The position numbers and the translations under genes were made by a program. Shown here piece by piece: positions 1 to 64,000 of a stretch of DNA of 64,000 bases. The notes beneath the pieces are model-generated. The model was not told the DNA's origin. It saw nothing but the letters and a program-made list of their open reading frames with translations, and did no database searches. How positions within the stretch are numbered: position 1 is the first letter of the stretch; each line of letters starts with the position of its first letter. The DNA comes from Curvibacter lanceolatus ATCC 14669 (GTDB taxonomy: Bacteria; Pseudomonadota; Gammaproteobacteria; Burkholderiales; Burkholderiaceae_C). The DNA is taken from assembly GCF_000381265.1 (NCBI RefSeq), contig NZ_KB906259.1, forward strand, positions 248,001-312,000, given 5' to 3'.

Positions 1-590
1 TGCAGCAGTTGTTCGCCCGCCCGCGCACCCTGCCGCTGGAGGCGGGCTCACCCGACGTATCCCGCCTGCAGCCCCTGTTCGAGGCCCTGCACGCCGAAAA
101 CAGCGCCGACGACGCCGCCGAGGCGCCTGTGCCCCTGTGGCTGGCCCGGGCCGTGGTCTGGCGCCTGGCCCAACTGGGCCAGCGCGGCCAAGCCGAGGGT
201 TCAGACGCCGGCCCGCCGGGCGACACCAGCCGCCCCTCGCGCCGCCAGGCCCTCTACACCCGCTGGGTGGTGCTGCTGGAGTCGCACTACCGCGAACACT
301 GGCCGGTGTCGCGCTATGCCGAGCAACTGGGCCTGTCCACCGAACGGCTGAACCGCATGGTGGCGGCCGAAACCGGGCGCAACGCGCAAGAGCTGCTGCA
401 CGCCCGCCTGGCACGCGAGGCCTGCCGCCGGCTGGTGCACATCGCCGCGCCCGTGCAGCGCATCGCCTTCGACCTGGGCTTTGAAGACCCGGCCTACTTC
501 TGCCGCTTCTTCAAGCGCCACACCGGCCAGTCGCCCCGCGCCTACCGCCAACAGGCTCAAGGTGGCGCAGGCGCCACGCCATCGGGTTGA
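1..590 (+). CDS. AraC-family transcriptional regulator, C-terminal part (cut by window edge)
   Basis: The frame is open from the first bases of the window, so the N-terminal ligand-binding part lies upstream. The last ~100 residues form the AraC/XylS DNA-binding domain with two helix-turn-helix units. The first is around RYAEQLGLSTERLNRM. The second has the typical IAFDLGFEDPAYFCRFFKR and ends in GQSPRAYR. AraC proteins of this shape usually activate a nearby catabolic operon when they bind an aromatic or sugar ligand. The ligand cannot be read from this fragment. The gene converges on the LysR gene and their 3' ends overlap by 34 bp. Family assignment is firm; target and effector are unknown. 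Confidence 0.88.
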   Translation, partial: QQLFARPRTLPLEAGSPDVSRLQPLFEALHAENSADDAAEAPVPLWLARAVVWRLAQLGQRGQAEGSDAGPPGDTSRPSRRQALYTRWVVLLESHYREHWPVSRYAEQLGLSTERLNRMVAAETGRNAQELLHARLAREACRRLVHIAAPVQRIAFDLGFEDPAYFCRFFKRHTGQSPRAYRQQAQGGAGATPSG

Positions 591-1483
591 ACAGCGCGGG
601 CCACGTCGTCCAGCGCATGGCGCAGCCACTGGTGCACCGGGTCGCTGTGGTGGCGCAGGTGCCACACCTGGTACATGGGCATGGGCGGTGTGACCAGGGG
701 CACCGGGGCCATGGCCAGGCCCCGCAGGCTGTGGCGCGCCAGCAGCGAGGGCGCGGTGGCCAGCCAGTCGCTGCCGCGCAGCATCGAACCCAGCGCAGCC
801 ATGCCCGGCACGCTGGCCACGAAGCGGCGCTCCAGGCCCTGGGCCAGCATCCACTGGTCGATGTCCAGCGTGCGGCGCGGCTCGTACAGCACGGTCACGT
901 GGTCGGCGCCCAGATAGGCCTCGCGGCTGGCCGGGGCGGCCCGCTGGCCGGGGTCGTAGAACACGGCGTAGCGGTCTTCGAACAGGCGTTTTTGCAGGAT
1001 GTCCGAGCCCTCGGGCGGGCGCGGCGTGATGATCAGCTGGCACACCTCATCGCGCAGCAAGGCCGGGCCGGGTGCGCCCGACTTGATCACCCGCAGGGTG
1101 ACGCCCGGGGCCTGCTCGCGCAGGCGGCGCAGCAGGGGCGGCAGCAGCAGGTCGCGCTGCAGGTCGTTGGCCGCGATGGTGAAACAGGTGTTGAGCCGGG
1201 CCGGCTCAAAGCCGGCGGCCACGCTGAAGGCCTCCAGTTCATCGAGCAGGTGGCGGGCCCGCTGCGCCAGCAGGCCCGCCTGGGCCGTGGCCACGATGCC
1301 GCGCCCCGACTTGACGAACAGCGGATCGCCCACGATGGCGCGCAGCCGGTCCAGGCCGTGGCTGACCGCCGACTGGGTCAGGCCCAGGCGCTGGGCGGCA
1401 CCGGTCACGCTGCCAGCCTCCTGCACCGTGACCAGCAGTTGCAGCAGGCGGGCGTCCAGACTCAACCAATCAAATTTATTCAT
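557..1483 (-). CDS. LysR-family transcriptional regulator, likely regulator of ligAB
   Basis: A 308-residue LysR-type regulator. The N-terminal winged HTH (about residues 5-65) contains SVTGAAQRLGLTQSAVSHGL and the usual DPLFVKSGRG that follows it. The rest is the substrate-binding-like effector domain. I chose ATG at 1483 (MNKFDWLSLDARLL). The in-frame extension to 1519 would begin with TTG and add residues not typical of the family. The gene is divergent from the dioxygenase genes with 86 bp between starts, the classic arrangement of a LysR activator and its target operon. From context the effector is probably protocatechuate or a related aromatic acid; that is inference. Its 3' end overlaps the AraC gene. 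Confidence 0.9.
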   Translation of the reverse strand: MNKFDWLSLDARLLQLLVTVQEAGSVTGAAQRLGLTQSAVSHGLDRLRAIVGDPLFVKSGRGIVATAQAGLLAQRARHLLDELEAFSVAAGFEPARLNTCFTIAANDLQRDLLLPPLLRRLREQAPGVTLRVIKSGAPGPALLRDEVCQLIITPRPPEGSDILQKRLFEDRYAVFYDPGQRAAPASREAYLGADHVTVLYEPRRTLDIDQWMLAQGLERRFVASVPGMAALGSMLRGSDWLATAPSLLARHSLRGLAMAPVPLVTPPMPMYQVWHLRHHSDPVHQWLRHALDDVARAVQPDGVAPAPP

Positions 1484-1485
1484 GA

Positions 1486-1503
1486 GATGTATGAGTATCC
1501 ATC
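1486..1503. promoter_or_regulatory. Candidate LysR box upstream of ligA
   Basis: In the divergent LysR/ligA intergenic region the arms GATG and CATC are separated by 10 bases, set in an AT-rich stretch just beyond the LysR start codon. LysR proteins commonly bind interrupted dyads of this kind between their own gene and the target. The arms are short, so this rests mainly on location. Confidence 0.3.
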
Positions 1504-1569
1504 TGTTTATCTTTGGCAATGGCCCCGGAATACTCCGCCCCTGACACAGATCAACCGCAGGAGACCCCG

Positions 1570-1938
1570 ATGACCGCCACCAAGCCCCAGATCCCGGGCA
1601 CCACCTTGTTCGACGGCGACCAGGCCCAGAAAGGCTATGCCCTGAACAAGATGTGCTTCTCGTTCAACAGCGCCGACCAGCGCAACGCCTTCAAGGCCGA
1701 CGAAGCCGCCTACATGGCCGCCTACGGCCTGAACGAGGAACAGGCCCGGGCCATCCGTGAACGCGACGTGCTGGGCCTGCTGGCGGCCGGCGGCAATGTG
1801 TACTACCTCGCCAAGTTCGCCGGCATCCTGGGCCTGGATGTGCAAGACCTGGGCGCTGCCCAGACCGGCATGAGCAAGGACGCCTTCAAGGCCATGCTGC
1901 TGGCGCAGAACCAGCAACCCGACACCCTGGCCGCCTGA
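1570..1938 (+). CDS. ligA: Protocatechuate 4,5-dioxygenase, alpha (small) subunit
   Basis: A 122-residue protein matching the small, mostly helical alpha subunit of the extradiol LigAB dioxygenase. Together with LigB it opens the ring of protocatechuate between C4 and C5, giving 4-carboxy-2-hydroxymuconate semialdehyde in the cytoplasm. Recognisable stretches include KGYALNKMCFSF and AGGNVYYLAKFAGILGL. The alpha subunit caps the active site formed by beta. ATG 1570 is preceded by AGGAGA at 1559-1564, which fixes this start over the in-frame upstream one at 1513. It is divergent from the LysR gene and 44 bp ahead of ligB. Separate alpha and beta genes argue against gallate dioxygenases, which are usually fused. 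Confidence 0.9.
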   Translation: MTATKPQIPGTTLFDGDQAQKGYALNKMCFSFNSADQRNAFKADEAAYMAAYGLNEEQARAIRERDVLGLLAAGGNVYYLAKFAGILGLDVQDLGAAQTGMSKDAFKAMLLAQNQQPDTLAA

Positions 1939-1982
1939 GCCGCCCCCCACAAGCACGATAACGACGACAACGGAGAAACAAA

Positions 1983-2819
1983 ATGGCAAAGATTGTTGGT
2001 GGCATGACCACTTCCCACGTGCCCGCGATCGGCGGCGCCATGGCCAAGGGCATTCAGAACGAGCCCTACTGGAAGCCCTTTTTTGACGGCTTTCTGCCGG
2101 TGCGCCAGTGGCTGGACGACGTCAAGCCCGACATCGCGGTGGTGTTCTACAACGACCACGGCCTGAACTTCTTCCTCGACAAGATGCCCACCTTCGCGGT
2201 CGGGGCCGCGCCGCAGTACAACAACGCCGACGAAGGCTGGGGCATCCCCACGCTGCCGCCCTTCAAGGGGGTGCCCGACCTGTCGTGGCACATCATCAAC
2301 CACCTGGTCGAGCAGGAGTTCGACATCACCACCTGCCAGGAAATGCTGGTGGACCACGCCTTCACCCTGCCGCTGAAACTGTTCTGGCCCGAGGGCGAGT
2401 GCCCGGTGCTGACGGTGCCGATCTGCATCAACACCGTGCAGTTCCCCCTGCCGAGTGCCAAGCGCTGCCTGGCCCTGGGCAAGGCGGTGGGCCAGGCCAT
2501 CGCCAGCTGGGACAGCGACAAGAAGGTGGTGGTGATCGGCACCGGTGGCCTGAGCCACCAGCTCGACGGCGAGCGCGCCGGCTTCATCAACAAGCCCTTC
2601 GACCTGAAGTTCATGGACAGCCTGTTCAACGACCCCGAATGGGCCACCCAGTTCAGCATCCCCGAACTGGTCGAGAAGACCGGCACCCAGGGCGTGGAGT
2701 TGCTGATGTGGCTGGCCACCCGCGCCGCCGTGCCGGGCCAGGTGCGCAAGGTGCACACCAACTACCACATCCCGATCTCCAACACCGCGGCCGGCACCAT
2801 GGCCTTTGCGGCCGCGTAA
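1983..2819 (+). CDS. ligB: Protocatechuate 4,5-dioxygenase, beta (catalytic) subunit
   Basis: A 278-residue catalytic subunit of the class III extradiol dioxygenase. The Fe(II) ligands known from the LigAB structure can be placed: His12 in TSHVPA, His59 in VFYNDHG, and Glu239 in GVELLMW. The catalytic base is His192 in GTGGLSHQL. All are present, so the enzyme should be active. Length is close to the family norm. The start ATG has an A-rich leader, GGAGAAACAAA. ligA is 44 bp upstream. The later genes of the 4,5-cleavage pathway (semialdehyde dehydrogenase, pyrone hydrolase, hydratase, aldolase) are not in the window, so the product must be processed by enzymes encoded elsewhere. Confidence 0.93.
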   Translation: MAKIVGGMTTSHVPAIGGAMAKGIQNEPYWKPFFDGFLPVRQWLDDVKPDIAVVFYNDHGLNFFLDKMPTFAVGAAPQYNNADEGWGIPTLPPFKGVPDLSWHIINHLVEQEFDITTCQEMLVDHAFTLPLKLFWPEGECPVLTVPICINTVQFPLPSAKRCLALGKAVGQAIASWDSDKKVVVIGTGGLSHQLDGERAGFINKPFDLKFMDSLFNDPEWATQFSIPELVEKTGTQGVELLMWLATRAAVPGQVRKVHTNYHIPISNTAAGTMAFAAA

Positions 2820-2894
2820 AGCTCGCCAACCTGCCTGTCCTGGGCGGGCGTTCTGCCTAGAATCGCGGCCACAACAACCGTTGGAGACCCGAAC

Positions 2895-3908
2895 ATGACC
2901 GAACGCCAAGCCCGCCCGGGCGCCGCAACCCCCACCCGCCGCCAGGCCCTCCTGCAGACCGCAGGGGCCCTGGCGGTTTTTTCATGCGGCTCAAGCGTGC
3001 AGGCCCAGGCCGGGTATCCGGCCAAGCCTGTGCACTTCGTGGTGGGCTACCCGGCAGGCGGTGCGGTGGACATCGTGGGCCGCACCGTGGGCCAGGCCAT
3101 GTCCACGGTGCTGGGCCAGCCGGTGATCGTCGACAACAAGCCCGGCGCGGGCAGCAACATCGCCATCAAGTCGGTGATCGACAGCCCGGCCGATGGCTAC
3201 AACCTGCTGGTGGCCGCCAACGCGCTGGCGGCCAACATGGCGCTGTACCAGCCGGCCCCCTTTGATGCCGAGCGCGACCTGGCCCCAGTGGGCCTGATCG
3301 GCCGCGTGCCGGTGGTGCTGGCGGTGAACCCGACGGCCGGCATCGACAGCCTGGCCCAGTTGCTGAAAACGGCCAAGGACAAGCCCGGCAGCGTGAACTA
3401 CGCCACCCCGGGCAATGGCTCGACCCCGCACCTGGCGGTGGAGCTGTTCGAGCGCGCCGCCGGCGTGCAACTGGCCCATGTGCCCTACCGCGGCGGCGGC
3501 CCGGCCATCACCGATGTGGTGGGCGGCCAACTGCCCATGGTGGCGGTCAACGCGCTCGAAGCCGTGGCCCAGGTGCGCGCCGGCCGGCTCAAGGTGTTGG
3601 CCGTGATGAGCGCCAAGCGCAGCAGCCTGTTCCCCGAAGCCCCCACCCTGGCCGAATCGGGCTTTGCCGGCTTTGAAGCCTCGGTCTGGTACGGCCTGCT
3701 GGCCCCGGCCGCCACACCCAAGCCCGTGCTGGCCCAGCTGAATGCCGCCCTGCAGAAAGCACTGGCCCAGAAAGACGTGCGCGACAAACTGAGCGCCGCC
3801 GGCGGCGAAGTCGAACCCGGCAGCGCCGAAGCCTTCGCCACCCTGCTGCACACCGAACGCGCCCGCTACGACAAGGCCATCCGCGCCGGCAACATCAAAC
3901 CGGATTGA
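2895..3908 (+). CDS. Bug/TctC-type tripartite tricarboxylate receptor, exported
   Basis: A 337-residue periplasmic solute receptor of the Bug family, which delivers organic acids to TctAB-type permeases. A twin-arginine-like leader (TPTRRQALLQTAGALAVF) ends near VQAQA, so Tat export is possible. Family marks include VHFVVGYPAGGAVDIVGR, VIVDNKPGAGSNIA, ADGYNLLVAAN and the later VPYRGGGPAITDVVGGQ. It starts 75 bp after ligB on the same strand. A TAGAAT -10-like hexamer at 2858-2863 suggests it may also have its own promoter. Context suggests a protocatechuate-like or other aromatic carboxylate ligand, but Bug ligands cannot be read from sequence. No permease gene is adjacent. Confidence 0.93.
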   Translation: MTERQARPGAATPTRRQALLQTAGALAVFSCGSSVQAQAGYPAKPVHFVVGYPAGGAVDIVGRTVGQAMSTVLGQPVIVDNKPGAGSNIAIKSVIDSPADGYNLLVAANALAANMALYQPAPFDAERDLAPVGLIGRVPVVLAVNPTAGIDSLAQLLKTAKDKPGSVNYATPGNGSTPHLAVELFERAAGVQLAHVPYRGGGPAITDVVGGQLPMVAVNALEAVAQVRAGRLKVLAVMSAKRSSLFPEAPTLAESGFAGFEASVWYGLLAPAATPKPVLAQLNAALQKALAQKDVRDKLSAAGGEVEPGSAEAFATLLHTERARYDKAIRAGNIKPD

Positions 3909-4013
3909 ATTGCCAGGGCAGCCGCTCGTGGGAGTGACACGCAGTGCGCGACCGTGGGGGCTGCCGGACTCCTTCTCCCCTCAGCAGACCTGCAACGAAG
4001 CGGTCAGCCCGCC

Positions 4014-4086
4014 GCCGGGCCGCCCCAAGGCGGGCTGGGCCCCCTCGGGGGGCAGCGACCACACGAAGTGAGGGAGCGTGGGGGCC
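4014..4086. repeat. GC-rich intergenic palindromic repeat with strong hairpin
   Basis: The 182 bp gap between two convergent genes holds a C/G-rich block with a perfect hairpin, GCCCCC (4039-4044), loop TCG, GGGGGC (4048-4053). It is followed by a characteristic GCAGCGACCACACGAAGTGA tail. From memory, similar blocks recur between genes in Comamonadaceae genomes. Only one copy is in this window, so the repeat status is recalled, not shown. The hairpin may help terminate transcription for the convergent genes. Confidence 0.4.
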
Positions 4087-4090
4087 ACAG

Positions 4091-5002
4091 TCAATGCCCA
4101 TGGGCCAGCCCGCTGGCCCAGGTCACCAGCACGATACCCAGCCCCAGCCAGAACACCTGCGCCAGGGTCTGGCGCGCCGTGAGGCGCTTCTGCAACTGCG
4201 GGATCAGGTCGGCCAGGGCCACATAGATGAAGCTGCTGGAGGCCACGGTCAGAAAGTACGGCAGCAGGTCTTCCAGCTGTTCGACCAGGAAGAAACCCAC
4301 CAGACCGCCGAGCGCGGTCACGGCCCCCGCCAGCGAGACCTTCATCAGCGCCAGGCGCCGGTTGCGGCTGGCGCGGCGCAGCACCACCAGGTCACCCATG
4401 TGGTGCGGCACCTCGTGGGCCAGCACGGCCAGTGCCGACACCAGGCCCAGGCGCGGGTCGGCCACAAAGGCCGAGGCGATCAGGATGCCGTCGCCGAAGC
4501 AGTGCACGCTGTCGCCCGTGATCAGTGACCAGCCGCCCGACAGGCTGGGGCCAGGCTCCTGGGTGTGGGCATGGGCATGGGCATGGGCGTGGCCCTCATG
4601 CTGATGCGGAGGATGCGCTTGAGCCTGGCCAGCGCCGTGCGCATGAACATGGCCTGTGAGTGCCGCCGCTGAACCATGAACATGACCGTGGTCATGGTCA
4701 TGGCCGTGCCCATGCTCATGCCCGTGGTGCCAGAGTTCGGCCTTGTCGAGCAGAAAAAAGAACACCACCCCGATCAGCAGGGTGGCAAACAAGGCATGCG
4801 GGCTGGCCTGGCCTTCAAAGGCCTCGGGCAGCAGGTGCATGAAGGCGGTGGCCAGCAAGGCGCCGGCTGCCAGGCTCAGCAGGTGCTGGGCATTGATGCC
4901 GCCGCGCCCCGAGTCCACGCCGGCACGCATCAGAAAAGCGGCCACCCAGACACTGCCGATGCCGGCAGTCAGGGTGGCCAGGATGATTTGTAGCAAAGTC
5001 AT
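4091..5002 (-). CDS. ZIP-family divalent metal transporter with His-rich loop
   Basis: A 303-residue inner-membrane protein of the ZIP family, which brings Zn2+ or other divalent metals into the cytoplasm. Eight hydrophobic segments are visible. Between the third and fourth lies a long cytoplasmic loop, about residues 100-155, full of alternating His (HGHEHGHGHDHDHGH, HAHAHAHT), the metal-collecting loop of this family. Conserved transmembrane metal-site residues are seen in DSVHCFGDGILIASAF and LAVLAHEVPHHMGDLV. The start at 5002 (MTLLQIILATL) was chosen because upstream residues are Pro/Ala-rich and unlike a membrane start. No zinc-regulator gene is adjacent. Specificity (Zn, Fe, Mn) is not decided. 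Confidence 0.9.
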   Translation of the reverse strand: MTLLQIILATLTAGIGSVWVAAFLMRAGVDSGRGGINAQHLLSLAAGALLATAFMHLLPEAFEGQASPHALFATLLIGVVFFFLLDKAELWHHGHEHGHGHDHDHGHVHGSAAALTGHVHAHGAGQAQAHPPHQHEGHAHAHAHAHTQEPGPSLSGGWSLITGDSVHCFGDGILIASAFVADPRLGLVSALAVLAHEVPHHMGDLVVLRRASRNRRLALMKVSLAGAVTALGGLVGFFLVEQLEDLLPYFLTVASSSFIYVALADLIPQLQKRLTARQTLAQVFWLGLGIVLVTWASGLAHGH

Positions 5003-5140
5003 AAGCAATCGTCGGGCGGGCAGGTCGGCCGCGGCCGGGGCCGGGGCCCCCACATCAGGAGCGGGCCTGCCGCATCAGGCAAACCGCTTGCCCAGGCCCG
5101 GCAGGCCAATGGGGCAGTTTAGCGGCTGGGCCGGCCGGGT

Positions 5141-6046
5141 TCAGGCCACCCCGTGCTGTTTGAACCATTCCAGGGTGCGTTTCCAGCCGTCTTCGGCCGC
5201 TTCCTTGCGGTAGCTGGGGCGGTAGTCGGCATGGAAGGCGTGCGGCGTGTCGGGGTAGACCACGAACTGCGAGGCGCGGGCGGCCTCCGGGCCGGCCGCC
5301 AGCGCGGTCTTCATGCGCTCCACCGTGTCTTGCGGGATGCCGGTATCGGCGCCACCGTACAGGCCCAGCACCGGGGCCTTGAGGCTGGCCACCCGGTCGA
5401 TCGGGTGCTGCGGCGTGAGCTCGCTGGGCTGGCCCACCAGGCGGCCGTACCAGGCCACGGCGGCCTTGACGGGCGCGTGCGAAGCATACAGCCAGGTGAT
5501 GCGCCCACCCCAGCAAAAGCCCGTGATGGCCGTCTTGTCGAGGTTGCCCCCATGGGCGCCCGCCCATTTCAGGGTGGCGTCCAGGTCAGACAGCACCTGG
5601 GCATCGGGCACCTTGGACACCAGCTCACTCATCAGGCGGGCCATGTCGGTGTATTTGGAAGCGTCACCCTGGCGGCTGTACAGCTCGGGCGCGATGGCCA
5701 GGTAGCCATGGCGTGCGAAACGCCGGCAGACGTCGGCGATGTACTCGTGCACGCCGAAGATCTCCTGCACCACCAGCACCACCGGCAGGTGGGTCTTGCC
5801 GGTCGGGGAGGCGCAATAGGCCGACAGGGCAAAACCGTTGGCGTCGATGCTCACGCGCCCGGCCTCCAGGCCTTCGGCGGTGGTGTGGATGGCGGTCTGG
5901 GCCTGCAGCGGCTGGGCCGCGGCGGCGTAACCCAGCCCGAGGCCCAAGGCCGCCTGCAACGCGGTGCGGCGGCTGGGGCCCGCCACGCCACTCTGGCCGG
6001 CCGGCAGCAAGGCCTCGAATTCAGTCTTCAGGTCGTCAGGCAGCAT
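5141..6046 (-). CDS. Exported dienelactone hydrolase family protein
   Basis: A 301-residue alpha/beta hydrolase of the dienelactone hydrolase family. The catalytic triad can be placed as Cys178 (GFCWGG), Asp234 (GGADTGIP) and His269 (PHAFHADYR). The N terminus has a twin-arginine motif, SRRTALQAALGLGLGYAAAA, followed by QPLQAQ, so the protein is probably folded in the cytoplasm and exported by Tat. That differs from the classic cytoplasmic enzyme of chlorocatechol degradation. The ATG at 6046 is used because longer in-frame versions lack coding character. It lies 138 bp upstream of the ZIP gene on the same strand. The natural substrate is unknown; exported members are often annotated as carboxymethylenebutenolidases. 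Confidence 0.88.
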   Translation of the reverse strand: MLPDDLKTEFEALLPAGQSGVAGPSRRTALQAALGLGLGYAAAAQPLQAQTAIHTTAEGLEAGRVSIDANGFALSAYCASPTGKTHLPVVLVVQEIFGVHEYIADVCRRFARHGYLAIAPELYSRQGDASKYTDMARLMSELVSKVPDAQVLSDLDATLKWAGAHGGNLDKTAITGFCWGGRITWLYASHAPVKAAVAWYGRLVGQPSELTPQHPIDRVASLKAPVLGLYGGADTGIPQDTVERMKTALAAGPEAARASQFVVYPDTPHAFHADYRPSYRKEAAEDGWKRTLEWFKQHGVA

Positions 6047-6218
6047 GAAACTCTCCAGGTGATGAGTGAGGTTCGGGTCGGTGAGGCTTGGCAGTGTAGG
6101 CAATTCGCACCAACCCTGCCGACAGACGGCCTCAGGGTGCCCCGTCGCAGACCACCCCATCCGTATTTTTGTAACAATTAATGACAAAACACATAGACTG
6201 AGCCACCAGCCCCCCGCC

Positions 6219-8276
6219 ATGCCAGCCCACCCCAGCCCAGCCCCCACCCCTGTCCACCGTCTGGGCAGGCCCCTGATCCTGTGTGCGGCCGGGGCCTTGC
6301 TGATCCTGGTGGCCCTGGCCCGATCGGCCTGGTTGCTGGCACTGGAACACGACGCGGCCGGCCTCACCCTGTGCGTGCTGGCCATGGTGATGCCCTTGGT
6401 CGGCCTGATGTGGCTGTGGCAGCACGTGCGTCTGGTGCACGAGCACAGCCTGCAGCAACAGGCCGAACTCCTGGCCGCCCAGGCACGCTGCGAACGTCTG
6501 GAAGGCGCGCTGCGCTGCTTTCCAGACGCCGTGGCCTTGTTCGACGCCGATGACCGGCTGGTGCTGGCCAGCGACCGCTACCGCAGCATGAACCCGGCGG
6601 TGGCGCCCTTGCTGCAGCCGGGAGTGCCCTTTGAACAGATCCTGCGCGCCGCCGCGGCCGCAGGAGAAGTGACCGAAGCCGTGGGCAATGAAGACAACTG
6701 GGTGCGCCAGCGGCTCAGTCAGCACCAGAGCCTGCGCCAGGACTTTCTGCAGGGCCTGGCCGGCAACCGCTGGGTGCGGGTCAACGAGTGCCGCACGCCA
6801 GACGGCGGCCTGATCGGCCTGCGCACCAACGTGACCGACTTCGTACGCCAGCAGCAGGCCTTGCAGGAGGCGCGCAGCGATGCCCAGCAGGCGCGTCGCC
6901 TGCTGGTGCGGGCCCTGGACGCACTGCCCGCGGCGCTGGAGATCTTTGACGAGCAGGACCGACTGGTGATTTACAACCGGGCTCTGCAGAACATGTTCCC
7001 GCACATCGACTACCCACGCTCGGTGGGCCGGGCTTTCGCCGACATGGCGGCTGAGAGCCTGCGCCACCACGCGGTGGTCGAAGCCGTGGGACAGGAGGAA
7101 CAATGGCTGGCGCAGCGCCTGCAAAGCCGCGCGAGCATGAGCAGCCGCAGCTTTCTGCAAGAGTTGTCGGGCAGGCGCTGGGTACAGGCCTTCGAGACCC
7201 GCACGCCCGAGGGCTATGTGGTGGCGATCCGCCTCGACATGACCGAACAGGTGACACAGCGCAAGGCGCTGGAACAGGCCCAGCGCGAAGGCCAGCGGGT
7301 GCGCCAGTTGCTGATGGATGCGCTGGAAGCCCTGCCCGAAGGCCTGGCGGTGTACGACACCGACGACCGCCTGCTGATGTGCAACACCCAGTACCGGGTG
7401 ATGTACAACGGGCTGGCCCATCTGCTGCAACCGGGCAGATCCTTCGACGAACTGATCGAGTATTCAGTGACCCACCAGCATTTCGGGCAGGCCCCGCAAA
7501 GCGGCGAGACCGCGGAAGACTGGGCCGCCCAGCGCCTGGCCTCGCACCGCCAACCTGGCGCCGCCATGCTGGTGCCCATGCACGATGGGCGCTGGTTCCG
7601 GGTGCACGAACGCAAGACCGCCGAAAAAATGACGGTGGGCGTCCATGTGGACGTGACCGAGCTGGTGCTCAAGGAGCAGCAACTGGCCCATGCCAACCAG
7701 TTGCTGGCCACGCTGTCGGCCACCGATGGCCTGACCGGCCTGCACAACCGACGCAGCTTTGACGAGGCCCTGACGGCCGAGTGGCAGCGCTGCGCGCGCC
7801 ATGAGCTGCCCCTGGCCCTGTTGCTGGTCGACATCGACCACTTCAAGCTCTACAACGACCATTACGGTCACCTGGCCGGCGATGACTGCCTGCGGCGCGT
7901 GGCCCAGGTGCTGAATGCCGACTTCCGCCGCTCAGGCGAGGTGGTGGCCCGCTATGGCGGCGAAGAGTTCGTGCTGCTGTTGCCCGGTATTGCGCTCGAG
8001 GGCGCCCGCGAGGTGGCCCAGCGCTGCCTGGAACGCATCCGCACCGAAAACATCCCCCACGCCGCCTCACCGACCAGCCCCCGGCTGACGCTGAGCATCG
8101 GCGTGGCCGCCTGGGTACCGGATGGCAAGGCCCACCCGCACCAGGCCCACCGCCTGATCAACGCGGCCGACGCCGCGCTCTACCACGCCAAGCAGACGGG
8201 CCGGGCCCGCTACGTCTTGGCCAGCGAATTGCAGGACATGGACGCACGCCCCCACCTGGCGCCGCCTGATCGCTGA
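6219..8276 (+). CDS. Membrane diguanylate cyclase with three PAS_7-type domains
   Basis: A 685-residue protein predicted to make cyclic di-GMP at the inner membrane. Two transmembrane helices (about 19-42 and 47-70) are followed by a short coiled coil. Three tandem PAS_7-like units start near residues 94, 231 and 367. Each opens with a pattern like LPEGLAVYDTDDRLL and closes with a WxRVxExxTxEG and a VTE/MTE/VTD exit. The GGDEF domain runs from about 498 to 670, with an intact GGEEF at about 580. The allosteric inhibition site is not canonical: RSGE is found where RxxD is expected five residues before GGEEF. ATG 6219 begins just before the first membrane helix. The next gene starts 2 bp after the stop. 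Confidence 0.92.
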   Translation: MPAHPSPAPTPVHRLGRPLILCAAGALLILVALARSAWLLALEHDAAGLTLCVLAMVMPLVGLMWLWQHVRLVHEHSLQQQAELLAAQARCERLEGALRCFPDAVALFDADDRLVLASDRYRSMNPAVAPLLQPGVPFEQILRAAAAAGEVTEAVGNEDNWVRQRLSQHQSLRQDFLQGLAGNRWVRVNECRTPDGGLIGLRTNVTDFVRQQQALQEARSDAQQARRLLVRALDALPAALEIFDEQDRLVIYNRALQNMFPHIDYPRSVGRAFADMAAESLRHHAVVEAVGQEEQWLAQRLQSRASMSSRSFLQELSGRRWVQAFETRTPEGYVVAIRLDMTEQVTQRKALEQAQREGQRVRQLLMDALEALPEGLAVYDTDDRLLMCNTQYRVMYNGLAHLLQPGRSFDELIEYSVTHQHFGQAPQSGETAEDWAAQRLASHRQPGAAMLVPMHDGRWFRVHERKTAEKMTVGVHVDVTELVLKEQQLAHANQLLATLSATDGLTGLHNRRSFDEALTAEWQRCARHELPLALLLVDIDHFKLYNDHYGHLAGDDCLRRVAQVLNADFRRSGEVVARYGGEEFVLLLPGIALEGAREVAQRCLERIRTENIPHAASPTSPRLTLSIGVAAWVPDGKAHPHQAHRLINAADAALYHAKQTGRARYVLASELQDMDARPHLAPPDR

Positions 8277-8278
8277 CA

Positions 8279-9184
8279 ATGCGCTCCATGTACATCCTCC
8301 TCACCGGTTCACGCGGGTTCATCGGTCGCACCTTCAAACAGGCCCTGGAGCGCGCGGGTCACACGGTGCTGGGCGGGGTGTCCCCGGGCCGCAGCCCCGG
8401 GCCCGGCGAGTGCGTGATGGACTTTGCCCACGACACCCGTCCCGAAGTGTGGCTGCCCCGCCTGCAAGGGGTGGATGCGGTCATCAACACCGTGGGCGTG
8501 CTGCGCGACAGCCGCAGCCGCCCCATCGATGCGGTGCACCGTGACACGCCCATCGCCCTGTTCAGTGCCTGCGCCCAGGCCGGCGTGAAGCGCGTGCTGC
8601 AGATCTCGGCGCTGGGCATCGAGGGCAGCCCGACACGCTATGCCAGCACCAAGCGCGCCGCTGACCAGCACCTGCTGGGCCTGGCCGCGGCCCCGGGTGG
8701 CCCCAGCGCGGTGGTGCTGCGCCCCAGCGTGGTGTTTGGCCATGGGGGCGCCAGCAGCGCCATGTTCATGGGCCTGGCACGCCTGCCGCTGGCGGTGTTC
8801 CCCGGCCCGATGCTGACCGCCAAAGTTCAACCCGTGTCGGTGCACGACCTGGCAGAAGGCGTGGTGGCCCTGCTGGGCCCGGCGCTGGAGCAGCGCGGCA
8901 TCATCGAATGCACCGGGCCCGCCCCGCTGAGCCTGGGCGAGCTGGTGGCCAGCCTGCGGGCCCAATCGGGCCACGGGCCGGCCTGGGTGCTGAGGCTGCC
9001 CGATGTGCTGACGGCCCTGAGCGCCCGCCTGGGTGACCTGGCCCCGGCCTCGGTGCCCTGGTGCAGCGAGACCCTGGCCATGCTGGGCAGCGACAACGTG
9101 GGCAACCCAGCCCGCTTCGAAGCGCTGCTGGGTCACGCAGCCACCCCCAGCGGTGAACTGGTGGCGCGGGCCTGGCGCCACTGA
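8279..9184 (+). CDS. NAD(P)-binding atypical SDR / NDUFA9-like epimerase family protein
   Basis: A 301-residue extended/atypical SDR. It has the N-terminal nucleotide-binding TGSRGFIGRTF, NTVGVLRD after strand 4, and YASTKRAADQHLL carrying the YxxxK pair. The family is close to NDUFA9-like proteins and to sugar epimerases. In related bacteria a DoxX membrane domain is often fused to it; here only the SDR part is present. The gene starts 2 bp after the cyclase stop, so the two are probably co-transcribed, though no functional link is known. ATG 8288 (M4) is an alternative start. The substrate is unknown. Confidence 0.82.
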   Translation: MRSMYILLTGSRGFIGRTFKQALERAGHTVLGGVSPGRSPGPGECVMDFAHDTRPEVWLPRLQGVDAVINTVGVLRDSRSRPIDAVHRDTPIALFSACAQAGVKRVLQISALGIEGSPTRYASTKRAADQHLLGLAAAPGGPSAVVLRPSVVFGHGGASSAMFMGLARLPLAVFPGPMLTAKVQPVSVHDLAEGVVALLGPALEQRGIIECTGPAPLSLGELVASLRAQSGHGPAWVLRLPDVLTALSARLGDLAPASVPWCSETLAMLGSDNVGNPARFEALLGHAATPSGELVARAWRH

Positions 9185-9203
9185 CAGCGCCCAGCGTCCG
9201 AAC

Positions 9204-11756
9204 TCAGGCGCTGGCGTCGGCCTGGGGATGCGTGAGCACCCATTGGCGCCACATCTCGGCCATGGGCGCCGGGCGCCCGAACAGGTAACCCTGCCCCAGC
9301 GTGCAGTTGAGCGCCCGGAGCAATTCCGCCTGTTCTTCGGTCTCCACCCCTTCGGCAATGGCCGGCACCTGCAGGCCGTGGGTGATGTCGATGAAGGCCT
9401 TGAGAATGGCCGCGCTGCGCGCGTTCTGCTGCGCCGCCACCAGAAAGCTGCGGTCGATCTTGATCTCGGTGAAGGGGAACTTGTTCAGGTACGAGAGCGA
9501 GGAGTAGCCGGTGCCGAAGTCGTCCAGGGCCAGGCCCACGCCCAGGGCCTGCAGTTCACCCAGGGTGGCGCGCATGACCGGGTCGTCCTCGACCAGCAGG
9601 CTCTCGGTGATCTCGATCACCAGGGCCCCGGGTGGCAGCGCGCTGCGCTCCAGCACCTCGTGCACACGGTCGATGAAGTCGGCCTGCACCAATTGCCGCT
9701 GCGACACATTGACGTGCACGATGAAGCCCTCGCTCAGCGTGTGCTCACGCATCAACTGGGCCACCTCGACGGCCGCCTGGCGCATCACCCAATGCCCCAG
9801 TTCGACGATCAAGCCCGACTCTTCGGCCAAGGGGATGAACTGGGCCGGGCCGATGGCGCCGCGCTGCGGGTGCTGCCAGCGCAACAAGGCCTCCAGACCG
9901 CACAGGGCGCCGGTGTCCAGGCTGACCAGGGGTTGAAAGTAGACCTTGAACTGCCCCTGCACCAGCGCCACATGCATGTCGGCCGTCAACTCGGCGGCCA
10001 GGCGATTGCGCTCGAGCAGCGACTCGTCAAAGTCGACCCGCTGCCCCCGCTCACCCGACTTGGCCTTTTGCAGCGCCGCGCTGGCAAAGCGCAGCAGGTC
10101 GCGCTCAAACGCCACCCCATGGGCCGGCGCACTGACCACGCCCAGGCTGGCGCCCACCAGCACCTCGTCGGTGTCGGTCTGGAACGGCTCGTTGAAGCAG
10201 CCCCGCAAGGTGCGGATGCAGGACTCGGTGCGCGCATCGCCCGCAGTCCCGGGCAGCACCACCAGAAACTCGTCCCCCGAGATGCGCCCCACCAGCGCCT
10301 CGTTCGGGCAGGCCGAACGCAGGCGCATCCCGATCAGGCGCAGCAGTTCGTCGCCCGCACGCGGCCCCAGCGAGGCGTTGACGGCGCGGAAACGGTCGAC
10401 CCCGAACAGCAGCAGCGTCACCTCACGCGGCTCAGGCCAGCGGCAGGCCGCCATCAGACCCTCGCGGTTGGGCAGGCCGGTGACGGCATCCAACAGGGCC
10501 ATGTCGTGCAGCTTGCCCAACTGGGCCCGGATGCGCTGAGACATGGCATTGAAGGCATCGGTCAAGGTGGCAATCTCATGGACGTGACTCGCCTCGACCA
10601 CGGCCGGAGGGGCCTCGGGGCCGGCCGCCAGCAAAGTGGCGGCGCTGGCGGCCTCACGGATCGGGTGCGCAATGCGACGCAGCACCAGCAGACCCACCAG
10701 CAAGCCGGCGCCCGACAGCGACAGCACCAGCACCAGGGCCAGCCGGGCGGTCTCTTTGGCCTGGGCGTTGAGATCGGACTCGGCCACCAGGGCCACCAGG
10801 CGCCAGTTCAGGCCGCGCTCATCGTGCAGCAGGGTGCTGCGGCCAAAGTAGCGCTGCCCGCCCTGCTCCACACTGAAATCGGCCGCCTCGGCCTCGCCGA
10901 ACGAATCGAGCGCGGCAAAACTGGTCTGCACCAGGGGTTGGCGGCTTTGCGCCGCGGTCAGGATCTGCCCCTTCTTGGCCGGGCGGGCCTCTTCCACATG
11001 CGAGTGCGCCAGCATGTGCCCCTGCGGGTCCACCACATAGGCCAGGGCCGAGGGGTGGTCCTGCATCAGCGGCAGGCGGCGCAGCAGCGCGGACAGGTCA
11101 TTGAGCGACACATCGGTGCCCAACACCCCCAGCAGGCGGCCATTGGCACGCAGCACCGGGGTGGTGGCAGAGATCGAGGTGGAGTCGCCAAAGCTGGAGA
11201 CGTAGACCTCCGTCCAGCGCTGCTGCCCCTGGCGCGCAGCGGGCGTGTACCAGGGGCGCTGGCGCGGGTCGTAACGCTGGATCACGGCCTGCTCGGCCCC
11301 TGTTTCCGTGTCGTAGCTGATCAGGCGCTGGGCCGTGCGGCGGTCCTTCAGAAAGGTCTGCAAGCGGCCCTCGGGGCCGATTTTGATGCCGAAGAAATCC
11401 CCCTGTTCGGTGCCCAGCTGGATCATGCCGACCTGGGGGAAGTGGGGGCGGTAGATGGACTTGAAGTGACCGCTGAAGAGGGTCTGCACGGCCGTCATGT
11501 CGCCGCCCTGGATCAGGTCCTGGCGCGCCAGCAGGTCGGCCATGCTGAGCTGCAGGGTGAAGATGACATGGAGGTGGCTGATCACCTCGGCCCGCATGTG
11601 GTCGCTGGTGGCAAACAGCAGGTTGCGGCCACTGGCCTCGATGAGGCGGTCCGAGGTGAGGCGCTGGGCGCCGATCAGGATGCCGATCACGGTCAGGAGC
11701 ACCCCCCCGAAGGGCAGTGCCAGCGCGACCCACAGCGGCATCCTCCATCTGGCCAT
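9204..11756 (-). CDS. Cache-HAMP-GGDEF-EAL cyclic-di-GMP phosphodiesterase, probable
   Basis: An 850-residue inner-membrane sensor. A transmembrane helix (about 8-30) leads into a large periplasmic Cache-type sensor (about 35-330, with RPWYTPAARQGQQRW typical of dCache). A second helix (about 338-362) and a HAMP-like segment follow, then GGDEF (about 415-580) and EAL (about 600-840). The GGDEF signature is degenerate (SGDEF), so cyclase activity is doubtful. The EAL domain keeps EALLRWQHP, NVSQRQL, EITESLL, DDFGTGYSSL, KIDRSF and AEGVET, so it should hydrolyse cyclic di-GMP. The ATG is preceded by CAGGAGTTGTC. The gene converges on the SDR gene with 19 bp between. The sensed ligand is unknown; dCache domains often bind amino acids or organic acids. 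Confidence 0.92.
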   Translation of the reverse strand: MARWRMPLWVALALPFGGVLLTVIGILIGAQRLTSDRLIEASGRNLLFATSDHMRAEVISHLHVIFTLQLSMADLLARQDLIQGGDMTAVQTLFSGHFKSIYRPHFPQVGMIQLGTEQGDFFGIKIGPEGRLQTFLKDRRTAQRLISYDTETGAEQAVIQRYDPRQRPWYTPAARQGQQRWTEVYVSSFGDSTSISATTPVLRANGRLLGVLGTDVSLNDLSALLRRLPLMQDHPSALAYVVDPQGHMLAHSHVEEARPAKKGQILTAAQSRQPLVQTSFAALDSFGEAEAADFSVEQGGQRYFGRSTLLHDERGLNWRLVALVAESDLNAQAKETARLALVLVLSLSGAGLLVGLLVLRRIAHPIREAASAATLLAAGPEAPPAVVEASHVHEIATLTDAFNAMSQRIRAQLGKLHDMALLDAVTGLPNREGLMAACRWPEPREVTLLLFGVDRFRAVNASLGPRAGDELLRLIGMRLRSACPNEALVGRISGDEFLVVLPGTAGDARTESCIRTLRGCFNEPFQTDTDEVLVGASLGVVSAPAHGVAFERDLLRFASAALQKAKSGERGQRVDFDESLLERNRLAAELTADMHVALVQGQFKVYFQPLVSLDTGALCGLEALLRWQHPQRGAIGPAQFIPLAEESGLIVELGHWVMRQAAVEVAQLMREHTLSEGFIVHVNVSQRQLVQADFIDRVHEVLERSALPPGALVIEITESLLVEDDPVMRATLGELQALGVGLALDDFGTGYSSLSYLNKFPFTEIKIDRSFLVAAQQNARSAAILKAFIDITHGLQVPAIAEGVETEEQAELLRALNCTLGQGYLFGRPAPMAEMWRQWVLTHPQADASA

Positions 11757-11892
11757 GACAACTCCTGAAATCCAGTTCCGAACGGCGTCTGGTGCCGAAT
11801 TGGCTGATACTAACCAATGAAACGCGTCAAATAAGCAGTTCTCTCATTTTTGCGCGCTCAGCGCACCGCCTGTGGCGCCGAGCCATCGAACA

Positions 11893-14760
11893 TCAGTGCG
11901 CCTGGTCCCAGTTGTGGCCCACGCCCACCTCGGCCAGCAGCGGCACCTGCAGGCTGGCCACATGGGCCATGGCGGCCGGAATGGCCTGGCGCAGCCAGTC
12001 CAGCTCGGACTCGGGCAGCTCGAACACCAGTTCGTCATGCACTTGCATGATCATGCGGGTGCCGCGCTGCTCGGCATCAAGCAACTTCTGCACCTGCACC
12101 ATGCTCATCTTGATCAGATCGGCCGCCGTGCCCTGCATGGGCGCATTGATGGCGGCGCGCTCGGCCCCCGCGCGGCGCGGGCCGTTGGGCGAGTTGATCT
12201 CGGGCAGGTACAGGCGCCGGCCGAACACGGTCTCGACATAGCCCTGGGCCTTGGCCTGGGCCCGGGTGTCGTCCATGTAGCGGCGCACGCCCGGGTAGCG
12301 CTGGAAGTAGCGGTCGATGTAGGCCGCGGCGGCCTTGGTCTCGATGCCCAGGCTCTTGGCCAGGCCGAAACTGCTCATGCCGTAGATCAGGCCGAAATTG
12401 ATGGTCTTGGCGTAGCGGCGCTGTTCGGTGCTGACCTGCTCCAGGGCCACGCCGAACACCTCGGCCGCGGTGGCGCGGTGCACGTCCAGGCCTTCGCGGA
12501 AGGCGTTCAGCAAGGCCTCGTCGCCGCTCAGGTGGGCCATGATGCGCAGCTCGATCTGCGAGTAGTCGGCGCTGGCGATCAGGCGGCCAGCCGGGGCCAC
12601 GAAGGCCTCGCGCACGCGCCGACCTTCGGCCGTGCGGATGGGGATGTTCTGCAGATTGGGGTCGTTGCTGGACAGGCGCCCCGTCACGGCCACGGCCTGC
12701 GCATAGTGGGTGTGCACCCGCCCGTCACGGGGCAAGGCCATCTGGGCCAGCTTGTCGGTGTAGGTGCTCTTGAGCTTGGACAGGCTGCGGTGCTCCAGGA
12801 TGCGCGCCGGCAGCGGGTAGTCCTCGGCCAGCTTCTCAAGCACCTCTTCGTCGGTGCTGCGGGCGCCGGTGGCAGTCTTCTTGATCACCGGCAGGCCCAG
12901 CTTGTCGAAGAAGATCTCGCCCAGCTGCTTGGGGCTGCCCAGGTTGAAGGGCTGGCCGGCGATCTCATAGGCCTCGTTTTCGAGCTGCAGGATGCGCTGG
13001 CCCAGTTCGTGGCTTTGCTGCTGCAGGGTGGGCGCGTCGATCAGCACGCCGTTGCGCTCGATGCGGTAGAGGGCTTCGCTGCTGGCGATCTCCAGCTCGT
13101 AGATCTCGCGCAGGCGCGGCAAGGCCTGCAGCTGCGGCCACAGCACCTGGTGCACCGCCAGGGTCAGGTCGGCGTCCTCACAGGCGTACTGCGAGGCCCG
13201 GTCAATGGCCACCTGGCTGAAGGGGATCTGGTGCACGCCCTTGCCGCACAGGTCTTCGTAGCTCAGCCCGCTGCGCCCCACATGGCGCTCGGCCAGGCTG
13301 CTCAGGCCGTGGGGCTTGTGCACCTCCAGCACATAGCTTTGCAGCATGGTGTCGTGCACATAGCCCTGCACCTCGATGCCGTGGTTGGCAAACACATGGC
13401 GGTCGTACTTGATGTGCTGGCCCAGCTTGGGCCGGCTGGCATCTTCCAGCCAGGGCTTGAGGCGGGCCAGCACCTCGTCGCGCGGCAGCTGGGCCGGGGC
13501 GTCGGTGTAGTCGTGGCCCAGGGGCACGTAGGCCGCAGCGCCCTCTTTCACGCTGAGGCTCAGGCCCACGATCTCGGCGCGCATCGCGTCCAGCGAGGTG
13601 GTCTCGGTGTCGATCGAGCTCAGCTCGGCCGTCTGCAGCAAGGCCAGCCAGCGCTCGAAGGCCGGCCAGTCGAGCACGGTGTCGTAGTGCTCGTTGGCCG
13701 CAGGCGCCTCGGCCGCCGGTGCCGGATCGGCGAACAGGTCGCCGGTGCCGCCGTCATCGGCGGGCGCTGCGGCCGCCTTGGCGCCTGCCTTGGCAGGTGC
13801 CGGGGCCGCAGCCCCGCCCACAGCGCGGGCCAGGCCCTTGAAGCCGTATTGCTCGTAGAACACGCGCAAGGGCTCGTTTTGCGGGGCCTGCAGCGCCAGG
13901 GTGGAGAAATCGGGCAGGCCCGGCACCCAGGCCTGCAGATCACAGTCGGTCTTGATGGTGACCAGCTGGCGCCCGGTGGGCAGCCAGCCCAGGGTGTTGC
14001 GCAGGTTTTCGCCCGCCACGCCCTTGATCTCGCCGGCCCGTGCCATCAGGGCATCGAGCGAGCCGTACTCGGCCAGCCACTTGGCGGCCGTCTTGGGGCC
14101 CACCTTGGGCACGCCGGGCACGTTGTCCACCGTGTCGCCCACCAGGGCCTGGAAGTCGATCATCAGCGAGGGCGGCACGCCGAACTCGGCGGTGACACCG
14201 GCCACGTCGCGCTTCTTGCCGTTCATGGTGTCGATGATGGTGATGTGCTCGTTCACCAGTTGCGACAGATCCTTGTCGCCGCTGGACACCACCACCGTCA
14301 GCCCCTGGCGGGCCGCGCCCACGGCCAGGGTGCCGATCACGTCATCGGCCTCGACGCCGGGCACATCGAGCACGGTCCAGCCCATCAGGCGCACCACCTC
14401 GTGGATGGGCTCGATCTGGCTGCGCAGGTCGTCGGGCATGGGCGCGCGCTGGGCCTTGTACTCGGGGTAGATCTCGTCGCGGAAGGTGGGGCCCTTGGCG
14501 TCGAAGATGCACACCGCGTAGTCGGCCGGCACTTCCTTGCGCAGGCTCTGCATCATGTTGATCATGCCGCGGATGGCCCCGGTGGCGGCGCTGCCCGGGT
14601 CGCCCGGCACGGCACGCAGGTCGGGCATGGCATGGAAGGCGCGGTAGAGGTAGCTGGAACCATCCACCAGCAGCAGGGTGCGTGGCGCGCTGGCGGCGTC
14701 GGCAGCGGAACCGGTCACGGTGGTGGAGGGGTCGGCGGGGTCGCGGGATTCGTCTTGCAT
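11893..14760 (-). CDS. polA: DNA polymerase I
   Basis: A 955-residue family A polymerase used in Okazaki fragment processing and repair. The N-terminal 5'-3' exonuclease (about 28-290) begins LLLVDGSSYLYRAFHAMP. An Ala/Pro-rich linker (about 305-350) precedes the 3'-5' proofreading domain, which keeps its acidic residues: DTETT near 385, KYDRHVF, and YACEDADLTL. The polymerase domain (about 560-955) has SADYSQIELRIM, the O-helix RRYAKTINFGLIYG with Phe in the ddNTP-discriminating position, and MQVHDELVFE. All three activities look intact. ATG 14760 is used because this start leads directly into the exonuclease domain; the frame stays open far upstream by chance. It is divergent from the DUF2782 gene with 33 bp between starts. 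Confidence 0.97.
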   Translation of the reverse strand: MQDESRDPADPSTTVTGSAADAASAPRTLLLVDGSSYLYRAFHAMPDLRAVPGDPGSAATGAIRGMINMMQSLRKEVPADYAVCIFDAKGPTFRDEIYPEYKAQRAPMPDDLRSQIEPIHEVVRLMGWTVLDVPGVEADDVIGTLAVGAARQGLTVVVSSGDKDLSQLVNEHITIIDTMNGKKRDVAGVTAEFGVPPSLMIDFQALVGDTVDNVPGVPKVGPKTAAKWLAEYGSLDALMARAGEIKGVAGENLRNTLGWLPTGRQLVTIKTDCDLQAWVPGLPDFSTLALQAPQNEPLRVFYEQYGFKGLARAVGGAAAPAPAKAGAKAAAAPADDGGTGDLFADPAPAAEAPAANEHYDTVLDWPAFERWLALLQTAELSSIDTETTSLDAMRAEIVGLSLSVKEGAAAYVPLGHDYTDAPAQLPRDEVLARLKPWLEDASRPKLGQHIKYDRHVFANHGIEVQGYVHDTMLQSYVLEVHKPHGLSSLAERHVGRSGLSYEDLCGKGVHQIPFSQVAIDRASQYACEDADLTLAVHQVLWPQLQALPRLREIYELEIASSEALYRIERNGVLIDAPTLQQQSHELGQRILQLENEAYEIAGQPFNLGSPKQLGEIFFDKLGLPVIKKTATGARSTDEEVLEKLAEDYPLPARILEHRSLSKLKSTYTDKLAQMALPRDGRVHTHYAQAVAVTGRLSSNDPNLQNIPIRTAEGRRVREAFVAPAGRLIASADYSQIELRIMAHLSGDEALLNAFREGLDVHRATAAEVFGVALEQVSTEQRRYAKTINFGLIYGMSSFGLAKSLGIETKAAAAYIDRYFQRYPGVRRYMDDTRAQAKAQGYVETVFGRRLYLPEINSPNGPRRAGAERAAINAPMQGTAADLIKMSMVQVQKLLDAEQRGTRMIMQVHDELVFELPESELDWLRQAIPAAMAHVASLQVPLLAEVGVGHNWDQAH

Positions 14761-14780
14761 GGACGCGATTGTGCATTGCC

Positions 14781-14786
14781 TACAAT
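14781..14786 (+). promoter_or_regulatory. Candidate -10 box (TACAAT) for the DUF2782-thrB transcript
   Basis: TACAAT ends 7 bases before the ATG at 14794. Transcription would start at or within a base or two of the start codon, giving a leaderless or nearly leaderless mRNA. No ribosome binding site is visible. No good -35 sits at 16-18 bp; TTGCAT at 14755-14760 is 20 bp away. Confidence 0.35.
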
Positions 14787-14793
14787 CAAGTCC

Positions 14794-15177
14794 ATGCGCG
14801 CCCTTACCCTTTCTCTCATTTACCCGCTGGCTGCTGCGGCAGCCCTTCTGTGTGCCCCGCTGGCGCGGGCCCAGGCCCCTGCAGCGCCAGCGCCCGCCGA
14901 GGCCTCCGCGGCCTCTGCGGCCCCCATCACCCCGGCATCCCCCGCGGCCCTGAAGGGCGATCAGCGCATCCAGCACATCCACGTGGAAGACAGCGGCAGC
15001 AAGGTGGACGAGGTGCGCTACGGCGGCCATACCCAGAGCGTGACCGTGCAACCCAAGGGCACCCAACTGCCCGAGTACGAAGTGCTGTCCAACGACGGCT
15101 CGCGCGCGCGCCCCCTGACGCTGGAGGGCAACAACGGCCCGCTGGGCCAGCGCGTGTGGAACGTGTTCAAGTTCTGA
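14794..15177 (+). CDS. DUF2782 family exported protein
   Basis: A 127-residue protein with a clear signal peptide (about 1-26, ending PLARA-QA), an Ala/Pro-rich stretch, and a conserved C-terminal DUF2782 region (about 53-127) that includes IQHIHVEDSGSKVDEVRYGG and ends RVWNVFKF. The family is small, proteobacterial and of unknown function; the mature protein should be periplasmic. Position is the best clue to identity: it sits between polA and thrB, as in many Burkholderiales, and is 18 bp from thrB on the same strand. ATG 14794 gives a textbook signal peptide and no coding sequence lies upstream on this strand. Confidence 0.88.
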   Translation: MRALTLSLIYPLAAAAALLCAPLARAQAPAAPAPAEASAASAAPITPASPAALKGDQRIQHIHVEDSGSKVDEVRYGGHTQSVTVQPKGTQLPEYEVLSNDGSRARPLTLEGNNGPLGQRVWNVFKF

Positions 15178-15195
15178 AACCCATTTTTCCGACCG

Positions 15196-16158
15196 ATGGC
15201 TGTATTTACCGAAGTCTCTCGCGAAGAGGCACAGAAACTCATGCGCCGCCTGAACCTGGGCGAGCTGACCGACCTGCGTGGCATCGAGGGCGGCATTGAA
15301 AACACCAACTACTTCGCCAGTGCCGAACACGAGGGCGTCGCCAACCACTATGTGCTGACCCTGTTCGAGCGCCTGACGGCCGAACAACTGCCGTTCTACC
15401 TGTACCTGATGAAGCACCTGGCCCAGGCCGGCATTCCGGTGCCCGACCCGCAGGCCGACGCCCGCGGCGAGGTGCTGCACCAGGTGTGCGGCAAGCCGGC
15501 CGCCATGGTCAACCGCCTGCAGGGCAAGAGCCAGCTGGCCCCCCAACCCGTGCACTGCGCGGCGGTGGGCGACATGCTCGCCCGCATGCACCTGGCCGGG
15601 CGCGACTACGAGCGCCAGCAGCCCAATCTGCGCGGCCTGCCCTGGTGGAACGAGACCGTGCCCGTGGTGCTGCCCTACCTGGAGCCGGCCCAGTCCGACC
15701 TGCTGAAGGCCGAACTGGCGTTCCAGAACCACACCGCCGCCTCGCCCGACCATGCGGCCCTGCCGCGGGGCCCGGTGCATGCCGACCTGTTCCGCGACAA
15801 CGTGATGTTCGACGGCGAGCGCCTGACCGGCTTCTTCGACTTCTATTTTGCGGGCGTGGACACCTGGCTGTTCGATGTGGCCGTGTGCCTGAACGACTGG
15901 TGCATCGACCTGCCCAGTGGCCGCCACGACGCGGCCCGGGCACAGGCCTTTGTCGAGGCCTATGCGGCGGTGCGGCCCTTCACGGCGGCCGAACGGGCGC
16001 TGTTTCCGGCCCTGCTGCGGGCGGGGGCGCTGCGCTTCTGGATCTCGCGGCTGTGGGACTTTCACCTGCCGCGCGAAGCCGCCATGCTCAAGCCGCACGA
16101 CCCGACCCACTTCGAGCGCGTGCTGCGCGAGCGCATCGCGGCGCCGTGGCGGCCCTGA
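15196..16158 (+). CDS. thrB: Homoserine kinase, choline-kinase-like type
   Basis: A 320-residue homoserine kinase of the aminoglycoside-phosphotransferase fold, the type found in pseudomonads and Burkholderiales in place of the GHMP enzyme. It phosphorylates homoserine for threonine synthesis in the cytoplasm. The catalytic loop [11 protein letters not shown] (His195, Asp197) and the metal-binding segment [17 protein letters not shown] are intact. The N terminus, [16 protein letters not shown], is typical. It follows the DUF2782 gene by 18 bp and is probably on the same transcript. Other threonine genes are not nearby. Confidence 0.95.
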
Positions 16159-16276
16159 CGGAGTCAGCCGCCGAGGCGGGCCCCCCAGCCCCCATCGGCC
16201 GGCACCTGAGGCCCATCCCGGTTAAATTAGCGCGTCCTGCCCCGCCATCTGGCGCGGGGCGACCACCTGTTGCTCC

Positions 16277-17062
16277 ATGAAACTGAACATCGTTCCCGCA
16301 CGCACCGGCCTTTTGTGGGTCAAACAGGGCATGAGGGCTTTCTTCAAGCAGCCCATCGCCCTGTCTGGCCTGTTCTTCATGTTCATGGCCGTGATCTCGA
16401 TGTGCACCATCCTGCCCTGGATCGGCAGCGTGCTGGCCCTGGTGCTGATCCCCGGCGCCACCCTGGGCATGATGGCGGCCAGCCATGAGGCCTCACGCGG
16501 GCGCTTTCCGATGCCCACCATCCTGGTGACGGCGTTTCGCGCCGGCCACCAGCAGATGCGCTCGATGCTGGTGCTGGGCGCGCTGTACGCCGCCGGCTTT
16601 GTGGGCCTGCTGGGGCTGACGGCCCTGCTCGATGGCGGCCAGTTTGCCCAGCTCTACCTGGTGGGCGGGCGCATCAACGCCGACCTGCTCAATGACGAAC
16701 GCTTTCTGGGCGCCATGTGGCTGTTCACCCTGGGTTACCTGCCACTGTCGCTGCTGTTCTGGCATGCGCCGGCCCTGGTGCACTGGGACCACGTGCCCCC
16801 GGTGAAGAGCCTGTTCTTCAGCCTGGTGGCCTGCTGGCGCAACAAGGGCGCCTTCACGCTCTTCGGCCTGGCCTGGATGGGCGTGCTGACCACCGGCCTG
16901 TTGCTGGCCAGCGTGGTGGGCGGCCTGCTGGGCCCGCTGATCGGCAGCACCCTGGTGATGGTGGCCATGCTGGTGCTGTTGGCCATGTTCTTTGCGTCGC
17001 TGGTGTTCACCTTCCGCGACTGCTTTGCACTGCAGGCGCCGGTGGTCGACACCAGCGCCTGA
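16277..17062 (+). CDS. BPSS1780-like inner-membrane protein
   Basis: A 261-residue polytopic membrane protein with about six hydrophobic helices. It begins MKLNIVPARTGLLWVKQGMRAF and contains LPWIGSVLALVLIPGATLGMM and VACWRNKGAFTLFGLAWMGV. It matches a conserved Burkholderiales family annotated BPSS1780, of unknown function. It follows thrB by 118 bp. A short GC-rich inverted repeat at 16239-16260 (arms GCCCCGC/GCGGGGC) lies just before the start and could shape the mRNA leader. It converges on uvrD with 12 bp between stops. Family match rests on synteny and on residues recalled, not on an alignment. Confidence 0.8.
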   Translation: MKLNIVPARTGLLWVKQGMRAFFKQPIALSGLFFMFMAVISMCTILPWIGSVLALVLIPGATLGMMAASHEASRGRFPMPTILVTAFRAGHQQMRSMLVLGALYAAGFVGLLGLTALLDGGQFAQLYLVGGRINADLLNDERFLGAMWLFTLGYLPLSLLFWHAPALVHWDHVPPVKSLFFSLVACWRNKGAFTLFGLAWMGVLTTGLLLASVVGGLLGPLIGSTLVMVAMLVLLAMFFASLVFTFRDCFALQAPVVDTSA

Positions 17063-17074
17063 ACACAGCGCCGA

Positions 17075-19540
17075 TCAGATCACGGTGAGCTTGGCCACGC
17101 TCAGGGCCAGCCACTTCACGCCGTGGCGCGGAAAGTTGACCTGGGCGCGGGCGTCGGCGCCACTGCCGTCCACCGTGAGCACCTGGCCTTCGCCGAACTT
17201 GTTGTGGAACACCTTCATGCCGGCGCGCAGGCCCTGCGGCGGCTCGGCCTTTTGCGGCGGCAGCGGGGCCGGGGCGGCTGCGGTGTAGGACGAGAAATCG
17301 GGCAGGCTGCTGCGCGAGCCGCCGAACGATGAGCCACCGCCTGAACGGGCCCCACCGCCAAAACCGCCTCCGAAACCACCCGCAGAGGGTGCCGAAAACC
17401 CCTGCTGCTTGGGCGTGAGCCATTTGAGCGCGGTCTCGGGCAGCTCTTCAAAGAAGCGGCTGCGCAGGTTGTAGCGGGTCTGGCCGTGCAGCATGCGGGT
17501 CTGCGAGTGGCTCAGGTACAGGCGCTTGCGGGCCCGGGTGATGGCCACATACATCAGGCGGCGCTCTTCCTCCAGGCCTTCGTAATCGCTCATCGAGTTC
17601 TCGTGCGGGAACAGGCCTTCTTCGAGCCCGGTGATGAACACCGCATCAAACTCCAGCCCCTTGGACGAGTGCACGGTCATGAGCTGCACCGCGTCCTGCC
17701 CGGCCTGGGCCTGGTTGTCGCCGGCCTCCAGCGCCGCATGGGTCAGGAAGGCGGCCAGGGGCGACAGGGTTTCGCCGGTTTCGGCGTCGGGGGGCAGCGG
17801 GTCGTCGGCCTGGATCAGGGGGCGGCTCAGGTCCAGGCCCTGGCTGGCGGGGGACTGGCTCAGCGGCTGGCTGAGCGTGGCCACCTGCTGCTCGGCCGAC
17901 ATGGCCACCGCATCGCGGCCAAAGCCCTCCTGGGTGACAAAGCTCTCGGCCGCGTTGACCAGTTCCTCCAGGTTCTCCAGCCGGTCGGCGCCTTCGCGGT
18001 CGGCCTTGTAGTGCTCGAGCAGGTCGCTCTGCGCCAGCACCAGCTCGATGATCTCGCGCAGGGTCTTGCCCTCGGTCTGCTCGCGCATCACGTCGATGCG
18101 GGCCACAAAGGCGGCGATGTTGGTGCCGGCCTTGCCGCTCAAGGCGCTGACGGCGTCGTGCAGCGAGCAGCCGGCCGCCCGGGCCGCGTCCTGCAACTGC
18201 TCGATGCTGCGCGCCCCGATGCCGCGCGGCGGGAAGTTGACCACGCGCAGAAAACTGGTGTCGTCGTTCGGGTTCTCCAGCAGGCGCAGGTAGGCCAGCG
18301 CGTGCTTGATTTCAGCCCGCTCGAAGAAGCGCAGGCCGCCGTACACGCGGTAGGGAATGCCGTTGTTGAACAGGCCGGTTTCGATCACCCGGCTTTGCGC
18401 GTTGCTGCGGTAGAGCACCGCGATTTCCTTGCGCTCGAAACCGGGCTCGCTGCCCTGGTCGCGGATGAGGTTCTTGATCTCGTCGATCATCCAGGTGGCT
18501 TCGGCGAAATCGCTGCTGGCCTCGAACACGCGCACCGGCTCGCCCGGGCCCTGGTTGGTGCGCAAGGTCTTGCCCAGGCGCTTCTTGTTGTGGCTGATCA
18601 GCTCGTTGGCCGAGTCGAGGATGTTGCTGTAGCTGCGGTAGTTCTGCTCGAGCTTGATCTGGTGGCGCACCTGGAACTCGCGCACGAAATCGGCCATGTT
18701 GCCCACGCGGGCGCCACGGAAGGCATAGATGCTCTGATCGTCGTCGCCCACGGCCAGCACCGCATTGCCCTCGCCGCACAGCATCTTGATCCAGGCGTAC
18801 TGCAGCTTGTTGGTGTCCTGGAACTCGTCGATCAGGATGTGGCGGAAGCGCCGCTGGTAGTGCTCGCGCACGGGGTCGTTGTCGCGCAGCAGCTCGTAGC
18901 TGCGCAGCATCAGCTCGCCGAAGTCGACCACGCCCTCGCGCTGGCACTGCTCTTCATAAAGCTGGTAGATCTCGACCTTCTTGCGGGTTTCCTCGTCACG
19001 CGCCTCGACCATGGCCGGGCGCAGGCCGTCTTCCTTGCAGCCCGAGATGAACCACTGGGTCTGCTTGGCCGGAAAGCGCTCGTCGTCGATGTTGAACTGC
19101 TTCATCAGCCGCTTGATGGCCGAGAGCTGGTCTTGCGTGTCGAGGATCTGGAAGCTCTGCGGCAGGTTGGCCAGCTTCCAGTGCGCCCGCAAAAATCGGT
19201 TGCACAGGCCGTGGAAGGTGCCGATCCACATGCCGCGCACGTTGACGGGCAGCATGGCGCCCAGGCGCAGCAGCATCTCCTTGGCGGCTTTGTTGGTGAA
19301 GGTGACCGCCATCAGCCCGCCGGGCGTGACCTGGCCGGTCTGCAGCAGCCAGGCGATGCGGGTGGTCAGCACCCGGGTCTTGCCCGATCCGGCCCCGGCC
19401 AGGATCAGCGCGTGCTCGGGCGGCAGGGCAACGGCCTGACGTTGTTCGTCATTGAGTTGGGCCAGCAGCGGCGAGGCCATCGCGGCGGGCGCCGGGGTGG
19501 CGGGCGCCGGCGCGTCGAACAGGGAATTTTGCGGGGACAT
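17075..19540 (-). CDS. uvrD: UvrD-type ATP-dependent 3'-5' DNA helicase
   Basis: An 821-residue superfamily 1 helicase used in nucleotide excision and mismatch repair. Motifs in order: Walker A LAGAGSGKTRVL (about 48), DEFQDTN (about 238), GDDDQSIYAFRGA (about 265), VMTVHSSKGLEFD (about 620) and YVAITRARKRLYL (about 665). The C-terminal ~120 residues contain a Gly/Ser-rich linker (FGGGFGGGARSGGGSSFGG) followed by a small domain with GMKVFHNKFGEGQVL, as in UvrD and PcrA. ATG 19540 was chosen because it gives the usual N terminus ahead of LNDEQRQAV; the frame extends upstream without coding signal. It could be called Rep-like, but the C terminus favours UvrD. Confidence 0.94.
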   Translation of the reverse strand: MSPQNSLFDAPAPATPAPAAMASPLLAQLNDEQRQAVALPPEHALILAGAGSGKTRVLTTRIAWLLQTGQVTPGGLMAVTFTNKAAKEMLLRLGAMLPVNVRGMWIGTFHGLCNRFLRAHWKLANLPQSFQILDTQDQLSAIKRLMKQFNIDDERFPAKQTQWFISGCKEDGLRPAMVEARDEETRKKVEIYQLYEEQCQREGVVDFGELMLRSYELLRDNDPVREHYQRRFRHILIDEFQDTNKLQYAWIKMLCGEGNAVLAVGDDDQSIYAFRGARVGNMADFVREFQVRHQIKLEQNYRSYSNILDSANELISHNKKRLGKTLRTNQGPGEPVRVFEASSDFAEATWMIDEIKNLIRDQGSEPGFERKEIAVLYRSNAQSRVIETGLFNNGIPYRVYGGLRFFERAEIKHALAYLRLLENPNDDTSFLRVVNFPPRGIGARSIEQLQDAARAAGCSLHDAVSALSGKAGTNIAAFVARIDVMREQTEGKTLREIIELVLAQSDLLEHYKADREGADRLENLEELVNAAESFVTQEGFGRDAVAMSAEQQVATLSQPLSQSPASQGLDLSRPLIQADDPLPPDAETGETLSPLAAFLTHAALEAGDNQAQAGQDAVQLMTVHSSKGLEFDAVFITGLEEGLFPHENSMSDYEGLEEERRLMYVAITRARKRLYLSHSQTRMLHGQTRYNLRSRFFEELPETALKWLTPKQQGFSAPSAGGFGGGFGGGARSGGGSSFGGSRSSLPDFSSYTAAAPAPLPPQKAEPPQGLRAGMKVFHNKFGEGQVLTVDGSGADARAQVNFPRHGVKWLALSVAKLTVI

Positions 19541-19546
19541 GGCGCC

Positions 19547-19552
19547 ATTGTA
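19547..19552 (-). promoter_or_regulatory. Candidate -10 box (TACAAT) 6 bases before uvrD ATG
   Basis: On the minus strand TACAAT is followed by GGCGCC and then the ATG at 19540. Transcription from this box would begin at about the A of the start codon. No Shine-Dalgarno sequence is present, in line with a leaderless mRNA. No clear -35 hexamer was found, so this is position-based. Confidence 0.35.
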
Positions 19553-19583
19553 GAAAGCCGCACCCCGGTGGGCGGCGCCGCGC

Positions 19584-20471
19584 TCAACGCGCGGGGTTGG
19601 GCGGCCTGACCGGGTCGAGCACCAGGTCTTTCTGGAAGCCCTGCCAGAGCGCATCACGCCGCTGCAGGGCCTGGCTCACCTCCTCGCTGCGGCCCTGGGC
19701 CACGGCGCTGACCAGGGCATTGCACAAGAAGAAGGCCGCGGTGTACGAGTCGAACGGCGAGGCATTGGCCGTGTGCACCTGCAGCCAGTGGCTGGCGTGC
19801 TCGATCACCGGGGCGGCCGGGCCGTCGGTGAGGGCCAGCACCTCGCAGCCCTGGCGCCGGAAATGCCGGGCCGCGTGCAGCGCACTGGCGGAATAGCGGC
19901 GGATGGTGAACACCAGCAGCACGTCGGGCGGCTCCACCCACAAGAGCTTGTCGACCACGGCCGGCGCCCCGGCGCTGAGGTCGTGCACGCCGGGGCGGCA
20001 CATGTTGAGGTGGGCCACCAGGTAGGCGCCGATCGGGGCGCTGTTCTTTTCGGCCATCACGAACAGGCGCCCGCGGGGCTGGCTCAGGCACTCCACCACC
20101 TTGGCAAACACCGACAGATCGATGCCGTCGCGGGTGGCGGCCAGGTTGTGCTGGTCGTGCAGCAAGGCGTCGTCGATGCACTCGTTCAGGCTGCGGTGCG
20201 CGCCCAGGGTGGCGCTGGCCCGCTGGCCCGCCGAGTGCAGGCGCGTGCTGACCACGCCGCGGGCCTCGCGCCGGACCTCGGCCAGGCTGGCATAGCCCAG
20301 CTTGGCGAACAGGCGCACCACGGTGGAGGCGCTGGTGCCCACCGCGGCGGCCATGGCGCTGGCCGAGTCCAGCACGCTGTCGGGGTAGCCCCGCATGAGG
20401 CCGTCGGCCAGGGCGCGCTCGCTGGCGGTCAAGGTGTTGGCATGGCGCACCAGGCGCTCGGTCAGAAGCAT
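19584..20471 (-). CDS. MurR/RpiR-family transcriptional regulator
   Basis: A 295-residue regulator with an N-terminal HTH_6 domain (about 1-75: SASAMAAAVGTSASTVVRLF) and a C-terminal SIS domain (about 115-250: GRLFVMAEKNSAPIGAYL, DVLLVFTIRRYSASALHA). SIS domains usually bind a phosphosugar; in this group many regulators control amino-acid or peptide catabolism instead. It is divergent from the M20 peptidase and Bug receptor genes, with 105 bp between starts holding two AT-rich palindromes that are likely its operators. The natural guess is that it represses or activates the peptidase operon and itself. The effector is unknown. Confidence 0.9.
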   Translation of the reverse strand: MLLTERLVRHANTLTASERALADGLMRGYPDSVLDSASAMAAAVGTSASTVVRLFAKLGYASLAEVRREARGVVSTRLHSAGQRASATLGAHRSLNECIDDALLHDQHNLAATRDGIDLSVFAKVVECLSQPRGRLFVMAEKNSAPIGAYLVAHLNMCRPGVHDLSAGAPAVVDKLLWVEPPDVLLVFTIRRYSASALHAARHFRRQGCEVLALTDGPAAPVIEHASHWLQVHTANASPFDSYTAAFFLCNALVSAVAQGRSEEVSQALQRRDALWQGFQKDLVLDPVRPPNPAR

Positions 20472-20520
20472 GTCGGTCTCTCAAAAAACAACGGACGGCG
20501 GGGCCAAGCATAGCGATGGC

Positions 20521-20540
20521 ATTGCAATAAATATTGCAAT
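20521..20540. promoter_or_regulatory. Palindromic operator candidate 1 (RpiR)
   Basis: A perfect inverted repeat of 9 bases per arm with a 2-base AA centre: ATTGCAATA, AA, TATTGCAAT. It is strikingly AT-rich for this genome and lies between the divergent RpiR and peptidase genes. Its centre is 30 bp, about three helical turns, from the second palindrome, so two dimers would bind on one DNA face. Confidence 0.6.
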
Positions 20541-20552
20541 GAATATGATTTG

Positions 20553-20568
20553 TGAAATATTTATTTCA
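20553..20568. promoter_or_regulatory. Palindromic operator candidate 2 (RpiR)
   Basis: A perfect inverted repeat TGAAATA, TT, TATTTCA, ending 8 bases before the peptidase ATG. The TGAAAT/ATTTCA arms with a short A/T centre resemble operators described for RpiR-family proteins. Binding here would block ribosome access or transcription start for the peptidase gene. Confidence 0.6.
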
Positions 20569-20576
20569 AACGCACC

Positions 20577-21764
20577 ATGAATCAAGCCCCTGCCACCCCA
20601 GTCCAAGCCGTTTCTCTTGCCGAACAGCGCCGCCAGGTCTGCGACTGGCTGGCCAGCCAGCGCGGCGAGATGGAAGCCATGCTGGCGCGCATCGTCAACA
20701 CCGACAGCGGCAGCCGCCAGAGCGCCGGCATCGAGCAGGTGGCCAGCCTGCTGCGCGCACCGCTGGAGCAGGCCGGCTGGCGCACCGAATGGCTGGCCCA
20801 GCCGGGCTACGGCGCCTGCCTGCAGGCCGAGCTGCCCGGGCAAGACCCCCAAGCTGCCCCGGTGCTGCTGCTGGGCCACATGGACACGGTGTTTCCGGCC
20901 GGCACCGCCGCCGCCCGGCCCTACCGGGTGGAAGACGGCAAGGCCTTCGGCCCCGGCGTGGCCGACATGAAGTCGGGCCTGGTGCTGCACACCTGGGTGG
21001 CCCAGGCCCTGGCCCGCAGCGGTGGCGCGCCCCGGCCGCTGAGGCTGTTCTTCTCGTGCGACGAAGAGATCGGCTCGCCCGCCACGCGCGGCGCCATCCG
21101 CCAGGCGGCCCAGGGCTGCCATGCGGTGCTCAATGCCGAGCCCGGCCGCATCAGCGGCAATGTGGTGACCTCGCGCAAGGGCTCGTGCGTGACGGTGTTC
21201 GAGGTGGAGGGCGTGGCCGCCCACGCCGGCATCAACCCGGCCCAGGGCGCCAGCGCCATCGGCGCCCTGGCGCTCAAGATCGTGGCCCTGCACGCCCTCA
21301 ATGGGCTTGAAGACGGCGTGACGGCCAATGTGGGCCACATCGAGGGCGGCATGGCGGCCAATGTGGTGGCCCCGCTGGCCCGCGCCCAGCTCGACCTGCG
21401 CTACACCGCCGACACCGACCTGCCCCGCCTGCTGGAGACGGTGCGCCAGATCATCGAAGCCCCCAGCCTGGAGCGCACCCGTGGCCGCATCATCGAACAG
21501 CACAGCACCCTGCCCATGGCCCCGACCCCGGCGCCGCTGCTGCAGCTGTACCAGCGCAGTGCCGCCGAAGCCGGCTTTGCGGTCGAGGGCGAATTCACCG
21601 GCGGTGCGGCCGACAGCGGCATCACCTCGTCAATGGGCATCCCAACCCTGTGCGCCCTGGGGCCCGTGGGCGGCTATGCCCACAGCGAACGCGAGTTCTG
21701 CCTGCTCGACACCCTGGTGCCCCGCGCCCAGGCCCTGGCACTGACGGTGCTCGGGCTGGACTGA
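20577..21764 (+). CDS. M20-family metallopeptidase, glutamate carboxypeptidase-like
   Basis: A 395-residue cytoplasmic di-zinc hydrolase of the M20/ArgE/carboxypeptidase G2 group. The metal and catalytic residues can be placed: His101 and Asp103 (LLLGHMDTVFP), Asp130 (GPGVADMKSG), Glu163/164 (CDEEIGS), Glu188 (NAEPGR), and a late His in YAHSERE. The dimerisation domain sits near 195-300. Such enzymes remove a C-terminal glutamate or other residue from N-acyl amino acids, folates or peptides. It has no signal peptide. The gene is 35 bp before a Bug receptor, so the pair probably imports and hydrolyses an N-acylated or peptide-like acid, under RpiR control. Exact substrate unknown. Confidence 0.9.
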   Translation: MNQAPATPVQAVSLAEQRRQVCDWLASQRGEMEAMLARIVNTDSGSRQSAGIEQVASLLRAPLEQAGWRTEWLAQPGYGACLQAELPGQDPQAAPVLLLGHMDTVFPAGTAAARPYRVEDGKAFGPGVADMKSGLVLHTWVAQALARSGGAPRPLRLFFSCDEEIGSPATRGAIRQAAQGCHAVLNAEPGRISGNVVTSRKGSCVTVFEVEGVAAHAGINPAQGASAIGALALKIVALHALNGLEDGVTANVGHIEGGMAANVVAPLARAQLDLRYTADTDLPRLLETVRQIIEAPSLERTRGRIIEQHSTLPMAPTPAPLLQLYQRSAAEAGFAVEGEFTGGAADSGITSSMGIPTLCALGPVGGYAHSEREFCLLDTLVPRAQALALTVLGLD

Positions 21765-21799
21765 CCTGATTTCTTTGTCTCTGAACTGGAGCTCACCCC

Positions 21800-22816
21800 A
21801 TGAAGCACACCCCTCTGTCTGCACTGCCCCTGATGCCACGCCGCCGCCTGCTGGCCGGTGGCCTGGGCCTGGCCGCACTGTCCAACCCGCTGGCCAGCCT
21901 GGCCGACGGCGACAAATACCCCTCGCGCCCGATCAACCTGATCGTGCCCTTCCCGCCCGGCGGCTCGGTGGACGTGATGGCCCGCACCTATGCCGACCCC
22001 TTGGGGCGCCTGCTGGGCGTGCCCATCGTGATCGACCACAGACCGGGGGCCGGCGGCTCGATCGGCAGCCAGTTCGTGGCGCGCGCCAAGCCTGACGGCT
22101 ACACCCTGGTCGTGTCGTCGCAAAGCAGCCACCTGGCCAACCCACTGGTGCAACCCAAGCTGGGCTACGACCCGATCAAGGATTTCGAATCGATCGCCAT
22201 CCTGGGCCGCCAGCCCAACGTGCTGGTGGTGCACCCCAGCCTGCCGGTGCGCACCTTCCAGGAGTTTCTGGCCTATGTGAAGGAGCGCCCGGGCCAGCTC
22301 AACTTCTGCTCGGCAGGGGCTGGCAGCATGGGTCAGTTGAACGTCGAGATGCTGATGCTCAACACCGGCATCAAGGCCACCCACGTGCCCTACAAGGGCG
22401 GCTCGCCGCTGATCACGGCCATCCTGAGCAACGAGGTTCAGTTTGCCCTCGACAACCTGGTGATCATGGTGCCCCACATCCAGGCCGGCAAGATGCGCGC
22501 CCTGGCCGTGGCCTCGCCCACCCGCCTGCCCCAGTTGCCCGATGTGCCCACCTTCACCGAGCTGGGCCACGCCAACCTGAACCAGACCTCCTGGACCGGT
22601 CTGGCCGCGCCGGCCAACACCCCCGCCCCGGTGGTGCAGGCCCTGTACAAGGCCGTGCGCGAGGTGGCCACCAGCGCCGCCATGCAAGACACCCTGAAGC
22701 AGCGTGGCGTGATCGCCCCCGAGGAGATGTCGCCCAAGGACTTCGAGAAGATGATGGCCGATCGCCTGGTGGTGTATGGCGACGTGGTGCGCCGCGCCAA
22801 CGTGAAGCCCGAATGA
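21800..22816 (+). CDS. Bug/TctC-type tripartite tricarboxylate receptor, exported
   Basis: A 338-residue receptor with a leader containing PRRRLLAGGLGLAALSNPL and cleavage near LASLADG. The run of three arginines suggests Tat or Sec export. Family motifs are RPINLIVPFPPGGSVDVMAR, VIDHRPGAGGSIGSQFVA, PDGYTLVVSSQ, HVPYKGGSPLITAILS and LAAPANTPAPVV. GGAGCTCACCCC precedes the ATG. The gene follows the M20 peptidase by 35 bp, so the ligand may be the peptidase substrate. No TctA/TctB permease is adjacent. Confidence 0.93.
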   Translation: MKHTPLSALPLMPRRRLLAGGLGLAALSNPLASLADGDKYPSRPINLIVPFPPGGSVDVMARTYADPLGRLLGVPIVIDHRPGAGGSIGSQFVARAKPDGYTLVVSSQSSHLANPLVQPKLGYDPIKDFESIAILGRQPNVLVVHPSLPVRTFQEFLAYVKERPGQLNFCSAGAGSMGQLNVEMLMLNTGIKATHVPYKGGSPLITAILSNEVQFALDNLVIMVPHIQAGKMRALAVASPTRLPQLPDVPTFTELGHANLNQTSWTGLAAPANTPAPVVQALYKAVREVATSAAMQDTLKQRGVIAPEEMSPKDFEKMMADRLVVYGDVVRRANVKPE

Positions 22817-22899
22817 ACCTGAAGCCCGAATAGGCCCCGCCCGGCAGGGGCCGGGCCGCCTGTGCGACCATGGTGCATCCCCCGCCCTGGAGTTGCACC

Positions 22900-23622
22900 A
22901 TGTTTCTTCGCGCCCCGGCCCTCGTCGGTCTGGCGGTTCTGACCGCGCTGCTGGCCTCTGCGGCGGCCCACGCCCAATCCACCTGCAGCAGCGACGGCCA
23001 GGCCAGCCCGCGCGCCGTGCGCGAGCGCTTTCTGTCGGCGCAATGCGCCGACTGCTGGGCCACCGCCGGCTCGGCCGTGCCGGCCGGCACCGTGGCACTC
23101 GACTGGATCGTGCCCTCGGCCGAACAAGGTGATGAGGCCCCGCTGTCGGCGGCAGCCACCCGAGACAGCCTCGAGCGCCTGCCCCGCTGGGGCCTGACAG
23201 AAGAAGCCGTGCGGCAAAGCACCACCACCGCCCTCGAAAAAACCCACCCGCCAGCCACCCGGCAAGGCCGCCTGCGCGTGGCCCAGGGGCGGGCCGTGAA
23301 CGACTACATCGGCACCTCGGTGCAATGGCAATCCCCCCAAAAACAAGCTGGCCAAAGCCTTTGGCTGCTGCTGGTCGAGGCACTGCCGGCCGGCACCGAG
23401 GGTTCGCCCGTGGCCCGGCTGCTGGTGCGCAACAGCCTGAACCTCGAGCTGCCCCGCCCTGCCTCCAAGCCCTGGCGAGAGCTGCGCGCCATGCGCATCC
23501 CCGAAGGGGCCAACCCCGAGCGGCTGCAGCTGCTGGGCTGGGTGCAGGATGCCCGTGGCCGTATGCTGGCCATAAGTGAAACCGTATGCGAAAACACCCC
23601 GGAAACCGGGGCAGGTCGATAG
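22900..23622 (+). CDS. Hypothetical exported protein with CxxC motif
   Basis: A 240-residue protein I do not recognise. ATG 22900 ([11 protein letters not shown]) gives a clear signal peptide ending AAAHAQ-S, so the mature protein is periplasmic or secreted. Early in the mature part are Cys residues in STCSS and a CADC motif ([12 protein letters not shown]), followed by LDWIVPS. That is faintly reminiscent of thioredoxin-like folds, but no thioredoxin core can be traced. The rest is soluble with no transmembrane helix. It lies 83 bp after the Bug receptor and ends just before a terminator, so it may be the last gene of the RpiR-controlled transcript or an independent gene. Confidence 0.7.
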
Positions 23623-23630
23623 AATCAAGC

Positions 23631-23662
23631 ACCGGGCCCAAGATTCTTGCGCCCGGTTTTTT
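23631..23662 (+). terminator. Rho-independent terminator
   Basis: Stem ACCGGGC (23631-23637) and GCCCGGT (23651-23657), a 13-base loop, then a run of six T (23657-23662). It begins 9 bases after the stop of the preceding exported-protein gene and should end the peptidase/Bug transcript before guaC. Confidence 0.75.
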
Positions 23663-23774
23663 GTGGCCGGTATCTGCGTCCTACACGACGTCTGCGATGC
23701 CCGCGCCGCTCAGGCCGGTCTCAAGCCAAGCGCTCAATCGTTTTTCAACGACCCTTCTGGAGCTTGGTTTTCTC

Positions 23775-24752
23775 ATGGAAATTTTCGACTACGACAACAT
23801 CCTTCTGCTGCCGCGCCAATGCCGCGTGGAGAGCCGGTCCGAGTGCGACGCCAGCGTCGAACTGGGCGGACGGCGCTTCCGCCTGCCGGTGGTGCCGGCC
23901 AACATGAAGACGGTGGTCAATGAAAGCATCTGCCTGTGGCTGGCGCAGCACGGCTACTTCTACGTGATGCACCGCTTTGACATCGACAACGTGAAGTTCG
24001 TGCGCGACATGCATGAACAGGGCGCGTATGCCTCGATCTCGCTGGGCGTCAAGGCCCCCGACTACGAGACCGTCAACACCCTGGCCGCCAGCGAACTGGT
24101 GCCCGAGTACATCACCATCGACATCGCCCACGGCCATGCCGAGAGCGTGAAGAACATGATTGCCCACATCAAGAACAAGCTGCCCACAGCATTCGTGATT
24201 GCCGGCAACGTGGGCACGCCCGAGGCCATCATCGACCTCGAAAACTGGGGCGCCGACGCCACCAAGGTGGGCATCGGCCCGGGCAAGGTGTGCATCACCA
24301 AGCTCAAGACCGGCTTTGGCACCGGCGGCTGGCAGCTGTCGGCCCTGAAGTGGTGTGCCCGGGTGGCCACCAAGCCCATCATTGCCGACGGCGGCATCCG
24401 CGAGCATGGCGACATCGCCAAGAGCATCCGCTTTGGCGCCACCTTCGTGATGATCGGCTCCATGCTGGCCGGCCACGAGGAATCGCCCGGCGCCACGGTC
24501 GAGGTGGATGGCCGCCTCTACAAGGAGTACTACGGCTCGGCCTCCGACTTCAACAAGGGTGAATACCGCCACGTGGAAGGCAAGCGCATCCTGGAACCCG
24601 TCAAGGGCCAACTGGCCGACACCCTGATCGAGATGGAGCAGGACGTGCAAAGCTCGATCAGCTACTCGGGCGGCAAGAAGCTGATGGACATCCGCAAGGT
24701 GAATTACGTGATCCTGGGCGGCGACAACGCCGGCGAGCACCTGCTGATGTGA
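23775..24752 (+). CDS. guaC: GMP reductase
   Basis: A 325-residue enzyme of the IMP dehydrogenase/GMP reductase fold that turns GMP into IMP with NADPH for purine salvage. The catalytic Cys173 lies in the loop [11 protein letters not shown], followed by [14 protein letters not shown] and [15 protein letters not shown], which bind the phosphate. No CBS domains are present and the length suits GMP reductase, not IMP dehydrogenase. The residues around the Cys and the compact size match the type common in Bacillus and Comamonadaceae. ATG 23775 gives [14 protein letters not shown]; an in-frame upstream extension is not conserved-looking. Downstream is a separate gene 172 bp away. Confidence 0.93.
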
Positions 24753-24924
24753 GCCATGCCCGCCGCAGGGCGCCTGAAGCCCTGCGCGGCACCGGGTTGA
24801 CAGCCCCCTGACAGCGAGGCGGGGGCAAATTGCACGATCATTCAGGGTCATGGACGGGCCCTTGCTGTGGCCCGTCGCCGGAAACTGCCCTCACAGGGCC
24901 CTGTTCGATCCACCGCTTCAGCCC

Positions 24925-25821
24925 ATGACCACCGCCACCCCCTCCCCCCAACCCACCATCGCCGTGCTCGGCATCGGCCTCATGGGCTTCCCGCTGGCGC
25001 GCCGGCTGTGCGAGGCCGGCTTTGCCGTGCATGCCTGGAACCGCAGCCGAGACAAGGCCGAGCGTCTGCTGCCCTTTGGCGCCACCGTGCATGACAGCCC
25101 GGGCGCCGCCGTGGCCCAGGCCGACCTGGTGGTGAGCCTGCTGGAAAACGGCGCCGTGGTCGGCGACGTGCTGTTCAAGCAAGGGGCGGCCTCCGCCATG
25201 CGCCCCGGCACCCTGGTGGTGGACATGGCCTCGATCAAGCCCGCCGAGGCACGCGACCACGCCGCCCGCCTCAGTGAACAGGGCGTGGCCCACCTGGACG
25301 CCCCGGTCTCAGGGGGCACGGTGGGGGCCGAGCAGGGCACGCTGGCCATCATGGCGGGCGGGCGCGCCGCCGACTACGAACGCGCCCTGCCCGTCTTCAA
25401 GGTGTTTGGCCGCGCCACCCATGTGGGCCCGCATGGCGCCGGCCAGTTGGCCAAGCTCGCCAACCAGATGATCGTGGGCATCACCATCGGCGCCGTCGCC
25501 GAAGCCCTGCTGTTTGCCGCCAAGGGCGGGGCCGACATGGCCAAGGTGCGCGAAGCCATCGGCGGCGGCTTTGCCGAGAGCCGCATCCTGCAACTGCACG
25601 GCCAACGCATGGTCGAACGCGACTTTGCACCGCGTGCGCGCATGTCGGTGCAACTCAAGGACATGCGCAACGCCCTGGACACCGCCCAGGACATCGGCTT
25701 CGATGCCCCGGTCACCGCCCTGTTCGAATCGCTCTACGCCAGCGGCATCGAGCACGGCCTGACCGATCTGGACCACTCCGGCCTGTTCGTCGAACTGGCC
25801 AGCCGCAACGGCATGAGCTGA
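24925..25821 (+). CDS. NAD(P)-dependent beta-hydroxyacid dehydrogenase (HIBADH/GarR family)
   Basis: A 298-residue dehydrogenase of the 3-hydroxyisobutyrate/tartronate semialdehyde reductase family. The Rossmann motif LGIGLMGFPLARRL is at about 14-27, the substrate motif DAPVSGGTVGAEQGTL at about 125-140, and the catalytic Lys177 is in GAGQLAKLANQ. Substrates in this family are short 3-hydroxyacids or 2-hydroxy-3-oxopropionate. No glycolate or valine pathway gene is adjacent to narrow it. ATG 24925 starts just before the nucleotide fold; the longer in-frame start at 24850 adds non-family residues. Confidence 0.9.
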   Translation: MTTATPSPQPTIAVLGIGLMGFPLARRLCEAGFAVHAWNRSRDKAERLLPFGATVHDSPGAAVAQADLVVSLLENGAVVGDVLFKQGAASAMRPGTLVVDMASIKPAEARDHAARLSEQGVAHLDAPVSGGTVGAEQGTLAIMAGGRAADYERALPVFKVFGRATHVGPHGAGQLAKLANQMIVGITIGAVAEALLFAAKGGADMAKVREAIGGGFAESRILQLHGQRMVERDFAPRARMSVQLKDMRNALDTAQDIGFDAPVTALFESLYASGIEHGLTDLDHSGLFVELASRNGMS

Positions 25822-25834
25822 CCCGATTCGGCCC

Positions 25835-25863
25835 CGAACAAGATTTTTTAAAAATTTTGTTCG
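25835..25863. promoter_or_regulatory. 29-bp AT-rich near-perfect palindrome
   Basis: The arms are 14 bases with one mismatch around a single central T. The ends are CGAACAA and TTGTTCG and the core is T/A runs. It lies 13 bases after the dehydrogenase stop and just upstream of the tRNA promoter. It could be a bidirectional terminator (hairpin with a U-rich side) or a binding site for a global regulator. Which one cannot be decided from sequence. Confidence 0.5.
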
Positions 25864-25868
25864 AAAGC

Positions 25869-25898
25869 TTGCAAAGCCCGAATTTTTCCATGCATAAT
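25869..25898 (+). promoter_or_regulatory. Sigma-70-type promoter of tRNA-Lys
   Basis: TTGCAA (25869-25874) and CATAAT (25893-25898) are separated by 18 bp and lie about 50 bases upstream of the tRNA. A TG immediately before the -10 may add an extended -10 contact. The surrounding AT-richness is exceptional for this genome. Confidence 0.55.
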
Positions 25899-25948
25899 AG
25901 AGGTCTTGACGCAGTGCAGAACAGCAAAGCGGCAAGAAAACAAAGAGT

Positions 25949-26024
25949 GGGTTCTTAGCTCAGTTGGTAGAGCAGCGGACTCTTAATCCGTAGGTCGAGT
26001 GTTCGAGTCACTCAGGACCCACCA
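25949..26024 (+). tRNA. tRNA-Lys (anticodon CTT)
   Basis: A complete 76-nt cloverleaf including an encoded CCA end. The acceptor stem GGGTTCT pairs with AGGACCC, with one G-T wobble. The D arm holds AGCTCAGTTGGTAGAGC. The anticodon stem CGGA/TCCG encloses CTCTTAA, so the anticodon is CTT and it reads AAG. The T arm is GAGTGTTCGAGTCACTC. Discriminator base A. It stands alone, with its own promoter and terminator. Confidence 0.97.
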
Positions 26025-26049
26025 CTCATACAGCCTCACAGGCAACCCC

Positions 26050-26080
26050 AAAGCCCGCTTCGGAAACGACAGCGGGCTTT
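26050..26080 (+). terminator. Terminator-like hairpin after tRNA-Lys
   Basis: Ten-base perfect arms AAAGCCCGCT (26050-26059) and AGCGGGCTTT (26071-26080) with an 11-base loop, 25 bases after the tRNA. The T tract is short (TTT then GTTC), but the position and stem suggest a true terminator. Confidence 0.7.
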
Positions 26081-26286
26081 GTTCATTCTGGCATCGCTGC
26101 AACACCAGACTGCGATCCCCCAACCCGATCACACCCGAACGTGCGCGCCGCAAGTGCTCACAGCAGTTCGCCAAATCACAAATACATTACATGCCGTTAC
26201 TACGATCGTCATTGAAAAGCAGCCGTTCACGACGATGATTCCAGCTCTCCCTGCTTCAAGGAAACCCTCTTTCAAGGAGCATGTCC

Positions 26287-26781
26287 ATGAGCTTGAACAC
26301 TGAGCCCACGCTGGTGCCTGCCGGCCTGCCCACCGCGGTGCTGGCGCGCCAGATCGGCGGCCCCGAATTGGCCCGCGCCGTGACGGCTGAAGCGCCCGAA
26401 GAGCAAGGCAAGGCCTTGTCCCTGTTGATCGGTCAGGTGTATGAATCCGCCAGCCCGCCGTTGAAGGCGCGCCTGCTGCAGCGAATGATCGCCCCGCTGG
26501 GTGTGCTGGCCGCTGTGGCGGTGGCGCATGGGGCATTTGCGCGCCTCAAACTTCAGACAGGCTGGCATGACTTGCAAAGCCTGGCCCCCGAATTGCAGAA
26601 AATCAGCGCGGATGACGTGGTCGCCCTGGCCGACCGCGTGCAGTTGGTGGGCACCGACGCCCTGCTGCGCCTGGCCGATGTGATCGGCAAATCACCGGTG
26701 CTGGCCTCCTCGGCAGCGGCCGCCCTGCTGATGACCTTGCTGATCCGCAAGGCGCAGAACAGCCCGCCGGCTGAAGATTAA
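26287..26781 (+). CDS. Hypothetical protein with hydrophobic segments
   Basis: A 164-residue protein I do not recognise. Two hydrophobic segments are visible, about residues 70-88 (IAPLGVLAAVAVAHGAFARL) and 138-156 (LASSAAAALLMTLLIRK), so it is probably an inner-membrane protein with the middle ~50 residues between them (LAPELQKISADDVVALADRV). AAGGAGC at 26274-26280 is too close to ATG 26281 but well spaced for ATG 26287, so the second is preferred. It ends tail-to-tail with the hydratase-like gene, sharing 4 bases. Codon use matches the neighbours, which supports a real gene. Confidence 0.7.
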   Translation: MSLNTEPTLVPAGLPTAVLARQIGGPELARAVTAEAPEEQGKALSLLIGQVYESASPPLKARLLQRMIAPLGVLAAVAVAHGAFARLKLQTGWHDLQSLAPELQKISADDVVALADRVQLVGTDALLRLADVIGKSPVLASSAAAALLMTLLIRKAQNSPPAED

Positions 26782-27560
26782 GAGATCAGACTCAGCCCCA
26801 CCTCGCCCCAGGACCCGAGCCGGCCCTGAACGCTCACCGCACCTTCCGGCGCCCACAGCAGGCCGGTGCAGGAGCCTGTGGTCACGATCTGGCCGCCGCG
26901 CAGCGGCAGGCCCCGCCGTGCCGTGTGCCCGATCAGCCAATCCACCAGCCGGCGCAGGTCTTGCGCCGGGTTGCCGCCCACCGTGCTGGCCACCGTCTGG
27001 CCGTTCCAGCACAGCGTGGCGCCCAGGGTCGGCAGATCGGGTTCGGGTTCGGCCGGGCCCAGCGGGCGCGCGGGCCCCAGGATCAAAGCGCCGTGGCTTT
27101 GCAGATCGGCCAGTCGCAGCAGGGCCGGGCTGGCCTGCCCCCCGGCCAAGCGCGAGTCCACCCACTCGATGGCCGGCAGCACCGCATCGAACACCGTGCA
27201 CAAGAGGGCATCGCCCAGCCCCTGCTGCTGGGGCGGCAGGTCGTGCGCCACGCGCAGGGCCAGCTCCACCTCCAGCCCCCGCAAGGCACCCCGGGGTGGG
27301 CTCAGGGCCAGGCCCGAAGCCAGCAGGCCGGCCGCGGGCAGGGGCGCGCAGATGGGAGTGTGGGTGGGGTTCTGGGTGGGGCCGGCCGCGCCCACTTTCC
27401 AGCCCCCGACCGGGCCCAGCCAACGCAGGCTCTGGTCCTGCACGGCATAGGCGGCGGCCGCATCGGGCAAGGTAGAGGCATCGCAGACCGGGCCGCTGAC
27501 CCGGGGCTGGCCGGGCTGCCGGGCCTGCCACAAGACCTGGGCCAGGGCCGCAGGCGTCAT
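26778..27560 (-). CDS. 2-keto-4-pentenoate hydratase / fumarylacetoacetase-like enzyme
   Basis: A 260-residue protein of the FAH/MhpD superfamily, which adds water to 2-hydroxy-dienoates in meta-cleavage pathways or decarboxylates 2-oxo acids. Visible marks are AAAYAVQDQSLRWL near the N terminus, VGGWKVGAAGPTQ, GLEVELALRVAHDLP with acidic metal-binding residues, IEWVDSRL and QIVTTGSCTGLLWAPEG. The start overlaps the amidase stop by 4 bp, so translation is coupled. It is the third gene of a receptor/amidase/hydratase operon. Substrate is unknown; an amidase that releases an unsaturated oxo or hydroxy acid for this enzyme is a plausible reading. Confidence 0.82.
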   Translation of the reverse strand: MTPAALAQVLWQARQPGQPRVSGPVCDASTLPDAAAAYAVQDQSLRWLGPVGGWKVGAAGPTQNPTHTPICAPLPAAGLLASGLALSPPRGALRGLEVELALRVAHDLPPQQQGLGDALLCTVFDAVLPAIEWVDSRLAGGQASPALLRLADLQSHGALILGPARPLGPAEPEPDLPTLGATLCWNGQTVASTVGGNPAQDLRRLVDWLIGHTARRGLPLRGGQIVTTGSCTGLLWAPEGAVSVQGRLGSWGEVGLSLIS

Positions 27561-28996
27561 GCCAGGGCCTCAGCGGGCGCGGGCTCCAGGCCGGGCGGCC
27601 AGAGCGGGCCCTGGCGCAGCACGGGCTCCCACTCGCGGGCCAGGGCCAGCACGGCGGCGTCAGCGCCGGCCGGGCCGATCAATTGCAGGCCACAGGGCAG
27701 CCCATCCACCAAGCCGGTCGGCAGGCTGATGGCGGGCAGGCCGGCGGCATTGGCGAGCGCGGTGAACACCGCATGCCCGCGCGGGCCCACGGCCTGGCCA
27801 TCGATCTGTTCGGGGTGGCTGGCGCCCAGCGGCCAGGCCACGCAGGCCGTGCTCGGGGTGAGCACAAAGTCGGCCTGCTCGAACAGGGCCCGCATCGTCT
27901 GCTGCAGCACATGGATGGCTGCCAGCAGGCGAAACAGGCTTTGCGCCGTGCCCTGGCGCCCGGCGGCCAAGGCGGCCTGCGCCACCGGGCCAGCCAGGCG
28001 CAGATCGGCCGGGGCCGGCTGCCCGGTTCCAAGGCGGGCCCAGGCCGCGGGCGTGTCCAGCAACCAGGCCAGGCCCACGCCGTTGAGGCTGGACCAGTGC
28101 TGATTCAAATCGTCGGCCAGATCGAACGAGGCGGGCTGCACCAGCTCATGGCCCAGCGCCTGCAAGCCCTCGGTCACCTGGGCCAGGCGCTCACGCACCC
28201 CGGCCTGCACCGGGTGCTGGCCGAAACGGGGCAGCACCAGGATGCGGGCCGGTCGGGAGGGCGGCTCGGGCAGAGCGGCCTTCGCGCCACCGGCCAGCAC
28301 CCCCAGCAAGGTCTGCAGGTCGCGGCTGCTGCGGGCCAGCCCACCCACCACCTCGTAGTCCAGAAAGATCTCGGGCAGGCCGCCCGCCCGCGGCACCCGG
28401 CCGGCCGAGGGCTTGAAGCCCAGCACGCCGCAGTGGGCGGCCGGCCGGCGGATCGAGCCGCCCCCATCGGTGGCCAGCGCCAGCGGGCCCAGGCCCGCGG
28501 CCACGGCGGCCGCGGCACCGCCCGACGAGCCGCCGGGCGTGCGGCCCAGGTCCCAGGGGTTGTGGCAGGGGCCGTGCAAGAGGTTGTCGGTGATGCCCTG
28601 CATGGCAAATTCAGGCAGGTGGGTCTTGGCCCACAGCACGGCACCGGCGGCGCGCAGCCGGGCCACCGGCAGTTCGTCGGCCGGGCGGGGCTGCTCGGGC
28701 AGCAGGCGGCTGCCCCAGCGGGTGGGCCAGCCCTGCACATGCAGGTTGTCTTTGACCGTGACGGGCACGCCGTCAAGCTCGCTCAAAGGCTGCCCCTGGG
28801 CCCAGCGCCGGGTGCTGGCCCGGGCGGCAGCCAGTGCGCCCTCGGGGTCGCGCCAGATCAGCGCGTTCAGGCACTCCCGGGTGGCCGCATCCCGCGCCAG
28901 GCAGGCCTGCAAGGCCTGCTCGGGTGTGAAGCGGCCCGCGCGGTATCCGGCCACCAGTGCGGTGGCATCCAGGCGCCAGAGCGCTGCGCCGGTCAT
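27557..28996 (-). CDS. Amidase signature family hydrolase
   Basis: A 479-residue amidase with the full Ser-cisSer-Lys triad: Lys82 (VTVKDNLHV), cis-Ser157 (GRTPGGSSGGAAAAV) and nucleophile Ser181 (TDGGGSIRRPAA). Spacing 82/157/181 is standard. It is cytoplasmic with no signal peptide and no GatB partner nearby, so it is a catabolic amidase and not GatA. It lies between an amino-acid-type receptor gene (28 bp upstream) and the hydratase-like gene (4 bp overlap). The operon probably takes up and cleaves an amide. Substrate specificity is not readable in this family. Confidence 0.9.
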   Translation of the reverse strand: MTGAALWRLDATALVAGYRAGRFTPEQALQACLARDAATRECLNALIWRDPEGALAAARASTRRWAQGQPLSELDGVPVTVKDNLHVQGWPTRWGSRLLPEQPRPADELPVARLRAAGAVLWAKTHLPEFAMQGITDNLLHGPCHNPWDLGRTPGGSSGGAAAAVAAGLGPLALATDGGGSIRRPAAHCGVLGFKPSAGRVPRAGGLPEIFLDYEVVGGLARSSRDLQTLLGVLAGGAKAALPEPPSRPARILVLPRFGQHPVQAGVRERLAQVTEGLQALGHELVQPASFDLADDLNQHWSSLNGVGLAWLLDTPAAWARLGTGQPAPADLRLAGPVAQAALAAGRQGTAQSLFRLLAAIHVLQQTMRALFEQADFVLTPSTACVAWPLGASHPEQIDGQAVGPRGHAVFTALANAAGLPAISLPTGLVDGLPCGLQLIGPAGADAAVLALAREWEPVLRQGPLWPPGLEPAPAEALA

Positions 28997-29024
28997 GGGA
29001 TGCAGCTTGTTCGGGTGAGGCCGC

Positions 29025-29834
29025 TCATTGCGGCAGGTCGCCCGCGGGGCGGCCCAGCCACTTCACGGCCAGGCGGTCCAGATCGCCACTCTTCTTGGCC
29101 TCCAGCAGGATCTCGTTGACGCGCAGGCGCAGCTTGTCTTCGCCCTTGGCGAGGCCGATGTAGTTGGGCGAGTCCTTGAGCACGAACTTGTATTCGGTGC
29201 CCAGTTGCGGGTTGCGCGCCATCATGGCGCCCGCCACCTGGGCGCTGGTGGCGATGAACTGGGTCTGGCCCGCCACGAAGGCCGAGATGGTGGCGGTGTT
29301 GTCCTCGAAGCGGCGCACCTCGGCGCTGGCCGGGGCCACCTTGGTGAGTTCGGTGTCGTCCACCGAGCCCCGGGTCACGCCGATGGATTTGCCGGCCAGC
29401 TCGGCGGGCGCCTTCAGGGCCTGGGTCTTGGGGCCGAAGACGGCGATGAAGAAGGGCGAATAGGCCACGGTGAAGTCGATCACCTTCTCGCGCTCGGCGT
29501 TCTTGCCCAGGGTGGAGATGACCAGATCGGCCTTGTGGGTCTGCAGGTAGGGCACGCGGTTGGAGCTGGTGACCGGCAGCAGCTCGGCCTTCACGCCCAG
29601 CTTGTCGGCGATCAGCAGGCCCACATCGATGTCCAGGCCCTGGGGCTTGAGGTCGGTGCCCACAAAGCCATAGGGCGGAAAGTCGGTCGGGATGGCCAGG
29701 CGCAGGGTCTTGTTCTTCAGCACCTCGTCGAGGGCGTTCTGGGCATGGGCGCCTTGCAATAGGCCCAGGTTCAGGCCCAGGGCCAGGGTGGCACCGGCCA
29801 GTGTGATCAGCGATTGGCGTTTGCAGGGAATCAT
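29025..29834 (-). CDS. ABC-type amino-acid substrate-binding protein (SBP_bac_3)
   Basis: A 269-residue periplasmic receptor of the amino-acid type. The signal peptide (about 1-31) ends GAHAQ-N. The body shows LRLAIPTDFPPYGFVG, GLDIDVGLLIADKLG, VISTLGKNAEREKVIDFT and GKSIGVTRGSVDDTELTK, all typical of family 3. ATG 29834 gives a regular signal peptide. It is the first gene of the operon with the amidase and hydratase. No ABC permease or ATPase is encoded nearby, so it must share a transporter encoded elsewhere. Ligand probably an amino acid or small amide. Confidence 0.9.
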   Translation of the reverse strand: MIPCKRQSLITLAGATLALGLNLGLLQGAHAQNALDEVLKNKTLRLAIPTDFPPYGFVGTDLKPQGLDIDVGLLIADKLGVKAELLPVTSSNRVPYLQTHKADLVISTLGKNAEREKVIDFTVAYSPFFIAVFGPKTQALKAPAELAGKSIGVTRGSVDDTELTKVAPASAEVRRFEDNTATISAFVAGQTQFIATSAQVAGAMMARNPQLGTEYKFVLKDSPNYIGLAKGEDKLRLRVNEILLEAKKSGDLDRLAVKWLGRPAGDLPQ

Positions 29835-29867
29835 GACGGGGTCCTGTGGTCGTGGGTGATGGAAGAT

Positions 29868-29883
29868 CACCGCCGGGGCGGTG
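29868..29883. promoter_or_regulatory. Inverted repeat in leader of the receptor-amidase operon
   Basis: CACCGCC, GG, GGCGGTG is a perfect dyad 34 bases before the receptor ATG. It may be an operator or a leader hairpin. No regulator gene is adjacent. The rest of the 188-base gap (29835-30022) shows nothing clear. Confidence 0.3.
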
Positions 29884-30022
29884 CCTGACCCACTGCCATG
29901 CAAGATGTCTGCCTGCCCTGACAGGCCCGCCCGAACGCCCTGGTTTGGTGCAAAACCGGGTGAACCGGGCTGGCCACGCCACAAAACAGGGCGCGCCCCG
30001 GGGCCTGGGCCGCCCGCCGCGC

Positions 30023-30283
30023 TCAGAGCTCCAGCAGGGTCTCGCTGCCGTCCAGCGCCACCACCGTGGGCGCCGCCCCAGGCCGCAGCTCGATCGGCGC
30101 GCCATGGTATTGGTCGCGCGGAAACTCCAGGGCCGAGGGGCCGAACACCTCACGGACCACGGCAATCTCGTGCATCAGCGAGGCATGGTCTTCGGGCGAC
30201 AGGATGAATCGGGGGTATTGGTTCTGATGCTGCTTCCAGTGCGACTGAAGAGCAGAGTTCATGGCTTCGTAAAGGCTGGGCAT
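30023..30283 (-). CDS. Small hypothetical protein
   Basis: An 86-residue soluble protein I do not recognise. ATG 30283 (MPSLYEAMNSALQSHWKQ) is preferred; a longer in-frame version to 30364 overlaps the end of the GGDEF-EAL gene. The middle reads FILSPEDHASLMHEIAVVREVFG and the C terminus is acidic (VALDGSETLLEL). No signal peptide or membrane helix. It starts 35 bases downstream of the GGDEF-EAL stop on the same strand and may be co-transcribed with it. Confidence 0.55.
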   Translation of the reverse strand: MPSLYEAMNSALQSHWKQHQNQYPRFILSPEDHASLMHEIAVVREVFGPSALEFPRDQYHGAPIELRPGAAPTVVALDGSETLLEL

Positions 30284-30318
30284 CCATGTATTGTGCCCGC
30301 CCGTCAATGGGCTTCGGG

Positions 30319-32769
30319 CTACTGGGTCGTCCAGGCGGCACAGGGTTGCCAATGGGCCAACCAATCCAGAAAGGCCGCCGCCGGCATGGGGCGGGCGATC
30401 ACATAGCCCTGGGCCAGCTCACAGCCCATGGTCAGCAGGCGGCTGCCCTGGTCGATGTGCTCCACCCCTTCGGCCACCACCTGCCGGTTGAAGGCCTTGG
30501 CCAGGCTGATCACGCCCTGCACGATGGCCAGGTCTTCCTCGTCCACCAGCATGTCGCGCACAAAGCTCTGGTCGATCTTGAGGGTTTCGGCGGGCAGCCG
30601 CTTGAGGTAAGTGAGCGAGGAGTAGCCGGTGCCAAAGTCGTCCACCGCAAAGTGCACGCCCATGTCGCGGCATTCGCGCATCACCCGCGAGGCCAGGTGG
30701 ATGTCTTCGAGGGCGCTGCTCTCCAGCACCTCCAGCTCGAGCCGGCTCGGGTCCACTTCGGGGAAATCGGCCAGGCAGGCCCGCAGGTGGGCGGCAAAAC
30801 CGCCTTGCAGCATCTGGCGTGCCCCCACGTTGACACTCAGGCCCAGCACCAGGCCCTGGCGCGACCAATCCTCCAACTGGCGCAAGGCCTCGCGCAACAC
30901 CCAGTCGGCCAGGGTGTCTTCCAGGTCCTGCCCGCTGATCAGGGGCAGAAAGGCGGGCGGGTGCAGCAGGCCGCTGCTCGGGTGATGCCAGCGCAGCAGC
31001 GCCTCCACCCCCACCACCGCGCCCGTGCGCATGTTGACCTTGGGCTGGTAATACAGCTCGAACTGCTGCTGCTCCAGCCCCAGGCGCAGGGCGGCCAGCA
31101 CGCCGGCGCGGCTGCGCATGCGGGCGTCGTGCACCGGATCGAACAGGTGGTAGCGGTTTTTGCCCAGTTGCTTGGCCTGGTACATGGCCTGGTCGGCATG
31201 GCGCAGCAGCTGATCGACATCGGAATCGTCCTGCGGGAACAGGGTGATGCCGATGCTGGCCGACACCTGCAACAGCCGCTCACCCACCCTCAAGGGGGCG
31301 GCACAGGCCAACAGCAGGCGTTCCACCAGGGGCAGGCAGGCCTCGGCACCGGGCAACTGGCCCAGCACCACCACGAATTCATCGCCGCCCATGCGCGCCA
31401 GGGTGTCGGATTCGCGCAGCGCCATCTTCATCTGGCCAGCCACCGCCACCAGCAGGGCATCGCCCACGTCGTGACCATGGCTGTCGTTGATGGCCTTGAA
31501 GCCGTCCAGATCCAGGTACAGCACCGCCAGGGCCTGGCTGTGGCGACGGCTGTGCGCCATGCTCTGACGCAGGCGATCGGACAGCAGCAGGCGATTGGGC
31601 AGACCGGTCAGGGCGTCAAAATGGGCCAAGTGCTCCAGCCGCTCCTGCTGCACCCGCATCGAGGTCACGTCGGCAAACAAGGCCACGTAGTTCTGCGGCT
31701 GGCCTGCGGCGTCATCGACCCGGCTCACGGTGAGCAGGCCGGCGTAGGCCTCACCGTTCTTGCGCCGGCTCCACACCTCGCCCTGGCAGCGGCCACGGGC
31801 CTGCAGCTCGGCCAGCAGTGGCTGCACCACGTCCGGACCATCGCGCCCGGAGCGCAGGAACTGGGCGGTGCGGCCCAATGCCTCCTCACGCGAATAGCCG
31901 GTGATGCGCTCAAAAGCCTGGTTTACATCCACCATGCGCCCCTGTGGGTCGGTGATGACCACCCCCTCGTTGGCATGGGTGAACACGCTGGCCGTGAGCC
32001 GCAGTTGCTCTTCCAGCCGCTTCTGTTGCGACACGTCGCGCATGATGGTGGAGGCCCCCGACACCCGCCCCAGGGGGTCGCGCACCGGCGAGATGGTGAC
32101 GGACACGGCCAGGCGGTGCCCGTCGCGGTGGCAGCGCTGGGTCTGGAAATGCGCGATGCGCTGGCCCGCCGCGATGCGGCGCAGGATCTGCGCCTCTTCG
32201 CTCTGGCGGTCGGGCGGCAGCAGGCGCAGCATGGGCTGGCCGATCATCTCGTCGGCGCGGTAGCCGAACAACTGCTCGGCGGCGGCGTTCCAGCTGGTGA
32301 CGATGCCTTGCGTGGTCTTGCTGATCACCGCGTCGTCGGTGGATTCGACGATGGCCTGGAACAACTGGGAGCGGTGCCACAGCTCGACCCGCTCGCTGAT
32401 GTCGCGCGCGATCTTCGAGGCCCCCACGATGCGCCCGCCGGCATCGCGGATCGGCGAGATGGTGACCGACACATGCAGGCGCCGGCCGCTCTTGTGCAGG
32501 CGCACGGTCTCGAAGTGGTCCACCCACTCGCCCTGCACGATCTTTTCGAGGATGAAGCTTTCTTCGTTCTGCCGTTCCGGCGGAAACAGCCGCAACAAGG
32601 GCTGCCCCAGCATCTCGTGGGCGGCATAGCCGAACAGGCGCTGAGCTGCGGGGTTCCAGCTGGTCACGATCCCATCGAGGGTCTTGGTGATGATGGCGTC
32701 GTCGCAACAGCGCAGCACGGCCTCATAAAAAAGGGCCGAGTCGTCAGACCGGGTGTCGCAGGAAGGCAT
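30319..32769 (-). CDS. PAS-PAS-PAS-GGDEF-EAL cyclic-di-GMP protein
   Basis: An 816-residue cytoplasmic protein without membrane helices. Three PAS domains run from about 10 to 375. The first two are near-duplicates, each with TSWN-AA-RLFGY and a PP-RQ-EE pattern. The GGDEF domain (about 380-540) has an intact GGDEF near 459 and a canonical inhibition site RESD five residues before it. The EAL domain (about 555-805) has EALLRWHHP, VLESSAL, DDFGTGYSSLTYL, KIDQSF and AEGVEH. Both activities look possible, so the PAS domains probably set the balance. ATG 32769 has GAGGGAG upstream; earlier in-frame codons lie beyond it. No cognate sensor gene is adjacent. Confidence 0.92.
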   Translation of the reverse strand: MPSCDTRSDDSALFYEAVLRCCDDAIITKTLDGIVTSWNPAAQRLFGYAAHEMLGQPLLRLFPPERQNEESFILEKIVQGEWVDHFETVRLHKSGRRLHVSVTISPIRDAGGRIVGASKIARDISERVELWHRSQLFQAIVESTDDAVISKTTQGIVTSWNAAAEQLFGYRADEMIGQPMLRLLPPDRQSEEAQILRRIAAGQRIAHFQTQRCHRDGHRLAVSVTISPVRDPLGRVSGASTIMRDVSQQKRLEEQLRLTASVFTHANEGVVITDPQGRMVDVNQAFERITGYSREEALGRTAQFLRSGRDGPDVVQPLLAELQARGRCQGEVWSRRKNGEAYAGLLTVSRVDDAAGQPQNYVALFADVTSMRVQQERLEHLAHFDALTGLPNRLLLSDRLRQSMAHSRRHSQALAVLYLDLDGFKAINDSHGHDVGDALLVAVAGQMKMALRESDTLARMGGDEFVVVLGQLPGAEACLPLVERLLLACAAPLRVGERLLQVSASIGITLFPQDDSDVDQLLRHADQAMYQAKQLGKNRYHLFDPVHDARMRSRAGVLAALRLGLEQQQFELYYQPKVNMRTGAVVGVEALLRWHHPSSGLLHPPAFLPLISGQDLEDTLADWVLREALRQLEDWSRQGLVLGLSVNVGARQMLQGGFAAHLRACLADFPEVDPSRLELEVLESSALEDIHLASRVMRECRDMGVHFAVDDFGTGYSSLTYLKRLPAETLKIDQSFVRDMLVDEEDLAIVQGVISLAKAFNRQVVAEGVEHIDQGSRLLTMGCELAQGYVIARPMPAAAFLDWLAHWQPCAAWTTQ

Positions 32770-32983
32770 GCACGCTCCCTCAAGCAGAGTGACAAAAGCG
32801 CCAGCCCGGCTCCAGCCCTTCTGCGGATACCTGCCCGCCAGAATAAGCCAGCCCTCCCAAGCTACGCATTGCAAGGCCGCTTGCACATCAACATGTGCCG
32901 GCCATTCTTTCAACACCCCATTGTGAGCGCAAATCGGGTTTTGTGGGCAGGGGCCAGGCCCTTCCCCAGGCGCGCCAGAGGCC

Positions 32984-34207
32984 TCAGCTGCTCAGCGCAA
33001 AACCGGTGTCGAAGGTGCTCTTGGTGTCCAGGCGCTGGCGGATCAGGCCGGCGTCGAAGTAGAAGTCGGCCGTGCGCTGCTGCTCAGCCACCACGGCCGC
33101 GTCGATGGTCTGCCAGCGGGTCTGGCGGCGTTCGAACTGCAGGCGGGCCGCATCGGCGGAGATGCCGATGATGCGCGCCAGGGTGTCGCCGAACTCGGCC
33201 GGGTGCTGGCTGGCCCAGCGCTGGGCCCGGGCCGCGCGCTGGGCAAAGTCCAGCAGCACCGCACGCTTGTCGCGCAGTGCGGTGTCGGTGGCGGCCAGAA
33301 AGCTCAGGCCGCTCCACAGGCCGCGCCCGCTCACCAGCACGCGGGCATGGCCACCGGTTTCGGCCAACGCGGTGTAGGGCTCCCAGGTGGCCCAGGCGTC
33401 CACCGCCCCGGTGCTGAGCGCCAGTTTGGCCTCGGCCGGGGGCAGAAAGCGCCATTGCACGTCTTCGCTCTTCAGGCCCACCGAGGCCAGGGCTTTCAGG
33501 GTGACAAAGTGCCCGATCGAGCCGCGGTTGGTGGCCACGCTGCGGCCTCAAGAGCGTGTTCAGTGTCTCGCACCGGCCGCGTTGGAGCGCAATCGGGATG
33601 AGTGGGTGGCCCGGATGCGCCGCATGGGCTCGTGCCCATGCAAGCAGCTGGGGCGCCCAATCGCCCGATTTCGCTCCAACCCTTCGGGCAGTGGCCTTTT
33701 CGGGCGGTCTGCGGCGTTGCGGCGCACAGTCGATAGCCGGGCTATCGACAGCGCACCGCGCCTTGCATCCCATCCCGAAAAGACCGCTGCGCGACCCGTG
33801 GGAGACGCTGAACACGCTCTCAGGTCGCGCGCGTCTTTCAGCGTCGAGTTGGGTGCCACCAGCACCGCCGTGCCATAGGCATCGGAGCGGTTGACGGCAA
33901 AGGCCTTGACGCGGCTGCCCGCCGCCAGCGAGAAGATCAGCGGGGCGTCGCCGATCGGCCCCAGGTCGACCGCCTGGGCGTTCAGGGCTTCGGCCAGGGG
34001 CGCTGCGGCCGGGAACTCGGTCCACTGGATGTCGTAGCTCAAGCCCTTGAGTTCGCCTGCGGCCTCCAGCAAGGCGTGCAGCCCGCCCTTCTGGTCACCG
34101 GCCTTGAGCAGGTGCCGGCTTTGGGCGCGCACCGGCAGGGCCGGGCCCGTCAACAGGCCAGCGGCGCCCGCCAGGCCCAGCCACTGGTGAAAACGACGAC
34201 GATGCAT
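32984..34207 (-). pseudogene. SsuA-like sulfonate ABC receptor gene, interrupted by a ~270 bp element
   Basis: The N-terminal part (34207 to about 33821) encodes a signal peptide (LAGAAGLLTGPALPVRAQ) and the start of an aliphatic-sulfonate/nitrate-type receptor, up to NSTLKDARDL. The C-terminal part (about 33550-32984) resumes at GRSVATNRGSIGHFVTLKAL, exactly the next expected stretch, and runs to the natural end. Between them lies the element at 33551-33820. The two halves are in the same reading frame, but the N-terminal frame meets a TGA inside the far end of the element (33560-33562) and another at 33548-33550. A full product is therefore not made. ATG 34207 has AGGAAG upstream. The ssuB, ssuC and ssuD partners are absent here. 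Confidence 0.85.
33551..33820. mobile_element. MITE-like palindromic element inserted in the SsuA-like gene
   Basis: About 270 bp with 23-base terminal inverted repeats (33551-33573 and 33798-33820) matching at 21 of 23 positions, starting AGAGCGTGTTCAG. Inside are a long inverted repeat, 33581-33597 with 33664-33680 (16 of 17), and a second fold from CTTTTCGGG (33696-33704) to CCCGAAAAG (33774-33782). The latter encloses a perfect 9-base hairpin at 33729-33749. No transposase frame is present, so it would move only with help from another element. CTCA occurs at both junctions (33547-33550, 33819-33822). Removing one copy with the element leaves the gene one base out of frame, so a clean target duplication is not proven. 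Confidence 0.75.
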
Positions 34208-34311
34208 GGTGAGCTTCCTCTGACAAAGAAAGCTGCATTGCAGCAGCGCCTCAAGCGATCCACAACGACGCATTTCGCACAACGATATGCAAGGCGGGGC
34301 CGGCGGAGCCT

Positions 34312-34791
34312 TCAGGCCGACGAGCCCGGGATCGGCAGCGACTCGAAGCCCCGGAACTCCTCCAGCGAGAAGCTGGTCTGCACCTGGCGCACCCCGGGCA
34401 GGCGGTGCAGGCGGCGCTGCAGCAGGGCCGAGTAGGCGTCGAGGTCGGGGGCCACCACCATCAGCAGAAAGTCGGCCGCCCCCGTGACGCCATGGAACAT
34501 CACCACCTCGGGGATGGCCAGCACCGCCTGCACAAACTCAGCCGAGCGCTGCTCGTTCTGGAAGTCGATGCTGATGCTGACAAAAGCCACCACCCCATAG
34601 CCCAGCTTGCGGCGCTGCAGGCGGGCGTGGTAGCCCTCGATCAGGCCCAGCTCCTCAAGCCGACGGATGCGGCGCCAGCAGGGCGACTGCGACAGGCCCG
34701 TCAGCTGGGCCAGGTCGCTGGTGGTCAGGCGGGCGTTGCCTTGCAGGGCACGAAGCAGCTGCCGGTCGGTTTCATCGAGCTCGATTTGCAT
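34312..34791 (-). CDS. Lrp/AsnC-family transcriptional regulator
   Basis: A 159-residue regulator with an N-terminal winged HTH (about 3-60: [40 protein letters not shown]) and a C-terminal RAM ligand domain (about 65-140: [31 protein letters not shown]). Members sense amino acids and control their metabolism. ATG 34791 is preferred over the in-frame extension to 34833. It is divergent from the aromatic aminotransferase gene, with an AT-rich 122 bp intergenic region, and most likely controls that operon in response to an aromatic amino acid. Confidence 0.93.
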
Positions 34792-34827
34792 TGATATTCC
34801 ACCAAACAATACTTGGCGGGTATTTTT

Positions 34828-34853
34828 ATCCACAAATCAAAATTTTGTTGGAT
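34828..34853. promoter_or_regulatory. Candidate Lrp/AsnC operator region
   Basis: Arms ATCCA and TGGAT bracket a perfect palindrome CAAAATTTTG at 34838-34847. A second imperfect dyad CCAA-N7-TTGG lies just to the left, around 34803-34816. The stretch is far more AT-rich than its surroundings and sits between the regulator and the operon it likely controls. Confidence 0.5.
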
Positions 34854-34913
34854 GGATACCGGAGCAGCAACACAATTGGCGCACAAAGCAACTTTCAACC
34901 AAGACAAACTGCC

Positions 34914-36137
34914 ATGAACCCAAGCCAGTCCGCCCTGATGTCCCACGTGCCCTCCTTCCCGGGCGACCCCATCCTCTCGCTGATGGAGGGCTTCCAGGCC
35001 GACCCGCGCCCCAACAAGGTCAGCCTGAGCATCGGCCTGTACTTTGACGAAAACGGCCAGGTGCCGCTGCTGCCCTCGGTGCGCCGTGCCGAAGCCGCGC
35101 TGATGCAGCACAACGGCCCCCGCTCCTACCTGCCCATCGACGGCCTGCCCAGCTACCGCGCCGCCGTGCAGCGCCTGATCTTCGGTGCCTCGCACGAAGC
35201 GGTGCTGAGCCAGCGCATCGCCACCCTGCAAAGCCCGGGCGGCTCGGGTGCCCTGAAGGTGGGCGGCGACTTTCTGCGCCGCTACTTCCCGGACAGCGGC
35301 CTGTGGCTCAGCGACCCGAGCTGGGAAAACCACCGCACCATCTTCGAAGGCTGCGGCTTCACGGTGCAGAACTACCCCTACTTCGACCCGCTGACCGGCT
35401 CGGTGCGCTTCGAAGACATGCTGGCCAGCCTGAAATCCCTGCCCGAGCGCAGCATCGTGCTGCTGCATGGCAGCTGCCACAACCCGACGGGCGTCGACCT
35501 GAGCCAGAGCCAATGGCTGGCAGTGATCGAGGTGCTGCAAAGCCGGGGCCTGATTCCGTTCATCGACCTGGCCTACCAGGGCTTTGGGGATGGCCTGGAC
35601 GAAGACGCCTTCGCCCCGCGCGCCATGGCCGAGGCCGGGCTGACCTGCCTGGTGGCCAACTCGTTCTCGAAGAACTTCTCGCTGTACGGCGAGCGTTGCG
35701 GCGCCCTGAGCGTGGTCTGCCCCGATGCCACCACCGCCGAGCGCGTGCTGGGCCAGCTCAAGGCCACTGTGCGGGCCAACTACTCGACCCCACCGATGCA
35801 CGGGGCCCAGGTGATTGCCCAGGTGCTCAATGAGCCCGAGCTGCTGGCCCTGTGGACGGCCGAGACCACGGCCATGCGCAGCCGCATCCGCCGCATGCGC
35901 GAGCACCTGCATGCCGCCCTGAACCAGCGCTTCCAGGGCCGGCGCAATTTCGACTACCTGCTGAGCCAGCGCGGCATGTTCAGCTACACCGGGCTGAGCG
36001 CCGAGCAGGTGGACCAGTTGCGCGCCGAGCATGCGGTGTACCTGGTGCGCTCGGGTCGCCTGTGCGTGTCGGGCCTGACCGACAACAACCTGGGCCATGT
36101 GGCCAACGCCATCGCCGCCGTGCTGGAAGCCGCATGA
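34914..36137 (+). CDS. Aromatic amino-acid aminotransferase (class I, TyrB/AspC type)
   Basis: A 407-residue PLP enzyme of the class Ia aminotransferases. The PLP lysine is Lys253 in [17 protein letters not shown], and other marks are [23 protein letters not shown] and the substrate-carboxylate Arg in [14 protein letters not shown]. The sequence GERCGAL and the overall pattern favour aromatic over purely aspartate specificity. It converts aryl-pyruvates to Tyr, Phe or Trp, or the reverse, in the cytoplasm. It is the first gene of a five-gene operon; its TGA overlaps the ATG of the next gene. ATG 34914 is the only start that gives the canonical N terminus. Confidence 0.92.
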
Positions 36138-37546
36138 CAGAGGCAGCCCCCGGCCACGCCAGCGCCTGCCTGGCGGAGTTGCAGGCCGCGCTGGGCCCCC
36201 AGGGCCTGCGCCTGGGCGAGCAGATCGAAGGGCCGCGCTGCACCGACTGGAGCGGCCACCCGCCCGTGCGCCCGCTGGCCCTGCTGCGGCCCGCCAGCAC
36301 CGCCGAGGTGTCGGCGGCCCTGACCATCTGCCACCGCCACCGCATCGCGGTGGTGCCGCAGGGCGGGCTGACCGGCCTGGCCGGCGCAGCCGTGCCGGTG
36401 GCCGGCGGGGTGGCCCTGTCGCTGGAACGCATGAAGGCCATCGAGTCGGTGGATGCACGGGCCGCCACCCTGAACGTGCAGGCCGGCGCCACGCTGCAGG
36501 CCGTGCAGGAGGCCGCGGCCGAAGCCGGCCTGGCCTTCGGGGTGGACCTGGGTGCACGCGGCAGTTGCCAGATCGGGGGCAACCTGGCCACCAATGCCGG
36601 CGGCAACGGCGTGATCCAGTACGGCATGATGCGCGAGCAGGCCCTGGGCCTGGAGGTGGTGCTGGCCGATGGCACGGTGCTCGACATGCTGCGCCCCATG
36701 CTCAAGAACAACACCGGCTACGACCTCAAGCAGCTGTTCATCGGCGCCGAGGGCACGCTGGGGGTGATCACCCGGGCCGTGCTGCGCCTGCGCCCGGCCC
36801 CGGTGGCGCGTGCCACCGTGCTGCTGGCCTTGCCCGATTTCGAGGCGGCCATGGCCTTGCTGAGCCGCTTGCAGGCCGCCTTCCCCGGCGCGCTGGCGGC
36901 GTTCGAACTGATGTGGCGCGACTTTGTCGAGCTGTCGCTCGAATGGAAGACCGCGCCCCCGCCCTTTGCCGAGCCGCATGCCTTTCTGGCCCTGGCCGAG
37001 GTGACGGGCGCCAGTGAGGCGGCCTTGCAGCAGGCGCTGGAAGAACTGCTGGCGCCTGCCCTCGAAGAGGGCCTGGTGGCGGACGCGGTGCTGCCGCCTT
37101 CGCGCGCCCAGGCCGCAGCGCTGTGGCGCATCCGCGAGGCCACGGCCGAGTTCCCGACCCGCATGCAGCCCATCAATTTCGACATCAGCCTGCCCCTGGC
37201 GGTGATCGGCGACTTTGCCCAGGCCTGCGTGGCCGCGCTGGAGCAACGCTGGCCCGGTCAGCGCAGCGTGCGCTTTGGCCACCTGGGCGACGGCAACCTG
37301 CACCTGAGCACCGATGCACGCTCGCTGGGCGGCCTGTCGTTGACCGAAGCGGAGTCGGCGGTCGAAGAACTGGTCTACGGCTTGCTTGCCACTTACGGCG
37401 GCAGCGTGTCGGCCGAGCATGGCATCGGCCTGCACAAAAAGCCCTACCTGGGCCTGAGCCGCAGCCCGGCCGAACTGGCCGCGATGCGGCAGATCAAGCA
37501 GGCCCTGGACCCGCTGGGCCTGATGAACCCCGGCAAGATTTTCTGA
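36134..37546 (+). CDS. FAD-linked D-2-hydroxyacid dehydrogenase (GlcD-like)
   Basis: A 470-residue flavoprotein. The N-terminal FAD_binding_4 domain (about 40-190) has [15 protein letters not shown] and [17 protein letters not shown]. The C-terminal oxidase domain (about 225-465) has [12 protein letters not shown] and the final [14 protein letters not shown] and [12 protein letters not shown]. The family oxidises D-lactate, D-2-hydroxyglutarate or other D-2-hydroxyacids to 2-oxo acids, passing electrons to the respiratory chain or an electron-transfer flavoprotein. The start overlaps the aminotransferase stop (ATGA), so the two are translated together. That suggests its product, an aryl-pyruvate, is the aminotransferase substrate, which is inference. 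GlcE/GlcF partners are absent. Confidence 0.9.
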
Positions 37547-37589
37547 GCTTCGATTACTACACAGCACCCACCCCCTCGAAAGGAAATCC

Positions 37590-38567
37590 ATGAAACGCCA
37601 CCACTTCCTGCTCGGCGCCCTGGCGCTGGCCCTGACCAGCGCCACCGGCACGGCCCTGGCCCAGAACAATGCCAGCATCCGCATCCTGGTCGGCTTTGCC
37701 GCCGGTGGCAGCTCGGACATGATCGCGCGCCAGCTGGCCCAAGGCCTGCAGCAGGAGCTGGGCCAGCCGGTGGTGGTGGACAACAAGCCCGGCGCGGGCG
37801 GCCAGATCGCCGCCCAATTGCTCAAGGCCGCCAAGCCCGACGGACAGACCCTGTACCTGTCGAACAGCCACACCATGGCCATGATCCCGCTGACCGTGCT
37901 GAACCCGGGATACGACGCTGCCAAGGACTTCGCCCCCATCGGCCTGGTGGCCGTCAACCCCGATGTGTTCGTGATCAACCCCAGCGTGGTCGGCAACCCC
38001 AAGGCAGGCCTGAAAGAATTCGCGCAATGGGCCAAGGGCAACCCCGACCGCGGCAACGTGGGGGTGCCGGCCCCGGCCAGCGCCCCGGACTTTGCGGTGG
38101 GCATCGTGGCCAAGGCCCTGGACGCCGACCTGCGCTCGGTGCCCTACCGCGGCGACGCCCCGGTGGCCCAGGACGTGATGGCCGGCCAGATCAGCGCCGG
38201 CATCGGTTCGGTGGGCGCCATGCTGCAGCCGGCCAAGGCCGGCAAGGTGCGCATCGTGGCGGTCAACGGCACCAGCCGCCTGGGCCTGCTGCCCGATGTG
38301 CCCACCTATGCCGAACTGGGCATCAAGGGCTACGAAGAAATGATCTACACCGGCCTGTTCGCCCCGGCCGGCCTGCCGGCCGACCTGGTGCAGCGCTACA
38401 GCACGGCCCTGGCCAAGGTGGTGAAGTCGGAGGCGTTTGCCGAAAAGCTGTCGGCCCTGGGCATCAGCGCCGCCAGCAGCAGCCCGGCCGAACTGGCCGC
38501 CCGGGTGGCCCACACCCACAAGGACTGGACCGTGATGGTCAAGAACGCCGGTTACAAGCCCCAGTGA
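37590..38567 (+). CDS. Bug/TctC-type tripartite tricarboxylate receptor, exported
   Basis: A 325-residue receptor. Signal peptide about 1-25 ending GTALAQ-N. Motifs: IRILVGFAAGGSSDMIARQL, VVVDNKPGAGGQIAAQLL, PDGQTLYLSNSHTM, VPYRGDAPVAQDVMAGQIS and GLFAPAGLPADLV. It sits inside the aminotransferase operon, 43 bp after the dehydrogenase and overlapping the hydrolase start, so its ligand is probably the acid that the operon uses, perhaps an aryl-lactate or other hydroxyacid. AAAGGAAATCC precedes the ATG. No permease is adjacent. Confidence 0.93.
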   Translation: MKRHHFLLGALALALTSATGTALAQNNASIRILVGFAAGGSSDMIARQLAQGLQQELGQPVVVDNKPGAGGQIAAQLLKAAKPDGQTLYLSNSHTMAMIPLTVLNPGYDAAKDFAPIGLVAVNPDVFVINPSVVGNPKAGLKEFAQWAKGNPDRGNVGVPAPASAPDFAVGIVAKALDADLRSVPYRGDAPVAQDVMAGQISAGIGSVGAMLQPAKAGKVRIVAVNGTSRLGLLPDVPTYAELGIKGYEEMIYTGLFAPAGLPADLVQRYSTALAKVVKSEAFAEKLSALGISAASSSPAELAARVAHTHKDWTVMVKNAGYKPQ

Positions 38568-39463
38568 TTCCAGCCGTGACCAGCCAGCCCTCCACGACAC
38601 GTTTCACGGCGCCCGATCTGGGGCCGGCCGAGCGCGAGCAGGCGTACTCGCCCAGCTCGTGCATCGGCGGCGACTACCGCCCTTTTCTGCAGCAGTACCA
38701 GCAGCGCAGCGACGCGGCACGGGCTCTGCCGCACCAGGAGCATGCCTACGGCGGACTGCCGCGCCAGCGCCTGGACCTGTTCCTGCCCGAGCAGCCCCAG
38801 GGCGCTGCCCGGCCCCCGGCCCTGCTGGTGTTCATCCATGGCGGCTACTGGCAGGAGTTGTCCAAAGAAAGCGCCTGCTTTGCCGCGCCGGCCTGCCTGG
38901 CCGCAGGCCACGCCTTTGCCGCCGTGGGCTACACCCTGGCCCCCGAAGCCAGCGTGGAGCAGATCGTGCAGGAATGCCGCACGGCCCTGGTCTGGCTGCA
39001 GCACCACGCCGACCGCCTGGGCTATGACCCGGCGCGCATCGTGGTGGCCGGCAGCTCGGCCGGTGCCCACCTGGCGGCCATGTGCACCCTGCGCGGCTGG
39101 CCGCACGACAGCGGCCTGCCCGCCGGGGCGGTGCTGGTGTCGGGCGTGTACGAACTGGCCCCGCTGGTGGGCACCTCGATCAACACCGCACTGGGTTTGA
39201 CGCGCGACAGCGCCAGCAGCGTGAGCCCGCTGCACTACAGCCTGGCCGGCTTTGCCCGCACCGTGCTGGCCTGGGGCGAGATCGAGACCGATGAGTTCAA
39301 GCGCCAGAGCCGCGCCTTCGCGCAGGCGCTGCAGGCCCAGGGCCTGCCCGAGGTGCCCAGCCTGGAGGTGCCGGCCCGCAACCACTTCGACGTGGTGCTC
39401 GACCTGTGCGAGCCCGGCACCCTGCTGGGCGACGCCACGCTGGCCCTGCTGGCCAGCGTCTGA
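38564..39463 (+). CDS. Alpha/beta hydrolase, kynurenine formamidase-like
   Basis: A 299-residue alpha/beta hydrolase. The oxyanion motif HGGYW (His92), nucleophile Ser165 in AGSSAGAHL and His274 in ARNHFDVVLDL make up the active site of the AFMID-like arylformamidase group. The start is GTG 38564, overlapping the receptor stop, or GTG 38576; there is no ATG near. Members hydrolyse N-formylkynurenine or other aryl amides and esters. Within this operon the substrate may be an N-formyl or ester derivative of an aromatic acid. Tryptophan 2,3-dioxygenase and kynureninase are not in the window, so a classic kynurenine route is not shown. Confidence 0.85.
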   Translation: MIPAVTSQPSTTRFTAPDLGPAEREQAYSPSSCIGGDYRPFLQQYQQRSDAARALPHQEHAYGGLPRQRLDLFLPEQPQGAARPPALLVFIHGGYWQELSKESACFAAPACLAAGHAFAAVGYTLAPEASVEQIVQECRTALVWLQHHADRLGYDPARIVVAGSSAGAHLAAMCTLRGWPHDSGLPAGAVLVSGVYELAPLVGTSINTALGLTRDSASSVSPLHYSLAGFARTVLAWGEIETDEFKRQSRAFAQALQAQGLPEVPSLEVPARNHFDVVLDLCEPGTLLGDATLALLASV

Positions 39464-39502
39464 ACGCCCTTTTCCGACCCTCCTTTCCCTTCACACCCCG
39501 CC

Positions 39503-39889
39503 ATGAGCAAACAAGTCATCGACATCGGCCTGCCGCCGCTGAAACAACCTTTTTCCTGGGCCGTGCAAGGGGCCGGCATCGTGTTCACGGCCCACGGCCC
39601 GGTACAGGCCGACGGCAGCGTGTTCACCGGCGACATCGAAACCCAGACCCGCCTCACCTTCGGCAACCTGAAGAAGGCCGCCGAAGCCGCCGGCGCCACC
39701 CTGGCCGATGTGGCCCAGGTGCTGATCTACATGACCGATGTGAAAGACATGCCGGTGATCGACAGCATCTACCGCGAGTTCTTCGAGGCCCCCTACCCCA
39801 ACCGCTCCAGCATGGGCGTGAACGCCCTGGTGGTGCCGGGCATGAAGATCGAGATCGTGGCCTACGCGCTGGCGCCGCCCAAGGCGTGA
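39503..39889 (+). CDS. RidA/YjgF-family reactive imine deaminase
   Basis: A 128-residue Rid protein. RidA hydrolyses 2-aminoacrylate and other enamine/imine intermediates released by PLP enzymes. The key Arg101 is present in PYPNRSSMGV, and GAGIVFTAHGPVQADGS and TDVKDMPVIDSIYREFF are typical. It ends the aminotransferase operon, a sensible place to clear reactive imines. The active-site Arg argues for deaminase activity. Subgroup (RidA or Rid2-Rid7) was not resolved. Confidence 0.9.
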   Translation: MSKQVIDIGLPPLKQPFSWAVQGAGIVFTAHGPVQADGSVFTGDIETQTRLTFGNLKKAAEAAGATLADVAQVLIYMTDVKDMPVIDSIYREFFEAPYPNRSSMGVNALVVPGMKIEIVAYALAPPKA

Positions 39890-39899
39890 GCGCTTCCGC

Positions 39900-40589
39900 T
39901 CAAGGCTGGGCCAGGCGGTTGCGGAACTCGTCTTCGCTGACCTGGCTCAGGCTGGCCACTCCACCCGCCACCTCGCGCGCCAGGGCCTGGTGCCAGCGCT
40001 GCTGCAAGCCTGTCGGCTCACGCCCGCGCTCGGCCTCCAGCCACCAAAGCCCAGACACCGCACCATCCACACCGGGGCGCACCACAGCCTCCACCCCGGC
40101 CGCCCTCAAGATCGGGGCCAATTGCCACCAGTCATCCGATAGCAGCACGTCCAGCGGCACAGCCTCCAACTTCGGCTTGGGGCTTTGGGCCTCGCTCAGG
40201 AGCAAGGCCTGGCCTTGCAGGGCCCAGGGACACCCTGAATCGTGGAACAAGGCCTGTGCCTGAGAGGGGTCGGTGCTGTTGACCCAGCGTGGCAACACAC
40301 GCCCGCGCCATGCCTGGGGAATGAGACGGGCCCAGGTGTTGTGCCCCGGGTGATCGTGAAAGAGGTACTCCAGCCGGGCCATGCCCACCCAGACCCGGGC
40401 CAACAGTTGCCGGACCGGCAGGGGCACACCGCCCTCCTGGGCGTCGTCGGCGCAGACCCAACCCAACAGCTCCAGGCGGCCTTGCCTGGGCGGCAGCCGC
40501 CCCAACTGCCAGTCGGAGGACAAAGGGTGATCGCAGATCAGGAGTTGGATCATGGTCGGTGCACAGGCGGCCAAGGGGGCATGGGACAT
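39900..40589 (-). CDS. Hypothetical protein
   Basis: About 229 residues if started at ATG 40589 (MSHAPLAACAPTM). I do not recognise it. Two further in-frame ATGs are possible: 40760, which adds a Cys-rich, unconvincing 57 residues, and 40553. None has a clear ribosome binding site. The protein is soluble with several Trp (GLWWLEAERG, DDWWQLAPIL, GRVLPRWVNS). It converges on ridA with 10 bp between stops. Third codon positions match the neighbours for most of the length, which supports coding. The gene may be recent or lineage-restricted. Confidence 0.55.
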   Translation of the reverse strand: MSHAPLAACAPTMIQLLICDHPLSSDWQLGRLPPRQGRLELLGWVCADDAQEGGVPLPVRQLLARVWVGMARLEYLFHDHPGHNTWARLIPQAWRGRVLPRWVNSTDPSQAQALFHDSGCPWALQGQALLLSEAQSPKPKLEAVPLDVLLSDDWWQLAPILRAAGVEAVVRPGVDGAVSGLWWLEAERGREPTGLQQRWHQALAREVAGGVASLSQVSEDEFRNRLAQP

Positions 40590-40834
40590 GGAGGGCGACT
40601 GCACGGAGAGGCTGACCCCATGCACCCCACACTCTAGGCAGTCCTGTGCCCCAAAACACCCCTGACGGGTGACCAGACGACCTCCGGTCACATGCTCGGC
40701 GCAAGGTGCACCCACAGCACACGGAGGCGGGACGCCATCGCGCTTGAAGACCGGGATCATGGCCTGCGTGCTGGCGCCGCTGGCACGCTATAGGCCCCCT
40801 CTGCCCTGCTTGGGCTGCTGCGCGCCGTAACGGA

Positions 40835-41641
40835 TCAATACGTGCCCGGATACGCCCCGCCATCGGGCAGGATGTTCTGCCCCGTCAGGTAGCCCGCGTG
40901 CACGCTGCACAGGAAGGCGCAGATGGCGCCGAACTCGGCCGGGTTGCCGTAGCGGCCGGCGGGGATCTGGGCCTGTTGGGCGGCGCGGATGGCTTCGATG
41001 GGTTTGCCGCTCTTCTTGGCGGCGGCGCCCAGGGTGCCGGCCAGGCGGTCGGTGTCGAACTTGCCGGGCAGCAGGTTGTTGATGGTCACGCCGCGGGCCG
41101 CGATCGAGCTGCGGGCAACGCCGGCGACAAAGCCGGTCAGGCCGCTGCGAGCGCCATTGGACAGGCCCAGGATGTCGATGGGCGACTTGACCGAGCTGGA
41201 GGTGATGTTGACGATGCGGCCGAAACCACGCTCGGCCATGCCGTCGATGGTGGACTTGATGAGCTCGATGGGGGTGAGCATGTTGGCGTCCACCGCCTTG
41301 ATCCAGGCCTCGCGGTCCCAATCGCGGAAATCACCGGGCGGCGGGCCGCCGGCGTTGGTGACCACGATGTCGAAGTTGATGCCTGGGCCGCCAGGCACGG
41401 CAAACAGCGCGGCGCGGCCTTCGGGCGTGGTGACGTCGCTGGCCACGCTCAGCACCTGGGTGGCGGCCGGGCGCAGCGAATCGCCCAGCAGGCCGGCTGT
41501 GGCCACCTGCAGGCCCTCGGCACCGCGCGCGGCGATCACCACGTTGACGCCTTCGCGCACCAGGGCTTGTGCGCAGCCCAGGCCCAGGCCTTTGCTGGCC
41601 CCGCAGACCAGGGCCCATTTGCCAGCGATTCCGAGATCCAT
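40835..41641 (-). CDS. SDR-family protein lacking the catalytic Tyr and Lys
   Basis: A 268-residue classical-length SDR. The cofactor motif is CGASKGLGLGCAQ and the NAG motif VTNAGGP is present. The catalytic Ser region NITSSSVKS (about Ser148) is followed, 13 residues on, by SNGAR (161-165) where YxxxK is expected. Tyr is replaced by Ser and Lys by Arg. This matches a described divergent group, the BKR-like SDR-like family, often annotated 3-oxoacyl-ACP reductase, so the change is probably inherited. Normal SDR chemistry should be impaired. ATG 41641 has GGAGCAAGAC upstream. It lies 102 bp downstream of the EamA gene and may be at the tail of the ggt operon. Confidence 0.85.
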   Translation of the reverse strand: MDLGIAGKWALVCGASKGLGLGCAQALVREGVNVVIAARGAEGLQVATAGLLGDSLRPAATQVLSVASDVTTPEGRAALFAVPGGPGINFDIVVTNAGGPPPGDFRDWDREAWIKAVDANMLTPIELIKSTIDGMAERGFGRIVNITSSSVKSPIDILGLSNGARSGLTGFVAGVARSSIAARGVTINNLLPGKFDTDRLAGTLGAAAKKSGKPIEAIRAAQQAQIPAGRYGNPAEFGAICAFLCSVHAGYLTGQNILPDGGAYPGTY

Positions 41642-41743
41642 GTCTTGCTCCAAGGAGGTGAGTGTTCAGTTGGAGGCCGATGATACGGCTGGTAACCATC
41701 GCGCGCAGGGCTGGGAGATCCGGCCCTGCGGGGGCGGTGGTCG

Positions 41744-42637
41744 TCAGGCCCGGCGCTGTGCGCCGCGGGTGACGACAAAGATGCCCGCCATCACCAGCAC
41801 CGTGCCCGCCGCCACCCAGGCGGTGAAGGGCTCGCCCAGGATCAGCACGCCCATGAGGATGGTGGACAGCGGCCCGATCATGCCGGTCTGCGCGGTGAGA
41901 CCGGCGCCGATGCGCTCGATGGCCATCATCACGATCAGCACCGGCACGGCAGTGCACAGGGTGGCGTTGAGCACCGACAGCCACAGCACCTCGGGGGCGA
42001 CCAGGGCGGCCGACCAGGGGCGCAGCACGGCAAACTGGATCAGGCAGCACAGGCAGGCCACCGAGGTGGCCAGGCCGACCAGGCGCAGCGAGCCGATGCG
42101 CTGCACCATCTCGCCGCTGTAGACCAGGTACAGCGCATAGCTGACCGCGCTGAGAAACACCAGCAAGGTGCCCCAGGCGATCTGGCCGCCCTGCAGGTTG
42201 ACCTCGTGGCCGAACACCAGCAACACACCGCAGTAGCTCACGCCCATGGCCACCACCTGGCGCACGGTGATGGGCTTGCCATACAGCACCCGCCCCAGCA
42301 GCAGCACCAGGGTGGGGTTGAGGTAGAGGATGAGCCGCTCCAGGCTGGCGCTGACGTAGGCCAGGCCGGCAAAGTCGAGAAAGCTGGCCAGGTAGTAGCC
42401 GCTGATGCCCAGGCCCAGCACGCCCAGCCAGTCGCGCCTGCTGAGGGCCGGTGGGCGCACGGCCTGACGGTAGGTGGCCCACCAGGCCATGGCCAGGAAG
42501 ATGGGCAGCGCAAACAGCATGCGGTACATGATCAGGGTGACCGCATCGACGCCATGGCGGTAGGCCAGCTTGACGATGATGGCCTTGCCGCTGAACGCGA
42601 TGGCGCCCAGGCTGGCCAGGGCCAGCCCGCCGGCCAT
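41744..42637 (-). CDS. EamA/DMT-family transporter
   Basis: A 297-residue membrane protein with about ten helices in two EamA repeats, for example GLALASLGAIAFSGKAIIVK at the start and TILMGVLILGEPFTAWVAAG near the end. Such proteins usually export amino acids or related metabolites. ATG 42637 opens almost directly into helix 1. A TTG at 42682 would add 15 residues (NLRPDAHTPEASRR) and is also possible. It follows ggt by 59 bp on the same strand. In this setting it may export an amino acid or dipeptide left by glutamyl transfer. Direction of transport is not certain. Confidence 0.88.
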   Translation of the reverse strand: MAGGLALASLGAIAFSGKAIIVKLAYRHGVDAVTLIMYRMLFALPIFLAMAWWATYRQAVRPPALSRRDWLGVLGLGISGYYLASFLDFAGLAYVSASLERLILYLNPTLVLLLGRVLYGKPITVRQVVAMGVSYCGVLLVFGHEVNLQGGQIAWGTLLVFLSAVSYALYLVYSGEMVQRIGSLRLVGLATSVACLCCLIQFAVLRPWSAALVAPEVLWLSVLNATLCTAVPVLIVMMAIERIGAGLTAQTGMIGPLSTILMGVLILGEPFTAWVAAGTVLVMAGIFVVTRGAQRRA

Positions 42638-42696
42638 GCGGCGCGAGGCCTCGGGGGTATGGGCGTCAGGGCGCAGGTTCAAGGCGGGGGGCGCCC

Positions 42697-44319
42697 TCAA
42701 AAGCCGGCCGCCAGACCGTCGCGGCGCGGGTCGCTGGCGACCACATAGCCTTCCACCTTGGGGTCGCCGGCTCGCCAGATGAACTGGCCGGCACCGAAGT
42801 CCTGGTAAGAGTCGTTGATGACTTCCATCACGTGGCCGCGCTGGGCCAGGCCCTGCACGGTGTCGGCGCGCATGGCGGCTTCGACGTTGATCTCCAGCCC
42901 GGCGTTGTAGCGCCAGCGCGGGGCATCGCAGGCGGCCTGCGGGTTCTGGCGATAGTCCAGCATGCGCACCAGGGTCTGCATGTGGCCCTGGGGTTGCATG
43001 TTGGCGCCCATCACGCCGTAGCTCATCACAGGCTGGCCGTTCTGGGTGAGGAAGGCCGGGATGATGGTGTGGAAGGGGCGCTTGCCCGGGGCCACCAGGT
43101 TGGCCGGGTTGAGGGCCGAGGCATCGAGGCTGAAGCCGTGGCCGCGGTTTTGCAGGCTGATGCCGAACTCGGGCTCGACGCAGCCCGAGCCGAAGCCCAT
43201 GTAGTTGCTCTGGATGAAGCTGACCATCATGCCGTCTTCGTCGGCCGCGGTGAGGTAGATGGTGCCGCCCTTGACCGGGTTGCCGGCCCCGAAGTCTTGG
43301 GCCTTCTTCATGTCGATCAGCTTGGCGCGCGAGGCCAGGTAGGCCGGGTCGAGCATCTGCTGGGGCGTGACCTCCATGGCCGAGGGTTCGGCCACGTAGC
43401 GGTAGACGTCGGCAAAGGCCAGCTTCATGGCTTCGATCTGCAAGTGCTGGGAGTCGATGCCGTCCACCGCCAGCGAGGCGATGTCGAAGTTCTCGAGGAT
43501 GCCCAGGGCGATCAGGGCGGCAATGCCCTGGCCGTTGGGCGGGATCTCGTGCAGGGTGTAGCCGCGGTAGTTCTGGGCGATGGGCTTCACCCATTCAGGG
43601 CGGTACTCGGCAAAGTCGCGTGCCGTGACGCTGCCGCCATGGCGGGCCGAGAAGCGTTCGATGGCCTCGGCGATCTGCCCGCCATAGAAGGCCTGGCCCT
43701 TGGTTTCGGCAATCGCGCGCAGGCCGCGGGCGGCCGACTGGAAGCGGAACAACTCACCCACTTGCGGCGCCCGGCCCCAGGGCAGAAAGGCGTCGGCAAA
43801 GCCGGGCAGGCCCCGCAATTCGTCGGTGGCGGCGGCCCATTTCTGCTGCACCACGGTGGGCAGCAGGTAGCCGCGCTCGGCGATCTCGATGGCGGGCTCC
43901 ATGAGGTCGGCAAAGGGCAGCTTGCCGAAACGCTCGCTCAAGGCCACCCAGCTGCTCACGGCACCGGGCACGGTGACGGCGTCGAAGCCGCGCTTGGGCG
44001 GGTTCTTGGCCTCGGCGCCGTACTTGGCCTTGAAGTAGTCGGGGGTCCAGGTCTGGGGTGCGCGGCCGGAGGCATTGAGGCCATGCAGTTCCTTGCCGTC
44101 CCACAGGATGCAGAAGGCATCGCTGCCCAGGCCGTTGCTGACCGGCTCGACGATGGTCATGGCCGCAGCCGAGGCCACGGCCGCATCCACCGCATTGCCG
44201 CCCTTCCAGAGCATGCGCAGGCCGGCCTGGGCCGCCAGCGGGTGCGAGGTGGACACCACGTTGCGGGCAAACACCGGCAGGCGGGTGCTGAGGTAGGGGT
44301 TGGCGTAATCGAAGTTCAT
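42697..44319 (-). CDS. ggt: Gamma-glutamyltransferase family protein
   Basis: A 540-residue Ntn hydrolase. The autoprocessing nucleophile is Thr353 in KGGTIYLTAADEDGMMV, followed by QSNYMGFGSG, the glutamyl-binding stretch. The N-terminal half has the usual STSHPLAAQAGLRML and GGNAVDAAVASAAAM. There is no signal peptide, unlike periplasmic GGTs, so it probably works in the cytoplasm. It hydrolyses or transfers gamma-glutamyl groups from glutathione or other gamma-glutamyl compounds. It is flanked by a GntR regulator, a peptide-type receptor and an exporter, suggesting use of an external gamma-glutamyl peptide. Some members hydrolyse acyl-homoserine lactones or cephalosporins. Confidence 0.88.
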   Translation of the reverse strand: MNFDYANPYLSTRLPVFARNVVSTSHPLAAQAGLRMLWKGGNAVDAAVASAAAMTIVEPVSNGLGSDAFCILWDGKELHGLNASGRAPQTWTPDYFKAKYGAEAKNPPKRGFDAVTVPGAVSSWVALSERFGKLPFADLMEPAIEIAERGYLLPTVVQQKWAAATDELRGLPGFADAFLPWGRAPQVGELFRFQSAARGLRAIAETKGQAFYGGQIAEAIERFSARHGGSVTARDFAEYRPEWVKPIAQNYRGYTLHEIPPNGQGIAALIALGILENFDIASLAVDGIDSQHLQIEAMKLAFADVYRYVAEPSAMEVTPQQMLDPAYLASRAKLIDMKKAQDFGAGNPVKGGTIYLTAADEDGMMVSFIQSNYMGFGSGCVEPEFGISLQNRGHGFSLDASALNPANLVAPGKRPFHTIIPAFLTQNGQPVMSYGVMGANMQPQGHMQTLVRMLDYRQNPQAACDAPRWRYNAGLEINVEAAMRADTVQGLAQRGHVMEVINDSYQDFGAGQFIWRAGDPKVEGYVVASDPRRDGLAAGF

Positions 44320-44383
44320 GGGTTCGCGCCTTCAGGCAAGTGGCAGGGGTTGAGGAATCGGGGGTGATGCGGGCCGGCCCGGC

Positions 44384-44399
44384 TTGACCGGACAGTCAA
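44384..44399. promoter_or_regulatory. Candidate operator upstream of ggt
   Basis: TTGAC, six bases, GTCAA is a perfect dyad in the 103 bp gap between the GntR gene and ggt. On the minus strand it lies just downstream of a GATAAT-like -10 box (44403-44408). A regulator bound here would block that start. The GntR product is the obvious candidate, by position only. Confidence 0.35.
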
Positions 44400-44422
44400 A
44401 AATTATCGCACCGCCGGAGGGT

Positions 44423-45151
44423 TCATGCCGCCGGCGGGGGATCGCGCCACTGCGGCACCAGAAGGCGGGTGGCCTGGCGCGCCGCCTGCAGGTGGGCCCG
44501 CATTTCACGGTGGGCGGCCAGCGCGTCGTGCGCAAGGATGGCTTCGACCACACGGCTGTGCTCTTCGTACGACTGCACCAGGCGATCGAGCCGGGTGAAC
44601 TGGCCCCGCCGAAAGGGCTTGACGCGGCTGCGCAGGGCGCGCGTGGCCTCGATCAGGTAGGGGTTGTGGGCGACATCGAGCACCAGTTGGTGCAGCCGCA
44701 GATTGGCCTGGTCGTAGGCCTCCATGTCGTGCTGCTGCATGGCCAGGCGACCCTGGGCATGGGCCTCGGCCAGGGCCTGGCGTTGCGGCTCGGTCATGCG
44801 CAGGGCGGCGTGGCGCGCGCAGGCCGACTCCAGCTCGGCGATGGCCTCGAACATCAGATCGAGTTCGGCCGCATCCAGCCGGCGCACCATGGAGCCGCGG
44901 TTGGGCCGGTAGTCGGCCAGGCCGGTGGCCACCAGCTGCTTGAGGGCTTCGCGCACCGGGGTGCGCGAGACCTGGTAGCGCGCGGCCATGGCCTGCTCAT
45001 CCAGGTGCTGGCCGGGGGGCAGGTGGCCGAGCACGATGTCATCGGCCAGGCGCCGGAACACATGGTCGGCCAGGCGCCCGCGCGGCACACCGGCCGATCC
45101 GGCGACCTCAGGTGCCAGCACGGCACCGGCGTCGGGCTGGGCTGCAGACAT
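44423..45151 (-). CDS. GntR-family (FadR subfamily) transcriptional regulator
   Basis: A 242-residue regulator. The winged HTH (about 25-90: GRLADHVFRRLADDIVLGHL, YQVSRTPVREALKQLVATGL) is followed by an all-helical FCD domain. FCD metal-ligand positions are present: an Asp/Asn with His in NLRLHQLVLDVAHNPYL, plus HSRVVEAILAHD and AHREMRAHL. FCD domains bind small carboxylic acids via a metal. ATG 45151 gives a short lead-in and is 16 bp after the receptor stop. It lies between a peptide-type receptor and ggt and probably controls both. Repressor or activator not known. Confidence 0.92.
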   Translation of the reverse strand: MSAAQPDAGAVLAPEVAGSAGVPRGRLADHVFRRLADDIVLGHLPPGQHLDEQAMAARYQVSRTPVREALKQLVATGLADYRPNRGSMVRRLDAAELDLMFEAIAELESACARHAALRMTEPQRQALAEAHAQGRLAMQQHDMEAYDQANLRLHQLVLDVAHNPYLIEATRALRSRVKPFRRGQFTRLDRLVQSYEEHSRVVEAILAHDALAAHREMRAHLQAARQATRLLVPQWRDPPPAA

Positions 45152-45167
45152 GCTGGGCGGGCCGGGC

Positions 45168-46811
45168 TCAGTACCCGATGGTGGTGAGGTCCTGGAACCA
45201 GTGCTGGGCCTGCACGAAGTGCTTGATCCTGGGCGAGTGCGCATGCGGGTTGGTGTCGTGCACCACCCACAGCATCAGGGCCTGGTCGACCAGGGTTTCA
45301 TGCAGGGAGGCCAGCAGCTTGTCCTGCACCTTGGTGTCGAAGGTGGTGCGGATCTTGTCGATGGTGGCGTCCACCTGCGGGTCGTTCAGGCCGCCCCAGT
45401 TGACGCCATTGGGGGCGATGTAGCGGCTGTCCATGAAGCGCGTCAGGGCGTAGAAGGGGTCGGCCGTGACGTAGCCCAGGTTGATGGCGGTGATGCCCTT
45501 GCCGGCGTTCATGTCGGCCTTGGCACCGCTGCGCCAGTGCAGGTAGAGGTTCTCCAGCTCGACCACCTCGAACTCGATCTGCACCCCGATCTCGGCCAGG
45601 CTTTGCTGGATGAACTCGTTCATGGGCAGCGACAGCATCTGGCCACTGCCGCCCTGGGCGATGATGACCTTGGCCTTGAGGGGGCGGTTCTTGCCATAGC
45701 CGGCCTGGGCCATCAGGGCCCGGGCCTGCGGCAGGTCGTACTTGATGTCGAAGTGCGGCTTGCCGAACCAGGGGCTGCTGGGGTCCAACTGGCCCCGGGC
45801 CACGGAGGCCTGACCGTTAAGCAGTTGCACGATGGCCTCGCGGTCGATCGCCAGGTTCACCGCCTTGCGCACGCGGATGTCGCCCCAGGGCGAGCCGGGG
45901 TAGGTGCTGAAGTGGTAGGGCCAGACGTGGGGCGTGACATTGCTCACCACCTTGAAGCCGCCCTTCTTGAGCTGGTCGAGTGCATCGGGTGGCGGGGTTT
46001 CGATGACGTCGACCTGGCCGTTGATGAGGGCGTTGGCGCGGGTCAGGGCATCGGGGATGGGCATCAGCACGATGCGGTCGGCGTGGGCCAGGCGGGCCTT
46101 GTCCCAGTAGCCCGGGTTGCGCACCAGCTCGGCGCGTTCGCGCGGCACCAGCTTGTCGAGTCTGAAGGGGCCGGTGCCCGAGGGTTGGCTGGCCACCTTG
46201 TTCCAGTCGCGGCCCAGCTTGTCCCATTGGGCCGGGCTGCCGATCAGGAACCAGGGCAGTTGGTAGGGGAACAGGGCATCCACGTCTTTGGTGGTGATTT
46301 CCACCGCGTAGTCACCCACCTTGCGCCAACTGGCCACCGAGGGGATGCGCGGGCGCACCTGGGCGGCCTGCTTGGCGTCGTACTGGGGTGATTTGTCGCT
46401 GAGCACCTTGTCGAGGTTCCAGACCACGGCGTCGGCCGTGAATTCAGAACCGTCGTGGAACTTGACGCCGCGGCGCAGGGTGAAGGTCCATTTGCGCGGG
46501 TCCTTGGCATCGGCCTTCCAGTCGGTGGCCAGGCCGGGCACCAGCTTGCCCGGGCGGCTGCCGATGTTGGCCTCCCAGGCCACCAGCGGGTCGTACAGCG
46601 TGTGGCCGGTGAACTGGTAGGCCCCGGCCCCGCGATCAGGCTGGCCGGTGGTGAGGGGGATGTCGGCCATCGAGATCCCGTAGCGCACCACGGTCTCGGC
46701 CCACAGGCCGAGGCTGGCACTGCCAGCACTCAAGGCCACGGCGGTGTTCAGGGCCAGACGGCGCCAGCGTGCCCAGAGATTGCGGCGGCCGGCAGGGGAT
46801 GCGGATGGCAT
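45168..46811 (-). CDS. ABC-type peptide/nickel substrate-binding protein (SBP_bac_5)
   Basis: A 547-residue periplasmic receptor of the oligopeptide/dipeptide type. An N-terminal signal peptide (about 10-38, ending GLWAE) follows several arginines. Marks: LVPGLATDWKADAKDPRKWT, FTLRRGVKFHDGSEFTADAV, GTGPFRLDKL, VRKAVNLAIDREAI and SPWFGKPHFDIKYD. ATG 46811 is chosen because GAGGAG is 8 bases upstream; GTG 46820 would be too close to it. This is the first gene of the GntR/ggt group. No permease or ATPase subunit is nearby. Ligand may be a gamma-glutamyl peptide such as glutathione. Confidence 0.9.
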   Translation of the reverse strand: MPSASPAGRRNLWARWRRLALNTAVALSAGSASLGLWAETVVRYGISMADIPLTTGQPDRGAGAYQFTGHTLYDPLVAWEANIGSRPGKLVPGLATDWKADAKDPRKWTFTLRRGVKFHDGSEFTADAVVWNLDKVLSDKSPQYDAKQAAQVRPRIPSVASWRKVGDYAVEITTKDVDALFPYQLPWFLIGSPAQWDKLGRDWNKVASQPSGTGPFRLDKLVPRERAELVRNPGYWDKARLAHADRIVLMPIPDALTRANALINGQVDVIETPPPDALDQLKKGGFKVVSNVTPHVWPYHFSTYPGSPWGDIRVRKAVNLAIDREAIVQLLNGQASVARGQLDPSSPWFGKPHFDIKYDLPQARALMAQAGYGKNRPLKAKVIIAQGGSGQMLSLPMNEFIQQSLAEIGVQIEFEVVELENLYLHWRSGAKADMNAGKGITAINLGYVTADPFYALTRFMDSRYIAPNGVNWGGLNDPQVDATIDKIRTTFDTKVQDKLLASLHETLVDQALMLWVVHDTNPHAHSPRIKHFVQAQHWFQDLTTIGY

Positions 46812-47073
46812 GGAAGGCACTCCTCAAAAGGTGGGAATGCGGGGGTTCAGCATGCAACGTGCCAGACCTTTACAGCTTCTTCATGTATTTGAAGCACCCA
46901 GGCTGCACGCGGCTTGCAGGGCCTTTGCACGGGGGGCAAGGGCCCCAGGCCGCCCCAGCGGCCGCTGGCTGGATCACCCCGGCGGTGCATGCACCGGATT
47001 CAGGCGGGCCGGACCGCCGGCCATGCAGGGCCCAGGCGCTGAATCGGTGCGACCCCAAGGGCCCGGAGCCGCC

Positions 47074-48051
47074 TCACTCGGTGCTGATGCGGCGCTCGAC
47101 GATGATCTTCTTCCACTTGGCCGTGTCGGCCGCCACCATGGCGGCCAGCTGTTGCGGCGTGCCGGTGATGGCCTCGATGCCCATGCGCTGCAGCTTGTCC
47201 TTGACCTCGGGGTCGGCCAGGGTCTGGCCCGCGGCGGTGTTGATGCGTTGCAGCAGCTCGGGCGGCAGGCCCTTGGGGCCATACAGGCCGAACCAGGTGG
47301 TGGACTCGTAGCCGGGCAGCACGTCGGCAATCGGCGGCAACTCGGGCGCCAGCGGGCTGCGCTTGAGCGTGGTGATGCCCAGGGCGCGCAGGCGCCCGTC
47401 ACGCACATGGGGCATGCCGGTGGGCAAGGAGTCGAACAGCACATCGAGCTTGCCGCTGACCAGGTCGGGGATCGCCAGCGCCGTGCCCTTGTAAGGGATG
47501 TGCACGATGAACAACCCGGCCTGGGCCTTGAACAGCTCGGTGGTGAGCTGCACGATGGTGCCGTTGCCGCTGGAGGCGTAGTTGAGCTTACCCGGGTTCT
47601 TGCGCGCCAGCTCGATCCACTCTTTGACATTGCGCGCGGGCGAGCTGTTGGGCACCAGCATCACGCTGGGCGCGTTGCCCACCTGGGCGATGGGGCTGAA
47701 ATCCCGCACCGTGTCATACGGCAGGCGAGCGCCCAAGGCAGGCCCGATCGAGTGCGTGCTGGAGGTGGCCAGCAGCAGGGTGTAGCCGTCAGGCGCGGCC
47801 TTGGCCACCAGATCGGAGCCGATGGCGCCGCCCGCACCGGGGCGGTTCTCGATCACCAGCGAGCCGCCCAGGCGCTCGCCCAGTTTCTGCGACAGGGCCC
47901 GCGCGAACAGGTCGGTGGCCCCGCCGGCCGGAAAAGGCACCACCAGGCGCACAGGTTTGTGGGGATAGGCCGCCTGGGCCCAGGCGCCGGAGGCACTCAA
48001 CCCCGTGGTGAGCAGGGCTGCGCTCTGGCTGAGCAGGTGTCGTCGTTGCAA
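47074..48051 (-). CDS. Bug/TctC-type tripartite tricarboxylate receptor, exported
   Basis: A 325-residue receptor. The start is TTG 48051 (QRRHLLSQSAALLTTGLSAS) with AGGAG six bases ahead; no ATG is near, and the signal peptide then ends GAWAQ-A. Motifs: VRLVVPFPAGGATDLFARAL, VIENRPGAGGAIGSDLVA, PDGYTLLLATSSTH, HIPYKGTALAIPDLVSGK and LYGPKGLPPELL. It is the Bug gene closest to the tctBA permease genes, separated from them by the DUF3422 gene and a terminator. It is a good candidate partner of that permease, but this is unproven. Confidence 0.92.
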   Translation of the reverse strand: MQRRHLLSQSAALLTTGLSASGAWAQAAYPHKPVRLVVPFPAGGATDLFARALSQKLGERLGGSLVIENRPGAGGAIGSDLVAKAAPDGYTLLLATSSTHSIGPALGARLPYDTVRDFSPIAQVGNAPSVMLVPNSSPARNVKEWIELARKNPGKLNYASSGNGTIVQLTTELFKAQAGLFIVHIPYKGTALAIPDLVSGKLDVLFDSLPTGMPHVRDGRLRALGITTLKRSPLAPELPPIADVLPGYESTTWFGLYGPKGLPPELLQRINTAAGQTLADPEVKDKLQRMGIEAITGTPQQLAAMVAADTAKWKKIIVERRISTE

Positions 48052-48097
48052 GAAAAGCTCCTGAGGAATAACTGAGCGCGGCAAGAGGCGGGCCGAC

Positions 48098-49399
48098 TCA
48101 GTGGCCGTCGCTGCCCACGATGCGGTGGTGCAGGCGCCGCAGCGACCACCATACTGCCAGCAACACCACCGGAATGGCCAGCGCAGTGGTCGACTCCACA
48201 CTCCAGGGCCAGCCCACCTTGGTGGCGCCCTTGGCCACGTAGCCCAGCAGACCGACGATGTAGTAGCTGATGGCGGCCACCGACAGCCCCTCCACCGTGG
48301 ACTGCAGCTTCAGCTGCAGGCCCTGGCGCTGGTTCATGGTGGTGAGCAGGTCCTGGCTGCTTTGCTGCTGCTCGATCTCGACCCGGGTGCGCAGCAGGTT
48401 GCTGATGCGCGAGACCCGCTGTGAGAGCGCGTCCTGGCGGCGCGCCGCCCATTCACAGGTGCTGCGCGCCGGGGTGAGGCGGCGCTCCATGAACTCGCCA
48501 ATGGTCTGCATGCCGGCCAGGCGCGATTCGGCGATGTCCTGGATGCGCTTGTCGACCAGCTCGAAATACGCGGCACTGGCCGAGAAGCGGCTGTGGGTGA
48601 GCGCGTACTGGCTTTCCACCTGGCCGGCCAGGCGGGTCAGGCGGTCCAGCAGCTCGGGCTCGTCGCGACGGGCCGCCACGCGGATGGATTCAGCCAGGGC
48701 GGCCAACTCGCGGTCGACCACGGCCAGCGCGGCGCCGGCCTCGCGGGCCACCGGCAGGCCCAGCAGGGCCGCCATGCGGTAGGTCTCGATCTCGAGCAGG
48801 CGCTGCACCAGGCGACCCAGGCGGCGCGGCGACAGGCTGCCGGCCAGCAGCAGCATGCGCGAGAAGCCATCGGGGTGGATGGCGAAATCGGTGTAGACCT
48901 CACCGTGCCCGTCGGCCACCTGGGAGGCCACCAGCGAATCCTCATGGAACAGCCGACGCACACGCTCCTCGGGGTCGCCCGCCGAAGCGGGTTGCACGAT
49001 CAGGTGCATGGCGCAGAAAGAACGCCCGGGCAGGCCGGCCAGCCACTCCTGCGGCGCCAGCCCGACCGCCGTGGGCGGCTCGGCGCGGTCCAGGTCGGCC
49101 ACCTCGAGGCTGCGGCTGAAGCTCCAGCTGACGAACTCGGTGTGCAGCTCCCAACGCAGGCGCCAGGGACCCAGGTCGGTGCGCAGGTGGGTGGTGCTGG
49201 CGTCGGGCAGGGCCTGGTGGTGGTTGCGCAGCAGGGCCGCCAGGTGTTCACGGCTGGCCTCGCGCTCGCGGGCATCGCAGGCCATGACCAGGTGCGAGAT
49301 CACCAGCGGCGCCTGCAAGGCCTCGGGCGGACGGGCGTGGATCTCGTTGTGCAGCGCCACGCGCTGGGGATGTTGCGAAATGGGAAAGGGCAGCTTCAT
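48098..49399 (-). CDS. DUF3422 family membrane protein
   Basis: A 433-residue protein of the DUF3422 family, known from Alpha- and Betaproteobacteria. The long soluble N-terminal region has the signature HNEIHARPPEAL near the start and RLFHEDSLVASQVADG. Two C-terminal hydrophobic helices (VAAISYYIVGLLGYVAKGAT, ALAIPVVLLAVWWSL) anchor it in the inner membrane. The middle (about 255-360) looks helical and coiled-coil-like. Function is unknown; the two C-terminal helices recall the CorA-like or YhdB arrangement but no GMN motif is present. ATG 49399 is used. It probably shares a transcript with the Bug receptor 46 bp downstream. Confidence 0.88.
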   Translation of the reverse strand: MKLPFPISQHPQRVALHNEIHARPPEALQAPLVISHLVMACDAREREASREHLAALLRNHHQALPDASTTHLRTDLGPWRLRWELHTEFVSWSFSRSLEVADLDRAEPPTAVGLAPQEWLAGLPGRSFCAMHLIVQPASAGDPEERVRRLFHEDSLVASQVADGHGEVYTDFAIHPDGFSRMLLLAGSLSPRRLGRLVQRLLEIETYRMAALLGLPVAREAGAALAVVDRELAALAESIRVAARRDEPELLDRLTRLAGQVESQYALTHSRFSASAAYFELVDKRIQDIAESRLAGMQTIGEFMERRLTPARSTCEWAARRQDALSQRVSRISNLLRTRVEIEQQQSSQDLLTTMNQRQGLQLKLQSTVEGLSVAAISYYIVGLLGYVAKGATKVGWPWSVESTTALAIPVVLLAVWWSLRRLHHRIVGSDGH

Positions 49400-49487
49400 G
49401 CGTCTCTCTGGGTAGGCCGGCCCGGCCGGGACAGCCGGCATTGTGACGCATGCCAAAGGCGGGCCTCCCCCGATCCGCTTCGCCCAT

Positions 49488-49514
49488 GAAAAACGGCACC
49501 CGAAGGTGCCGTTT
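49488..49514 (-). terminator. Rho-independent terminator of tctBA
   Basis: On the minus strand the perfect arms AAACGGCACC and GGTGCCGTTT enclose a TTCG tetraloop and run into five T. It lies 52 bases after the tctA stop. This is a textbook intrinsic terminator and separates tctBA from the DUF3422 gene. Confidence 0.92.
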
Positions 49515-49565
49515 GAACTTGGGGCCTGGGAGCCGCCGATGGCCGGCGCCCAGAAGCGGCCAGGA

Positions 49566-51077
49566 TCAGTCTTCGACGAAGGCTTCCTCGCGCTTGTTCT
49601 TGACCGCAGGCAGCAGCACGATGACCAGCAGCAGCAGGGCCGCTGCCAGCAGACCGGCCGACAGCGGACGGGTCACGAACACGCTCCAGTCGCCACGCGA
49701 CAGCAGCAGTGCACGGCGCAGGTTTTCTTCCATCATCGGGCCCAGGATGAAGCCCAGCAGCAAGGGGGCAGGTTCCACGCCCAACTTGTTGAACAGGTAG
49801 CCGATGAAGCCGAAGCCGCCCACCATCCAGATGTCGAAGGTGTTGTTGTTGGTGGAGTACACACCGATCGCGCAGAACAGCACGATGGACGGGAACAACC
49901 AACGGTAAGGCACGGTCAGCAGCTTGATCCAGATGCCGATCAGCGGCAGGTTCAAGATGATCAGCATGGCGTTGCCGATCCACATCGAGGCGATCAGGCC
50001 CCAGAACAACTCGGGGTTGCTGGTCATCACCTGCGGGCCCGGCTGGATGTTGTGGATGGTCATCGCACCCACCATCAGCGCCATCACCGCGTTGGGCGGG
50101 ATGCCCAGCGTCAGCAGCGGGATGAAGGAGGTCTGTGCACCGGCGTTGTTGGCGGCCTCAGGGGCTGCCACACCGCGGATGTTGCCTTGGCCGAAGGGCA
50201 CTTCGCCCGGACGCAGCTTGGTCTTCTTCTCGATGGTGTAGGCGGCAAACGCAGCCAGCAGTGCACCGCCACCGGGCAAGATGCCCAGGGCCGAACCCAG
50301 GGCGGTACCACGCAGCACCGCAGGGATCATGTTGCGGAAGTCTTCCTTGGTCGGGAACAGGCCTTCGACCTTGGCAGTGAACACTTCACGGTCCTCGTCC
50401 GACTGGGCGAGGTTGGTGATGATTTCGCCGTAACCGAACACGCCCATGGCGATGGCCACGAAGCCGATGCCGTCGGTGAGTTCAGGGATGTCGAAGCTGA
50501 AGCGGGCCACACCCGAGTTCACGTCGGTCCCCACCAAGCCCATCAGCAAGCCCAACACGATCATGGCCACGGCCTTGAGCAACGAGCCCGAAGCCAGCAC
50601 CACGGCGCCGATCAGGCCCAGGATCATCAGCGAGAAGTATTCAGCCGGGCCGAACTTGAAGGCGACTTCGGTCAGCGGCGGCGCGAAGGCGGCCAGGATC
50701 AGGGTGCCCACGCAGCCGGCAAAGAACGAGCCCAGGCCCGCCGCGGCCAGCGCCGGCCCCGCACGGCCCTTGCGCGCCATCTGGTAGCCGTCGATCACGG
50801 TCACCACCGACGAGGATTCGCCCGGCAGGTTGACCAGAATGGCGGTGGTGGAGCCACCGTATTGAGCACCGTAGTAGATGCCGGCCAGCATGATCAGCGC
50901 GGCCACCGGGGGCAGCGCGTAGGTGGCGGGCAGCAGCATGGCGATGGTCGCCACAGGGCCGATGCCGGGCAGCACACCGATCAGGGTGCCCAGCAAACAG
51001 CCGACGAAAGCGTAGATCAGGTTCTGGCCCGTGAAGGCAACGCCAAAACCGAGCGCCAGGTTATTCAGCAAATCCAT
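49566..51077 (-). CDS. tctA: Tripartite tricarboxylate transporter, large permease TctA
   Basis: A 503-residue inner-membrane permease with about 12 helices, the channel-forming part of TctABC systems. Conserved stretches: GTLIGVLPGIGPVATIAML, YYGAQYGGSTTAILVNLPGE, GILPGGGALLAAFAAYTIEK and GIPPNAVMALMVGAM. It takes carboxylates delivered by TctC/Bug receptors, using the proton or sodium gradient. tctB is 19 bp upstream and a strong terminator follows. The usual receptor gene is not beside the pair; the nearest Bug gene is ~1.5 kb downstream. No TctDE regulator pair is present. Confidence 0.95.
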   Translation of the reverse strand: MDLLNNLALGFGVAFTGQNLIYAFVGCLLGTLIGVLPGIGPVATIAMLLPATYALPPVAALIMLAGIYYGAQYGGSTTAILVNLPGESSSVVTVIDGYQMARKGRAGPALAAAGLGSFFAGCVGTLILAAFAPPLTEVAFKFGPAEYFSLMILGLIGAVVLASGSLLKAVAMIVLGLLMGLVGTDVNSGVARFSFDIPELTDGIGFVAIAMGVFGYGEIITNLAQSDEDREVFTAKVEGLFPTKEDFRNMIPAVLRGTALGSALGILPGGGALLAAFAAYTIEKKTKLRPGEVPFGQGNIRGVAAPEAANNAGAQTSFIPLLTLGIPPNAVMALMVGAMTIHNIQPGPQVMTSNPELFWGLIASMWIGNAMLIILNLPLIGIWIKLLTVPYRWLFPSIVLFCAIGVYSTNNNTFDIWMVGGFGFIGYLFNKLGVEPAPLLLGFILGPMMEENLRRALLLSRGDWSVFVTRPLSAGLLAAALLLLVIVLLPAVKNKREEAFVED

Positions 51078-51096
51078 TTTTTGTACTCCTCAATGC

Positions 51097-51585
51097 TCAG
51101 CCGGTGATGAAACTGGGCCACACCGGGAACTGCAGCTTGAGCAGCACCACGAAAGCCAGGTAGCTGCCGATGGCCAGGATGGTGGACAGACCGAGCACGC
51201 CCTTGAGGCTGAACTCATTGCCCGCCAGGCTGGAGATGATGACCAGGGCATAGATGCCGAGGATCATGCCCATGGCCGGCAAGCCGATGCTGGGCAGACC
51301 GCCGAGCAGGATGCCGAACACGAAGTTGGCGGCCAGGATGAAGAACAGGGGCTTCCAGGCCCAGGCACCGATCTTGTCGCCGCCTTCGGTCTCGACCACC
51401 ATCGCCTTGAAGGTGATGACGGACCCGATCAGCGCCAGCAGGATGCCCAGCATGAGGGGAAAGTACCCAGGGCCCATGCGTGCACCAGACCCCACGCTGT
51501 AGGTCGTGGCACCCCATGCGAACGCGACACCGACCACCATGAACATGAGACCGGCAAAAAAGTCTTTTTGACTTTTGATTTTCAC
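51097..51585 (-). CDS. tctB: Tripartite tricarboxylate transporter, small permease TctB
   Basis: A 162-residue protein with four hydrophobic helices, the small subunit of TctAB. It begins MKIKSQKDFFAGLMFMVVG, a very typical start, and contains GARMGPGYFPLMLGILLALIG. The start codon is GTG (51583-51585) with GAGGAG and a 7-base spacer. The gene is the first of the pair, with about 270 bp upstream before the PulE gene (51586-51854). That gap holds no coding sequence I can support and must contain the promoter. Confidence 0.93.
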   Translation of the reverse strand: MKIKSQKDFFAGLMFMVVGVAFAWGATTYSVGSGARMGPGYFPLMLGILLALIGSVITFKAMVVETEGGDKIGAWAWKPLFFILAANFVFGILLGGLPSIGLPAMGMILGIYALVIISSLAGNEFSLKGVLGLSTILAIGSYLAFVVLLKLQFPVWPSFITG

Positions 51586-51854
51586 GAAGTATCTCCTCGA
51601 AAGAATTTTTCGACTGGGCGATTGTGGTGTCTTTCATCAAGCTGTCTGATGTGGATATCACCTACCGAGTCACTGACGCAGCTCAAATCTGGAGCAACGG
51701 CGGATCAGAAAGGCGGATATCCAAGGGAAAACCCAAATTGACTCTGCAATGACAACACCAACATTCGAAGAAACGAGTGCGTGCCGCCCTACCCAGGGGT
51801 AGCAAAGCGCCGCGCCCTGGGCTGGGCGGGACGGTCAATACCGCTGTCGGCGGG

Positions 51855-53678
51855 TCAATCGAGAGGCGGTGTGGTGCTGAGCACTTCTTCGAGCGTGGTC
51901 AGGCCTTCGGCCACACGCAGTGCCCCGGCCAGGCGCAGGGGCCGCATGCCGTCGCTGACGCCCTGACGGCGCAGGGCATCGAGGCTGGGCTCGCGATTGA
52001 CGCGGTCCTTGAAGGCCTCGCTGATGGAGAGCAGCTCGTACAGGCCCATGCGGCCCATGAAGCCGGTCATGCGGCAGTCCACGCAGCCCACCGGCTTGTA
52101 GGGGCGGTAGCCGCCGCCGGCATTGATCTTCCAGGGCTTGACGAAATCGGCCAGGGTGTCGGCGCTGAAGGACTCGTCAGGCTCTTTGCACTGGCGGCAC
52201 AGGGTGCGCACCAGGCGCTGGGCCAACACGCCCAGCACGGTGGCATTGAGCAGGTAAGGGGGCACGCCCAGCTCCATCAGCCGGGTGACGGCCGAGGGTG
52301 CGTCGTTGGTGTGCAGGGTGGAGAACACCAGGTGGCCGGTGAGGGCGGCCTGCACCGCCATGTCGGCGGTCTCCAGGTCGCGGATTTCGCCCACCATGAT
52401 GATGTCCGGGTCTTGCCGCATGAGCGAGCGCAGGCCCTCGGCAAAGCTGAAATCGAGCTGGGGCTGCACCTGGGTCTGGTTGAAGGCGGGCTCGATCATT
52501 TCGATCGGGTCTTCGATGGTGCAGACGTTGACCTCGTCGGTGGCGATGCGCTTGAGCGTGGAGTACAGCGTGGTGGTCTTGCCCGAGCCGGTGGGCCCGG
52601 TGACCAGGATGATGCCGTGGGGCCGACGGGTGAGCTGCTCCCAGCGCTGGGCATCGTGGGCCGAGAAGCCCAGGGCGTCCAGGTCTTTGACCGCCGTGTC
52701 AGGGTCGAAGATGCGCATCACCATCTTCTCGCCGAAGGCCGTGGGCAGGGTGGACAGGCGCATTTCCACCTCGTCGCCGCGCGGGTTGCGGGTCTTGATG
52801 CGGCCATCTTGCGGGCGCCGGCGCTCGACCACGTCCATGCGGCCCAGCAGCTTCACGCGCGCCACCATGGCGTTGAGCACCCCCATGGGCATCTGGTAGA
52901 CGGAATGCAACACGCCATCGATGCGGAAGCGGATCACGCCCTGCTCGCGCCGGGGCTCCAGGTGGATGTCGCTGGCACGCTGGTCGAAGGCGTATTGCCA
53001 CAGCCAGTCGACCACCCGCACCACGCCCTGGTCGTTGGCGTCGAGCTGCTTGTTGCTGCGGCCCAGCTCGACCAGTTGCTCGAAGCTGGCCGCATTGTTG
53101 TTGGCGCCGGCCTTCTGGGCGGCACGCACCGATTTGGCCAGGGCAAAGAACTCGGCGGTGAAGCGGTGGATCTCCAGCGGGTTGGCCACCACGCGCCGCA
53201 CCCGGCGCCGGGACTGGCGCTCGACTTCGCTGATCCAGTCGGTCACGAAGGGCTCGGCGGTGGCCACCACCACCTCGCTGGCGGTGATCTGCACCGGCAG
53301 CACGCGGTGGCGCTCGGCATAGGCGGCGCTCATGGTCTCGGACACCTTGCCCACATCGACGCGCAGGGGGTCGATGCGCAGGTACTCGATGCCGGCGCGC
53401 CCGGCGATGTACTGGGTGAGCTCTTCCAGGTCCAAAGGGCGGCCATTGGAGGCCCGCAACATGGCCACGCTGGCCAGGCGCACCAGGGGGTGTTGCGCAC
53501 TTTCGGCCTGGGAGCAGCGCGCCACGGTGCGTTCGGCCTGCTCGGCCGAGATCACGCCGTCGGCCCGCAGCCAGTCGACCACCCGGCGCCAGTCAAGCAG
53601 ACCGATGTAGGGGATGGCGAGGCTGGCCGAGGGGGTGGGGCTGGCAGCGGTGGCGGAAGGGGGCGCGTTGGCACTCAT
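51855..53678 (-). CDS. PulE/GspE-type type II/IV secretion ATPase, orphan
   Basis: A 607-residue ATPase of the GspE/PilB/PulE family. Walker A is VTGPTGSGKTTTLYSTL, the Asp box and Walker B region contain IMVGEIRDLETADMAVQAAL, and the His box follows in FSTLHTNDAPSAVTRL. A zinc-binding tetracysteine (CRQC and CVDC) lies in the C-terminal domain. An N-terminal GSPII_E domain is at about 30-150. It energises pilus or pseudopilus assembly from the cytoplasm. No gsp or pil genes are in the window, so it is an orphan. Its partner could be a type II, Tad or type IV pilus system elsewhere. Confidence 0.9.
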   Translation of the reverse strand: MSANAPPSATAASPTPSASLAIPYIGLLDWRRVVDWLRADGVISAEQAERTVARCSQAESAQHPLVRLASVAMLRASNGRPLDLEELTQYIAGRAGIEYLRIDPLRVDVGKVSETMSAAYAERHRVLPVQITASEVVVATAEPFVTDWISEVERQSRRRVRRVVANPLEIHRFTAEFFALAKSVRAAQKAGANNNAASFEQLVELGRSNKQLDANDQGVVRVVDWLWQYAFDQRASDIHLEPRREQGVIRFRIDGVLHSVYQMPMGVLNAMVARVKLLGRMDVVERRRPQDGRIKTRNPRGDEVEMRLSTLPTAFGEKMVMRIFDPDTAVKDLDALGFSAHDAQRWEQLTRRPHGIILVTGPTGSGKTTTLYSTLKRIATDEVNVCTIEDPIEMIEPAFNQTQVQPQLDFSFAEGLRSLMRQDPDIIMVGEIRDLETADMAVQAALTGHLVFSTLHTNDAPSAVTRLMELGVPPYLLNATVLGVLAQRLVRTLCRQCKEPDESFSADTLADFVKPWKINAGGGYRPYKPVGCVDCRMTGFMGRMGLYELLSISEAFKDRVNREPSLDALRRQGVSDGMRPLRLAGALRVAEGLTTLEEVLSTTPPLD

Positions 53679-53840
53679 GGCGGCTGGGGTCCGGTGATTC
53701 CGCCAAGCTGGGCGGCACATCCGCCAGCATACCGCGCCCGTCAATCGCCCGGGACACCGATGCCGTGCCGGTTCACCAAGCTGATTCGAAGCCTTTGCAA
53801 AGCCGTTGCGGCGGCTCGCCCCCAGGCGGGGCCCAGGATC

Positions 53841-54620
53841 TCAGGCGCGGCGCGACACCAGCGGCTTGAACACGCGCAGCCACTTGGTGGCCGGCAGGCC
53901 CCAGCGGCTCTGGATGAGTTCGGCGCGCTCCAGCAGCACCTCGCGCTTGGGGCGCGACGGGGTGCGCTGGGCCAGCACCACGGTGTTGCCTTCGCGGGTG
54001 GGCTTGAAAGCCCAGACGGCCTCGGCACCAAAGGCCTCGACCATCTTCTCGACGCTGCGCTCGTAGCTGGAGGAGCGGCCGAACAGGTTGACGGTCATGC
54101 AGGCGTCTTCGCTGAGCAGCTGGCGGCAATCGGCATAGAACTCGGCGCTGTCGAGCACCGGGGCAGCCGCCTCGTGGTCGTACAGGTCAACCTGCAGGGC
54201 GTCGACCACGCCATGCCACATGGGGTTGCGGATTTCTTCAGCGGCGTCAGCAATCACCACACGCAGCTTGCTGTCGTCGGGGGGCAGCTTGAACCAGCCA
54301 CGGCAGGCATGCAGCACCTGGGGGTTGAGTTCGATGGCGGTGGTGGTGACCTTGAGCTTCTTGCGGCAGAACTTGGTCAGGGTGCCGGCGCCCAGGCCCA
54401 GTTGCATGGCATGGAAGCGGGTCAGGCGGGCCGGATCGGTGAACAGCAGCCAGGCCATCATGCGCTGCACGTACTCCAGCTCGATGTCGTAAGGGGCGTC
54501 CATCAGCATGGTGCCCTGGATCCATTCGGTGCCCAGGTGCAGGCTGCGCACGCCGTCCCAGTCCGAGAAATTGACTTCGGGCAGTTCGACGGGGGTGGGG
54601 GTGGATTTGCTGCGGGCCAT
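53841..54620 (-). CDS. Spermidine-synthase-like methyltransferase-fold protein
   Basis: A 259-residue protein of the spermidine synthase superfamily. The nucleotide motif AMQLGLGAGTLTKF is at about 69-82, IELNPQVLHACRGWF follows as the second acidic contact region, and DALQVDLYDHEA holds the active-site Asp region. No separate speD or speE partner lies nearby. The short N terminus and the lack of the usual SpeE N-terminal beta-domain suggest a relative and not a classical polyamine enzyme. Substrate unknown. It lies 69 bp downstream of the glycosylase start-side neighbour and on the same strand. Confidence 0.78.
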   Translation of the reverse strand: MARSKSTPTPVELPEVNFSDWDGVRSLHLGTEWIQGTMLMDAPYDIELEYVQRMMAWLLFTDPARLTRFHAMQLGLGAGTLTKFCRKKLKVTTTAIELNPQVLHACRGWFKLPPDDSKLRVVIADAAEEIRNPMWHGVVDALQVDLYDHEAAAPVLDSAEFYADCRQLLSEDACMTVNLFGRSSSYERSVEKMVEAFGAEAVWAFKPTREGNTVVLAQRTPSRPKREVLLERAELIQSRWGLPATKWLRVFKPLVSRRA

Positions 54621-54689
54621 GGCGGTGCGGGTGAAAAACGGTGCAGCACTGTAGCAGGCCGGCCCGGCGCATGAAGCTCAGGCCGCCAC

Positions 54690-55187
54690 TCAGAGCAGCC
54701 CCGCCGCCTCGAAGGCCTCACGCCAGGCGGCCAGCTTGTGCGCCAGGGTCTGGGAGGCATTGGCCGGGCTGGTGGAAGGCAGGCGCCACACCGGCAGGCC
54801 CAGGGCCTGGGTGTGCCGCGCATGGCGAAAGCTTTCGCCCCCGTTGTGGGCAATGGCGCACAGGCTGGGGCAACGCTGGCGCAAGCTGGCCAGGTCATTG
54901 ACCTGGGGGTTGCGGATGGCGCTGTCCAGGCTGCCCTGGCGCTCGCACGAGGCGTACACATCCCACAGCCCCAGGCCGCGCTGCTGCAGTTGCTGCAGAC
55001 GATCGGGGTAGGCCAACGCCACCAGATCGCATTGCCACAGGGTGGACAGGATCTTCCAGAACTGGTTTTGCGGGTGCCCGTAGTACTGCTGCTGGGCCAG
55101 CGAACGGGCGCCCGGAAAGCTGCCCAGCACCAGCAGCCGGGTGCCCGCCCCCAGCACCGGGGGCAGGCCTGTGAGGCGCTCGCTCAT
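54690..55187 (-). CDS. DNA-deoxyinosine (hypoxanthine) glycosylase, UDG family 6-like
   Basis: A 165-residue member of the uracil-DNA glycosylase superfamily. It begins with LLVLGSFPGARSLAQQQYYG, then HPQNQFWKIL, in which the Asn is the catalytic residue of the family 6 HDG group. A late SPANAS is the second active-site loop. These enzymes remove hypoxanthine (deaminated adenine) from DNA. ATG 55187 overlaps the TatD stop by 4 bp (ATGA), so the two are translated together. The superfamily is clear; the substrate call rests on the motif pattern. Confidence 0.83.
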   Translation of the reverse strand: MSERLTGLPPVLGAGTRLLVLGSFPGARSLAQQQYYGHPQNQFWKILSTLWQCDLVALAYPDRLQQLQQRGLGLWDVYASCERQGSLDSAIRNPQVNDLASLRQRCPSLCAIAHNGGESFRHARHTQALGLPVWRLPSTSPANASQTLAHKLAAWREAFEAAGLL

Positions 55188-56035
55188 GGTGCCGCCCCGG
55201 CCAGCAAGGGCTCGAGCCGGGGCAAGGCCGCGCAGGCATTGCGTGTGGTGGCCTCGGCCAGATCCGCCAGCGGCAGGCCGCGCAGCTCTGCCAGCACCTG
55301 CGCAATGCGGGGCAGTTCGGCCGGCGTGTTGCGCCCTTGGGGCAGGCCCGCGGCGCGCTCGGCCGCGGTGCGGTACAGCCAATGCGGCGGGATGTCGGGC
55401 GCATCGGTCTCCAGCACCAGGGCCTCCAGCGGCAGTTCGGTGGCCAGACGCCGCAGCTGCAAGGCCCGGTCGTAGGTGAGCGCCCCGCCAAAGCCCAGCT
55501 TGAAGCCCAGGTGCACAAAGGCCTCGGCCTGCTGGAAGCTGCCATTGAAGGCATGGGCGATGCCCCGCCAGGCCCCTGCCCCGGCCCCACCGATCGAGCG
55601 CAAGGCGGCCAGCAAGAGGTCGGCAGATCGCCGCACATGCAGGATCACCGGCAGATCGAACTGGCGCGCCAGGCGCAGCTGGGCCCGGTAGAAATGCTGC
55701 TGGCGTGCCATGTCCAGGCCCGGCACAAAACCATCCAGCCCGATCTCGCCCACCGCCACCAGGCGCGGGTCGGCCTGCGCAGCCTGCAGGGCCTGGGCGA
55801 GTTGGTCCAGATCGGTGTCGGCCGCCTGGGGGGTGTACAAGGGGTGGATGCCCAGGGCGTAGCTGTCGCCATGCCGGTGGGCCAGGCGGCGCACGGCCTC
55901 GAAATGGGCCACCGCGACCGCGGGCAGAACGCAGTGCCCCACCCCGGCGGCACGGGCCTGCTGGCGCACGGGGTCAACGTCGGCGGCCAGCTCGGGGGCA
56001 TCCAGGTGGCAATGGGTGTCTAGCCAGAACAACAT
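55184..56035 (-). CDS. TatD-family metal-dependent hydrolase / DNase
   Basis: A 283-residue TIM-barrel hydrolase. Metal ligands are in place: DTHCHLD (two His), GEIGLD (Glu), ILHVRR (His), HAFNG (His) and ETDAPDIPPHW (Asp). The family acts as 3'-5' exonuclease or DNase and has been linked to repair of oxidised and deaminated DNA. Coupling by ATGA to a deoxyinosine glycosylase fits a repair role. ATG 56035 (MLFWLDTHCHLD) is the regular start. Confidence 0.9.
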   Translation of the reverse strand: MLFWLDTHCHLDAPELAADVDPVRQQARAAGVGHCVLPAVAVAHFEAVRRLAHRHGDSYALGIHPLYTPQAADTDLDQLAQALQAAQADPRLVAVGEIGLDGFVPGLDMARQQHFYRAQLRLARQFDLPVILHVRRSADLLLAALRSIGGAGAGAWRGIAHAFNGSFQQAEAFVHLGFKLGFGGALTYDRALQLRRLATELPLEALVLETDAPDIPPHWLYRTAAERAAGLPQGRNTPAELPRIAQVLAELRGLPLADLAEATTRNACAALPRLEPLLAGAAP

Positions 56036-56162
56036 GGGCCCGATGATGCCTGAAGCGCCATGGCCTTGCGGCCTGCGCACGCCGTGCAGCCGCCGGCAAA
56101 GCATGCTAAGGTTTTGCCCAGGCGCCGACATCGTGCCGACGCCCCAGGACACAGGTGACCCC

Positions 56163-57179
56163 ATGCGCAGGCCCGCCTTGTACATCCCACCCCGGCCCAG
56201 CGCCACCACCCAGGCCCAGGAGCCCCTGCCGGCCCCAGCGGACGTCTCACGGCCGAGCGCCGTGTCCCGGGCGACCGAAGCCCCTGCAGCCCGTGGTGAA
56301 GCCGCATCAACCTCACCAACCCCGACTGCCCCCGCCCCGCCTGCCCGACGGCCCCCCTGGCGCCGCCATGCACCAGCCTGGATCAGCGCCATCGCCCTGT
56401 TGCTGGCCGGCTTGCTGCTGGGTTGGCAGTTGGCGAGCAGGCCCCAGGCCCTGACGCAGCACGACATCGATGCCGCCGTGCGGCACAGCCTGGAAACCCA
56501 GCCCCTGCGCTCCCCCGTGGCGCAGGCTGCGGAGCGGGTGGCCCCCTCGGTGGTGCGGGTGGTGGGCTTTGGCCATGATGGGGCCGACCGCCCTGCACAC
56601 AGGGGCAGCACCCGGGGCCGCGCACAGGGCCGGGACGAACGCGAGACCAGCGTGGGCACCGGCGTGGTGCTGGTGGACAGCGGTCTGATCCTGACCAACC
56701 TGCATGTGGTCAAGGGGGCCGAGCGCATCGGCCTGGTGTTCAGCGACGGCTTGAGGGCCGGGGCCACCCTGGTGGCGAGCCGACCGGAGCAGGACCTGGC
56801 CGTGCTGCAGGCCAGTCGCATCCCCGACGATCTGGTGGCCGCCACACTGGCCAGCAGCACCAGCCTGCGCCTGGGCGACATGGTGGGCGTGATCGGCTTT
56901 CCCTACGGCATCGGGCCCTCGGTGTCGGCCGGGGTGGTGTCGGGGCTGGAGCGCGAGTTCGAGTCACCCCAGGGGCGCCACACCCTGAACCACATGATCC
57001 AGTTCGATGCGGCGGCCAACCCGGGCAACTCCGGCGGCCCCCTGTTCACGGCCCAGGGCGAGGTGGTGGGCATCGTGACGGCCATCCTCAACCCCGGCCC
57101 GGCGAAGACCTTCATCGGCATCGGCTTTGCCGTGCCGATCGAGAGCGCCGCCACTGCCGCCGGCATGCCCCCTTTCTAA
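56163..57179 (+). CDS. Membrane-anchored HtrA-like serine protease without PDZ domain
   Basis: A 338-residue trypsin-like protease. A Pro/Ala-rich cytoplasmic segment (about 1-70) precedes one transmembrane helix (about 72-90, WISAIALLLAGLLLGWQLA). The protease domain follows, with His181 (LTNLHVV), Asp211 (EQDLAVL) and Ser290 (NPGNSGGPLF). It stops soon after the protease domain and has no PDZ domain, unlike DegP or DegS. ATG 56163 is used; the frame is open further upstream without coding character. It faces the periplasm and probably cleaves misfolded or signalling proteins. It lies 29 bp upstream of the MoxR gene on the same strand. Confidence 0.88.
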   Translation: MRRPALYIPPRPSATTQAQEPLPAPADVSRPSAVSRATEAPAARGEAASTSPTPTAPAPPARRPPWRRHAPAWISAIALLLAGLLLGWQLASRPQALTQHDIDAAVRHSLETQPLRSPVAQAAERVAPSVVRVVGFGHDGADRPAHRGSTRGRAQGRDERETSVGTGVVLVDSGLILTNLHVVKGAERIGLVFSDGLRAGATLVASRPEQDLAVLQASRIPDDLVAATLASSTSLRLGDMVGVIGFPYGIGPSVSAGVVSGLEREFESPQGRHTLNHMIQFDAAANPGNSGGPLFTAQGEVVGIVTAILNPGPAKTFIGIGFAVPIESAATAAGMPPF

Positions 57180-57208
57180 ACCCACCCGCCAGGCCAAGGA
57201 ACCCGCCC

Positions 57209-58226
<1,018 letters not shown>

Positions 58227-58255
<29 letters not shown>

Positions 58256-59213
58256 GCCCTCCGAACCGGCCAGCCCGGGGCCTGCCCAGCTGAACCTGGA
58301 CTGGCCTGCACTGAAGCGCCTGCACGGCTGGCGGCCAGGGCCTTACCTGAGCCTGTTGCGCGGCAGCGGCCTGGACTTGGCGGACCTGCGCGAATACCAG
58401 CCCCATGACGAGGTGCGGCACATCGACTGGAACGCCACGGCCCGCCTGCAGACCCCCCATGTGCGGCTGTTCCATGAAGAGCGCGACATGAGCGCCTGGT
58501 TTGTGCTGGACCAGAGCGGCTCGATGCAGTTCGGCTCAGGCCAGCTCAGCAAGGCCGCCTTGGCGCACAGCCTGATCTGGGGCCTGGCCTCCCCCTGGCT
58601 GCGCCAAGGCCACCGGGTGGGGGCCCTGACCTTCAATGAACACAGCCCCCAGGGCCTGCGCCAAAGCCCACGCGCCCTGGGCGGGCGGCAGGGGGCCGCG
58701 CAGCTGCGCCATGCCCTGAGCCGGGTGCCGGGCAGCCTGCGCGCCAGTTCACCTCCTGAAAAAGCCACACGCACCCAAACCCTGGCGCGGGCTCTGCACC
58801 AGGCCGGTGCGACGCTGCACCGGCGCGCCACCGTGCTGGTGCTGAGCGATTTCCAGGAGCAGACCGACTGGGAGCCCGCTCTGGGCCGCCTGGCCCAGCG
58901 GCACGATGTGGTGGCCATGCAATTGCTGGACCCCCTGGAACAGGCACTGCCGGACCTGGGCCTGCTGCATCTGCTGGATGCCGAAAGCGGCACCACCTTG
59001 TGGGTGGACAGCCGCGACCGTGCGCTGCGCGCGCGCTTTGCCCAGGCCGCCGCCGAACGCGATGCCCGCCTGCGCGAGGCCTTTGCCCGCGCCGGTGTGG
59101 ATGCGCTGGCGCTGAGCACGGCGGCGGATTGGGTGAGCGAATTGCGGCGCTTCGTGCGGCTGCGCAGCGGCCTGCCCGCCCAGCCCCCTCTGCCGCAGGA
59201 GGCCGCTGCATGA
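58227..59213 (+). CDS. DUF58 domain protein
   Basis: A 328-residue protein. The DUF58 signature is LADLREYQPHDEVRHIDWNA near 50-70, followed by a VWA-like fold with WFVLDQSGSMQFG (a MIDAS-type DxSGSM) and VLVLSDFQEQ. Members work with MoxR ATPases. The start overlaps the MoxR end by 29 bp and the next gene overlaps its stop by 4 bp. It is soluble with no signal peptide. Function in this operon is unknown; related operons support membrane-protein or envelope processes. Confidence 0.9.
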
Positions 59214-60262
59214 GCTTTCTGTGGCCTCAGATGTTGTGGCTGCTGGCCTTGTGCCCGCTGACCGTGGCGGCTTACGTGTGGCTGCTACGCCGCCGCACCG
59301 CCACCCTCCGTTACCCAGGGCTGGGGCTGTTGCAACAGGCCATGGGGCCGGGCCGGCGCTGGCGCCGCCACCTGCCCCCCACCCTGCTGCTGCTGGCCTG
59401 GGCCGTGCTGTTGCTGGCTGCCGCACGGCCCGTGGCCCGGATCAGCCTGCCCAGCGAACAACAGACCTTGCTGCTGGTGATGGACGTGTCGGGCAGCATG
59501 CGCGCCACCGACGTCAAACCCAACCGGCTGGTGGCGGCCCAGGAGGCGGCCAAGGCCTTCATCCGCAGCCTGCCCCGGCAGGTGCGTGTGGGCATCGTGG
59601 CCTTTGCCGGCAGCGCCCAGCTGGCCCAGGCGCCCACCCGCAACCACGAGGACCTGTTCCAGGCCATCGAGGGCTTTCAGCTGCAGCGGGGCACGGCCAC
59701 CGGCAATGGCCTGGTGGTGGCGCTGGCCACGCTGTTCCCGCAGGCGGGCATTGACCTGGCGCACTGGGGCGCTGGCGGCCCTGGGGGGGCGGGTGCCGTG
59801 ACGGCGACCCCGCTGGGCAGCCGTGGGGCCGCCAACCCGCCGCCGTGGCAGCCCGTGCCTGCAGGCTCTTACACCTCGGCAGCGATCATCATGTTGACGG
59901 ACGGCCAGAGAACCACCGGGGTGGACCCCCTGGAGGCCGCCCGGCTGGCGGCCGAGCGCGGGGTGCGCGTGTACACCGTGGGGGTGGGCACGGTGGACGG
60001 CGAGACCGTGGGTTTCGAAGGCTGGTCGATGCGGGTGCGGCTGGACGAGGAGACGCTGAAGGCGGTGGCAGCGCGCACCCAGGGGGAGTACTTTCATGCG
60101 GCCTCGGCCGAGGCCTTGCACCAGGTCTATGAAAACCTGAGCTCACGGCTGGCACTGGAGACGCACGAGACCGAGATCAGCGCCTTGCTGGCCTTGGCGG
60201 CGGCGGCGCTGGTCCTGCTGGCTACGGGTTTGTCCTTAGTCTGGTTCGGCCGCGTGGCTTGA
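59210..60262 (+). CDS. VWA domain membrane protein (BatA-like)
   Basis: A 350-residue protein with two N-terminal helices (about 5-22 and 58-75), a von Willebrand A domain (about 85-290) with an intact MIDAS (DVSGSM at 92-97, and LTDGQ), and a C-terminal helix (about 323-345). The layout matches BatA of the MoxR-linked Bat operons. The VWA part should face the periplasm. ATG overlaps the DUF58 stop. BatB, TPR and BatD partners that often follow are absent; cheV comes next, 127 bp away. A minimal MoxR/DUF58/VWA operon is thus seen. Confidence 0.9.
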   Translation: MSFLWPQMLWLLALCPLTVAAYVWLLRRRTATLRYPGLGLLQQAMGPGRRWRRHLPPTLLLLAWAVLLLAAARPVARISLPSEQQTLLLVMDVSGSMRATDVKPNRLVAAQEAAKAFIRSLPRQVRVGIVAFAGSAQLAQAPTRNHEDLFQAIEGFQLQRGTATGNGLVVALATLFPQAGIDLAHWGAGGPGGAGAVTATPLGSRGAANPPPWQPVPAGSYTSAAIIMLTDGQRTTGVDPLEAARLAAERGVRVYTVGVGTVDGETVGFEGWSMRVRLDEETLKAVAARTQGEYFHAASAEALHQVYENLSSRLALETHETEISALLALAAAALVLLATGLSLVWFGRVA

Positions 60263-60389
60263 AACCCACTGTTGCCACCTGAGTCAGCGCAAGCCGGGCC
60301 GGGAAACCCAGACAAGCTAACACTCTGGCTCCCCACGGCGCAAAGTTGGGACTAGACTGTGTTTTTCTTTGTCACAAGTGGAAATCGCC

Positions 60390-61349
60390 ATGACCTCAGA
60401 AGCCCAACGAGAGATCGACGAGCGCACCAATCTGACCAGCAGCAACAAGTTTGAACTGCTGCTGTTCCGCCTGGGCAAGGATGCTCATGGGGACAAGTCT
60501 GAGCTGTTCGGCATCAATGTGTTCAAAGTGCGCGAGATCGTGGAGATGCCCAAGATCACCGCCATCATCGGGGCCGCCAAGGGCGTGCTGGGGGTGGTGA
60601 ACCTGCGCGGCCAGGTGATCCAGGTGATCGATCTGCCCTTCATCGTGGGGTGCCAGCCGGTGACCGGCCTGAACATCATGCTGGTGGCCGAGTTTGCGCG
60701 CCACACCATCGCCTTTGCGGTGGAAGCGGTGGAAGAGATCGTGCGCCTGGACTGGACCCAGGTGCTGGCGGCCGAGGGCAATGCCGCCTCGGGCATGGTG
60801 ACCAGCATCGCCCGCCTGGACGGCGATGTAGACAACACCCGCCTGGTGCAGGTGCTGGATGTGGAAGCCATCCAGCGCCGCGTCAGCCCCACGCCCGACC
60901 AGGAAGTGAACCCCGGCACCATCGGCCCCTCGCTGAACCTGCGCCCTGGCAGCGTGGTGCTGGCCGCCGACGATTCGCCCATGGCCCGCACGCTGATGGA
61001 AAAGAGCCTGGAAGCCATGGGGGCCCCTTTTGTGATGACGCGCAGCGGCAAGGAGGCCTGGGAGACGCTGCAACGCATCGAAGCCGATGCACGCAAGGAA
61101 GGCCTGACCATCCGAGACAAGGTGGCCCTGGTGCTGACCGACCTGGAAATGCCGGAGATGGACGGCTTCACCCTCACGCGCAACATCAAGCAGGACGTTC
61201 GCTTCAGCGGCCTGCCGGTGGTGATCCACTCCTCGCTGTCCGGCACGACCAACGAGGATCACGTGAAGAGCGTGGGCGCCGACGCCTATGTGGCCAAATT
61301 TGCCCCCGCCGAACTGGCCCAGGTGCTGCGCTCGGTGATGAGCCGCTGA
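60390..61349 (+). CDS. cheV: Chemotaxis coupling/response protein CheV
   Basis: A 319-residue CheW-REC fusion. The CheW domain (about 20-165) contains FGINVFKVREIVEMPKIT and VNLRGQVIQVIDLP. The receiver domain (about 190-319) has DDSPMAR, the phosphorylation site Asp251 in LTDLEMPEMDG and the conserved Lys in AYVAKF. CheV links chemoreceptors to CheA and may dampen signalling when phosphorylated. ATG 60390 is preferred; a TTG at 60369 would add seven residues. No other che genes are in the window. It is 127 bp after the VWA gene and may have its own promoter. Confidence 0.95.
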   Translation: MTSEAQREIDERTNLTSSNKFELLLFRLGKDAHGDKSELFGINVFKVREIVEMPKITAIIGAAKGVLGVVNLRGQVIQVIDLPFIVGCQPVTGLNIMLVAEFARHTIAFAVEAVEEIVRLDWTQVLAAEGNAASGMVTSIARLDGDVDNTRLVQVLDVEAIQRRVSPTPDQEVNPGTIGPSLNLRPGSVVLAADDSPMARTLMEKSLEAMGAPFVMTRSGKEAWETLQRIEADARKEGLTIRDKVALVLTDLEMPEMDGFTLTRNIKQDVRFSGLPVVIHSSLSGTTNEDHVKSVGADAYVAKFAPAELAQVLRSVMSR

Positions 61350-61358
61350 GGTCTGCGA

Positions 61359-61379
61359 GGGGGCCACTGATCTGCCCCC
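61359..61379 (+). terminator. Weak terminator-like hairpin after cheV
   Basis: Perfect 6-base arms GGGGGC and GCCCCC, with a 9-base loop, lie 9 bases after the cheV stop. There is no T tract immediately after; a T-rich stretch occurs only ~15 bases further. It may slow polymerase or work with Rho. Confidence 0.3.
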
Positions 61380-61518
61380 GTGCGCGAGACTGTTTGATTT
61401 TTGTGCATCCAGCCCCGTCGCCCTGGGGTTGATGTCTACCTTGTTGCGGCTGCCACACCGGCCGCCCTGCTCCTGATGATCCTGGGGCGGGCTCTCATCG
61501 ACACAGAGGACTTGGCCC

Positions 61519-62109
61519 ATGCCCCCCGAAAGAACACACTCCTGGCCCCTGTGGGGCTTTTTCGTTTTGAGCAGCGCCCTCTTGAGCGCCTGTGATGGCG
61601 TGGGCTCCGACGCCCCGATTGGTGGCACGCTGAGCGGGCTGGCCAGTGGCCAGCAGATCGTGCTGCAAAACAATGCCAGTGACGACTTGACGCTGACGCG
61701 CAATGGCGACTTTCGGTTTGACACCCGCCTGAAGGCCGGTGACCGCTACAGCGTGAGTGTGCTCACCCAGCCTGCGGGCGTGACCTGCAGCGTGAGCAAT
61801 GGCAGCGGCAGGGTGAACAGCCGAGGTGATGGCGTGTTTGGCGTGAAGGTGGCCTGCGATACCGGACCCTCGCTGGGCGGCAACCTGTCCGGGCTGCAAA
61901 CGGGTACCAGCGTGACGCTGGCGAGCAATGGCATGTCGCTGGTACTGACGCAGAACGGCTTCTTCCAGTTCAAGAATTCACTGCCCGCCGGCACGCCCTA
62001 CCAGGTGGTGGTGGCGCAACAGCCGCTGCAAGGCCAGTGCAGCGTGAGCAATGGCAGCGGCAGCATTGTGGCGGGCAAGCTTTCGCTGGTGAATGTGGCC
62101 TGTCAGTGA
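61519..62109 (+). CDS. Surface lipoprotein with two tandem ~80-residue repeats
   Basis: A 196-residue protein with a lipobox (ALLSACDG, Cys at 25) after a hydrophobic leader, so it should be lipid-anchored, probably in the outer membrane. The mature part is two repeats. Each starts GGxLSGLxxG, has LxLTxNGxFxFxxxLxAG and V-QP, and ends CSVSNGSGxV and a VAC. The second lines up with the first along its length. This beta-rich repeat recurs in Burkholderiales surface proteins, by recall. Function is unknown. GAGG lies 9 bases before the ATG. Confidence 0.8.
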   Translation: MPPERTHSWPLWGFFVLSSALLSACDGVGSDAPIGGTLSGLASGQQIVLQNNASDDLTLTRNGDFRFDTRLKAGDRYSVSVLTQPAGVTCSVSNGSGRVNSRGDGVFGVKVACDTGPSLGGNLSGLQTGTSVTLASNGMSLVLTQNGFFQFKNSLPAGTPYQVVVAQQPLQGQCSVSNGSGSIVAGKLSLVNVACQ

Positions 62110-62614
62110 CAGGGATGAGTGACCAGGGGTCAAGCCTCTGGCTCAACCGCCGATAAGCATGAAAGGCGCTCGGTTTGAACACCGGCTCAAAGATCCGAAA
62201 TGCAGGGTGATCACCCCTCTTTTCCGAAGATCACCCGAATGTGAAGAGCAGACCATGGAGGCACGTGTTCCTGCGTCATGACCGCGCTCACCCGGGGGTG
62301 ACGGGTGAGGCAGGCCCCACGGTCCATGCCATGAACATCCTGAGACTCCGCATCCGGCCTGACGCGCCCATCAACCTGCATGCCCCGCTGATTCGGCAGG
62401 CGCCTTCCGTGGTCACGGTGAGCCACCGTGTTCAAGGCGCAGCCAACAGGGCCCAGGCCCAGGAGGCACCCGAACCGGCCCAGACGTCACCGTCAGTGAC
62501 CGCCCATGGCGGGCCGGACGCTTTGTCTGCCGCAGCCTGAGGTGCCGCGTCGGGCCTTCGCCAGCGGCCATGGCCCATGCCGCCACCCGCGATCTGCATC
62601 GGTCGCGATCCTGC
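62110..62614. other. Intergenic region, ~505 bp, no confident gene
   Basis: Between the lipoprotein gene and the gene downstream of lolD no frame shows the usual codon bias. A frame of 69 codons at 62331-62540 on the plus strand (MNILRLRIRPDAPINLHAPL) has somewhat reduced G/C at third positions and no ribosome binding site. I give it about 0.2. Nothing else is recognisable. Confidence 0.4.
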
Positions 62615-62979
62615 TCACAGATGGAATTGCTGCCGCAAGGCCTCGGCAAAGCTGGCGCTGCCACTCAGTGAGAGGGTGATGGTGCGACGCACCAGTTCAT
62701 CCGTGGAGGCCTCACTCGAGACCAACAGCCCGGGTGCATGAAGGTCGACCGCCAGCATGCGTGCAGGCTGGGTCTCGCACCAGGCCTGCAGATCCACATC
62801 CCACTCGCCGCCCTCGTCCATGGGCCTTTCAGGGCCGAAGTGCTGTCTGGCCCAATTCAGAACTGCGCCCACCTCGGCAAGCACCAGGTGCTGTTGCTCG
62901 GGCCAGACCGACGCCATGGCATCGAAGGTGACGGCTTCATCGGTGTCTTCGCTGCAGTCGAAGTCCAGCCAATCGAGCG

Positions 62980-62983
<4 letters not shown>
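62615..62983 (-). CDS. Small hypothetical protein coupled to lolD
   Basis: A 122-residue acidic soluble protein I do not recognise. It begins [21 protein letters not shown] and ends [15 protein letters not shown] 62983 overlaps the lolD stop by 4 bases (ATGA), so it is translated with lolD. No signal peptide or membrane helix. Its place at the end of the Lol operon suggests a lineage-specific accessory gene, with role unknown. Confidence 0.65.
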
Positions 62984-63697
<714 letters not shown>

Positions 63698-63705
<8 letters not shown>

Positions 63706-64000
63706 AGCGAAGGGCCTCGGCAGGGTTGACTCGGCTGGCTCGCCAGCTGGGGTAGAGGGTGGCCACAAAGGCCAGCAACAGCGAGATCAGGGTGATGGGC
63801 AGGATGTCGCCCTGCTGCGGATCACTGGGCATGCGGCTGATGAGGTAGATGTCCTTGGGCAGAAAGCTGGCATGAAAGGCTTGCTCGATGGCGGGCACGA
63901 TCACATCGATGTTGCAGGCAATGGCCAGGCCCAGCACCAGACCCGCCAAAGTACCGATCACGCCCACCATGGCGCCTTGCACCACAAAGATCCCCATGAT
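63698..64000 (-). CDS. Lipoprotein-releasing permease (LolC/LolE family), C-terminal part
   Basis: The C-terminal ~100 residues of a FtsX-like permease; the gene runs past the window edge. Visible are [21 protein letters not shown] (helix), the periplasmic-side stretch with [11 protein letters not shown], and the last helix [20 protein letters not shown] followed by [11 protein letters not shown], the standard Lol/MacB ending. It precedes lolD with an 8 bp overlap. Whether it is LolC or LolE cannot be said from this end. Confidence 0.92.

Follow-up and report, generated by a model that had tools for sequence, protein, structure and literature searches.

A MITE interrupting an ssuA-like gene of Curvibacter lanceolatus belongs to a widespread set of elements with a structured core, but not ends, in common

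Introduction

In the 64,000-nucleotide stretch of Curvibacter lanceolatus ATCC 14669 contig NZ_KB906259.1 analysed here (the window), a gene for an SsuA-like substrate-binding protein is split by a short, strongly folded segment that carries no gene. This raises the question of what the segment is, how it came to be there and to what it is related. A first-pass annotation of the locus, made from the letters alone, had called the segment MITE-like and had not recognised its family. The family proves to be a group of MITEs whose ends are of the IS5 type. MITEs are usually regarded as leftovers of one IS. The insertion examined here is by mechanism that of an ordinary MITE, and the element is a member of a widespread set sharing a structured core, not ends.

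The element and the gene it splits

The highly folded element of about 270 bp was found where the annotation had placed it. It has inverted arms of 31 nt (33551–33581 and 33790–33820, 87% complementary) and nested hairpin arms (33581–33597 with 33664–33680, and 33674–33704 with 33774–33804). As single-strand DNA it folds at –113.5 kcal/mol (z –10.8), and none of 200 shuffles folded equally well. The extent first given, 33551–33820, does contain the element, but comparison with sister copies sets the element proper within slightly narrower limits (Table 1). The absence of a transposase frame inside the 268 bp was also borne out. This size, without a transposase, lies within the 70–300 bp stated for MITEs in PMC3733652. 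The element further has terminal inverted repeats within the 15–30 bp range of MITEs, several dispersed copies, empty sites and a target-site duplication, the last being imperfect at the left of the window copy. It is thus a MITE, and that the segment was transposed into the ssuA-like gene follows from five congeners in which this gene lacks it.

Table 1. Positions in the window of the element, its parts and the gene that it splits
Feature	Position	Strand	Basis and remarks
Split SsuA-like substrate-binding protein gene, C-terminal part	32984..33538	-	ORFs, profile match, congener comparison
Left target duplication TCA	33548..33550	.	One extra A (33551), then the element
MITE	33552..33819	.	268 bp, GAGCGTGTTCAG...CTGAACACGCTC; boundaries from 61 sister copies; absent from five orthologs
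Left terminal inverted repeat and outer stem	33552..33580	+	Arm pairing
Hairpin A	33581..33680	-	Many relatives have another copy of module M here, inverted
Hairpin B with module M	33689..33789	+	R1 match 33700–33778, 90.5 bits
Right terminal inverted repeat and outer stem	33790..33819	-	Arm pairing
Right target duplication TCA	33820..33822	.	Ortholog comparison
Split SsuA-like gene, N-terminal part	33823..34207	-	Frame continues into the element; TGA 33562–33560 (minus strand); ortholog of 336 aa in C. gracilis (L287)

The identification of the host gene as SsuA-like was upheld by a match of its C-terminal half to TIGR01728 (4.7e-34, 117.9 bits, below the model cut-off of 163.5). The gene is intact in the five congeners (product of 336 aa in C. 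gracilis). As had been noted, the N-terminal frame crosses the element as far as a TGA within the far terminal repeat, where it ends. The annotation had further described CTCA at both flanks and a reading frame left off by one. There is indeed a duplication, but it is the 3-bp TCA, and the CTCA on the right takes its first letter from the end of the element. The C. gracilis ortholog has 5 nt between GGCC and GGTC, where the window has TCAA, the element and TCA. There is an indel at the junction, the left side being one base short relative to the orthologs. The net insertion is therefore 270 nt, which accounts for the off-by-one arithmetic. The two gene halves share one frame, with two TGA codons between them; one of these lies in the far terminal repeat, the other at the junction. 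An IS5-type insertion would have hit the ssuA-like gene and inactivated it via these two in-frame TGA codons.

Several other identities were considered. An assembly artefact is ruled out by the five element-free orthologs together with the second copy in the same genome. A tRNA or an Rfam RNA was rejected following Rfam and tRNA searches. An attC-like site was rejected because the GTT/AAC order runs opposite to that of attC. The sole tRNA found in the window is a tRNA-Lys(CTT) at 25949–26024.

Sister copies and empty sites

The annotation had named the lack of any other copy, or orthologs carrying the stretch within an intact gene, as the outcomes that would speak against its reading. Neither was encountered: the five congeners lack the element, and a second copy, 96% identical, is found at C5:128413–128681 in the same genome. 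Matches at E ≤ 1e-8 were found in 46 of 399 family genomes, including its own, in a survey that undercounts copy numbers because it scored only two candidates in each genome. Of 72 loci examined, 61 allowed both ends to be set (the other 11, without two ends, were left out, and a few of those kept, e.g. L134, L137 and L150, have poor or doubtful ends), and 56 of the 61 copies are 265–269 bp long. The typical element starts with GA(A/G)C(C/G)TGTT. The 51 copies with canonical ends are flanked by TNA on the left in 36 cases and on the right in 41, with identical triplets on both sides in 25, against a background of 2.6%.

The left and right ends of one copy differ on average at 0.62 of 17 positions (0.57 in the 51 canonical copies) and the ends of different copies at about 4.5 of 17 (3.61 in the canonical copies), figures biased towards likeness by an end finder that favoured matching ends. 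The left arm of the window element is likewise closer to its own right arm than to the arms of other copies. Such likeness between the two arms of a copy could result from selection for matched ends or from arm-to-arm copying.

Empty sites were found for further copies. A copy in C. gracilis lies in a TctC-type gene (PF03401), and its flanks join without a gap in the comparison with four other genomes when one TTA is taken away; these four have CTA at that point (five loci were compared, two of them being the same place). The gene hosting the second copy in the genome of the window has a YhgA-like (PF04754) counterpart in C. gracilis that is free of the element, though the alignment includes three gaps, one of them of 2 nt at the junction. 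A similar split match to this site was found in another genome (G399).

Reduced forms also occur. End-only copies of 46–50 bp have no module, one example being at C4:303852–303898 in the genome of the window, and one genome (G065) has end-only copies as well as copies with hairpin A, with hairpin B or with both. This genome (2.5 Mb in 230 contigs) contains 276 end sites, 139 forward and 137 reverse, a large expansion, and several of its contigs start or stop inside an element. One of its contigs (C2, locus L067) carries a second miniature element, TAGGGCCTGTTCACACTATTTCC - 9 nt - GGAAATAGTGTGAACAGGCCCTA, about 45 bp to the right of an A-only element; it is end-only and of a different end type. 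A search of viral contigs gave one match and phage records gave none.

A conserved double-hairpin core

The interior of the element is a double hairpin. In an alignment of 91 copies, 63 of the 115 predicted pairs showed two or more Watson–Crick types, each in at least two sequences. A covariance model, R1, was built from 30 sequences (78 positions, 26 pairs). In surveys that scored 11 or 12 candidates per genome, R1 matched 126 of 399 genomes of the order at E ≤ 1e-5 and 42 of 369 genomes of the class at E ≤ 1e-7; because of the latter matches, the core is not a generic GC-rich hairpin. R1 is a searchable model for a widespread repeat that has no Rfam family at the element in the window. The first module strings were found with patterns allowing no or up to three mismatches, so the conservation within them is in part a result of how they were chosen, and the 61 non-redundant modules used below were aligned to R1 and hence lean toward its structure.

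A pattern scan of named genomes for the hairpin B module returned at least 118 stretches. Among the matches listed, most bear Burkholderiales names, and Thiobacillus, a Mariprofundaceae and a Desulfovibrionaceae assembly are also present; assemblies may be contaminated. In the Desulfovibrionaceae assembly, the MAG Nt197P4bin23, the core motif is present at five loci (L151, L162, L176, L193 and L215). At two of these (L151 and L176) the ends resemble those of the window element, reflecting horizontal transfer or mis-binning.

In 77 loci R1 gave 118 matches. A second module in the opposite orientation was counted by hand in 40 of these loci (37 of 73 distinct places, four having been fetched twice), always in the order –M then +M. 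Hairpin A of the window element occupies the –M position. Because R1 finds no match in it, we infer, rather than observe, that hairpin A is homologous to module M. When the interior was compared with five ISs, no similarity beyond chance was found, so that an origin by internal deletion from any of these five finds no support.

One core with many ends

Module places were picked by hand, one per place, to give 85. Inverted arms (score ≥ 13) enclose 78 of them, with a median span of 268 bp (51 spans of 255–295 bp, 18 of 140–200 bp and 9 others), and that score was reached at 0 of 175 control sites in loci of the same kind. The seven armless places (L319, L336, L353, L355, L361, L374 and L380) were dropped before the ends were grouped. 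Average linkage was used because single linkage chained 69 of the 78 ends into one group; it gave 19, 16 or 13 groups at three thresholds. The number thus varies with the threshold, and in some groups dissimilar-looking ends are still put together. At the 16-group cut, ends of different groups were 0.283 identical against 0.248 when shuffled, and modules 0.662 against 0.151, a comparison in which the modules had been found by likeness and the ends had not.

The change of ends around a shared core is visible within the genome of the window itself, which contains a further 268-bp element (C1:425320) with ends AGGGCCTGTTAACC, in which R1 finds both modules (50.2 and 42.6 bits). The 61% global identity between the window element and an element of the same genome (L375) was not used as evidence; the reverse complement gives 57%. 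An IS481 gene beside the module in pRK1-5 was dismissed as a partner, since that module has its own inverted arms and lies outside the gene.

Because the modules are alike, the ends are near the shuffled level and ISs of two subfamilies (see below) carry such ends, one conserved core travels with interchangeable ends.

Probable partner transposases

Ends of this type also border ISs of 845–850 bp in related genomes, which belong to the IS5 family (NCBIfam IS5_3). One of them, in G065, is 845 bp long, has ends AGAACCTGTTCAAAGTC with TGA on each side and encodes a DUF4096/DDE transposase in two overlapping frames; the orfB product matches IS5_3 over the cut-off (1e-41) and that of orfA falls under it. 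A search with orfB of 34 element-bearing genomes found 7 places in 5 genomes. An end of the window-element type follows the orfB gene in all seven, and both ends are seen in two, namely the IS in G065 and one of 850 bp in G088, which has AGAGCCTGTTTACGATCTT at both ends and an extra copy of the right end further out. The remaining places are at contig edges or are remnants. An annotated IS5-family element of Aromatoleum aromaticum gave a full-length alignment of 78.7%, with TAA on both sides.

Nine loci with PF13340 matches were also examined. One (L276) has such an end pair, in a second (L278) the match is flanked by two of these ends, about 345 bp from one another, and in a third (L273), where the match is below the cut-off, the pair is 957 bp apart. 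Three others (L272, L274 and L275) have GGGC(C/G)TGTTAAC ends instead, and no such pair was found at L270, L271 or L277. ISs with GGGC(C/G)TGTTAAC ends are present in G065 and G262. An element of 116 bp (L276:1768–1883; G065 contig C216) adjoins the IS5_3 element; its ends are GAACCTGTTTACGATCT / GAACCTGTTGACGATTT, and it has a partial module, GGGCGGTCTGTGGCGTTGC, inside.

The annotation had proposed a search for an autonomous transposon with the same terminal sequence. This was successful for the general end type, but not for the exact letters: no IS with the GAGCGTGTTCAG end was found, and a comparison of the ends of the window element with the five ISs, at a word size of 7, returned nothing. 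No partner was detected in the same genome either, where there are no PF13340 matches; the IS5_3 orfB search found none there or in the congeners G194 and G389. An IS5_3 partner may have been lost from this genome, or missed. Mobilisation in trans is likely, because such ends also border IS5_3 ISs in related genomes, and judging from the shared end type and target it was probably an IS5_3 protein that moved the window copy.

One more partner was identified, from a second transposase subfamily. The 21-nt end of one module-bearing element (L347) is identical to the left end of an element in pADP-1 that is about 1.2 kb long and of the IS5 family. The right end of this pADP-1 element matches at 17 of 21 positions, and its transposase is of the IS5_4 type (DUF772 and DDE). 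Among ISs, at least the IS5_3 and IS5_4 transposase subfamilies thus have ends that elsewhere enclose the core. Searches of plasmids for two other end types found no partner.

Mechanism and alternatives

We put at roughly 85% the probability that the MITE was moved in trans by an IS5_3-type transposase and that its core is an independent selfish unit that changes ends. An IS5-family DDE transposase (NCBIfam IS5_3 type) would bind the terminal repeats and insert the MITE at TNA, duplicating 3 bp. The conserved double-hairpin core, not derived from the ISs compared, would be an independent unit because MITEs with unrelated ends also carry it, some of these ends being of another IS5-family subfamily, and would change transposase partners by changing ends. 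The core would act as folded DNA, either as a hairpin or cruciform bringing the ends together or as a structure with a nearly invariant mispaired site to which a host protein binds.

Whether the structure is selected as DNA or as RNA can be judged from the pairs. All four Watson–Crick types are used in the outer stem of the 61 non-redundant modules (pair 1–88 being AT in 17, GC in 16, TA in 13 and CG in 11), and three mispairs (G.T, G.T and T.G) are nearly invariant, in 156 of 183 cells. A mispaired site kept amid changing stems suggests that the folded strand is recognised by a protein. A structured RNA, be it a regulatory RNA or a ribozyme that serves the MITE or the host after transcription, would also explain the strong conservation of pairing with changes on both sides and the three nearly invariant G.T pairs in M, in one orientation. 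In the 91-copy alignment, G.T indeed outnumbers A.C in both hairpins (A, 117 vs 38; B, 71 vs 33), as it does in the 22 copies of less than 80% identity (30 vs 7 and 17 vs 10). The excess is absent from the outer stem of the element (49 vs 59), for which the 22 copies give 23 vs 21, and, away from the three invariant positions, from the 61 modules (19 vs 39). RNA helices under selection usually tolerate G.U, so the lack of a G.T excess in the modules favours structure at the DNA level. No Rfam family reaches its gathering score on the element, the best match below threshold being to a miRNA model (29.3 bits, where the gathering score is 90), and modules occur in opposite orientations within one element. 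We thus consider an RNA function unlikely.

The module could instead be a single-strand recognition site, as in REP/RAYT or IS200 systems, with an HUH or tyrosine recombinase as the mover and the ends of secondary importance. REPINs are inverted pairs of modules, and both the inverted module pairs and the imperfect hairpin, with its nearly invariant mispaired site amid freely varying stems, are what such a site would lead one to expect. Against it, the TNA targets and the ends are common to DDE-transposase ISs, inverted arms enclose the module at 78 of 85 places, and end-only copies of 46–50 bp exist without any module, making this quite improbable. There is very little in favour of ordinary internal-deletion MITEs of several ISs, with interiors alike merely as hairpins: modules are 0.66 identical between end groups (0.15 shuffled), the interior matches none of the five ISs, and R1 finds its matches in 42 of the 369 class genomes.

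The reading of the core as a DNA unit that exchanges its ends can be extended, tentatively and at less than even odds, to a class-wide selfish unit: a gene-free, conserved double-hairpin core that would repeatedly acquire new ends and so parasitise many different transposases, its arms matched by snap-back copying and its mispaired site bound by a conserved host factor. If the core keeps its structure across the class while the ends change, then selection would act on the passenger as its unit, not on the end, and the way non-autonomous transposons gain new ends could be tested directly.

Comparison with known elements

In the open-access PMC literature, no description of the core was found among the titles and abstract starts listed. 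When six core strings were searched as text in open-access PMC, one was found, in a single unrelated zebrafish paper. An earlier description elsewhere is possible.

Bacterial MITEs moved by IS5-family transposases are similar in being short and multicopy, in lacking a transposase and in having IS-type ends and a small duplication, but differ in that the interior of the window element is not from the ISs compared and is common to unrelated ends. The R0 and R2 repeats of P. fluorescens have inverted repeats identical to those of resident ISs and fold into hairpins; in PMC2718517 their core is called variable, whereas the core described here is conserved and the ends vary. The Tn3-derived TIMEs, as set out in PMC4133298, resemble the window element in size (262 bp), in the absence of a transposase and in having inverted repeats (38 bp) and mosaic derivatives, but have Tn3-family ends and duplications of 5–6 bp; composites with different cores between TIME ends, mentioned in the same paper, are the opposite of what was found here. 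REP elements are given in PMC3733652 as 20–40 bp long with a GTAG or CGTC tag. The module model, at 78 positions, exceeds that unit length, and the modules described here are of about 80–100 nt and, unlike these REPs, lie inside ends of the DDE-transposase type.
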